Assembly: GCA_947632355.1 (NCBI GenBank)
Contig: CANROY010000005.1
Span: 1-37,743 of the forward strand
Source: an uncultured Bacilli bacterium
GTDB lineage: Bacteria > Bacillota_I > Bacilli_A > RF39 > UBA660
Direction of reading: 5' to 3'
Length of the DNA: 37,743 bases
This document shows, piece by piece, positions 1-37,743 of this stretch. How positions within the stretch are numbered: position 1 is the first letter of the stretch; every line of letters starts with the position of its first letter. The position numbers and the translations under genes are program-made. The notes under the pieces were generated by a model. That model did no database searches. It had not been told where the DNA came from and saw only the letters and a list, made by a program, of their open reading frames with translations.

Positions 1-26
1 AAATTAAAAACCTCAGAAACCCTTAT

Positions 27-58
27 AAAACAAAAAGCGTTCCCTCTCTCGAGGGAAC
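27..58 (-). terminator. Intrinsic terminator of sRNA1
   Basis: GTTCCCTC/GAGGGAAC 8-bp stem with TCTC/GAGA loop, followed on the minus strand by GCTTTTTGTTTT. Confidence 0.8.
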
Positions 59-140
59 TTCAGGGGGTTTTGGTTGATACATTCTCACATTTATAAATCG
101 TAAGAATGTTTGAAAGGTTAGCATGATATTGTATCATGCT
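27..140 (-). ncRNA. Candidate ~110-nt small RNA with C-rich unpaired linker (sRNA1)
   Basis: Minus strand: TTGACA (170-175) - 17 nt - TATTAT (147-152). Predicted start is at ~140, at the base of the perfect hairpin AGCATGATA-CAA-TATCATGCT (120-140). A second hairpin ACATTCTTAC/GTGAGAATGT (79-109) has a U-G pair that is valid only on the minus strand. Then the unpaired linker ATCAACCAAAACCCCCTGAA (59-78) and terminator GTTCCCTC-GAGA-GAGGGAAC + GCTTTTTGTTTT. No ORF. Confidence 0.75.
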
Positions 141-146
141 ATTTAA

Positions 147-175
147 ATAATATAATGAATTTTTCTCTTTGTCAA
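147..175 (-). promoter_or_regulatory. Sigma-A-type promoter for sRNA1
   Basis: TTGACA-N17-TATTAT on the minus strand, in the gap downstream of the DUF975 gene. Confidence 0.75.
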
Positions 176-218
176 ACAATTTCGTTTTATCCGACAAAAA
201 AAGTGTTAATTTGTCATT

Positions 219-848
219 TTATTCATTCTCTTTTTTCTTTTTTAATTCATCATAATAAAGTGTTTCTGCAATACTTATATAAGGAATAGTATATATAAAT
301 CCAATTCCTAATGTAAGAACAGAAAGGAATCCCCAACCAATAAAACTTAAAATAAATACAAAATAATCCATCTTATAACCATCCATTAGTTTTTTACTTT
401 CACTTAAATACTCCATTGGGCTTTTGCTTTCCCCTTCGGTGTGTAGATCTGCATATAAATAGAAAACCATAGAATATCCAATCGCTGCAATAATACCAGG
501 AATCACTAATAGTAAACTCCATAGCATAATAATGATTCCCATGATAAGCGTAATGGCTGCAATCGGTAAAACATTTTTAACAAATCTAAAAATATCTTCT
601 CTACTATACTCTTCCTTACGTACTAACTTTAAAGTATATAAAGTAAATCCAACACTTAAAGTTGATAAAAAGAAAGATAAAACGAAATTAAGTGCTGCAT
701 ATAGCATACTTTCAGGGTTTGCTACAAGACCTAATACTAAGGAGCATAAAAAGGAAATCGCAAGTATAATTAAATACCCTTTCCAAAATCCTTTAAAGTT
801 TTCTTTTAAAATTGCTTTTGCTTTTTCTTTAATCTCCACTCTATCCAT
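219..848 (-). CDS. DUF975 family integral membrane protein
   Basis: 209-aa ORF with multiple hydrophobic helices; start MDRVEIKEKAKAILKENFKGFWKGYLI is typical of DUF975 proteins. Confidence 0.75.
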   Translation of the reverse strand: MDRVEIKEKAKAILKENFKGFWKGYLIILAISFLCSLVLGLVANPESMLYAALNFVLSFFLSTLSVGFTLYTLKLVRKEEYSREDIFRFVKNVLPIAAITLIMGIIIMLWSLLLVIPGIIAAIGYSMVFYLYADLHTEGESKSPMEYLSESKKLMDGYKMDYFVFILSFIGWGFLSVLTLGIGFIYTIPYISIAETLYYDELKKKKENE

Positions 849-891
849 ACAATATACCTCCTCTAAAACTATTATATTTTAAAACAAAAAA

Positions 892-2886
892 TTAATCAAT
901 ATGACTTACACTTTTTAAAATCGTTTGGTATTTTTCTTCTAAATTGGTTGTGCTCTTTAAAAAAATTTTACTATCTTCTTTAGCATATAATAGTATTTTA
1001 AAATCGTGCTTTAAATCCGCAATTTTAAAGACCATATCGCCACTTTGTCGTGTACCAAATAAGTCTCCTTCTCGACGCATTAAAAAATCTTGTTCACTAA
1101 TATAGAAGCCATCATTACTTTCCTCTAGTACTTTTAATCGTTCTTTATCATAGTCACTAATTAAAAAGCAAGTGGATTCTAAATCGTTTCTTCCAACACG
1201 TCCTCTTAATTGGTGAAGAGTAGCAAGTCCAAACATTTCAGCGTTAAAAATAACAATGGTAGTAGCATTTTTAACATCAACACCAACTTCAATTACCGTA
1301 GTAGCAATGAGTATCTTTGTTTCTCCCGATTGAAAACGATCCATGATTTCTTCTTTTTCTTTAGATTTTATTTTTCCGTGTAGAACTTCAATCTTTACTT
1401 TATGTTGAAAAGCCGTATCAAAACTTTCTTTTAGATTATTCACATCGTGTAAGTTTCGTTCTTCTTGCTCTAATATAGAAGGAGCAACCACATAGATTTG
1501 ATGTCCCATTTTTATTTCTTTTAAAATATGTTCTAACACACCTTTTAATTCACTTTCTTTTTTAACATACGTTTTAATTTCTTTACGACCACTTGGTTTT
1601 GTTTTAATTAAGGATGTGTCCATGTCTTGATAAATGGTTAAAGCATACGTTCTTGGAATTGGAGTTGCACTCATATAAATGGTATCGGGAAGTATTCCTT
1701 TATTTTGTAAATTTCCTCGTTGATTGACACCAAAACGATGTTGTTCGTCGGTGATAACTAACCCTAAGTTTTTAAACGCAACCTCTTCACTAATTAAAGC
1801 ATGAGTTCCAATTAGAATATCGATTTCTCCATTTCTTAGTTTTTCTAAAATTTCCTTGTGTTCTTTTTTCTTTAGACTCCCTGTTAATAAGGATACACGT
1901 ATGCCAAAATCTTTTACTAAATTGTTAATTGTTTCATAATGTTGTTTGGCTAAAATCTCTGTTGGAGCCATCAAAGCACTTTGATACCCACTAAAGGTAT
2001 TGGCAACCATCGTAATCGTTGCTACAATGGTTTTTCCACTTCCCACGTCTCCTTCTATTAAACGATTCATTCTTTTTTCACTTTTTAAATCTTTTAAACA
2101 ATCTTGAACAGCAGTGGCTTGATCAGGCGTAAGTTCAAATGGAAGAGAGGATAAGAACTGTTCTAGTTTTTCTTCCTCATAGTTTTTTGCAACACCTTTT
2201 ATTTTTTCATTTCGATTCTTTAGATAATTAATTTTTAACATAAAAATAAAGAATTCTTCATAGATACTTCTTAACCTTGCTTGTTTTAATGTGTTTTTAG
2301 AATGTGGTTGATGCATTTCCAATATAGAAGTTCTTTTATCTAGAAAATGATATTTTTCTTGTAAAAAAGTAGGAATGTAATCACAAACTGTTTCTTTTAA
2401 GGGAAGAGCATTCATAATAAATTGATGTAGTTGCGTATTTTTAAGACCTTTGATTGTATGATATACCGCTTCTATTTTCGTTTCAGTTAGCCAATTTAAT
2501 TTAATTTCAACTGCTACAAAAGTATTTTTCTTTTTATCGTATTTTCCTACTAAACAAACTTCTTTACCAATATCTAAATTCTTATATAAAAACGTACGAT
2601 TGAATAAAACAACATTAATTAATAAATTATTAGCTAAAGCTTTAAAGGATAAACGTTTAAAATTACGTCTGATATAAAAGATTCTCGGTGTTGATTCTAT
2701 TGTAGCATTAATAACAATAGTTTCTTGTTCATCAACATTTTCATTTAATGCAAGAGGGTTATAGACATTATAACGATAAGGATAATAAGTAATTAAATCT
2801 TCTACCGTAAAAATATTAAGTTTATTTAAACGCTCAATTGATTTTGTACCAATTCCTTTAATATCTTGCAATTCCATTTTGATCAC
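892..2886 (-). CDS. recG: ATP-dependent DNA helicase RecG
   Basis: Full-length ORF with OB/wedge region, Walker A (LIEGDVGSGKTIVA), DEQHRFGVNQR, SATPIPRT and QLRGRVGR motifs. Confidence 0.97.
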   Translation of the reverse strand: MIKMELQDIKGIGTKSIERLNKLNIFTVEDLITYYPYRYNVYNPLALNENVDEQETIVINATIESTPRIFYIRRNFKRLSFKALANNLLINVVLFNRTFLYKNLDIGKEVCLVGKYDKKKNTFVAVEIKLNWLTETKIEAVYHTIKGLKNTQLHQFIMNALPLKETVCDYIPTFLQEKYHFLDKRTSILEMHQPHSKNTLKQARLRSIYEEFFIFMLKINYLKNRNEKIKGVAKNYEEEKLEQFLSSLPFELTPDQATAVQDCLKDLKSEKRMNRLIEGDVGSGKTIVATITMVANTFSGYQSALMAPTEILAKQHYETINNLVKDFGIRVSLLTGSLKKKEHKEILEKLRNGEIDILIGTHALISEEVAFKNLGLVITDEQHRFGVNQRGNLQNKGILPDTIYMSATPIPRTYALTIYQDMDTSLIKTKPSGRKEIKTYVKKESELKGVLEHILKEIKMGHQIYVVAPSILEQEERNLHDVNNLKESFDTAFQHKVKIEVLHGKIKSKEKEEIMDRFQSGETKILIATTVIEVGVDVKNATTIVIFNAEMFGLATLHQLRGRVGRNDLESTCFLISDYDKERLKVLEESNDGFYISEQDFLMRREGDLFGTRQSGDMVFKIADLKHDFKILLYAKEDSKIFLKSTTNLEEKYQTILKSVSHID

Positions 2887-2904
2887 CTAACTCTAGTTAA
2901 TTTT

Positions 2905-2933
2905 ATTATACTAAAAAAGTGAACAAATGTACA
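2905..2933 (-). promoter_or_regulatory. Putative recG promoter
   Basis: Minus strand TGTACA-N17-TATAAT upstream of recG. Confidence 0.5.
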
Positions 2934-2999
2934 GTTTTCTAAAAATTTTGTCTTTTTTTGACGCAAATTGATAAGTTTCTTCTAGTTTTGTCGAATCGC

Positions 3000-3027
3000 T
3001 TGCAAATGGAAAGAATCCCATTATAAT
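3000..3027 (+). promoter_or_regulatory. Promoter for candidate sRNA2
   Basis: TTGCAA (3000-3005) - 16 nt - TATAAT (3022-3027), plus strand. Confidence 0.65.
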
Positions 3028-3032
3028 AGAGA

Positions 3033-3224
3033 CTCGTGTTGTTGGAAAAGGAATAGATTTCCTACAAACAAATATATTTCACAGGGGGTTTTTGGTTGAA
3101 ATATATTCCCGTTTTAAAATTTTTTCCTTGGTGAATCTATTCCTCCAATAGCACATTCTATTTCTATTTCATAATAATCTTTTTTCTATTTTAAAAGAAA
3201 TGCAAAAAAAATTGCATTTTTTTT
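3033..3224 (+). ncRNA. Candidate ~190-nt structured RNA with G-rich apical loop (sRNA2)
   Basis: Nested stems 3036-3045/3145-3154 (GUGUUGUUGG/CCAAUAGCAC, two G-U pairs valid only on plus), 3050-3059/3134-3143 (GGAATAGATT/AATCTATTCC, perfect) and 3071-3081/3097-3107 (AATATATTTCA/TGAAATATATT, perfect) enclosing loop CAGGGGGUUUUUGGU. Consensus-like promoter upstream and U-tailed hairpin at 3198-3224. No ORF. Confidence 0.7.
3198..3224 (+). terminator. Intrinsic terminator of sRNA2
   Basis: AAATGCAA-AAAAAA-TTGCATTT followed by TTTTT. Confidence 0.55.
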
Positions 3225-3234
3225 AAAAAAAGTG

Positions 3235-3263
3235 TTGACAAATTTCTAACTTTCGATTAGGAT
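3235..3263 (+). promoter_or_regulatory. Promoter for candidate sRNA3
   Basis: TTGACA (3235-3240) - 17 nt - TAGGAT (3258-3263). Confidence 0.6.
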
Positions 3264-3269
3264 ATAAAT

Positions 3270-3411
3270 CACCAATTCACTAAGAAGCGAATTGGTGCTA
3301 GTATCACACTAGTCAACCCCTTTTTATTCTTTTAGGATGGCAGTCTTCAGGGGGCTGTCATCCAATGTGGGAACTTTAAAAGCATTCGTTATTCGACGAA
3401 TGCTTTTTCTT
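3270..3411 (+). ncRNA. Candidate ~140-nt small RNA with G-rich loop (sRNA3)
   Basis: Perfect hairpin CACCAATTC/GAATTGGTG (3270-3297), CTAGT/ACTAG (3298-3312), linker TCAACCCCTTTTT, hairpin GGATGGCAG/CTGTCATCC (3335-3363; G-U pair valid only on plus) with loop UCUUCAGGGGG, then terminator. No ORF. Confidence 0.68.
3381..3409 (+). terminator. Intrinsic terminator of sRNA3, overlapping the 3' end of the PFOR gene
   Basis: AGCATTCGT-TATTCG-ACGAATGCT followed by TTTTCTTT on plus; may also act on the minus-strand PFOR transcript. Confidence 0.7.
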
Positions 3412-6400
3412 TGTATTCTTGATATCTTTTCATAGCGTTTTGTTTATTGATTTCTAATAGTTCTCTTGCTATTTCTGGACTTTTTATTTTTAAAGCACTA
3501 TATCTTGTTTCATTTTCTAAGAAAGATTCATACTTGGTAAAATCAGGTTCTTTAGAATCTAAGTAGAGTTTTTCTTCTTCTGGATGATAACGCATTAAAA
3601 GTTGGTAGCCGACTTCTACGGCAAGAGATTGTTCTTTCGTTGTACAAGAAAGTCCACCTTTAATTCCATGCTCAACACAAGGACAATATGCAATGACAAT
3701 AGCAGGTCCAACGTGTACTTCAGCTTCCTTTAAGACTTTAATCGTGTGCATAAAATCAGCACCTAAAGAAATACTTGCTACATAACAATTTGGATAGCAC
3801 ATCGCCATTTTGAATAAATCTTTCTTGGCTGTTTTCTTACCAAAGTCTGCAAATTCAGCAACTTGCCCTACTTTGGAAGACTTAGACATTTGCCCTCCGG
3901 TATTCGAATACACTTCTGTATCTAATACGAGTATCTTTATATTTTCATTACTAGATAAGACATGATCAATGCCACCAAAGCCAATATCATAAGCCCAACC
4001 ATCTCCACCAATCGCCCAGACACTGCGACTTGGAACATAATCTAATAAATCTCTTAAATCCTTAGGAATTTCTAAAGAGTCTAATTCCTTTTTTAATGGA
4101 TACGTAATGCTAAAATCTTCTGGGTTCTCTAGCCATGTTTGGAACTTTTCTTTCGTCTCTTCCTTTACCGCCGGTAAAGAAGAAGTCATAATTTGTTTAA
4201 TTTGATTTCGTTTTTGTTTATAAGATAAAACCATACCTAAGGCAAACTCGGCATTATCTTCAAATAAGGAATTAGCCCACGAAACACTATAAGGCGTACT
4301 TGGCATACTACCACCATAGATACTTGAACAACCAGTGGCATTTGCTATCACCAATTTTTTACCGACTAATTGTGTTAGAAGACGAATATAAGAAGTTTCT
4401 CCGCAACCTGCACAAGCCCCACTAAATTCAAAATAAGGTCGAACAAAACTCAAATCTTTAACCGTATCTTTTTTGCCGCAATTCGGATTTTCGTAATGAT
4501 TAAAATAGTAATCACTTATTTTTTGTTTTTCTTCCTCATACGTACCAAACGTTAAGGCTTTCTCTCCTTTTAATCCCGGACAAATATCAATACATAAACC
4601 ACAACTCGTACAATCTGCTTCACTAATACTGACAAGATAATTGTATTCGGGATTTCCAAGCATTGGTTTACCTATTGTTTCTTTCGTTTTAAAGGAACGA
4701 ATAACAGCGTGAGGACAAACAAAACTACAACGACCACATTCAATACAATTTTCAGGAATCCACTTGACCACTTTATCGGCAATACGACGTTTTTCCAACT
4801 TAGACGTACCACCTTTAAAAGTACCATCAGCAATTTCTAAAACTTCACTTACAGGGACATCATACCCATAACGATTCTTGACTTTTTCAAATAAAGTTTT
4901 GGGTTGTTCTTTTAGGTAACCATCACTTTCTAAATGAATTTCTTCTAATCGTTCTAGAGAGTTTTGAATGGCTTTAACGTTATTTTCAATTACTTCACGC
5001 CCCTTATTTTTAAATGTTTCTTCAATCGTTTCTGTAACAAGTTCTAAAGCATTTGGAATACCAAGTAAATTTAAAATAATCACTTCCATAATCTTATTGA
5101 TTTTTCCTTTAATATGATTTTCTTCTGCAATAATACTTGCATTGATGCATAAAACTTTGATGTTTTTATTCTTAATAATTTCTTTATCTTCTTTGCTTAT
5201 TTTTTCTTTTAATAAGTTTGTATCGGTGGTATTAATTAGAAGGGTACCATTTTCTTCAATGGTATCTAACATACTATATTTTTTAAAGTATTCATCTTTC
5301 GTAACGACAATCAGTTTTGGATTTTGAACATAAAAGGGAGCGTACACATTTTCTTCTTTAATACGAAGATTACTAACGGTTACTCCACCACTCTTTTTAG
5401 AGTCATATTCGAAATATCCATCGCCATACTTATCTAGTTTAGTTAAAGCAAGGTTTAAAATATCTTTACTAGCACTGACCATTCCATCACTACCAAAGCC
5501 ATAGATTTTCATTTCTTGGGCTTTTAATTTTAATGAATACTCTACTTTTTCTAAACTTAAATGCGTTACGTCATCAAGAATACCAATCGTAAAGTTGTCT
5601 TTTATGTTCCCTTCTAACATTTTATAAACACTGTAAATATCACTTGGAGTTGTATTTTTACTTGATAGACCAAAACGTCCTCCCACAATTTGGATATCTT
5701 TATCCTTTAACGCAGAAAGAACATCCAAGTAAAGGGGTTCTCCCATACTTCCTGCTTCTTTGGTACGGTCTAGAACAGCGATTCTTTTGACGGTAGAAGG
5801 AAGTACGTTTTCTAAATACTCTTTACTAAACGGACGATACAAATGGACTTCAACAACACCAATTTTAGCACCTTTTTTTACCTCTTCTTCTACAACTAAT
5901 TTTATGGTATCTACAACACTGCCCATGGCAACAATTACATTTTCTGCATCCTTCGCTCCATAGTAGTTAAATGGCAAAATATTCGTTTTACAAATGGTAT
6001 TAACTTGTTCCATATAGTGGGCAACAATTTTTGGCATTTCCTTATAGTAGGTATTTCTTGCTTCCACGGTTTGAAAGTAAATGTCTTCATTGTATGCAAG
6101 ACCTTTTTGGATTGGATGATCCACATTTAACATACGTTTTTTAAATTCATTTATTTTTTCATAATCAATGAGTTTTAAAAATTGGGTGTCATCAATTTCT
6201 TCAACGGAATGAAGTTCATGACTAGTTCGAAAGCCATCAAAGAAATGTAAAAATGGTAGAGAGCCTTTAATACTAGAAAGATGGGCAACACAAGCATTGG
6301 CACGAACATCTTCTATATTAGTAGAAGCAAGAAGGCAAAAACCAGTTTCACGAGTTGCATAAATATCGCTATGGTCTCCAAAAATGGATAATCCGTGTGT

Positions 6401-6742
6401 TGCAATGGTACGACTCGCAACATGCATGACACCAGGAAGCATTTCCCCTGCCATTTTGTACATATTGGGTATCATTAATAAAAGACCTTGGCTAGCCGTA
6501 AAAGTTGTTGCAAGAGAACCGGTAAGAAGTGCCCCATGCATAGCCCCTGCAGCCCCCGCTTCACTTTGCATTTCAATTAACTCAACAGAACGATTAAATA
6601 AATTTTTCTTATCTGTATGATTTAGATAATCAATATTAGAAGCCATCGGACTAGATGGGGTTATAGGATAAATACTTGCAACTTCACTAAACAAATACGC
6701 TATACTAGAACACATCTTATTGGCATCCATTACTTTTTTCAT
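3389..6742 (-). CDS. nifJ: Pyruvate:ferredoxin (flavodoxin) oxidoreductase
   Basis: 1117-aa ORF. YPITPSSPMA near the N-terminus; two 4Fe-4S clusters (CIECGRCSFVCPHAVI, CTSCGLCIDICPG); TPP-binding region (SGACAGCGETSYIRLLTQ, GGDGWAYDIGFGGIDHVL). Confidence 0.96.
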   Translation of the reverse strand: MKKVMDANKMCSSIAYLFSEVASIYPITPSSPMASNIDYLNHTDKKNLFNRSVELIEMQSEAGAAGAMHGALLTGSLATTFTASQGLLLMIPNMYKMAGEMLPGVMHVASRTIATHGLSIFGDHSDIYATRETGFCLLASTNIEDVRANACVAHLSSIKGSLPFLHFFDGFRTSHELHSVEEIDDTQFLKLIDYEKINEFKKRMLNVDHPIQKGLAYNEDIYFQTVEARNTYYKEMPKIVAHYMEQVNTICKTNILPFNYYGAKDAENVIVAMGSVVDTIKLVVEEEVKKGAKIGVVEVHLYRPFSKEYLENVLPSTVKRIAVLDRTKEAGSMGEPLYLDVLSALKDKDIQIVGGRFGLSSKNTTPSDIYSVYKMLEGNIKDNFTIGILDDVTHLSLEKVEYSLKLKAQEMKIYGFGSDGMVSASKDILNLALTKLDKYGDGYFEYDSKKSGGVTVSNLRIKEENVYAPFYVQNPKLIVVTKDEYFKKYSMLDTIEENGTLLINTTDTNLLKEKISKEDKEIIKNKNIKVLCINASIIAEENHIKGKINKIMEVIILNLLGIPNALELVTETIEETFKNKGREVIENNVKAIQNSLERLEEIHLESDGYLKEQPKTLFEKVKNRYGYDVPVSEVLEIADGTFKGGTSKLEKRRIADKVVKWIPENCIECGRCSFVCPHAVIRSFKTKETIGKPMLGNPEYNYLVSISEADCTSCGLCIDICPGLKGEKALTFGTYEEEKQKISDYYFNHYENPNCGKKDTVKDLSFVRPYFEFSGACAGCGETSYIRLLTQLVGKKLVIANATGCSSIYGGSMPSTPYSVSWANSLFEDNAEFALGMVLSYKQKRNQIKQIMTSSLPAVKEETKEKFQTWLENPEDFSITYPLKKELDSLEIPKDLRDLLDYVPSRSVWAIGGDGWAYDIGFGGIDHVLSSNENIKILVLDTEVYSNTGGQMSKSSKVGQVAEFADFGKKTAKKDLFKMAMCYPNCYVASISLGADFMHTIKVLKEAEVHVGPAIVIAYCPCVEHGIKGGLSCTTKEQSLAVEVGYQLLMRYHPEEEKLYLDSKEPDFTKYESFLENETRYSALKIKSPEIARELLEINKQNAMKRYQEYKEKAFVE

Positions 6743-6888
6743 TGTATCACTCTCTCTATTGTTTACTCTATTATATCACGTTTTACCATAATAATATGCA
6801 GTAAAGTTTACGTAAAATTCTTTACAATTTATTGAATACGGCTATTTCTTCTATGTATAATAAGAATAGAAGATAGGAGGTTCTTTAT

Positions 6889-7200
6889 ATGTCAAATGAA
6901 GAAATAAAATCAGCACTAAATATGTATCAAAATAAAATTGATTCTTTAGATCCAATCGAAAATGCCGAAGAAATTGCTTTATATCAATCACAAATTGAAA
7001 GTTTAAAGAATGAATTATATAATAAATCTACAGGAGCAATAGATAAAGAACGTCAAGATTTATTTGAACTTATCGCTTTTTATAAAAACGTTCTTAATAA
7101 TCCAAAATTGGATCCTGACAAACGTATTCTTTATATAGGAGAGTTACAAAACTTGCAAACTATGTTAGAAGATAATGAAGCATTGAGTCAAAAAAAATAA
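6889..7200 (+). CDS. Hypothetical 103-aa charged, probably coiled-coil protein
   Basis: ORF with good RBS (ataggaggttctttatATG), upstream TATAAT and a downstream terminator. Confidence 0.65.
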   Translation: MSNEEIKSALNMYQNKIDSLDPIENAEEIALYQSQIESLKNELYNKSTGAIDKERQDLFELIAFYKNVLNNPKLDPDKRILYIGELQNLQTMLEDNEALSQKK

Positions 7201-7226
7201 ATCTGCAAAAAATAAGCAGATTTTTT
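7199..7226 (+). terminator. Intrinsic terminator after the 103-aa ORF (probably bidirectional)
   Basis: AAATCTGC ... GCAGATTT followed by TTT, between convergent genes. Confidence 0.65.
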
Positions 7227-8097
7227 AAATGGGATTTACATGAATAACGGTTAAATAAACCTCTTCTATTTTTTCTTCAATTTCATCTTCTAATGCATCC
7301 GCTATTTTGTGACTTTCAAAAGTCGATAAATTTCCATCCACAAATATTGTAAAAGAAATTTGATACTTATACCCAACCGGAGTCGCATTAAAGTGATTGA
7401 CTTTTTTAATTTCTTTATACGTACGAATAATTTGTAATACTTTTTCTTTTGTTTCATTATCCATCGCTTTATCCATTAGAACATTATAGCTTTCTTTGAA
7501 TATTTCTAAAGCCGTTACAAAAATCCAAATGGAAATGAAAATGCCCACTACCCCATCGATAAAATAAAGGTCATACAAAGACATTAAAGAAGATAGTAAG
7601 GTACAACTGGTAATCACACAATCATTTCGATGGTCTTTCGCATTCGCTTTTAAAAGTAAGTTCTTATATTTTTTTGCATACGTATTGGTAAAGAGATATA
7701 GAATAAATTTAATAAAAATCGTAAGAAGACAAACCACTACCAACCATTTTGAAAACAAGAAATGTTGTTGCTTCAATATAGAAAGTAAAGAAGACTTAAA
7801 TGATGTATAAAAAAGTAAAAACATGGCAAGACTAATAAGCATTGAATAAATATATTCTGCTTTTCCATGTCCTAAGTTGTGATCTTCATCTTGCGGTTTA
7901 CTCGCTATTTTATTTCCAATAAACGTCATAAAGGATGAAAAAACATCACTTAAAGAATTACAAGCATCCGCAAGCATGGCTTGGCTATGGGTAAGTAAGC
8001 CAATACTTCCTTTAATAAGCAGCAAAAAGAAATTGCCTATAATTCCTAAAACACTTGCCGTTTTAATCTTTTGAAAACGTTCTTCCATACATATCAC
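7225..8097 (-). CDS. Cation diffusion facilitator (CDF) family transporter
   Basis: Motifs HSQAMLADACNSLSDVFSSF, HNLGHGKAEYI and KANAKDHRNDCVITS typical of the CDF family. Confidence 0.92.
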   Translation of the reverse strand: MICMEERFQKIKTASVLGIIGNFFLLLIKGSIGLLTHSQAMLADACNSLSDVFSSFMTFIGNKIASKPQDEDHNLGHGKAEYIYSMLISLAMFLLFYTSFKSSLLSILKQQHFLFSKWLVVVCLLTIFIKFILYLFTNTYAKKYKNLLLKANAKDHRNDCVITSCTLLSSLMSLYDLYFIDGVVGIFISIWIFVTALEIFKESYNVLMDKAMDNETKEKVLQIIRTYKEIKKVNHFNATPVGYKYQISFTIFVDGNLSTFESHKIADALEDEIEEKIEEVYLTVIHVNPI

Positions 8098-8184
8098 CTT
8101 TAATGTAATATATTCATTTTAGCATATTTTTCTATTCTTGTTTTAAAAATTTTCATAAATATAAAAAGAGAAAAAACTTTCCCT

Positions 8185-9741
8185 TTAATATAAAAATGTA
8201 TGCACCGTTTCTAGTAGAACCATATAATTTAAAAGAATAGTACAAACTGTAATTGTTTCTTTCTTCATTTTCAATGTATTTTGAAATGGAATAAATAGTA
8301 GAAGACATAATAATGGTGTAAAATATCTGCCTTGTATGCCTTGTACTACTAAAGAATTTTCTAAAGATACTGATTGATATATGGCAGTACTTACTAATAC
8401 ATAAACTATACCTATGATACCTACTAAAATCAATAATTGAAAAAAAGTCAGTTTTTCTTTTTTTTCTTCTGATAGAAAAGCAAATAGATTTACTAAAATA
8501 AAACCAAAATTAATGATAGCAAATGGTCTTACTTGCCAATGGCATAAAAATTCACCAGCAAACATATTCTCTAAATAATTATAACCATTTGTAAAGGCAT
8601 TATGCACAAGAACAAATAGATATCTCAATGGTTTAGTAAATATCCAACTATTATTAGTAGCACTGACAACCACACCTTCTGGTACGATTCGAAAAAGATC
8701 TTGCCATCCTAGATTCATTAAAATACCTAAAAGCAGGAAACCAACTTTATAAATAATTTCCCTCTTTCTATTTTTAAAACAATCTTTCGGTAAAAATAAG
8801 ATAAGAGCAGCAAAAGGAACATATACAATTTTAGCAATAGAAGTACAAATAATTAATAACATCAGTATCAAATAGTCATACCATTTCAATAATTGATTTT
8901 CTTTTCTTTTCATTAAAATGAAACTGGTTAATAAAAAACAATAAACAATAGTGGATCCATCTGCAGAATAGGAGGCACTATAAGATAAAAATGTAGGGGT
9001 TAGTAGAAAAGTAAAAGCAAAAAATTTTCCCTGTGGTAATATTTTAAGGCCAAGCGTTGCTAAACTTACGCAAAATAATAAACTTAAAAATCTTCCTAAT
9101 AAACCACAAAAATATGGATTAAAAGCAAATAGTTTTCCAAACCAAAAACCAATGACATGGGGAATATAATTTAAAATGGAATAATTACTCGCTGTGGTTT
9201 CCATAAAAACTTTATCTTCATGATTTGTTGTTACCTTCATTAAATCTTTCATATCACTGTATGTTTTATATTCTCTTAATTTATCTCCTGTTGTATTCAT
9301 ATAAATGCTCTCTTGAATTGTTTGATCAAAAAAATTACCCTTAGTATTGTTTATATAGGGTGTAACAAAAGAACCATTACTAATTTCGTTAGCACGTAAA
9401 TAATGAGAAGGTTCATCACTTTGAGCAAATAAAGGTACCAAAAATAAGTAACAAGTACCCAAAAGCATTGCTATTAAAAAATAACATTTTGGTAGTTTTT
9501 CTACCTGCATGTCTTTTGCTAAAAAAAGAGTCAGCATGACTACTGCTATCGTAGCAAACCCTAAAATAAGAAATCCTTTCATATAAGGTGCATGATAAAC
9601 AATTCCTACTAAAGTCATATCGTTTTGAATATATTTATAATAAAATAAAAAAGATAAAAGCATTATAGAAAAAATAATACTATATTTTCTAATTTGTACT
9701 TTATTTTTTAACATGAAAATCCTCCTTATCATAAACTTCAT
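8185..9741 (-). CDS. DUF2142-like polytopic membrane protein (probable GT-C-like, surface glycan)
   Basis: About 12 hydrophobic segments; LFAQSDEPSHYLRANEISNG early-loop motif is typical of DUF2142. The real start may be an internal Met (MLKNKVQIRK). Confidence 0.7.
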   Translation of the reverse strand: MKFMIRRIFMLKNKVQIRKYSIIFSIMLLSFLFYYKYIQNDMTLVGIVYHAPYMKGFLILGFATIAVVMLTLFLAKDMQVEKLPKCYFLIAMLLGTCYLFLVPLFAQSDEPSHYLRANEISNGSFVTPYINNTKGNFFDQTIQESIYMNTTGDKLREYKTYSDMKDLMKVTTNHEDKVFMETTASNYSILNYIPHVIGFWFGKLFAFNPYFCGLLGRFLSLLFCVSLATLGLKILPQGKFFAFTFLLTPTFLSYSASYSADGSTIVYCFLLTSFILMKRKENQLLKWYDYLILMLLIICTSIAKIVYVPFAALILFLPKDCFKNRKREIIYKVGFLLLGILMNLGWQDLFRIVPEGVVVSATNNSWIFTKPLRYLFVLVHNAFTNGYNYLENMFAGEFLCHWQVRPFAIINFGFILVNLFAFLSEEKKEKLTFFQLLILVGIIGIVYVLVSTAIYQSVSLENSLVVQGIQGRYFTPLLCLLLFIPFQNTLKMKKETITVCTILLNYMVLLETVHTFLY

Positions 9742-10915
9742 AACATTTTACATAAAACTTCATAATGATTTTCACAATAGGCTTTGGCCAAAACTTTTGA
9801 AACATAACAGTATCTTCTATTTGTCTAGTATTAGCATGAATCCAAGAAGCAGTTGTAGAAGCATCATGAATACGAAATGAAATTAGTTTTTTTGGTATGT
9901 ATTTTACTTTTCCTTTTCTTTTATAAATTTTATAAAAAGTATCCCAGTCGAGAGCAAATTTTAAATCACTCGTAAAAATAGGTTCTCTAATTAAAGCTTT
10001 ATTATAAGTAACGGATGGGCAGTTGATTGTATTACCAAAAGCTAAGGTTAACTTACGAATAAAACGAATATTCGAACATCCTGGTATGCATAAAGGAATT
10101 TTTAAAATTCTTTTAATCACTAAGTTTTTATCGTTTATTTTTTTGCCTTGTTTTAAAAAATAATTTTCAGTGAAAAGCATTAATTCTTTTCCCGTATAAT
10201 TATTTAAAATATTTTCAGCATAGTATGAATCATACACATCATCTTGATGAGCAATTGTTACTAATTCGGTTTTGGAATTATTTACACCAAAATTCCAATC
10301 ATCCTCTATGTCACTTTTTTCATGGCGATAAAGAACAGGTATATGGTATTTTTCTCCTAAAGATGTAATATGTTTATTTTCAGTAGAAGAAACTAGAATC
10401 ACATTCGTTTTTATAGTTTGGTTTAGAATAGACTGAATACACTCTTCTAAATAAGGAGATTCTTTGTATGCACATATGGCAAAGGTATGATATTTTTTTG
10501 GTTCTTTTAAATACTTGTTTTCTTTTTCATTAAAGACCCAAATACGACTAAAAAAGTAGTTATAAGGAACAGTAATCAAAAGAGTTAAAATTGGTGCTAT
10601 TAATGTTGATAAATGTAAAACATCCACCCATAAATACATAGCACACATATTGGTAAGATAACTACTTCCATAGACAATATAATATTTAACAATTGTTTTA
10701 TAGTCATACACTTTACTTTCAAAAACCCATGATTTATTTAAAAGAAAACCTATAATCGAACTTAATACATAGGCAATGGTTGTTGCAACTAAATAATTCA
10801 CTTTTAAAAATAGCAAACTATAATAAAATAGCCATGAACTAAAAGTGTTAATACATCCAACAATTCCAAATTTAAAAAATTGCTTTATACATTTCATTAT
10901 ATTCTCTTTTTTCAT
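9701..10915 (-). CDS. GtrA-like membrane domain fused to a GT2-type glycosyltransferase domain
   Basis: N-terminal FGIVGCINTFSSWLFYYSLL ... GFLLNKSWVF is GtrA-like; C-terminal FAICAYKESPYLEECIQSILNQT ... AHQDDVY is GT2-like. Confidence 0.8.
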   Translation of the reverse strand: MKKENIMKCIKQFFKFGIVGCINTFSSWLFYYSLLFLKVNYLVATTIAYVLSSIIGFLLNKSWVFESKVYDYKTIVKYYIVYGSSYLTNMCAMYLWVDVLHLSTLIAPILTLLITVPYNYFFSRIWVFNEKENKYLKEPKKYHTFAICAYKESPYLEECIQSILNQTIKTNVILVSSTENKHITSLGEKYHIPVLYRHEKSDIEDDWNFGVNNSKTELVTIAHQDDVYDSYYAENILNNYTGKELMLFTENYFLKQGKKINDKNLVIKRILKIPLCIPGCSNIRFIRKLTLAFGNTINCPSVTYNKALIREPIFTSDLKFALDWDTFYKIYKRKGKVKYIPKKLISFRIHDASTTASWIHANTRQIEDTVMFQKFWPKPIVKIIMKFYVKCYEVYDKEDFHVKK

Positions 10916-12519
10916 CTTACACTCTCATAAATATCTACATATTTAAATTCTACTTCTTGCGGAATATTAAAATATTCTTTCATCCAATACTCAATTGATG
11001 GTTCTTGATAAGAACGAGAAACTCCATAAAAAGGTTCTAAACTTTTATATAATGTTATTTCTTTTTCTTGGGTACCATTGTGCTTTTGTAATATTCTATA
11101 ATTTAATTTTTCAATACCATAGTTTTCTAAATAACCATTATAGATAACTTTATAATTTAAAGCACTTTTAAAAGCTAGAGGTATCATAAGTATCATGAAG
11201 CATAAAATCATATAATTTTTACTATTTTTTAAAAGTTCATTGGTAAAAATAGTAATTAGTAAAAAAATATAAAAGATAAAAGGTAAAGAGGTTCTTCCAC
11301 CAAGAACTGGAGAAACTACTAAACAAAATATAGAACCACATCCTGATATAGCTAGAATTGGGATACTTAACTTTTTACGTTGAAAACCATAAATTAACAT
11401 CCAAACACCAATAAAAAGTATCCATAGAATCCCATAAAGAACTCCCACTACTTTGTACCTTCTTTGTAAGAAAATACAAAGTACACTCATACATACAAAT
11501 AGGAAAATAGATAGCATCGTTTTCTTTGGATGAATAGAAAATTCTTTACGATATTTAACTATACAAAGTAGAAAAATGATAGTCAAAATAATCATATAAA
11601 TAGTCATTTCAGAACGAAAAATTACTAATAGCAAAGTTGGAAAATTTTTATAGATTTTACCAAATAAACTTAAACTAGCAAATTCCACATTTGTATCCAA
11701 TCGAGCATAGTTCCCTGGAGCAAGCATTAAAAGAGCAAAACCGGCTAGGCAAACAATCAAATTTGGAATATCCAATTTTTTATATTTTCTCCATTCTCTT
11801 CCATGATAAAAAATAATGTATAGAATTAAAAAGGCAAGCATAGCCACACTAATTTGTTCTTGTGAAAAGGTTGCAAAGAAATTCACAAGTAATAAGATGG
11901 GAACATAAACAAAATAGTTTATTTTTTCATTATTTTTAATCTTATCAGTTAATTTCATATAAAGATAGATAAATAGAAATAACGGCAACAAAGGCCAAAT
12001 ATATAAAATAGAAGCTGATGCCCAATAGACACCATTTCTTAATATATAAATATGAAATAAACCGTATAGAATCATTAAAAAAATAGGAATTAAAATATTT
12101 TTTTCTTTGGTAATGTATTCTGCAATTTTAAATATAACGTATAAGATTAAGGTTATAACTACACTTTGAATAGCGAAATAAAGACTAGCTCCAAACTTAA
12201 GTAAAGGAATTAATATAAGAGCAGCCCATAAAATTCGCCCACCCCAGGTCCTATATATCATTTTGCACCAATTCCATAGTTGAGAGGCAGAATAATTTGT
12301 TCCTATAACATCAAAAGATGTTTGACCATAGCTTAAAGAAGCATTACCAAAATCATCAAAATACAAAGCTACTAAATGATGCATAGCAAATAAAATGACA
12401 AAAATAAGCCCAAATAAAAGTAAGTAAGGTAAATTTTCTCTAAATTTTTCTTTATGATTTTCTAACCACTTTTCCAAATTTTCTAATTTTTTAGTTATCA
12501 TTTTCCAAAACCTCCTCAA
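10912..12519 (-). CDS. Polytopic membrane protein, DUF6056/GtrC-like candidate glucosyltransferase
   Basis: Multiple TM segments; DDFGNASL acidic motif in the first loop, as in GT-C-like glycan-decorating enzymes. Confidence 0.6.
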   Translation of the reverse strand: MRRFWKMITKKLENLEKWLENHKEKFRENLPYLLLFGLIFVILFAMHHLVALYFDDFGNASLSYGQTSFDVIGTNYSASQLWNWCKMIYRTWGGRILWAALILIPLLKFGASLYFAIQSVVITLILYVIFKIAEYITKEKNILIPIFLMILYGLFHIYILRNGVYWASASILYIWPLLPLFLFIYLYMKLTDKIKNNEKINYFVYVPILLLVNFFATFSQEQISVAMLAFLILYIIFYHGREWRKYKKLDIPNLIVCLAGFALLMLAPGNYARLDTNVEFASLSLFGKIYKNFPTLLLVIFRSEMTIYMIILTIIFLLCIVKYRKEFSIHPKKTMLSIFLFVCMSVLCIFLQRRYKVVGVLYGILWILFIGVWMLIYGFQRKKLSIPILAISGCGSIFCLVVSPVLGGRTSLPFIFYIFLLITIFTNELLKNSKNYMILCFMILMIPLAFKSALNYKVIYNGYLENYGIEKLNYRILQKHNGTQEKEITLYKSLEPFYGVSRSYQEPSIEYWMKEYFNIPQEVEFKYVDIYESVR

Positions 12520-13453
12520 TTACATAACGTGGTCTTTCTTTTGTTTCACTATAAATTTTTCCAATATATTCCCCAATAATTCCAATACAGAAAATTTGGA
12601 ATCCTCCAAAGAAACTAATGAGTGCAACAATAGTAGTCCAACCTTCTACATTATTAGATACAAAATGCCCAATAATAACATATATTAAGAAAAGAAAACT
12701 AAAAAAAGAAATAATAAATCCAATTGTAGTAATGATACGCAAGGGTTTCACACTAAAAGATAGAATACCCTCTATAGCAAAATTAACCATTTTCTTTAAT
12801 GGATATTTACTTTCTCCTGCAAAACGTTCATTTCTTTCATAATACACAGTAGAAGATTTAAAACCAATTAAAGGAATAATTCCTCTTAAGAATAAATTTA
12901 CTTCTTTATATTTAGCTAATTCATTTAAAGATTTTTTACTCATCAAACGATAATCAGCATGATTATAAACAATTTCAACTCCTAATAGTTTCATAAATTT
13001 ATAGAAAAACTCTGCTGTATGTTTTTTAAACCAACTATCTTTTTTTCTACTCTTTCTTACACCATAAACAATTTCAGAACCATTTTGGTATTCTTTCACC
13101 ATTTTATCCATTACATTGATATCATCTTGTAAATCTGCATCCATAGATATTACAATATCACATTTTTCTTTTGCAGTAAGTAATCCCGCTAATAAGGCGT
13201 TTTGATGCCCTCTATTACGTGATAAAGTAAGACCTTCTACCAAATTGTTTTGTTGATGTACCTCTTTAATAAATTCCCATGTTTTATCACTAGAGCCATC
13301 ATTAACATAAAATATTTTACTTTCTTTAGAAATGAGTTGGTTTTCCATCAATTGATTCAATTTTTCTGTTAATCTTTTTGTTGTTTCTTCTAATACTTCT
13401 TGTTCATTATAACAAGGAATAACAACATACAATTTATTTTTCTTTACTGCCAT
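12491..13453 (-). CDS. GtrB/DPM1-like GT2 glycosyltransferase with C-terminal TM helices
   Basis: VVIPCYNEQEVLEETTKRL, ISMDADLQD, two C-terminal TM helices and GEYIGKIYSETKERPRYVIEE are typical of bactoprenol-linked glycosyltransferases. Confidence 0.93.
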   Translation of the reverse strand: MAVKKNKLYVVIPCYNEQEVLEETTKRLTEKLNQLMENQLISKESKIFYVNDGSSDKTWEFIKEVHQQNNLVEGLTLSRNRGHQNALLAGLLTAKEKCDIVISMDADLQDDINVMDKMVKEYQNGSEIVYGVRKSRKKDSWFKKHTAEFFYKFMKLLGVEIVYNHADYRLMSKKSLNELAKYKEVNLFLRGIIPLIGFKSSTVYYERNERFAGESKYPLKKMVNFAIEGILSFSVKPLRIITTIGFIISFFSFLFLIYVIIGHFVSNNVEGWTTIVALISFFGGFQIFCIGIIGEYIGKIYSETKERPRYVIEEVLENDN

Positions 13454-13472
13454 AAATACACCTCGTATTTTT

Positions 13473-13478
13473 ATTATA
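13473..13478 (-). promoter_or_regulatory. Extended -10 element upstream of the gtrB-like gene
   Basis: Minus strand TGGTATAAT just upstream of a gene with RBS-like GAGGTG. Confidence 0.4.
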
Positions 13479-13828
13479 CCAAAAATTACAGAAATATTGT
13501 ATAGCTTAGAAAAGAAAGTCTTATTTTTTCTTAAGGATGATATAATAATTTAAAAATCATTTAATAAATCATAAAATTATATGTCATTTTTATACTAACA
13601 ATTATTATAATGAAAAATAATACTTTATGTTATGGAAAAATGGCAATAGAGAGAAAATGGGTTTGCATTACTTAAATATGATGTTACTTCTTTTCGGATG
13701 GGTTGTGATATTACGAAATCATTTGGTTTTCTAAATCGTTCTTCTTAAAAAATTAATCGACTTTTTCTTCATTAATAAGTTCTTCACTTATATAAAAAGC
13801 TATACTTTTTCTTTCATTCGATTTACCT

Positions 13829-15355
13829 CTATGTTTTCTTTAATTTTTGCAGAATTAAATTTTTAAAAAAATGAAATTCATTTGATCGAATATAAAATAC
13901 TATAAAGAAGATACAAAATATAAACGTTAAAGTACACCCTTTAAGAATAAAATCAAATAATAAATTTTTAACATGAAATAATGAAAAAACAAAATTTGCT
14001 ACTAGAATAGATAAAAACAAAATAAGTAAGTTTTTGCATTGTTTTTTTAAATAGAGAATTACATTTTTGTCAAAAATATATTTATAAACGATATATGCCT
14101 TAGACCAACTCACAGTACTTAAATAACTAATAGTAGTGGCTAGTAAAATACCTGGTAAACCCATAAAATATCCTAAAAGAAAAGATAAAGTTATGTTGAT
14201 AATGGTTTGAATAATGGGAACATAACGATCTTGATAGTATTTACCAGAAGCATCTTTTACCGTATCAATCGGTAATAGCATAGCATTTAAATAAAAATTC
14301 ATGGTAATTAAAATAACACAATAAATATTGACTGTATAGTTACTTCCTATCCATAGAGTAATAAAACTATTAATTAAAAAATAAATCCCTATAGCAAATA
14401 AACCAGTTAAAAAGAAACACACAAAATCCATTATATTAAATACATTTAATTTAACTTCTGGTGGATTATTTACATTCAAATTTCCAAAACTAGCAGTAGC
14501 AGAAACAACAATACTTCCTATAAAATTTCTTATAATAGAAACAATCGATAAATAATTAGAATAAATACCTGTAGTTGCTATATTTACAATACTAGAAATT
14601 AGAATATTGTCCGTTCCATTCACTGCATAATTTCCGATTTTATGAAATATAATGCCTTTTACATTTTTCTTGATTTCATCGCCATCTTCTTTATCTATTT
14701 TTTTAGGATATTGAAATTGAACTGCAGGATACTTTTTACCAATATAAATATTAGTCACTATCCTTTCTACTTGCCTTACCCCTACTCGAATGATAAGATA
14801 CCAAATCAGATTTTTAGTACATAGTAAGAAAGTTAATTGTAATCCATACGTTAAAAAATTAAATAGAATTTTAATACTGGTTAATTTATAATTTTTTTGA
14901 TCTGCTTCAATTAAAATGACTTTATAAGAAGTTAAATACGATAGAATTGTATCTAGAACATAAAGTCCATAAATTAAATAAATATTATAAGAAACATTAT
15001 AGTCCTTTACCATTAAATGTAGAAAAGGAAGTAAAACTAAACTAAAAATCAAAATCAAAAAAGCAATAGATTGATAGATTTTTTTATAAAAAGACATGAT
15101 TTTATTTATTTTATCTTTATTTTCTGTTGCTAATGGTTTATAAAGACTATAACTAATAGCTGTAGAAATACCTAATTCAGATAAAGAAAGTAAAGACAAT
15201 ATATTAGTAAAAAGACCATCTAATCCTAAACATTGTTCTCCTAATATTTTAATAAAAAAGGTTCTTAAAATAAAGGATAAAATAGTAGTACTAAAAAGTA
15301 CTAGCACATTCGAAATACTATTAAAAATGGTTTTTTGTAATCGATTTGTATTCAT
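13829..15355 (-). CDS. Wzx-like oligosaccharide flippase (MOP superfamily)
   Basis: 508-aa ORF with ~12-14 TM segments; N-terminal LRTFFIKILGEQCLGLDGLFTNILSLLSLSELGISTAISYSLY is typical. Confidence 0.88.
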   Translation of the reverse strand: MNTNRLQKTIFNSISNVLVLFSTTILSFILRTFFIKILGEQCLGLDGLFTNILSLLSLSELGISTAISYSLYKPLATENKDKINKIMSFYKKIYQSIAFLILIFSLVLLPFLHLMVKDYNVSYNIYLIYGLYVLDTILSYLTSYKVILIEADQKNYKLTSIKILFNFLTYGLQLTFLLCTKNLIWYLIIRVGVRQVERIVTNIYIGKKYPAVQFQYPKKIDKEDGDEIKKNVKGIIFHKIGNYAVNGTDNILISSIVNIATTGIYSNYLSIVSIIRNFIGSIVVSATASFGNLNVNNPPEVKLNVFNIMDFVCFFLTGLFAIGIYFLINSFITLWIGSNYTVNIYCVILITMNFYLNAMLLPIDTVKDASGKYYQDRYVPIIQTIINITLSFLLGYFMGLPGILLATTISYLSTVSWSKAYIVYKYIFDKNVILYLKKQCKNLLILFLSILVANFVFSLFHVKNLLFDFILKGCTLTFIFCIFFIVFYIRSNEFHFFKNLILQKLKKT

Positions 15356-15372
15356 TTTTCAAAGCCCTTCTT

Positions 15373-17253
15373 TTATTTTAATGCTTTTGCAATTGCTTTT
15401 ATATCACCCGTTGGTACTATTATATCATAGAATTCATTTAATTGTTCAGAGCAGCCACCCGTATTATAACAAATAATCTTCGTTCCACAAGCTTTAGCTT
15501 CTAAGTTGACAGTAGGATAATTATCTTCATAAGTAGGATTTACAAAAACAGATGCATAAGAATATAAAGCTGCTAAATCTTGTTGATTTTCCGTTCTTTT
15601 TATTCCATAGATATTTTTATATTTTTGAATTTGTTTAAGTTGTTTACGATTTAGGCCTACTAAAACTATACAATAAAAATCATTAATATATTTTGAAAGT
15701 TCTAAAAAATCTTGAAATCCTTTTCTTTTCTCCCAAATACTTGCTACCCCCAAAATTACTTTTTTTTCTTTTGGTATTTGATATTTATCAAGAATTGTTG
15801 TATCTCTCATTGGTTTAAAGATATGTTTATCAATGGTATTGTTTATCGTAATAACTGGGTATTCCTTTAAAAAAGATTGCTTCACTAATTTATTTAGCCA
15901 ATCCGATGGTGTAATAATTGTCAAATTGGATAAACCTGTAAACATTTCTTTCTTTTTTCTAAAATTGCTTTTTGATGCATCCAAAATAAGACTCGATGGA
16001 TATCTTTTTTTATTAGGACAATGATGGCACTCTTTTTTCCATTTGTCACATCCTACTGCAGTAAAGTAAGGACAATGCCCCGTAAAAGGCCAACAATCAT
16101 GAAAGGTCCATAATAGTCTTCCTGTATATTTTGTTTTTAAAAAACGAAATAAAACTTTATAATTCAAATAGTAACCATGAATATTATGTAAATGAATAAT
16201 ATCAGGATTTTCCTTTCTTAATATTTTTACAATTTTTTTTGTTTTAAAATAGGATCCACTTCCATGCTTATCAAATATAGTTGTTAAAAACACATGAAAC
16301 CAAAAAGAAAAAAAGCCACCAACTTTGATACATTCTAAATTTTTAAAACCTTTTCTTCTCCCATAGATAGAAAGGCAGGCATAACCATCTTGTATGGCTT
16401 TTTTTTGAATATCTCCCATAATTTTACCAGTAGAACCATTACAAACTGTATTGATTTGTATATATTTTGGTTTTCCTAAATCTTCCATAATTTTATTTAT
16501 TTTCTTTTTATGATGAGCTTTGATTTTTTGTAATACAACACTTTCGATGGTTCTTTTTATATTGACGAAGAAAGGAAAAGGTATAGAATTATTCTTTAAA
16601 ACTGTATAGCTTTCTTTAAAATTTTCATAGTACCCTTTTAACCCTTTTGTACTAGCACCACCTGCACGCATGAAAACGAAAAAATCATTTCTATATTTTA
16701 AGTTAACATTAGAATGAATAAGTCGTAACATAAAATCTAAATCCGCTGTAATCTTATAATGCAAATCAAAATAACCATACTTTTTATAAACTTCTTTTTT
16801 TAAATACAAGGTGGGATGTGGCATATGCCATCCCTTTTTTTTAGAAACAGCTTTTGATTGAAATAAGCGATATGGTTTTTCTAAGTTTTCATCTAGCATT
16901 AATAAATTGGAATATATACCATCACAATCCTTTATATGGTCAATAATCGTTTGAAAAACATTTTTATGGGCCAGTATATCATCTGCATTTAAAATACCAA
17001 TAATGTCACCTGAAGACATTTGAATTCCTTTATTCATTGCATCAAAAAGGCCTTCATCTTTTTCTGATATCAACTTTAATTTACCATGAAACTTATCTTC
17101 ATATTTTTGGACAATCCTTACGGTCGCATCCGTACTTTTGCCATCTATAATAAGATATTCATAATTTAAATAAGTTTGTTTAAGTACACTTTCTAATGTA
17201 TCACGTATTGTTTTTTCAGCATTATAACATACAGTTATTATTGTTATTTTCAT
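15373..17253 (-). CDS. Two-domain glycosyltransferase: N-terminal GT2 fused to C-terminal GT4
   Basis: N-term ITVCYNAEKTIRDTLESVLKQTYLNYEYLIIDGKSTDAT; C-term HLHNIHGYYLNYKVLF, WTFHDCWPFTGHC, NPTYEDNYPTVNLEAKACG. Confidence 0.9.
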   Translation of the reverse strand: MKITIITVCYNAEKTIRDTLESVLKQTYLNYEYLIIDGKSTDATVRIVQKYEDKFHGKLKLISEKDEGLFDAMNKGIQMSSGDIIGILNADDILAHKNVFQTIIDHIKDCDGIYSNLLMLDENLEKPYRLFQSKAVSKKKGWHMPHPTLYLKKEVYKKYGYFDLHYKITADLDFMLRLIHSNVNLKYRNDFFVFMRAGGASTKGLKGYYENFKESYTVLKNNSIPFPFFVNIKRTIESVVLQKIKAHHKKKINKIMEDLGKPKYIQINTVCNGSTGKIMGDIQKKAIQDGYACLSIYGRRKGFKNLECIKVGGFFSFWFHVFLTTIFDKHGSGSYFKTKKIVKILRKENPDIIHLHNIHGYYLNYKVLFRFLKTKYTGRLLWTFHDCWPFTGHCPYFTAVGCDKWKKECHHCPNKKRYPSSLILDASKSNFRKKKEMFTGLSNLTIITPSDWLNKLVKQSFLKEYPVITINNTIDKHIFKPMRDTTILDKYQIPKEKKVILGVASIWEKRKGFQDFLELSKYINDFYCIVLVGLNRKQLKQIQKYKNIYGIKRTENQQDLAALYSYASVFVNPTYEDNYPTVNLEAKACGTKIICYNTGGCSEQLNEFYDIIVPTGDIKAIAKALK

Positions 17254-17283
17254 AATGATTCTACTCCATATTCTTATTATACA

Positions 17284-18387
17284 CTATTTTTCATGATCTA
17301 CAGCTATTTTTAATTCTTTTAGAAAATTTAAATGATCTTCTACCATTTGTTCCATTGTATATTTTTGAATTATATTTAAATTTTCATTGCCAATTTGGTT
17401 AAGTTCCTTTTTGCTTTTTTGATTCATTTCATATAACTTATTTTGAAGTCCTTCTTTGTTATCCACATTAAATAAATAATCTTTCTTTAAAAGTTCTAAA
17501 GCTGCTAGTGTTTTATTACTGGAAATAACAGGTAAACCACAAGCCATTGCTTCATTAATGACTAGGCCCCATATATCTTCTCGACTTGGAAAGAAAAACA
17601 CATCTGCCATTTTATAGTATTCTATTATTTCTTTTTTATCTTTAAAACCTACAAAATAAACATTTTTGATCTTATAGTCTTTAAGAAATTGTTGATATTC
17701 TTCTTGTTTGGCACCAACTCCTGCAATTAGAAAAGCAACATCATTTGAAAAAGAATTTTCTTTTACTATATCCAGTAATAAATCATAGCCTTTTCTATAA
17801 ACTAGTTGTCCTACACTTAAAAAAATAGTTTTATAGTTATAGCCAGCTTTTTTACGTAATTTTAATTTTTCTTCATAAGATAAAGGCTTTTTTAAAATAT
17901 CTTCTTGGGTTAAAGAAGTAAAATGATATTCATAAACCTGTTCTATATTTGCACCATAATAAGTTAAATATTTGGTCGTTTCTTTTCCCGAAGAAAGCCA
18001 ATAGGAAGCAGAACGTATAAAAAAAGTTTTAATCCACTTGGTAATAAAATATTGATCTTGTATAAAGCCACCATCTGCAGAGATTGCATATTTTATTTTT
18101 TTATGTTTAAAGTAAAATCTAGCAATAGCTGATATTTTTGTAGCATACGTCCCCATAATAATAAAATCATAGTTTTCTTTTAAGAGAGAAAATAGGGTTT
18201 TTAAACGTTTTTTTCTAGGCAAAAAGACAGCATGAAAAAGATATTGATTATTTTTATACCACTCTTCATTTCTTTCTTTATCATTTCGATTTTCAAATAA
18301 TACAGTTAAATCTACTTTTTTGGCTAATTGATTAAAAAATAGAACACGATAAGGAGCAGGTATATTAGTCATAAATAATAGTTTCAT
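17284..18387 (-). CDS. GT4 family glycosyltransferase
   Basis: FLSVGQLVYRKGYDLLLD ... FFFPSREDIWGLVINEAMACGLPVI. Confidence 0.92.
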   Translation of the reverse strand: MKLLFMTNIPAPYRVLFFNQLAKKVDLTVLFENRNDKERNEEWYKNNQYLFHAVFLPRKKRLKTLFSLLKENYDFIIMGTYATKISAIARFYFKHKKIKYAISADGGFIQDQYFITKWIKTFFIRSASYWLSSGKETTKYLTYYGANIEQVYEYHFTSLTQEDILKKPLSYEEKLKLRKKAGYNYKTIFLSVGQLVYRKGYDLLLDIVKENSFSNDVAFLIAGVGAKQEEYQQFLKDYKIKNVYFVGFKDKKEIIEYYKMADVFFFPSREDIWGLVINEAMACGLPVISSNKTLAALELLKKDYLFNVDNKEGLQNKLYEMNQKSKKELNQIGNENLNIIQKYTMEQMVEDHLNFLKELKIAVDHEK

Positions 18388-18401
18388 GATACTCTCCTTT
18401 T

Positions 18402-18740
18402 TTATTTTTGTATTTTTTCTTTTAACATAGATACTTCTTGCACTAAAAGAGTAATCTTTCTTTTTTGTTCTGAAATAATAATTGTTAATAATAAAGTAAT
18501 CAGTAATAATAAACCTAATATGATACCTGTAACTAAACTAACAGAAGTTTCAAAACCAATTAAAGATGTAAAAAAAGTAATGACTTTTGGAAACGCACCA
18601 ACTAAAAAGATCACAATAGCAGCAGCTAACCAAAAAAGAGAATATTTAATAGGTAACTTATTTTTGGATATTAATTTTAATATACTTAAAATTAATACAA
18701 AAGAAAATAGAATTAAAAAAATTTTTAAATTAGTTTGCAT
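18402..18740 (-). CDS. DUF2304 family small membrane protein
   Basis: 112 aa; LPIKYSLFWLAAAIVIFLVGAFP is typical of DUF2304; overlaps the upstream GT2 gene. Confidence 0.8.
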   Translation of the reverse strand: MQTNLKIFLILFSFVLILSILKLISKNKLPIKYSLFWLAAAIVIFLVGAFPKVITFFTSLIGFETSVSLVTGIILGLLLLITLLLTIIISEQKRKITLLVQEVSMLKEKIQK

Positions 18741-19458
18741 CCTTCTTACCTCTTTTCATTAATAGAATATTTAAAATAACATTGATCATATAATACACAT
18801 TTTTCCAAGTATGAATAGAAGATTTGCCCCCTTCTCTATCCTTCATACGAACTCCAATTTCTTTTACTTTATATCCTCTTGATAAAATATAAACTGTGGA
18901 AATAGGTTCGGGATACTCCATAGGATAAATTTCTGTAAATAGTTTAATTAATTTTTTATTAATTGCTCGAAATCCACTAGTTGTATCATAGATTTTTTCT
19001 CCAGTTTTCCATTTTATAATTGTAGAAATAAGACGAATCCCTACTCTTCGTAATTGCGAAGATTTAAATTGACTTTTACTATCTTTAACAAAACGAGAGC
19101 CAATGACCATATCGGCTTTCTTTTCTAGGATGGGTTGTATTAATTTTTCTAAATCATCCGTATTATGTTGTCCATCTCCATCCAATTGAATAGCAATATC
19201 ATACTCATGCTCTAAAGCATACTTATAACCAGTTTGGACAGCTCCTCCAATACCTAGATTGGTAATTAAAGAAATATGAGGAATCGCATGTTCCGTTAAG
19301 ATTTTTTTGGTTTGATCAAAACTTCCATCATCAACAACTAAAACATCATAATTCGTTTTATGATTGGAATTATATTCCAAAATGGATTGATATGTCTTTT
19401 CAATATTATCTTCTTCATTGTAGGCTGGAATAATAATTAATACTTTTTCTTTTTTCAT
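18730..19458 (-). CDS. DPM1-like GT2 glycosyltransferase
   Basis: IIIPAYNEEDNIEKTYQSIL, VVDDGSFDQT, QLDGDGQHN, IGSRFV motifs. Confidence 0.93.
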   Translation of the reverse strand: MKKEKVLIIIPAYNEEDNIEKTYQSILEYNSNHKTNYDVLVVDDGSFDQTKKILTEHAIPHISLITNLGIGGAVQTGYKYALEHEYDIAIQLDGDGQHNTDDLEKLIQPILEKKADMVIGSRFVKDSKSQFKSSQLRRVGIRLISTIIKWKTGEKIYDTTSGFRAINKKLIKLFTEIYPMEYPEPISTVYILSRGYKVKEIGVRMKDREGGKSSIHTWKNVYYMINVILNILLMKRGKKDAN

Positions 19459-19517
19459 ATAATACCCTCTTATCTATTAATTTTATCAAAATCATTCATA
19501 TTATGTAAAGAATAGAG

Positions 19518-21428
19518 TTATTTAATATGCCAACATTTTTTTAAAAAATCAATTCTTTTTTTCATTTCTTGATGTTGTTCTTTTCCTAAAGAAAATTCTT
19601 TATTGATTCTATCATATATTTTCATTATTTCTTTAATATGTTTTGTATGATCCATAATACTACTAACATTATTTCCATGCTCACGATAATAATTTAACGT
19701 TTGCTTTGAATAGGCAACATCTCCGTTTTTTAAAACATTTAGATAGAATAACCAATCTCCTGCTTGTTGATAGTCACCAGATTCTAAAAAATATTCATGA
19801 TAATCCTTCTTTTTTATAATACAGCTTGATACATTGGCAATAGTACAATTCAAGTAAGAAAATTCTTTTATTTCTTGTAATCCGTTTTTAACATAGGATT
19901 TATCCCAATGATGCGTATTTCGAATATCAATTTGAGGAATAATAGTTTTCATAGTTATATAACCTTTTTCATCTATAAAAGCTGTATTTGCATAACTAAT
20001 TAAAATATTTTTATTTTTTTGTATTGGTTTTACCAAAGTTTTTAATAAATTCGATTCGCAATAATCATCTGCTTCTGCAATCCATACATAATCTCCACTA
20101 GCAATTTCAAAACCTTTTTCCCATTGTTTAAAAGCAGAACCACTGTTGATTTGATTGTATATTTTTGAAACTTTAATATAAGGATTTAAATCTTGTACCA
20201 AAGTATCAATTAAATCTCGTGAATGATCAGTAGAATAATCATCCAATAAAATAATTTCATAGATTTTATATGTTTGCTTTAATATACTATATAAACGTTC
20301 TATTAAAAATCTTTCATAATTATAATTTGGAATTACAACTGAGATTTTAATTGGTTCCTCTTTCCTTTTTTGTTGCAATTTAGCTAATTCTACTAAAGAA
20401 TTGTATGTTATTTTTTTAGGGATAACAGATTTTTTTCTCAATAAAATAGATAATAATTTATATAGTGTGATTAATAAGTTGGCCATAAAATAATGACCAT
20501 TACAAAGAAATTTTAACAAAACTTTATAATATAATCTATGTTTCTTCCCACTTAAATCTAAAAATCTCCAATATCTTGAATTTTTTCTAATATTATATTT
20601 TTGGGTTTGTTTGTTAAATTCTTTCAGCACTTTTTGACGATAGAAAAATCTTTTTTCTTTTGGAATTACATATAATAAAAGTAAAATCACTTGATGAAAA
20701 ATAAGTACATCTTTTAATTCATTAAAATACTTGGAACCCTTTATTCTTTCTATTGTGGTATCAACAGCCTCAATAATATCAAATCGTTTCATTGAAAATT
20801 TTGAATTTTGAATTGAATTTTCTCTTTGAACATAATTGTAATGACAAGGAGCATAAACAATCTTTTTAGCATTTACTAGAGTTGGAATAACAACTGCGAT
20901 ATCTTCATTAATTTTTCCTGTAGCAAATTCATATTTTTTAATCAAATCTGCTTTAAATAATTTATTGCATGCCGAAGCAGCTAGACCGTTATTTACAATA
21001 TTGATAATATTCCATTCTCCTTCACAACATTTGCAAATGGTTTCTACGTTCTTTTTTGGATAAACTAAATTCATATCACAAATGGCTACATCTGCATTTG
21101 TATCTTTCATAGAATTCCACAAAACTTCATAATAATCTTCATCAACATAATCATCGCTATCAATAAAGCCGATAAACTCGCCTTGCGAAACTTTTAATCC
21201 TCTATTTCTAGAATAAGCAAGTCCTTTATTTCCTTCATTATAGAGAACTACACATTTTTGATTTTTTTCGTATGATTTTAAAATGTTTTTAGAATGATCA
21301 GTGGAACCATCTTCTATTAAAATAATTTCTAAATTTTCATATGTTTGCTTTAATAAAGAATCAATACATTTTTCAATATATTTTTCAGTATTATAAATGG
21401 ATACAATGATTGATATTTTAGGGTTCAT
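19518..21428 (-). CDS. Tandem-domain GT2/GT2 glycosyltransferase
   Basis: Two separate GT2 nucleotide-binding segments: ISIIVSIYNTEKYIEKCIDSLLKQTY and ISVVIPNYNYERFLIERLYSILKQTY. Confidence 0.9.
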   Translation of the reverse strand: MNPKISIIVSIYNTEKYIEKCIDSLLKQTYENLEIILIEDGSTDHSKNILKSYEKNQKCVVLYNEGNKGLAYSRNRGLKVSQGEFIGFIDSDDYVDEDYYEVLWNSMKDTNADVAICDMNLVYPKKNVETICKCCEGEWNIINIVNNGLAASACNKLFKADLIKKYEFATGKINEDIAVVIPTLVNAKKIVYAPCHYNYVQRENSIQNSKFSMKRFDIIEAVDTTIERIKGSKYFNELKDVLIFHQVILLLLYVIPKEKRFFYRQKVLKEFNKQTQKYNIRKNSRYWRFLDLSGKKHRLYYKVLLKFLCNGHYFMANLLITLYKLLSILLRKKSVIPKKITYNSLVELAKLQQKRKEEPIKISVVIPNYNYERFLIERLYSILKQTYKIYEIILLDDYSTDHSRDLIDTLVQDLNPYIKVSKIYNQINSGSAFKQWEKGFEIASGDYVWIAEADDYCESNLLKTLVKPIQKNKNILISYANTAFIDEKGYITMKTIIPQIDIRNTHHWDKSYVKNGLQEIKEFSYLNCTIANVSSCIIKKKDYHEYFLESGDYQQAGDWLFYLNVLKNGDVAYSKQTLNYYREHGNNVSSIMDHTKHIKEIMKIYDRINKEFSLGKEQHQEMKKRIDFLKKCWHIK

Positions 21429-21431
21429 TTT

Positions 21432-22268
21432 TTATACCTCTTTCATATAGTTTATTAAAAGTTCTAATGATTTTAAACGTTCTTCTACTTTAAATAAATT
21501 TTTTAAACGTTCATCTTTATATAATTTTTTTAGTGAAACACTTTCTTTATGATAGACTTCCATTTTTGGATCATAAATAGTTTTTAAATGGTCTCTTTTA
21601 ATACGCACGTACAAAAAATCTTCTTCATGAAACAAGAATGTACCATCATAAAACGCATCTTCATATTTTTCTAAATATTTTTTGGAAAAAACAAGACAAC
21701 AACCATGCAAAGCAACATTCTTTTGTAAACGTTTGCCATTTGTTGGTTTTATAGGTTGTTTTAATTTATGTTTTAGAGTTAAATAAACTTTTAGTAAACA
21801 AGTTAAGAATGCACTTTTATAAATTGCAATTAATTTTTTTAAATACTCAATTTCTTTTAAAACTCGTTCTTCATTTTCATAGGCAGGAAATGGATTACAA
21901 GAATCTCCTTCTGTAATAATTTTTCCACCTAACATATCAAAATGGTACTTTTTATCATTTTCTTTTATACGTGTAATAAAATCATTTTGCGTTATTAGAA
22001 CATCATTGTTTAAAACAACAATATATTTTGGATCATATTTACTTTTTGCTAATTGAATTCCTTTATTATTGGCTTTAGCAAATCCTAAATTTTCTTTTAA
22101 TAAAATTAAATCATCCACTTGTTGTTGCAACATAGCAGCAGCTCCAGCCTTCAAAGAATGATTATCCACGACAATAATTTTTTTACTCCCTTTTATCTTT
22201 TTTATCGACTCAATAGAATGAATAGTATCATCTAAATTATAATAATGCAAAATGACAAAAGCAACCAT
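21432..22268 (-). CDS. GT2 family glycosyltransferase
   Basis: ILHYYNLDDTIHSIESI, VVLNNDVLIT, FLFHEEDFLYVRI. Confidence 0.88.
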   Translation of the reverse strand: MVAFVILHYYNLDDTIHSIESIKKIKGSKKIIVVDNHSLKAGAAAMLQQQVDDLILLKENLGFAKANNKGIQLAKSKYDPKYIVVLNNDVLITQNDFITRIKENDKKYHFDMLGGKIITEGDSCNPFPAYENEERVLKEIEYLKKLIAIYKSAFLTCLLKVYLTLKHKLKQPIKPTNGKRLQKNVALHGCCLVFSKKYLEKYEDAFYDGTFLFHEEDFLYVRIKRDHLKTIYDPKMEVYHKESVSLKKLYKDERLKNLFKVEERLKSLELLINYMKEV

Positions 22269-22270
22269 AA

Positions 22271-23050
22271 TTAAACCTCCTCAGCAAACCCCTTTGCTAA
22301 TTTTTTAAATAAGAGATAAGCAAGGGTACAAAAGGCAATGCATCCTACTATTAAAAACCCTAATGATCCTAAATTTGGCATTTGTTGATAGAAAAAGATG
22401 TCACGATAAGAATTAATAATTAAACCTAATGGATTTAAATTGATAATGGAAGCAATTTTAGTACCAGCAAACATGGTTGGTGAATAAAGAATTGGAGTTG
22501 CATAAAAAAGCATAGTTACAAAAAAGTTAATAATATACTCTAAATCTCTTATATAAATATCAATAGCACTGGTAATGAGTACAACCCCTAAAGAAAATAA
22601 ATATTGAGCAAGAACTATAACCGGTAACCATAAAATATAAAAACTTAAGCCAATGCCAGAACAAAACAAGAAAATTAAAATAATTAAACAAGAAATTAAA
22701 AAGTTAATCATACCACTTGTAACAACAGAAATAGGCAGTATTTCTCTAGGAAAATATACCTTTTTTATAATGCCGGCGTTCCCTAAAATAGAAGTGGTAC
22801 CAAGAGCAATTGTATTCGTAAACCAAGTCCAAGGAAGAACACCAATAATGATAAACGTAACATAATGCGGTTCTGTACTTTTTAATAAAAATGGAAACAC
22901 AATCGCATAAACTAAAGTCATTAAAAGAGGATTAACAAAAGACCATAAAACACCTAAAAAAGAGCCTTTGTATTTTCCACGTATTTCTTTTTTAACACTG
23001 GTTTTTAATAGTTCACGATATTTATATAATTCTTTAAACATATTAACCAC
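22271..23050 (-). CDS. Polysaccharide ABC exporter, permease (Wzm/TagG-like)
   Basis: ABC-2 permease; ELLKTSVKKEIRGKYKGSFLGVLWSFVNPLLM is typical. Confidence 0.93.
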   Translation of the reverse strand: MVNMFKELYKYRELLKTSVKKEIRGKYKGSFLGVLWSFVNPLLMTLVYAIVFPFLLKSTEPHYVTFIIIGVLPWTWFTNTIALGTTSILGNAGIIKKVYFPREILPISVVTSGMINFLISCLIILIFLFCSGIGLSFYILWLPVIVLAQYLFSLGVVLITSAIDIYIRDLEYIINFFVTMLFYATPILYSPTMFAGTKIASIINLNPLGLIINSYRDIFFYQQMPNLGSLGFLIVGCIAFCTLAYLLFKKLAKGFAEEV

Positions 23051-23774
23051 ACACCTTTATGTATTCATTAATGACTTCTTCGTCTGATCCATCCATTTTT
23101 ACTTTGCCTTCATGTAACCATATGGCACGTTTGCAAAGTTTTTTGATAGCATCCAAACTATGACTTACAATCACTATAGTTGTTCCATCTTTTTTTAATT
23201 CTTCTAATTTTTGAAAACACTTATCTTGAAAATGTTGGTCTCCTACTGCTAAAATTTCATCAATAAGCAAAATTTCTGCATCGACATTAATGGCTACTGA
23301 AAAAGCAAGACGCATATACATACCAGATGAATAAGTACGTACAGGACTATCAATAAATTCTCCTAATTCGGAAAATTCAATGATTTTATCTAAACGAGCA
23401 TCAATTTCTTCTTTTGTTAAACCGAATATTGCGGCATTAAAATAAATATTTTCACGCCCAGTAAAATCCGGATGAAAACCCGCTCCTAACTCAAGCAAAG
23501 ATGTAAGTTTTCCATGGGTTACTATTTTACCTTGTGTAGGATAAATAATTTTCGTCATCAATTTCAAAAGTGTCGATTTGCCACTACCATTCACTCCAAT
23601 TAATGCAACCGTTTCTCCCTTATTTATAGTAAGAGAAATATCTTTTAAAACAATGTGATTGTCTGCTTTTTTCTTATTCCAAAACACAAGTCTTTCTTTT
23701 AGAGTGCTTGGTTTATCATAATAAAGTTTAAAACTTTTCGTAACGTTTTTTACTTCAATCGCAACCTCATTCAT
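23043..23774 (-). CDS. Polysaccharide ABC exporter, ATP-binding protein (Wzt/TagH-like)
   Basis: Walker A GVNGSGKSTLL, LELGAGFHPDFTGRENIYFN, YSSGMYMRLAFSVA, LLIDEILAVGD. No long C-terminal carbohydrate-binding domain. Confidence 0.95.
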   Translation of the reverse strand: MNEVAIEVKNVTKSFKLYYDKPSTLKERLVFWNKKKADNHIVLKDISLTINKGETVALIGVNGSGKSTLLKLMTKIIYPTQGKIVTHGKLTSLLELGAGFHPDFTGRENIYFNAAIFGLTKEEIDARLDKIIEFSELGEFIDSPVRTYSSGMYMRLAFSVAINVDAEILLIDEILAVGDQHFQDKCFQKLEELKKDGTTIVIVSHSLDAIKKLCKRAIWLHEGKVKMDGSDEEVINEYIKVCG

Positions 23775-23876
23775 GCATATTCCTCCTAATCTATATCTTT
23801 ATTTATTCTATCAAATTGTTTATTCTTTGTCTATTTTTCTAGTAAAATTAGTCCATATTTGCATAAAAATCTATTA

Positions 23877-25031
23877 TCACCAAATTTTTTTATACTCCTC
23901 TACTACTTTTCCCCACGTATAAGCACTTTTTATACGTTCTTTGGCTAAAGTTTCATATTTTTTTATCATTTTTGAATCAAATTGTTCACATTTATCTAGA
24001 ATTCTTACCAAATCATTTTTGAAGCGACTAAAATATAAACAACTGGTCATTCCTACTTCTACATTATAAATAGCATTGTATAAAATATTGATTTTTGTTG
24101 TCGCAAGGGCTTCTAGTAAACTTGGATTTGTTCCTCCAGCACTATGACCATGAATATAAGCAAAAGCATTTTTTCTAAAATAAAGTAAGGAAGGTTTATC
24201 ATAAATGGGTCCTATAAACTTAATTCTTTTATCCGATAAAAAATTTGTTTTTTGTTGTAATTGTTTATAAAATTTATTTTGTTCAACATTCGAAATAATT
24301 ACTAAATCTTTTTTGGTATTTGAATTTCTAAATTCACGAATCACAAGTTCATAGTTATTTTCAGGCACAAATCTACCAACCATTAAGTAATAATTATTTT
24401 CTTTTATGTTGTATTTTTTTAGAATATTTTCGACAAGTTCTGTTTTTTCTTCTTTTTCATTTAAATAAGCACCATACGGAATAAAATAGGTTTTCTTCTT
24501 ATATTTTTTATATTTATTATCAATATAATTTTGAATGGCTTTGCTATCGCAGACTATAAAATCACTATGTTTTACCATACAGGCCTCACTAATTTTAAAG
24601 CATTCCTTAATCCACCAAGCCCATTTATCTCTCATCCATTCTAAGCCATCAGGATTTAAATAAATAAGTATTCCTTGTTTTTTTAATGAATGAATTAAAA
24701 AAGAATAAAAAGGTCCTACACGACAACCTAAAACATAGACAACTACATTTTCTAAATGGTTTTTCTTTATGTACTGTTTTAAATATTTTAGTGCATTTAT
24801 GGCATAGAAAAACATGGTAACGAACCCTATTTTTGGAGTATAAACTTGCATACAAGAAACACCATCTTTATCCAAGATCGTTTTGTTTTCTTTCTTGTTG
24901 TGATTCAGTTCTGGTATATGGAATTTAACAGACTTATCTTTATAATTTTGAATTAGATTTGTCACAAAAGTTTCCCATCCGCCATAATTTGATTGATAGC
25001 CTCTTGCACCAATAATGATTATATTTTTCAT
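23877..25031 (-). CDS. DUF1972-type glycosyltransferase (rhamnosyltransferase-like)
   Basis: N-terminal MKNIIIIGARGYQSNYGGWETFVTNLI is the DUF1972 signature; C-terminal GT4 fold. Confidence 0.85.
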   Translation of the reverse strand: MKNIIIIGARGYQSNYGGWETFVTNLIQNYKDKSVKFHIPELNHNKKENKTILDKDGVSCMQVYTPKIGFVTMFFYAINALKYLKQYIKKNHLENVVVYVLGCRVGPFYSFLIHSLKKQGILIYLNPDGLEWMRDKWAWWIKECFKISEACMVKHSDFIVCDSKAIQNYIDNKYKKYKKKTYFIPYGAYLNEKEEKTELVENILKKYNIKENNYYLMVGRFVPENNYELVIREFRNSNTKKDLVIISNVEQNKFYKQLQQKTNFLSDKRIKFIGPIYDKPSLLYFRKNAFAYIHGHSAGGTNPSLLEALATTKINILYNAIYNVEVGMTSCLYFSRFKNDLVRILDKCEQFDSKMIKKYETLAKERIKSAYTWGKVVEEYKKIW

Positions 25032-25047
25032 TTCTCTTTCTCCTTGC

Positions 25048-25899
25048 TTATTTTTTTCTAAACATACCTTCTATTTGCAAACCAAATAGATAAAAATAGT
25101 AAAATATTCTTAATATTAGAATAGCAAATACATTTCTTTTTACTATCTCTTTTTCATAATAAAGTTGGCTATCTTTTATTAGTTTAAATTTCTCAATACG
25201 TTTTACATTTTTAGAAATACATTGATCTAATGCATGAAGTACCGTAACACGATTATTAACATATGTTTTGTATCCTAAATCCTTTAATTTTTTGGCCATA
25301 ATAATTTCTTCGTAATACAAAAATGTATGTTCATCAAAATAGCCGATGGCATCTAATACTTCTTTTTTTATAATAAAAAAGCATCCTTTTACAACATCTA
25401 CTTGTGTTAAATCCTCTTTATAGTTTTCTTTGGGATAAGAAAGTATTGAAAACTCAAAACGTCTTACAAATGGAATATTTGAAATTAATTCAGATAGAAA
25501 TGTCGGAAGTTTCCAACCACGAGAAATACCTAATGGTTCTTTAATAACGGGGGCAATTACCGAAATATTTTCATTTTCTAAATCATGCAGTAAAATCCCT
25601 AAATCTTTTTCTCTTACAATAATATCAGGATTACTAATAATAATATTTTCTACATTCAATTTTTCTATTGCATATTGAATACCAATATTATTCCCAGCCG
25701 CATAACCATTATTCTCTTTTGCTTCAACTAAAATAATTTTATCAGTTTCTAATTTTTTTAACTCTAAAATAGAATCGTCTGTACTTTTATTATCTACAAT
25801 TATTATATAATCTAATGTTTTATACTTCTTAATGTCTTGTACGAGTAACTTTGTATTTTCCCAATCATTGTAATTTAAAATAATTATGGCATTTTTCAT
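25048..25899 (-). CDS. GT2 family glycosyltransferase (rhamnosyltransferase-like)
   Basis: IILNYNDWENTKLLVQDI, VDNKSTDDS, FFIIKKEVLDAIGYFDEHTFLYYEE. Confidence 0.9.
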   Translation of the reverse strand: MKNAIIILNYNDWENTKLLVQDIKKYKTLDYIIIVDNKSTDDSILELKKLETDKIILVEAKENNGYAAGNNIGIQYAIEKLNVENIIISNPDIIVREKDLGILLHDLENENISVIAPVIKEPLGISRGWKLPTFLSELISNIPFVRRFEFSILSYPKENYKEDLTQVDVVKGCFFIIKKEVLDAIGYFDEHTFLYYEEIIMAKKLKDLGYKTYVNNRVTVLHALDQCISKNVKRIEKFKLIKDSQLYYEKEIVKRNVFAILILRIFYYFYLFGLQIEGMFRKK

Positions 25900-25983
25900 A
25901 TTCTAACCTCATTATTATTTTATCAAAATAAAAAAAGAAAAAAAAGGAAATTCTTGCATTCACCTTTTTCGTCTTTATATTTA

Positions 25984-28140
25984 TCACATTTTCTTAAACA
26001 CATTTAATAATATATCTTTTGTATTTTGATTTGTGTACGCATCTACCGTTTGTAAAGCATTCTTAATTTTTTTATTCTTAGCGGTTGTTTTCATACTTAA
26101 AACTTCTAGTATTCTTTCTGCCAGTTCTTTTTCATTGCTAGGATTAAATAGTAAACTATTTTCATCATTTAAGTAATCACTTGGACCATATTTATTCGGA
26201 CCAATCACCAAAGTAGAGGTTGCCATCGCTTCTAAGCCAATAAGTCCTAGACTTTCACTTTTCATACGTGTTGGATAGACAAGTGCTTCTAAAGAATTAT
26301 AAATACTCACTAATTCTTCTTGAGAGACCATTGGTTTTCGAATGACTAGTTTCTCTACTTTATATTTTTTAATTAAATTTTCTAAAGTAGATTCTTCCCT
26401 ACCACTACCAACTAAAATAAAACGAATATTCTTATCTAATTTTTTACTTTTCTTTAATTCATTGATGGCTTTTATATACGTATCGTAGCCTTTATCTTTA
26501 TCAATACGACTAACAAATCCAAAGTATTTGTATTTCGAATCTAAGGAAGCATTTTTTAAGGCTGTTTTTTTATTTATCTTTTTAAATACATCTATATTTA
26601 CGCCACCTGAAGGATACACAACAATTTTCTTTTTATCTATATGATAATCTTTCATTAACACTTTCTTAAAATAGTTAGAAGGTGAAATAATGATATCGGA
26701 TGCTTTTAAGAAAAGTTTAGTAAGCAACTGATAGTTTTGATCCGTTTTTGTATCGGATACTACATCGTTTCCATGAACATTCATCACTAACTTAGTGTCT
26801 CGAGATAAAAGTTTTGGAATAAATACTCCTGCAGGTGTATGTGAAGCAAAATGTACATAGATATAATCATAGTTTAAGAAGGTTGCTTCTAAAAGCGATA
26901 GACCACACATACGCACGTATTCTATAAATTTATTCCATTTTCCAATCGTTTTATTCATAAATGCTAAATCAATCGTATAACCATTAGCAATTAATAAATC
27001 ATAGGTATTCTTAACAAAGACACCATAGTGCGGATTTTTACTATCCGGATACATATTGCTAACCAGTAAGATATCTTTTTTTCTTATGCCTGTATCCGTT
27101 TTCGAAATAGGTACTAAACAAGCAATAAAGAAAATAAGATAAGGATTTGTAAGAACATTTCCTAAACAAGATAAAAGAAGAACAAGAATAAAGATAAAAA
27201 TATAATTTTTCTTTAACTTTATTTGTTTTAAAGCATACGCAAAGTAAATCAGATAAAAAAGACTTCCAATAAACCCTATACTATAAAAAATATCCAAAGC
27301 ATCTATTTCTACTACTGTTCTATTTTCTACTCCAAAACCAAGAAGTTTTTCTACACCACTTCCATCTAAATAACTTTGATTTGCATTTTTAATATTTGTA
27401 ATGCGTCCATGAAACATTTCATTCATTGATGTATATTTTAAAGGCAATAGTTCTTCTATATGCATATTTGGTAAATAAACGGTAATTCCTAAAGCAATCA
27501 CCAAAATAGTTATCAGCGTTTTAAAGGAATCTTTTTTACAATATGCAAATACTTTTTTTATATTGCATAGAAGAAAACCAATAAAAAGAAGTAAAAAGCT
27601 TAAATAAAACGTTTTGGCTTTGATAAACAAACTAGAAAGTAATAGTAGAAGGAGCATAAAAAGTTTTAATAAATACGAATGACTTTCTATTAAATAAACA
27701 AAAGATAAACTAAAAGTTATAAATAAAAGATAAACAAAAGAATAAGGAATCGTTATAGAAAAAAGATTGGCTATTAAAAATAGAGTAAAGTAAAGACAAC
27801 TAACAATCGTAATCGTTTGTTTATTTATTTCTTCACCTTCATAAGTTGTAAAAAATAAGAGTAATGTTGGTAAAGAAAATAAAGTTAAAATATAAGTAAG
27901 TTCTTTTCCAAAAGATAAATGTGTTTTTAAACAATACGTAAGAAATAAAACAAAAAAGATTCCTAAAAAAATGAGTATTTTATGATTTTCTTTTCTTTTT
28001 AAAAGAAAGAATAGTACAAAAAGTAAAAGTATTCCTTTCACTCCTAAAACTAGATTATAGCAAACAGGATGCAAGCAAGAAAAGAAATCAAGAAATGGTA
28101 ATAAAAATAGAAAATAATGAAAATAACCTTTTTTTATCAT
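25984..28140 (-). CDS. O-antigen-ligase/polymerase-like membrane domain fused to a GT4 glycosyltransferase
   Basis: About 350 N-terminal aa of TM helices, then LLVSNMYPDSKNPHYGVFVKNTYDLL ... FGFVSRIDKDKGYDTYIKAINEL ... YPTRMKSESLGLIGLEAMATST. Confidence 0.82.
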   Translation of the reverse strand: MIKKGYFHYFLFLLPFLDFFSCLHPVCYNLVLGVKGILLLFVLFFLLKRKENHKILIFLGIFFVLFLTYCLKTHLSFGKELTYILTLFSLPTLLLFFTTYEGEEINKQTITIVSCLYFTLFLIANLFSITIPYSFVYLLFITFSLSFVYLIESHSYLLKLFMLLLLLLSSLFIKAKTFYLSFLLLFIGFLLCNIKKVFAYCKKDSFKTLITILVIALGITVYLPNMHIEELLPLKYTSMNEMFHGRITNIKNANQSYLDGSGVEKLLGFGVENRTVVEIDALDIFYSIGFIGSLFYLIYFAYALKQIKLKKNYIFIFILVLLLSCLGNVLTNPYLIFFIACLVPISKTDTGIRKKDILLVSNMYPDSKNPHYGVFVKNTYDLLIANGYTIDLAFMNKTIGKWNKFIEYVRMCGLSLLEATFLNYDYIYVHFASHTPAGVFIPKLLSRDTKLVMNVHGNDVVSDTKTDQNYQLLTKLFLKASDIIISPSNYFKKVLMKDYHIDKKKIVVYPSGGVNIDVFKKINKKTALKNASLDSKYKYFGFVSRIDKDKGYDTYIKAINELKKSKKLDKNIRFILVGSGREESTLENLIKKYKVEKLVIRKPMVSQEELVSIYNSLEALVYPTRMKSESLGLIGLEAMATSTLVIGPNKYGPSDYLNDENSLLFNPSNEKELAERILEVLSMKTTAKNKKIKNALQTVDAYTNQNTKDILLNVFKKM

Positions 28141-28159
28141 TTTTAAACACCTTCCTAAA

Positions 28160-29230
28160 TTATTTATTTTTTTTATTCTCTTTATGATGGTTAAACAAAA
28201 TATTTGTTTTTAAAACTATAAATAAGAAAATAAGCATTAAACCTATATAAATTAAAATCACATAGCTTGTATCTCCTAGAGCATAGAAAATAGATAGACC
28301 AGCAAAGATAATATCAATTGCATAAATAATGAGTAAAGAAGTTCTTGTTGAAAATTGCATATTTAAAAGTTGATGATGAAAATGTTCTCTGTCTGGCGTA
28401 TTTAATGGATTTTGTTTTTTTAAAATTCTTCTTAATATGGAGAAGACAACATCCAGTATTGGTGTTGCTAATATAATAAGTGGAATAATTAAAGATGTGA
28501 ATGTTGCGGTTTTATATCCTAAAAGGGTTGTAACAGCAATAATAAATCCTAAAAAGTTACTTCCAGTATCTCCTAAATAAATTCTAGCCGGTGGAAAGTT
28601 ATAAACCAAAAATCCTAATGTTGCCCCTAGCATAATAAGAGCAAGTGTTGTATCTAAACCTTGTTGAGCGTTCATCATAAAGGCAATTACCGAAATCGTT
28701 AAAAAGTATATAGAACTAATACCAGAACATAAACCATCTAATCCATCCGATAAATTAATAGCATTCATAATCGCTAAGATTAAAACAATGGTAATGAGAT
28801 AATTCCAAGGAGTTGCAAATGTAAAATGGAATCCTAAAATACTAACATAATTTAAAGAAATTTGCCCATAAAAAACAACAATACAGGCAGCGACAATTTG
28901 CGTAAGTAATTGATATCTTGCTCTTAAGGGACTAATATCATCGATAAAGCCCATAAAGATAAGTAAAAAACTACCCATTAAAATAGAAAGCATTTGGACA
29001 CTACTTCTTGCGTATAGCATATAACCAAGCATGAAAGAAAAGAAAATAGCAAGACCTCCTAAAGTAGGCATTGGTATTTTATTTAAACGTCTTTTATTAG
29101 GATAATCAAAAGCTTTTACGTGTCTGGCAATTCTTTCTACAATTGGGGTAACAACTAAACTACATAAAAACGTAACAAATACAATGATAAATACATCATG
29201 ACCATTTACATACATCTTTATCACATCCAA
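28160..29230 (-). CDS. MraY/WecA/TagO family undecaprenyl-phosphate glycosyl-1-phosphate transferase
   Basis: RRLNKIPMPTLGGLAIF, FMGFIDDISPL, NAINLSDGLDGL, YLGDTGSNFLGF, REHFHHQLL. Confidence 0.95.
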   Translation of the reverse strand: MDVIKMYVNGHDVFIIVFVTFLCSLVVTPIVERIARHVKAFDYPNKRRLNKIPMPTLGGLAIFFSFMLGYMLYARSSVQMLSILMGSFLLIFMGFIDDISPLRARYQLLTQIVAACIVVFYGQISLNYVSILGFHFTFATPWNYLITIVLILAIMNAINLSDGLDGLCSGISSIYFLTISVIAFMMNAQQGLDTTLALIMLGATLGFLVYNFPPARIYLGDTGSNFLGFIIAVTTLLGYKTATFTSLIIPLIILATPILDVVFSILRRILKKQNPLNTPDREHFHHQLLNMQFSTRTSLLIIYAIDIIFAGLSIFYALGDTSYVILIYIGLMLIFLFIVLKTNILFNHHKENKKNK

Positions 29231-29284
29231 CTTTATTATAACGTAATTAATGAAAAAAAAGAAGAAAAACTAATTTTCTACTTT

Positions 29285-30586
29285 TTAAAATTGATCAAAC
29301 TCTTCTATCTTTTTATCTAAAGATTTATTTTCTTTGGATTGCTTTTTATCCTTTTTCTTGTCTTTTTTTGGTTTCTCTTTTTTATTTAGTAAATGAAGAA
29401 TTAAAATGAAAGATAAGAATAATATGCCTCCTAAACCAATAGATAATATCATATAAGTTTGCACATCTTTTTTTAAGACATCTAATTCTTCTGTATCCCA
29501 AATTTGAAAAGTACCTTCTTTGGTATCATAACGATAATAATCATATTTACCCGTTTCTACATTTAAGCCGTAGACTAAAACGAATCGACTAGAATCACTA
29601 TAACGATAGACTGGAACGGTTATATCATTAATGACAAGAGTTCCTTTTTTATAGCCTTTTATTTCTTTATCAAAATCCGTTAAGTATAAGGTAAGTGTAT
29701 TTTGATTCATTTCATTATATAGCGTATACGTATTTTTATTTTCATCATAAATAGCTAGACTTATTTTACCCTCTGCACTTTTTAATCCTACTAAAGTAAA
29801 CTTTGTGATATCACTATAGAAAGCAGGGATTGTAAAATCATTTATTAGTACTGTCTTTTCTTCATAGGTTTCTGGTTTGATTAAATTTTTTGCATTTTTA
29901 ATAATTGTATAGGTATCGTTTCCTACTTTCACTTCAATAGGATTTGTATCTTCTACATTTACTTTTACAATATATGTTTTGGTTGTACCATTTTCAGCTG
30001 TACAAATAATTTCAAAAGTATTTAATCCTTCTGTTACTTCTAATTCTCCAGTACCTGAAACAGAAGCATGGGATTCATTGGCTTTAGCATCTATTTTAAT
30101 TTTATTGACTGTAGATGGTACTGTAATTTCATATTCTAATGTATCTTTACTAAAAGCGGGCGTTAGTTCATACCCTTCAATGGTTATAGAAGCAAGATTA
30201 GGGTCAGTTGCTTTTTCTCTTACTTGGGTAATAGTGACTCTTTTACTGGTAGAAACATTTGTATTTTTACCATCTGCACTTGTAATATCTCCACTAACAG
30301 TAAAAGCCATTGCTCCAATACTTGTAGCTTTACATTTTACACTAAATGTTTTGGTTGTATTTTTTCCATTTGTAGATGCATCTGCAAAAGTAGTAGAACA
30401 TCCACTTGTATTTCCAGAAGAAGCAATATGTATGTTCCAAGCAGCAACATTTTTTACGGTAATACTTGCAGTTACTGTACTTCCTACTTCTACAGAGGAT
30501 GGAACACTTAAAGAATAGGTCCCTGCTGCTTGTACTACGATAGGAAATAATACTATAGCAATAAATATTTGAAATACTTTCTTCAT
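29285..30586 (-). CDS. Secreted, membrane-anchored protein with cohesin-like and cadherin-like beta-sandwich domains
   Basis: Signal peptide; YSLSVPSSVEVGSTVTASITVKNVAAWN ... GAMAFTVSGDITSADGKN resembles cohesin-type beta-sandwiches; LASITIEGYELTPAFSKDTLEYEITVPSTVNKIKI resembles cadherin-like beta-sandwich; TM near the C-terminus and lysine-rich tail. Confidence 0.7.
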   Translation of the reverse strand: MKKVFQIFIAIVLFPIVVQAAGTYSLSVPSSVEVGSTVTASITVKNVAAWNIHIASSGNTSGCSTTFADASTNGKNTTKTFSVKCKATSIGAMAFTVSGDITSADGKNTNVSTSKRVTITQVREKATDPNLASITIEGYELTPAFSKDTLEYEITVPSTVNKIKIDAKANESHASVSGTGELEVTEGLNTFEIICTAENGTTKTYIVKVNVEDTNPIEVKVGNDTYTIIKNAKNLIKPETYEEKTVLINDFTIPAFYSDITKFTLVGLKSAEGKISLAIYDENKNTYTLYNEMNQNTLTLYLTDFDKEIKGYKKGTLVINDITVPVYRYSDSSRFVLVYGLNVETGKYDYYRYDTKEGTFQIWDTEELDVLKKDVQTYMILSIGLGGILFLSFILILHLLNKKEKPKKDKKKDKKQSKENKSLDKKIEEFDQF

Positions 30587-30596
30587 TCTTTTCCTC

Positions 30597-32345
30597 CTAA
30601 CTTTGAGAAATCGTACCTGTTCCTAATAAGTATTGTCTCATTTTTAATAAATCAGCAGAATTAATGGTTTTATCTCCGGTTAAAGAAGCAGCTTCTTTAT
30701 AGGCACCATTTAAACTTGTTAATCCTAATAAATATTGTCTCATTTTTAATAAATCGGCAGAATTGATTTGACCATCGCCACTTAAATCTCCATAAATAAC
30801 GATTGTAAAGGTTTCATTATTATAAGAAACTGTTGTACCGGTACCTAGAACAGTACTATTGGTTGTAATAGGAACACCACCTAATTTTGCTTTTAAAGTT
30901 TCTAGACTATCTCCAACTGTAAACCCAGAGATATAAGTACCCTTGGTACGATAGCCACTAATACTTAAAGAAGAGGCTAAAGTTAAAGTTTGTTTATAAA
31001 CTTCGTTATTACTACACATTGTACAAGCACCACCACTGGCGTATACAAGACCAGCTCTTAAAGGATTGGATGCACTACTATTCGCACCAATATTAAAGAA
31101 GTTAAATAAACCACTATAAGTTTTTCCTTCGTATTCAAATTGTGCTCCTGTTGTTGCTCCACTTCCGTTTACTCCAGATTCTTGTTTGGCTAGAGAGGCT
31201 AAATAAACACTACTAACATTTGCTGTTTTACCAGCTTCTACAAAGATAGAAGCATAAGATTGGTTATCAAGAATGGAATAGCCATCCATAAAGGTATTTT
31301 TTAATACACCTGATACAACATTTTCAGTGTAATTAGAAGAATTTTCTAAACTTTCAAATTGTAAGATATATTTTTCTGTTAAAAAGTTTCTTGGATCTAA
31401 GAAATAAGCCGTTGTTTCAAAATTTGGATAATACCAATTGGTATCATGACCATATTGTACAGGTGAACCACTACTCATATCATAATATTGCGTACCACCT
31501 TGAACAGCTCCAACATTTTTAAATGCCTCTACAGACGTTTTAAAATCTAAACCAGTATGCATTGCTTTAAAAGTCCAATTGGCATGTTTAGAATGTAATA
31601 CTCTTAAAGCTTGTTTATAACTTTCAGGAAATCCTTCTTTATCTAAAGCTTGCTCAAATGCAGCATCGGTTACACTTGTTGTTTTTTCTACAGTTGCTAA
31701 ATTCTTTCCTGGTCGATTGTATACTTCTGCCATATTCTCATAGATAGGAATATTAAACTCTAAAGGTAAATCAAATAAACCATTTTTAGTATACGTTGAA
31801 TAACTTGAACTTGCTTCACTCGCTGGAGCTTGAATATTGGCCATATACAAATGATTATAAACATCATAGTAGCCATCTGGATTGACATTATATTTTTTTA
31901 AATAACTCGTAAATTGACCGCGACTTATATAAGAATTTGCAATAAATTTAGCTCCTCCTACAATGGCTTTCTTAGGACTTGTCCATGGGCGATCATAAAT
32001 ATCATAGCCATCAATCGATAAATACGTACCACAAATATAGCCAGTGATATTTTGATAACTTACTTGATACCAACCATTGGAACATCCTCCACCATCTGTT
32101 TTATTTAAAGATAAAACCGTAACAACCGTTCCTTCATCTAATTCTAATAAAATATTACTAACCCCGTTTTCTTTAGCAGTTGTAGGTTTTGAACGTAAAC
32201 GGACATCTTCTCCAGTAATTCGTCCAACATACGTTTCTCCTGCTAAAACTTGTACAGGAATTGAAAAAATAGAGGAAAAAAGAATTGAAGTACTTAAAAA
32301 TAAAGAAAAAGTTTTTTGTAAATATTTTTTCAAATTTTTTTTCAT
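30597..32345 (-). CDS. SH3 domain / glucosaminidase peptidoglycan hydrolase with C-terminal dockerin type I
   Basis: Signal peptide; SH3-like VRLRSKPTT...GYICGTYL; glucosaminidase-like SVYLASLAKQESGVNGSGATTGAQFEYEGKTYSGLFNFFNIGA; two dockerin repeats (GDLSGDGQINSADLLKMRQYLLG and GDKTINSADLLKMRQYLLG). Confidence 0.88.
   Translation of the reverse strand: MKKNLKKYLQKTFSLFLSTSILFSSIFSIPVQVLAGETYVGRITGEDVRLRSKPTTAKENGVSNILLELDEGTVVTVLSLNKTDGGGCSNGWYQVSYQNITGYICGTYLSIDGYDIYDRPWTSPKKAIVGGAKFIANSYISRGQFTSYLKKYNVNPDGYYDVYNHLYMANIQAPASEASSSYSTYTKNGLFDLPLEFNIPIYENMAEVYNRPGKNLATVEKTTSVTDAAFEQALDKEGFPESYKQALRVLHSKHANWTFKAMHTGLDFKTSVEAFKNVGAVQGGTQYYDMSSGSPVQYGHDTNWYYPNFETTAYFLDPRNFLTEKYILQFESLENSSNYTENVVSGVLKNTFMDGYSILDNQSYASIFVEAGKTANVSSVYLASLAKQESGVNGSGATTGAQFEYEGKTYSGLFNFFNIGANSSASNPLRAGLVYASGGACTMCSNNEVYKQTLTLASSLSISGYRTKGTYISGFTVGDSLETLKAKLGGVPITTNSTVLGTGTTVSYNNETFTIVIYGDLSGDGQINSADLLKMRQYLLGLTSLNGAYKEAASLTGDKTINSADLLKMRQYLLGTGTISQS
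30622..30665 (-). repeat. Dockerin-coding direct repeat, copy 2
   Basis: cctaataagtattgtctcatttttaataaatcagcagaattaat, nearly identical to 30724-30767; encodes NSADLLKMRQYLLG. Confidence 0.85.
30724..30767 (-). repeat. Dockerin-coding direct repeat, copy 1
   Basis: cctaataaatattgtctcatttttaataaatcggcagaattgat, nearly identical to 30622-30665. Confidence 0.85.
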
Positions 32346-32504
32346 ATAATTTCACTTCCCTACGTATTTAAATTATAGCATTAAACAATAGTAAATAAAA
32401 GAATATCGTCGTCTAGTATTGTTAAGGTATTGTCAAATAAATGATTATTGTATAGAAGACCCAATTTATTATATAATAATAAAATATGAGAGGATTAAAA
32501 AAAT

Positions 32505-34481
32505 ATGAAAGTACTTTTTAGAAAAATAAAACGATCAAATAAATATTTACTCTTTAGTTATATACTTTCAAATATCATGTTTCTATGTGGATTTGTTTTT
32601 TTTACGAAATCTATTTATCAACTAGAAGGTATTGAAACGTTTGTGCGTATTTTTGTATTTGTAATCTTCTTAACTTGGTTTATAACGTATTTACTCTTTG
32701 GTTTATCCAATTTGGTTACCAGTCAATATAAAAGTTTTTTAGTTCTAACAATTATTCATTTGCTTTTATTTTTAACTCTATTTTTTAGTTCTAGTTTAAT
32801 CAATACCTTATTTGAAAAATTAGAAATGTTTTCGAAAAAAGAATATACACACTATACAACGAATTTAATTTCTTTAAAAGATACTGAACTAAATGCAAAA
32901 AGTAAAATTGGTATGATTAGTAACAATGAAGATATAGAAGGTTATGTTCTTGCTAATACCTTAATACAAAAAAATAATTTAAATTATGAAGTTGAATATT
33001 TTGATGATTACTATACTATGCTTAATTCTTTGTATAAGGAAGAGATTGATGCTGCTTTTGTCTCAAGTAATTATGTTGTTCTATTTAGTAGTGAAACTTT
33101 TTATGAACATATTGGAGAAGAAACAAAAGTATTGTATGAATATAGTGAAAATATGAAAACCAAAACTAATACAAATACCAATAAAAAGTTAACAGAACCA
33201 TTTACGGTTTTATTAATGGGTGTTGATTCAGAAAAGGATGGATTGGATGGAAATGCTGCTTTTAATGGAGATACATTAATGCTTATTTCTTTTAACCCAA
33301 AAACATTAAATGCAACGATGTTAAGTCTCCCAAGAGATTTATATGTACCAATTGCTTGTAACAACAATCGTTCTCATAAAATTAATTCTTCTGCTGCTTA
33401 TGGAACGGATTGTGTCATCAATACCATACAAAATTTAATTGATATTAAAATTGACTACTATGCAAAAATTAATTTTAATGGGGTTATTGACTTAGTAAAT
33501 ACGCTCGGAGGTATTGATATAGATGTTGAACAACCAAATTATAATGTATATGTAAAACGTTATGGTAAAGGAAAATTGTGTGAAAGTAATTCTTTAAGAG
33601 ATATGTCCAAACTGGTTTGTATGGATACAGGATTACAACATTTAAATGGAGAACAAACACTTGCGTATGCTCGTAATCGTCATGGATTTTTAGAAAGTGA
33701 TTTAGCACGTAACCGTCATCAACAACAGATTGTAGAAGCCATTACTAAAAAAATTTTAAGTATTAAGAGTTTTAGTACATTTGAAAATCTTTTAGATGTT
33801 GTTAGTCATAATATAGCAACAAATTTAACGACAACCAATATTTTATCTTTTTATCAAACGTTAAAAACTATGCTGATACAAGGTTTAAAGGGAAATGATT
33901 TTATAAACATTCAAAAAACGTATTTGGAAGTTTATAATTTACCTGTTATGATTGGTGGATTACAACTATCTGCTTTAGGATACCATGAGAATAGTCTTGC
34001 TGCTATTAAAGAAACTTTTGATGTCAATTTAGGAATTAAAGAAGAAGAAAAGATTAAGACATTCTCTTATGATTATAATGAAGAATATACCTCTCCTATT
34101 ATTGGAAAAGGAATTACCGGTGGTACAAAAGAAACCACTGTACCAAATTTTGTTGGAAGTACCGTTAAATATGCTGAAGAATGGACAAAAAATCATAATA
34201 TTACTCTATATAAAGAATTTAGTTGTAGTGAAAATATTCCCGGTTTAATTGGAAAACAAAGTGTAAATACTGGTACTTTATTAAGTTCAATCTCTAGTAT
34301 TACTATAACGATTAATGAATCTTGTAGTACCAATACTACTACGGAAAATAATGATGTTGAAATAGATAATAATAATACAACTCCAGAAACAAATTTGGAT
34401 GATTCCAGCCTTGAGGAAGAAAATGATACAACGGATCAAGAAGAAGACTCAATAGAAACAATACCTGGATTTCCAGAATAA
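32505..34481 (+). CDS. LytR-CpsA-Psr (LCP) family protein with C-terminal PASTA-like domain
   Basis: FTVLLMGVDSEKDGL, DTLMLISFNPKTLNATMLSLPRDLYV, INFNGVIDLVNTLGGIDID, GEQTLAYARNRHGFLESDLARNRHQQQIV; C-term TVPNFVGSTVKYAEEWTKNHNITL is PASTA-like; N-terminal TM helices. Confidence 0.93.
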   Translation: MKVLFRKIKRSNKYLLFSYILSNIMFLCGFVFFTKSIYQLEGIETFVRIFVFVIFLTWFITYLLFGLSNLVTSQYKSFLVLTIIHLLLFLTLFFSSSLINTLFEKLEMFSKKEYTHYTTNLISLKDTELNAKSKIGMISNNEDIEGYVLANTLIQKNNLNYEVEYFDDYYTMLNSLYKEEIDAAFVSSNYVVLFSSETFYEHIGEETKVLYEYSENMKTKTNTNTNKKLTEPFTVLLMGVDSEKDGLDGNAAFNGDTLMLISFNPKTLNATMLSLPRDLYVPIACNNNRSHKINSSAAYGTDCVINTIQNLIDIKIDYYAKINFNGVIDLVNTLGGIDIDVEQPNYNVYVKRYGKGKLCESNSLRDMSKLVCMDTGLQHLNGEQTLAYARNRHGFLESDLARNRHQQQIVEAITKKILSIKSFSTFENLLDVVSHNIATNLTTTNILSFYQTLKTMLIQGLKGNDFINIQKTYLEVYNLPVMIGGLQLSALGYHENSLAAIKETFDVNLGIKEEEKIKTFSYDYNEEYTSPIIGKGITGGTKETTVPNFVGSTVKYAEEWTKNHNITLYKEFSCSENIPGLIGKQSVNTGTLLSSISSITITINESCSTNTTTENNDVEIDNNNTTPETNLDDSSLEEENDTTDQEEDSIETIPGFPE

Positions 34482-34532
34482 AAATTTGTCATTTCTATAT
34501 AAATTTGATATGATAAAAAAGAGTGATAACAA

Positions 34533-35066
34533 ATGAAAGAATATACTAAAAATCAATTAAGAAGATTACGTATTGCTTTAATAATTAATAGCGATAAGAG
34601 AAATCGTTATATTATAAAACACCAATTATTTAAAGGTGTCGGAGAAAACTTCTTTTTTCAACCTCGATTCATTCCATCGGATCCTAAACTCATTAAGTTT
34701 CATAATAACGATATTGTAACAAGTAATGTGACTTTTGTTACTCATGATGTTTTTCATTTAGGCTTAAACAAACTAAATAGAGGTTCTTTTCCTTATCAAG
34801 CCGGTTGTATTGAAGTGATGGATAATGTATTTATTGGTTGTAATTCAACTATTTTAAGTAATGTAAGAATAGGGCCTAATGCCATTATTGGAGCGGGCAG
34901 TGTTGTTACGAAAGATGTTCCTCCAAATAGTGTGGTTGCAGGTGTCCCTGCAAAAGTTATTGGGACATTTGATCAATATATTGAAAAAAGAACGCAAGAA
35001 CATGATTGGCTAACAGAAGAACAATTATGGGAAAAGTTTTATAAAGAAAAAGAAAACAAACTTTAA
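34533..35066 (+). CDS. Left-handed beta-helix (hexapeptide) acyltransferase
   Basis: VMDNVFIGCNSTILSNVRIGPNAIIGAGSVVTKDVPPNSVVAGVPAKVIG hexapeptide repeats. Confidence 0.92.
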   Translation: MKEYTKNQLRRLRIALIINSDKRNRYIIKHQLFKGVGENFFFQPRFIPSDPKLIKFHNNDIVTSNVTFVTHDVFHLGLNKLNRGSFPYQAGCIEVMDNVFIGCNSTILSNVRIGPNAIIGAGSVVTKDVPPNSVVAGVPAKVIGTFDQYIEKRTQEHDWLTEEQLWEKFYKEKENKL

Positions 35067-35087
35067 ATGAAAAAAGTTTGTTTTTTT
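35053..35087. terminator. Bidirectional intrinsic terminator between acyltransferase and tsaD
   Basis: AAAACAAACTTT ... AAAGTTTGTTTT with flanking A- and T-rich tracts, between convergent genes. Confidence 0.7.
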
Positions 35088-36096
35088 ATTGGTCAACTAT
35101 AGTTGCTTGACTTTTGGGATTTAAATCAAAATCTGCAAATTTCTTTTGTTTATATAATGGGTAGGCAGCAGCACCAATCATAGCAGCATTATCAGTACAA
35201 TATTCCATCTTAGGAATACTTAAATGTACATGATATTTTTCTGCCACTTTTTTAATTTCCTCTCGTAAATAACGATTGGCTGATACACCACCCGCAATAA
35301 TAAGTTCTTTTACGTTATTGTTTTGTAAGGCAAGTTCTACTTTACGCGTTAATTCATCTACAACAGTAATTTGAAAACTCTTGGCTAAATCGCTTTTTCG
35401 AATCTCATTTCCTCTTTGTGTTTCATTATGTACTAAATTTATAATATGACTTTTTAGGCCACTAAAACTAAAGTTATACGTAGTATCCTTGACAGGTTTT
35501 GGTAGGTTATAGGTATCGTTTCCCTCTAAGGCTAACTTATCCACATTTGGTCCACCCGGATACTTTAAACCAAGCACTCTTGCTACTTTATCGTAACATT
35601 CACCAACTGCATCATCTAACGTACTTCCAAGGATTTCAAAATCATAATCTTTTTTCATTAAAATAAGATCGGTATGCCCTCCACTTACAACTAAGGCAAG
35701 TAAAGGAAATTCTAAGGTGTTTTCTATGGCATTGGCATAAATGTGTCCTATTGTGTGATTTACAGCAATTAAAGGCTTTTTATACACAAGAGCAAGGGTT
35801 TTGGCAAACTCTACTCCTACAAGTAAACTACCGAGTAACCCGGGTGCATACGTTACAGCAATAGCATCTACCTCTTCTATTTTAATACTGCTTTTCTTTA
35901 AAGTTTCTTCTAAAACCATCGTAATGTTTTCAGTGTGCATACGAGAAGCAATTTCGGGAACCACTCCACCAAAATTTGCATGGGTATCCATTTGGGTTAA
36001 TACAGTAAAAGCAACAATGTCTGTACCATTTTTTACAATAGCCATACTCGTTTCATCACAAGAGGATTCTATAGATAAAATATAAACATCTTTCAT
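35086..36096 (-). CDS. tsaD: tRNA N6-adenosine threonylcarbamoyltransferase TsaD
   Basis: ILSIESSCDETSMAIV, VNHTIGHIYAN, LVVSGGHTDLILM, IAGGVSANRYLRE. Confidence 0.97.
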   Translation of the reverse strand: MKDVYILSIESSCDETSMAIVKNGTDIVAFTVLTQMDTHANFGGVVPEIASRMHTENITMVLEETLKKSSIKIEEVDAIAVTYAPGLLGSLLVGVEFAKTLALVYKKPLIAVNHTIGHIYANAIENTLEFPLLALVVSGGHTDLILMKKDYDFEILGSTLDDAVGECYDKVARVLGLKYPGGPNVDKLALEGNDTYNLPKPVKDTTYNFSFSGLKSHIINLVHNETQRGNEIRKSDLAKSFQITVVDELTRKVELALQNNNVKELIIAGGVSANRYLREEIKKVAEKYHVHLSIPKMEYCTDNAAMIGAAAYPLYKQKKFADFDLNPKSQATIVDQ

Positions 36097-36521
36097 ATTT
36101 CAAACCTTCTTCCCATTAAATAAGCATCCACATCTTTATAGTATTTCTCACGTATATGCATAATTTCAAAACCAAATTTTTGATACAAAGAGATGGCCGG
36201 TTCATTATCTTTTCTTACTTCTAATGTGATTAATTTAACCGTATCTTTCATCTTACTTATCATTGTATCAAGTAAATTACTCGCAATTTTTTTATGGCGA
36301 TACTCTTCCTCTACATAAATATTAGAAATATCAATTGTTTCTTCTAATTCCGTATACATTAAAAAACCTACAATCTTTTCATTTTCTTCATAAACATATA
36401 ATTTGGTATAAGGATCTTTTAATAATTGGTCTAATTGATTTGTTTTAGAGAAATTTTCATTTAAAAGATTTCCTAATGCATAAACACTTTCAAAATCTTT
36501 TTCTTCTAATGGCCTTATCAT
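36093..36521 (-). CDS. rimI: GNAT N-acetyltransferase, RimI-like
   Basis: GNAT fold (DISNIYVEEEYRHKKIASNLLDTMI; NEPAISLYQKFGFEIMHIREKYYKD) between tsaB and tsaD. Confidence 0.88.
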   Translation of the reverse strand: MIRPLEEKDFESVYALGNLLNENFSKTNQLDQLLKDPYTKLYVYEENEKIVGFLMYTELEETIDISNIYVEEEYRHKKIASNLLDTMISKMKDTVKLITLEVRKDNEPAISLYQKFGFEIMHIREKYYKDVDAYLMGRRFEI

Positions 36522-37072
36522 TTTTGCACCTCAATTAATTTTACATACAAAGGATTAACAGCATGAGGATTTATACTTTCTTGACCTTTTAAATACGCAC
36601 AAACTTTTTCATAATCAATGGATACGTCTTCTATATCTTTTGTACTTTTTTCGTACTCGCTATTTTTAAGATATCGATATTCACCTATTAAATGATTACT
36701 TTCATCAAACGTACCAATAAAAACACCGTTTTTTTCTCTTTCTATAATATTGATTTCTTCATGTTCAAAAGAAACCGCTTTTACTAGTAAACTAGATATT
36801 GTTTTAATTGGTTTATTTAAGGTATAAGCAAGAGTTTTGGCAATGGTTACACCTAAACGTACACCTGTAAAAGAACCAGGACCATTTACGACAAAAATTT
36901 CACTAATATCTTCTATTTCAATACTTGCTTTTTTTAAACTTTCAATTAAAACCGGCATTGTTGTTGTACTATGTTGATGTGTTTCTTTTTCATTTACTAC
37001 AAGTACTTTATCATTTTTAAAAATCACTAGACAAATTTTATCACTATGTGTATCAATATATAACGTATACAT
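36518..37072 (-). CDS. tsaB: tRNA threonylcarbamoyladenosine biosynthesis protein TsaB
   Basis: YIDTHSDKICLVIF, FVVNGPGSFTGVRLGVTIAKTLAY. Confidence 0.94.
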   Translation of the reverse strand: MYTLYIDTHSDKICLVIFKNDKVLVVNEKETHQHSTTTMPVLIESLKKASIEIEDISEIFVVNGPGSFTGVRLGVTIAKTLAYTLNKPIKTISSLLVKAVSFEHEEINIIEREKNGVFIGTFDESNHLIGEYRYLKNSEYEKSTKDIEDVSIDYEKVCAYLKGQESINPHAVNPLYVKLIEVQK

Positions 37073-37093
37073 CCTTAAACCTCCATCTAAAAC

Positions 37094-37114
37094 AAAAAAA
37101 CTCGTATTCGAGTT
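37094..37114 (-). terminator. Hairpin plus U-tract between tsaE and tsaB
   Basis: Minus strand AACTCG-AATA-CGAGTT followed by TTTTTG. Confidence 0.5.
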
Positions 37115-37117
37115 CTA

Positions 37118-37570
37118 TTATAACACACTTTGACACAAATCTTCATATTCTTTACCATGTGGTTCAAATACTAAGACTCTTGTGTTTTCATCTATTACTT
37201 TAAATTTAATATCTAATCTATTTTCGGGCAAGCAATTGCAAATCAAATCAGACCATTCAATAATAGTAACTCCACCTTTATTAAAATATTCATCAAAACC
37301 AACATTTTCACAAGCACCTTCAAGTCGATAAACATCCATATGGTATAAAGGAAGTTCTCCATTTGGATATTCTTTGATTAAATTAAATGTTGGAGAAGTT
37401 ACATTTTCTTCAATGCCTAAAGCGTTAGCAAAACCTTTAACAAAGATGGTTTTACCACTACCAAGTTCTCCTTCTAAACAAATCACCATATTCGGAAATT
37501 TTTCACTTTCAAGATTTTCTGCTAATTCTAAAGTATCTCTTTCACTTCTTGATGTATATTTAAACTCCAT
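37118..37570 (-). CDS. tsaE: tRNA threonylcarbamoyladenosine biosynthesis ATPase TsaE
   Basis: LEGELGSGKTIFVKGFANALG, VTSPTFNLIKEY, HMDVYRL, IEWSDLI. Confidence 0.96.
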   Translation of the reverse strand: MEFKYTSRSERDTLELAENLESEKFPNMVICLEGELGSGKTIFVKGFANALGIEENVTSPTFNLIKEYPNGELPLYHMDVYRLEGACENVGFDEYFNKGGVTIIEWSDLICNCLPENRLDIKFKVIDENTRVLVFEPHGKEYEDLCQSVL

Positions 37571-37588
37571 TTTTTATCACCTATTAGT

Positions 37589-37618
37589 ATTATAGCAAAG
37601 GAAATTTATTTAATTCAA
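37589..37618 (-). promoter_or_regulatory. Putative promoter for tsaE
   Basis: Minus strand TTGAAT-N18-TATAAT. Confidence 0.5.
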
Positions 37619-37678
37619 TCATTTATAGGATGCTTGACAGTTATTTTTATCAGTATTTAAAAAAAGGCAAAAAAAAAT

Positions 37679-37743
37679 AGGCAACTTCCTATCTTCGCTT
37701 ACACTATTGTCGGCGTTTCAGTGCTTAACTTCTCTGTTCGGGA
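37679..37743 (-). rRNA. rrf: 5S ribosomal RNA, 3' part (cut by window edge)
   Basis: Reverse complement reads TCCCGAACAGAGAAGTTAAGCACTGAAACGCCGACAATAGTGTAAGCGAAGATAGGAAGTTGCC, typical 5S rRNA sequence. Confidence 0.93.

What the first reader, a model, noticed from the sequence alone, without database searches (positions are those of the whole stretch)
59..3376. Three neighbouring candidate small RNAs with mutually complementary C-rich and G-rich segments (possible sRNA/sponge network)
Seen in sequence: sRNA1 (minus, 27-140) has a 20-nt unpaired linker AUCAACCAAAACCCCCUGAA. sRNA2 (plus, 3033-3224) holds CAGGGGGUUUUUGGUUGA at 3082-3099, with the first 15 nt forming the apical loop of a perfect 11-bp stem. 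It pairs with UCAACCAAAACCCCCUG over 17 bp with one bulged U. sRNA3 (plus, 3270-3411) has loop UCUUCAGGGGG, of which CUUCAGGGGG is a perfect 10-nt complement of sRNA1 CCCCCUGAAG. sRNA3 also has GGGAACUU (3369-3376), complementary to AAGUUCCC at the base of the sRNA1 terminator. I found no other CAGGGGG when reading the + strand of the window; other G5/C5 runs lie inside coding regions. Strand is set independently in each RNA by promoter, terminator and G-U pairs. Known background: Firmicutes C-rich sRNAs act by pairing with G-rich Shine-Dalgarno regions, and sponge RNAs can titrate sRNAs. Inference: sRNA2 and sRNA3 could sequester sRNA1, or sRNA1 could control them.
Basis: partly seen in the sequence, partly recalled or inferred. 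Interest (0 to 1): 0.88.

Follow-up and report, generated by a model that had tools for sequence, protein, structure and literature searches.

The report
Conserved antisense RNA facing toxin leaders
The first of the three small RNA genes is a highly conserved antisense RNA of uncultured gut bacteria whose C-rich stretch matches, base for base, the leaders of scattered small toxin-like genes; the second looks like a decoy copy of such a leader, the third is a near-universal partner RNA, and the first gene's end also serves as a docking site for mobile anti-phage islands.

Summary
In detail: three sRNA-like loci with complementary C-rich and G-rich segments. sRNA1 and sRNA3 are real, ordered RNA genes: sRNA1 by covariance model in 311/386 genomes of the order (103/119 genera), sRNA3's 23-nt core in 325/386 (106/119), normally neighbours on opposite strands flanking recG. 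Neither matches Rfam. The complement of sRNA1's linker (GGGGGUUUUGGUUGA) recurs in 5' leaders, just upstream of the Shine-Dalgarno, of 25-40-aa single-membrane-helix peptides with type I toxin architecture and of Rpn nucleases, in three genera, far above control. sRNA2 shares their promoter type, closing helix and sRNA1 site but has no ORF: a decoy or decayed toxin gene, kept ORF-less at this locus in three species. sRNA3's loop CAGGGGG (36/47 genera) complements sRNA1's CCCCCUG, but covariation does not prove pairing; an internal pseudoknot is a rival. Best reading: sRNA1 is a trans-acting translational silencer of dispersed toxin-type genes, sRNA2 a likely decoy, sRNA3 a possible sponge. Unexpectedly, sRNA1's 3' end is also the attachment site of tyrosine-integrase islands and defence-gene cassettes; the window's contig breaks there. 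No transcript data exist.

The parts
1..38 (-). sRNA1 terminator tail plus end of an integrated mobile element (..TTTTGTTTTATAAGGGTTTCTGAGGTTTTTAATTT)
   Evidence: Same sequence next to sRNA1 genes of unrelated genera, L308, L339 and L502; contig ends here
27..140 (-). sRNA1: order-wide trans-acting antisense RNA; two hairpins, C-rich linker, intrinsic terminator
   Evidence: Promoter/terminator, fold z -6.1, covariation in 15 of 16 pairs, CM hits in 311/386 genomes, window hit 26-158 minus E 1.6e-22
147..175 (-). sRNA1 promoter TTGACA-17-TATTAT
   Evidence: conserved in relatives
59..78 (-). sRNA1 seed 2, AUCAACCAAAACCCCCUGAA: complement of toxin-leader sites, of sRNA2 and (CCCCCUGAAG) of the sRNA3 loop
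111..121 (-). sRNA1 seed 1, CUAACCUUUCA (genus-specific): complement of the GAAAGG Shine-Dalgarno region of targets
39..67 (-). CCCCCTGAAG plus terminator hairpin: attachment-site core for tyrosine-integrase elements
   Evidence: Direct repeats and mosaic ends in relatives
892..2886 (-). recG between sRNA1 and sRNA3
   Evidence: Pfam RecG domains; same spacing and strand arrangement of the two RNAs across the order
2988..3027 (+). sRNA2 promoter of the toxin-regulon type (TTTTGTCGAATCGCTTG ... TATAAT)
3033..3224 (+). sRNA2: ORF-less RNA with 5'-3' closing helix and an sRNA1 site in its apical loop; decoy or decayed toxin locus
   Evidence: fold z -5.5; ORF-less relatives at the same place in G004 and G007
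3082..3099 (+). sRNA1-binding site CAGGGGGUUUUUGGUUGA in sRNA2
   Evidence: duplex -30.8 kcal/mol, 0/300 shuffles
3235..3263 (+). sRNA3 promoter TTGACA-17-TAGGAT
   Evidence: conserved
3268..3411 (+). sRNA3: near-universal RNA of the order; hairpin CCAAUUC/GAAUUGG, hairpin CUAGUAUCACACUAG, invariant CAACCCCUUUUUAUUCUU, G-loop hairpin, terminator
   Evidence: fold z -6.9; core exact in 325/386 genomes, 106/119 genera
3346..3354 (+). sRNA3 loop UUCAGGGGG, complement of sRNA1 CCCCCUGAA
   Evidence: CAGGGGG in 36/47 genera on freely varying stems

Best explanation
sRNA1 is a trans-acting antisense RNA encoded at one conserved locus beside recG. Its unpaired linker UCAACCAAAACCCCC pairs with GGGGGUUUUGGUU(GA) in the 5' leaders of dispersed toxin-type genes (25-40-aa membrane peptides with type I toxin architecture, and Rpn nucleases). 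In the window's genus a second unpaired stretch, CUAACCUUUC, pairs with the GAAAGG Shine-Dalgarno region in the matching antiparallel order, so ribosome loading would be blocked. sRNA2 belongs to the same RNA class (same promoter type, same 5'-3' closing helix, same site) but has no ORF, so it most likely acts as a decoy or sponge for sRNA1, or is a toxin gene decaying towards one. sRNA3 is an independent, near-universal neighbour whose G-rich terminator loop may titrate sRNA1. Shown: genes, conservation, complementarity, site position, absence of ORF. Inferred: transcription, repression, sponging, toxicity.
For: sRNA1 conserved as an RNA: 311/386 genomes, 103/119 genera, covarying stems, linker invariant. 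The linker complement is normally single-copy per genome (sRNA1's own antisense strand) but is multicopy where toxin loci exist: 7 in G000, 4 in G003 and G017, 3 in G004, 7 in G372 (reversed-pattern control about 0.05 per genome). Bipartite pattern GGGGTTTT..GAAAGG..ATG: 40 rows in 12/25 genomes against 1 for the reversed control (some rows overlap, three are sRNA1's own antisense strand). Sites lie just upstream of SD and ATG of small hydrophobic ORFs in three genera and of Rpn genes (TIGR01784, E 3.9e-19). GAAAGG in 13 of 15 complete leaders not selected for it, against 0/30 window genes. Toxin RNAs close 5' to 3' and carry a convergent antisense promoter, with a terminator called for L114. 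sRNA2: -30.8 kcal/mol, G004 homologue -28.4.
Against: No expression data. Targets are sporadic while sRNA1 is near-universal, so sRNA1 must have another, unidentified main duty. The mRNA sites lie in predicted hairpins, so accessibility is untested, and the cofold gain for full-length sRNA1 with sRNA2 is not better than for shuffled partners. Leader copies within a genus are paralogues, so the counts are not independent. sRNA2's site is absent in G010 and weaker in G007. G017 carries many targets but no detectable sRNA1, possibly an assembly gap.
Confidence: 0.66

Rival explanations
1. sRNA2 is not a sponge but a type I toxin locus that has lost its ORF and cis-antisense promoter and still carries the sRNA1 site as a relic.
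For: It has every part of a toxin leader (promoter, closing helix, site) but no SD or ORF. Other ORF-less promoter-plus-hairpin loci without a site occur (G000:C1:26930, G013:C30, G010).
Against: Three species keep an ORF-less RNA at the same place, with the sRNA1 complement as the recognisable shared segment (duplex 0/1000, 0/1000 and 2/1000 shuffles).
Confidence: 0.4
2. The sRNA3 G-loop pairs with sRNA3's own CAACCCCUU (a pseudoknot) and its complementarity to sRNA1 is incidental.
For: RNAalifold pairs CCCCUU with AGGGGG in 39 of 40 sequences. The core CAACCCCUUUUU is invariant and its 12-nt complement is found essentially only at sRNA3 loci.
Against: The conserved loop is CAGGGGG: sRNA1 CCCCCUG complements all seven positions, the internal ACCCCU only AGGGG. 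Genera that lost the loop keep CAACCCC.
Confidence: 0.45
3. sRNA1 activates rather than represses its targets, by opening leader hairpins that hide the Shine-Dalgarno.
For: The sites sit in predicted leader hairpins and full-length toxin RNAs are closed.
Against: In the window's genus the second complementary stretch covers the Shine-Dalgarno itself.
Confidence: 0.15
4. sRNA1 is kept as an integration site or an unrelated housekeeping RNA, and the leader matches derive from recombination at that site.
For: The sRNA1 3' end is clearly an attachment site.
Against: The shared attachment core is CCCCCTGAAG plus terminator, whereas leader matches cover UCAACCAAAACCCCC and have varied bases where TGAAG would be. 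Leaders have their own promoter upstream of the site, and stems of sRNA1 covary.
Confidence: 0.1

Closest known systems
Type I toxin-antitoxin modules of Firmicutes (bsrG/SR4, txpA/RatA, C. difficile CD2517.1/RCd8)
   Same: Small membrane peptide (reviewed as 28-60 aa, often convergent overlapping antitoxin gene; PMC6563280, PMC8167048), convergent 3' antisense promoter in the loci examined, 5'-3' closing helix as in AapA1 (PMC8167048)
   Different: An additional RNA, encoded once at a distant conserved locus, matches the translation-start region of many toxin copies, including Rpn nucleases; the peptides match no Pfam or NCBIfam family
Trans-acting type I antitoxins (S. aureus SprA2AS, which acts in trans: PMC6393315; E. 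coli IstR-1/TisB and OhsC/ShoB, from general knowledge)
   Same: Antisense RNA represses a small toxin mRNA by pairing in the leader
   Different: Those serve one toxin or close paralogues; here one order-wide RNA faces several unrelated toxin families
C-rich sRNAs of Firmicutes (RsaE/RoxS, LhrC, csRNAs; from general knowledge)
   Same: Unpaired C-rich stretch complementary to G-rich leader sequence near the Shine-Dalgarno
   Different: No Rfam match; long 13-15-nt complementarity to toxin leaders
sRNA sponges and decoys (general class)
   Same: sRNA2 shows the target site in an ORF-less structured RNA
   Different: Titration not shown
RNA genes as attachment sites (tmRNA gene ssrA used by genomic islands, PMC3146451)
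   Same: Integrase elements insert at the 3' end of an RNA gene and supply a replacement 3' end
   Different: The gene is a regulatory sRNA whose predicted targets are toxins

Membership tests
Type I toxin-antitoxin (leaders matched by sRNA1) | Small hydrophobic peptide with one membrane helix and SD | tested here: met
   28-29-aa ORFs in G000, G004, G005, G019; 25-38 aa in G333 and G372; differences by codon position 122/44/149
Type I toxin-antitoxin (leaders matched by sRNA1) | Antisense RNA overlapping the toxin mRNA | tested here: inconclusive
   Convergent TTGCTA-17-TATAAT at the 3' end in L114 and L138, terminator called for L114; transcript not shown
Type I toxin-antitoxin (leaders matched by sRNA1) | 5'-3' long-distance closure of the full-length mRNA | tested here: met
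   MFE folds of the peptide mRNAs examined
Type I toxin-antitoxin (leaders matched by sRNA1) | Peptide is toxic, RNA neutralises it | not testable with these tools
   Needs expression
Trans-acting base-pairing sRNA (sRNA1) | Independent promoter, terminator, conserved structure | tested here: met
Trans-acting base-pairing sRNA (sRNA1) | Conserved unpaired seed complementary to leaders near the SD, above control | tested here: met
Trans-acting base-pairing sRNA (sRNA1) | Regulates targets in vivo | not testable with these tools
   No transcriptome
sRNA sponge (sRNA2) | Non-coding RNA with sRNA site, conserved | tested here: inconclusive
   ORF-less and site-bearing in G000 and G004, weaker in G007, absent in G010
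sRNA sponge (sRNA3) | Loop and sRNA1 seed covary | tested here: not met
   Both near-invariant; flanking bases do not covary
Known Rfam family | Score above gathering threshold | tested here: not met
Attachment site of integrative elements (sRNA1 3' end) | Integrase gene at the junction, direct repeats of the core, mosaic ends | tested here: met
   PF00589 ORFs, 33-34-nt exact repeats L300, L316, tandem repeats 32/84 vs 0 and 39 mosaic pairs

The most novel reading that the evidence does not exclude
One order-wide sRNA is at once the silencer of many dispersed toxin and defence genes (membrane toxins, Rpn nucleases) and the docking site of integrase islands and defence-gene cassettes. An element that integrates without rebuilding the sRNA1 3' end would unleash the toxins, so the toxins guard the site; sRNA2 and sRNA3 tune the silencer by titration.
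Probability: 0.2. Interest if true: 0.92.

Novelty: new variant of a known kind. Interest (0 to 1): 0.78.

Why it matters
Two RNA genes conserved across more than 100 genera of uncultured gut bacteria were found without an Rfam family. If sRNA1 works as inferred, a single chromosomal antisense RNA controls several unrelated toxin families in trans, unlike the usual one-antitoxin-per-toxin layout, and it gives a concrete, testable sRNA-target-decoy network in a clade with no genetics. That the same gene is the entry point of defence islands links RNA control of toxins to mobile-element traffic.

Tried and rejected
Rfam with relaxed thresholds: nothing credible. Viral contigs with the site: chance matches in coding DNA. 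Targets of the sRNA3 core CAACCCCUUUUU: its complement occurs once or twice per genome, essentially the sRNA3 genes themselves. The compensatory pair seen in G022 (CCCCCUGAG with CUCAGGGGG) was dropped: CUCAGGGGG loops mostly face CCCCCUGAA. The GGGAACUU/AAGUUCCC match was dropped as terminator sequence that is not conserved. The GAAAGG count was restricted to leaders not retrieved by a GAAAGG pattern. Pfam did not name the Rpn protein at 1e-3 but NCBIfam did.
Full report
OBSERVATION. The sequences, strands and coordinates in the finding are correct. Promoter and terminator consensus matches flank sRNA1 (minus) and sRNA3 (plus), and each of the three RNAs folds 5.5-6.9 standard deviations below dinucleotide shuffles. 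CAGGGGG occurs exactly three times in the window, both strands, at the three loci. The sRNA1 linker binds sRNA2 with -30.8 kcal/mol (0 of 300 shuffles; best of 1500 random window stretches -25.5) and sRNA3 with -21.8 (2 of 300). The cofold energy of full-length sRNA1 plus sRNA2 is not better than with shuffled partners, because both RNAs are strongly folded; only linker-level pairing stands out.

CONSERVATION. sRNA1 and sRNA3 are conserved in the window's genus and in three other genera of the family. All but about two read as the same kind of gene: promoter, variable hairpin, hairpin around UUACGA, invariant linker, intrinsic terminator; the records are uncultured gut and rumen Bacilli, Mycoplasma, Tenericutes or Erysipelotrichaceae MAGs. 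In 40 diverse sequences 15 of 16 stem pairs show two-sided changes. A covariance model finds sRNA1 in 311 of 386 genomes of the order (103 of 119 genera), almost always single copy. The sRNA3 core CACTAGNCAACCCCTTTTTATTC is exact in 325 of 386 (106 of 119 genera). The two genes lie 2-5.5 kb apart on opposite strands in all 36 loci that hold both; in the window recG lies between them. No Rfam family matches here or in 12 other loci.

TARGETS. Searching for the linker complement led away from the window. In the window's genus GGGGGUUUUGGUU recurs, flanked by varied bases, in 5' leaders just upstream of the Shine-Dalgarno and ATG. The genes are 28-29-aa single-helix peptides (for example MTKESLHVLVVFLLVVIVMLFVIILRLT) and Rpn nucleases (TIGR01784, E 3.9e-19). 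Rpn proteins are reported to be toxin-antitoxin and anti-phage proteins (PMC10327210). Most share one promoter type, TTGTCGAANNNCTTG-TATAAT (45 places, 2 in the reversed control), which is also the sRNA2 promoter. The bipartite pattern GGGGTTTT..GAAAGG..ATG gives 40 rows against 1 for the reversed control (some rows overlap and three are the antisense strand of an sRNA1 gene). Of 15 complete leaders not selected for it, 13 contain GAAAGG, the complement of the second unpaired stretch of sRNA1 in this genus, against 0 of 30 window genes. The order of the two stretches in sRNA1 and in the mRNA fits antiparallel pairing. In two further genera (G372, G333) the same 13-mer precedes other small hydrophobic ORFs. 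Across the order the 13-mer is normally present once per genome, as the antisense strand of sRNA1, and is multicopy only in some genomes.

TYPE I ARCHITECTURE. The peptide mRNAs fold with a 5'-3' closing helix. The two loci scanned have a convergent TTGCTA-17-TATAAT promoter at the toxin's 3' end, with a called terminator in L114, as expected of a cis-antisense RNA of the Firmicute type (PMC6563280, PMC8167048). The peptides have no Pfam or NCBIfam family. Differences between copies fall on codon positions 122/44/149, consistent with coding. Toxicity is inferred.

sRNA2. It has the promoter, closing helix and site of this class but no SD or ORF. At the same place beside sRNA3, G004 and G007 also have ORF-less RNAs. 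The linker binds them with -28.4 (0 of 1000 shuffles) and -14.6 (2 of 1000); G010 has a hairpin without a site. This was found by position and promoter, not by the site, and is the best evidence for a decoy. A decaying toxin locus remains possible.

sRNA3. Its terminal hairpin is present in all 47 genera compared, with varied stems; the loop is CAGGGGG in 36. Two further genera keep AGGGG, one has UUGGGGG and eight have lost the G-run, while sRNA1 keeps CCCCCUG. Flanking bases do not covary, so pairing with sRNA1 is compatible with the data but not demonstrated. The internal rival, CCCCUU with AGGGGG, explains five of the seven conserved loop bases; sRNA1 explains seven.

ATTACHMENT SITE. Terminators and downstream sequence of sRNA1 are shared between distant genomes: 39 locus pairs match over 93% to the right and under 70% to the left. 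Tandem 9-mers, as expected of integrase arm sites, follow in 32 of 84 loci (0 shuffled). Tyrosine integrases (PF00589) start 100-200 nt after the seed in several loci. Second direct copies of CCCCCTGAAG plus a terminator hairpin lie 0.2-3.3 kb downstream, with 33-34-nt exact repeats in L300 and L316. Most genes between or beyond them match defence families: DUF1016/PDC-S02, Fic, DNA methyltransferases, a GmrSD-type restriction enzyme, AbiEii. The window's first 38 bases are such an element end, and many sRNA1 genes lie under 100 nt from a contig start. The leader matches cover UCAACCAAAACCCCC, not the shared attachment core, so they are not integration scars.

MECHANISM AND LIMITS. Most likely sRNA1 blocks translation of dispersed toxin-type mRNAs in trans, sRNA2 is a decoy and sRNA3 a possible titrator. 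Shown: conservation, structure, complementarity, position of sites, absence of ORF in sRNA2. Inferred: expression, direction of regulation, toxicity, titration. sRNA1 is far more widespread than the toxin leaders, so it must have a further function that was not found.

Noticed in passing
window 1-67 (minus); L300, L316, L301, L257, L318, L328, L305, L249: The 3' end of sRNA1 is an attachment site: direct repeats of CCCCCTGAAG plus hairpin delimit islands or cassette arrays with tyrosine integrases and defence genes (YhcG/DUF1016, Fic, methyltransferases, GmrSD, AbiE); integron-like layout.
   Followed up: partly
window about 2966-3002; L112-L116, L127, L138, L491-L496: The promoters of the toxin-type genes and of sRNA2 carry direct repeats at 10-bp spacing (TTTTGTCTAG TTTTGTCGAA; in other genera TGTCGAANNN TGACGAA), suggesting a shared transcription regulator.
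   Followed up: no
G000:C1:26930, G003:C38, G013:C30, G017:C12, G019:C109 (L140, L136, L143, L161, L145): More loci with this promoter type that lack an evident small ORF and an sRNA1 site; several show a GUGUUAC..GUAACAC-type hairpin; function unknown.
   Followed up: no
L027 (G003:C32), L029 (G009:C15), L030 (G008:C3), L028 (G023:C20): Second copies of the sRNA3 core with different 3' hairpins, so sRNA3 has paralogues in some genomes.
   Followed up: no
L122, L130 (G022:C8, C27): A repeated element in another genus carries CAGGGGGTTTTGTTCCC followed by AAAAAAGCGTC, not in a toxin leader; nature unknown.
   Followed up: no
L112, L113, L149, L118, L119, L131, L141, L195, L206: Rpn nuclease genes are multicopy in this genus, several at contig ends, and share leader and promoter; they may be mobile.
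   Followed up: partly
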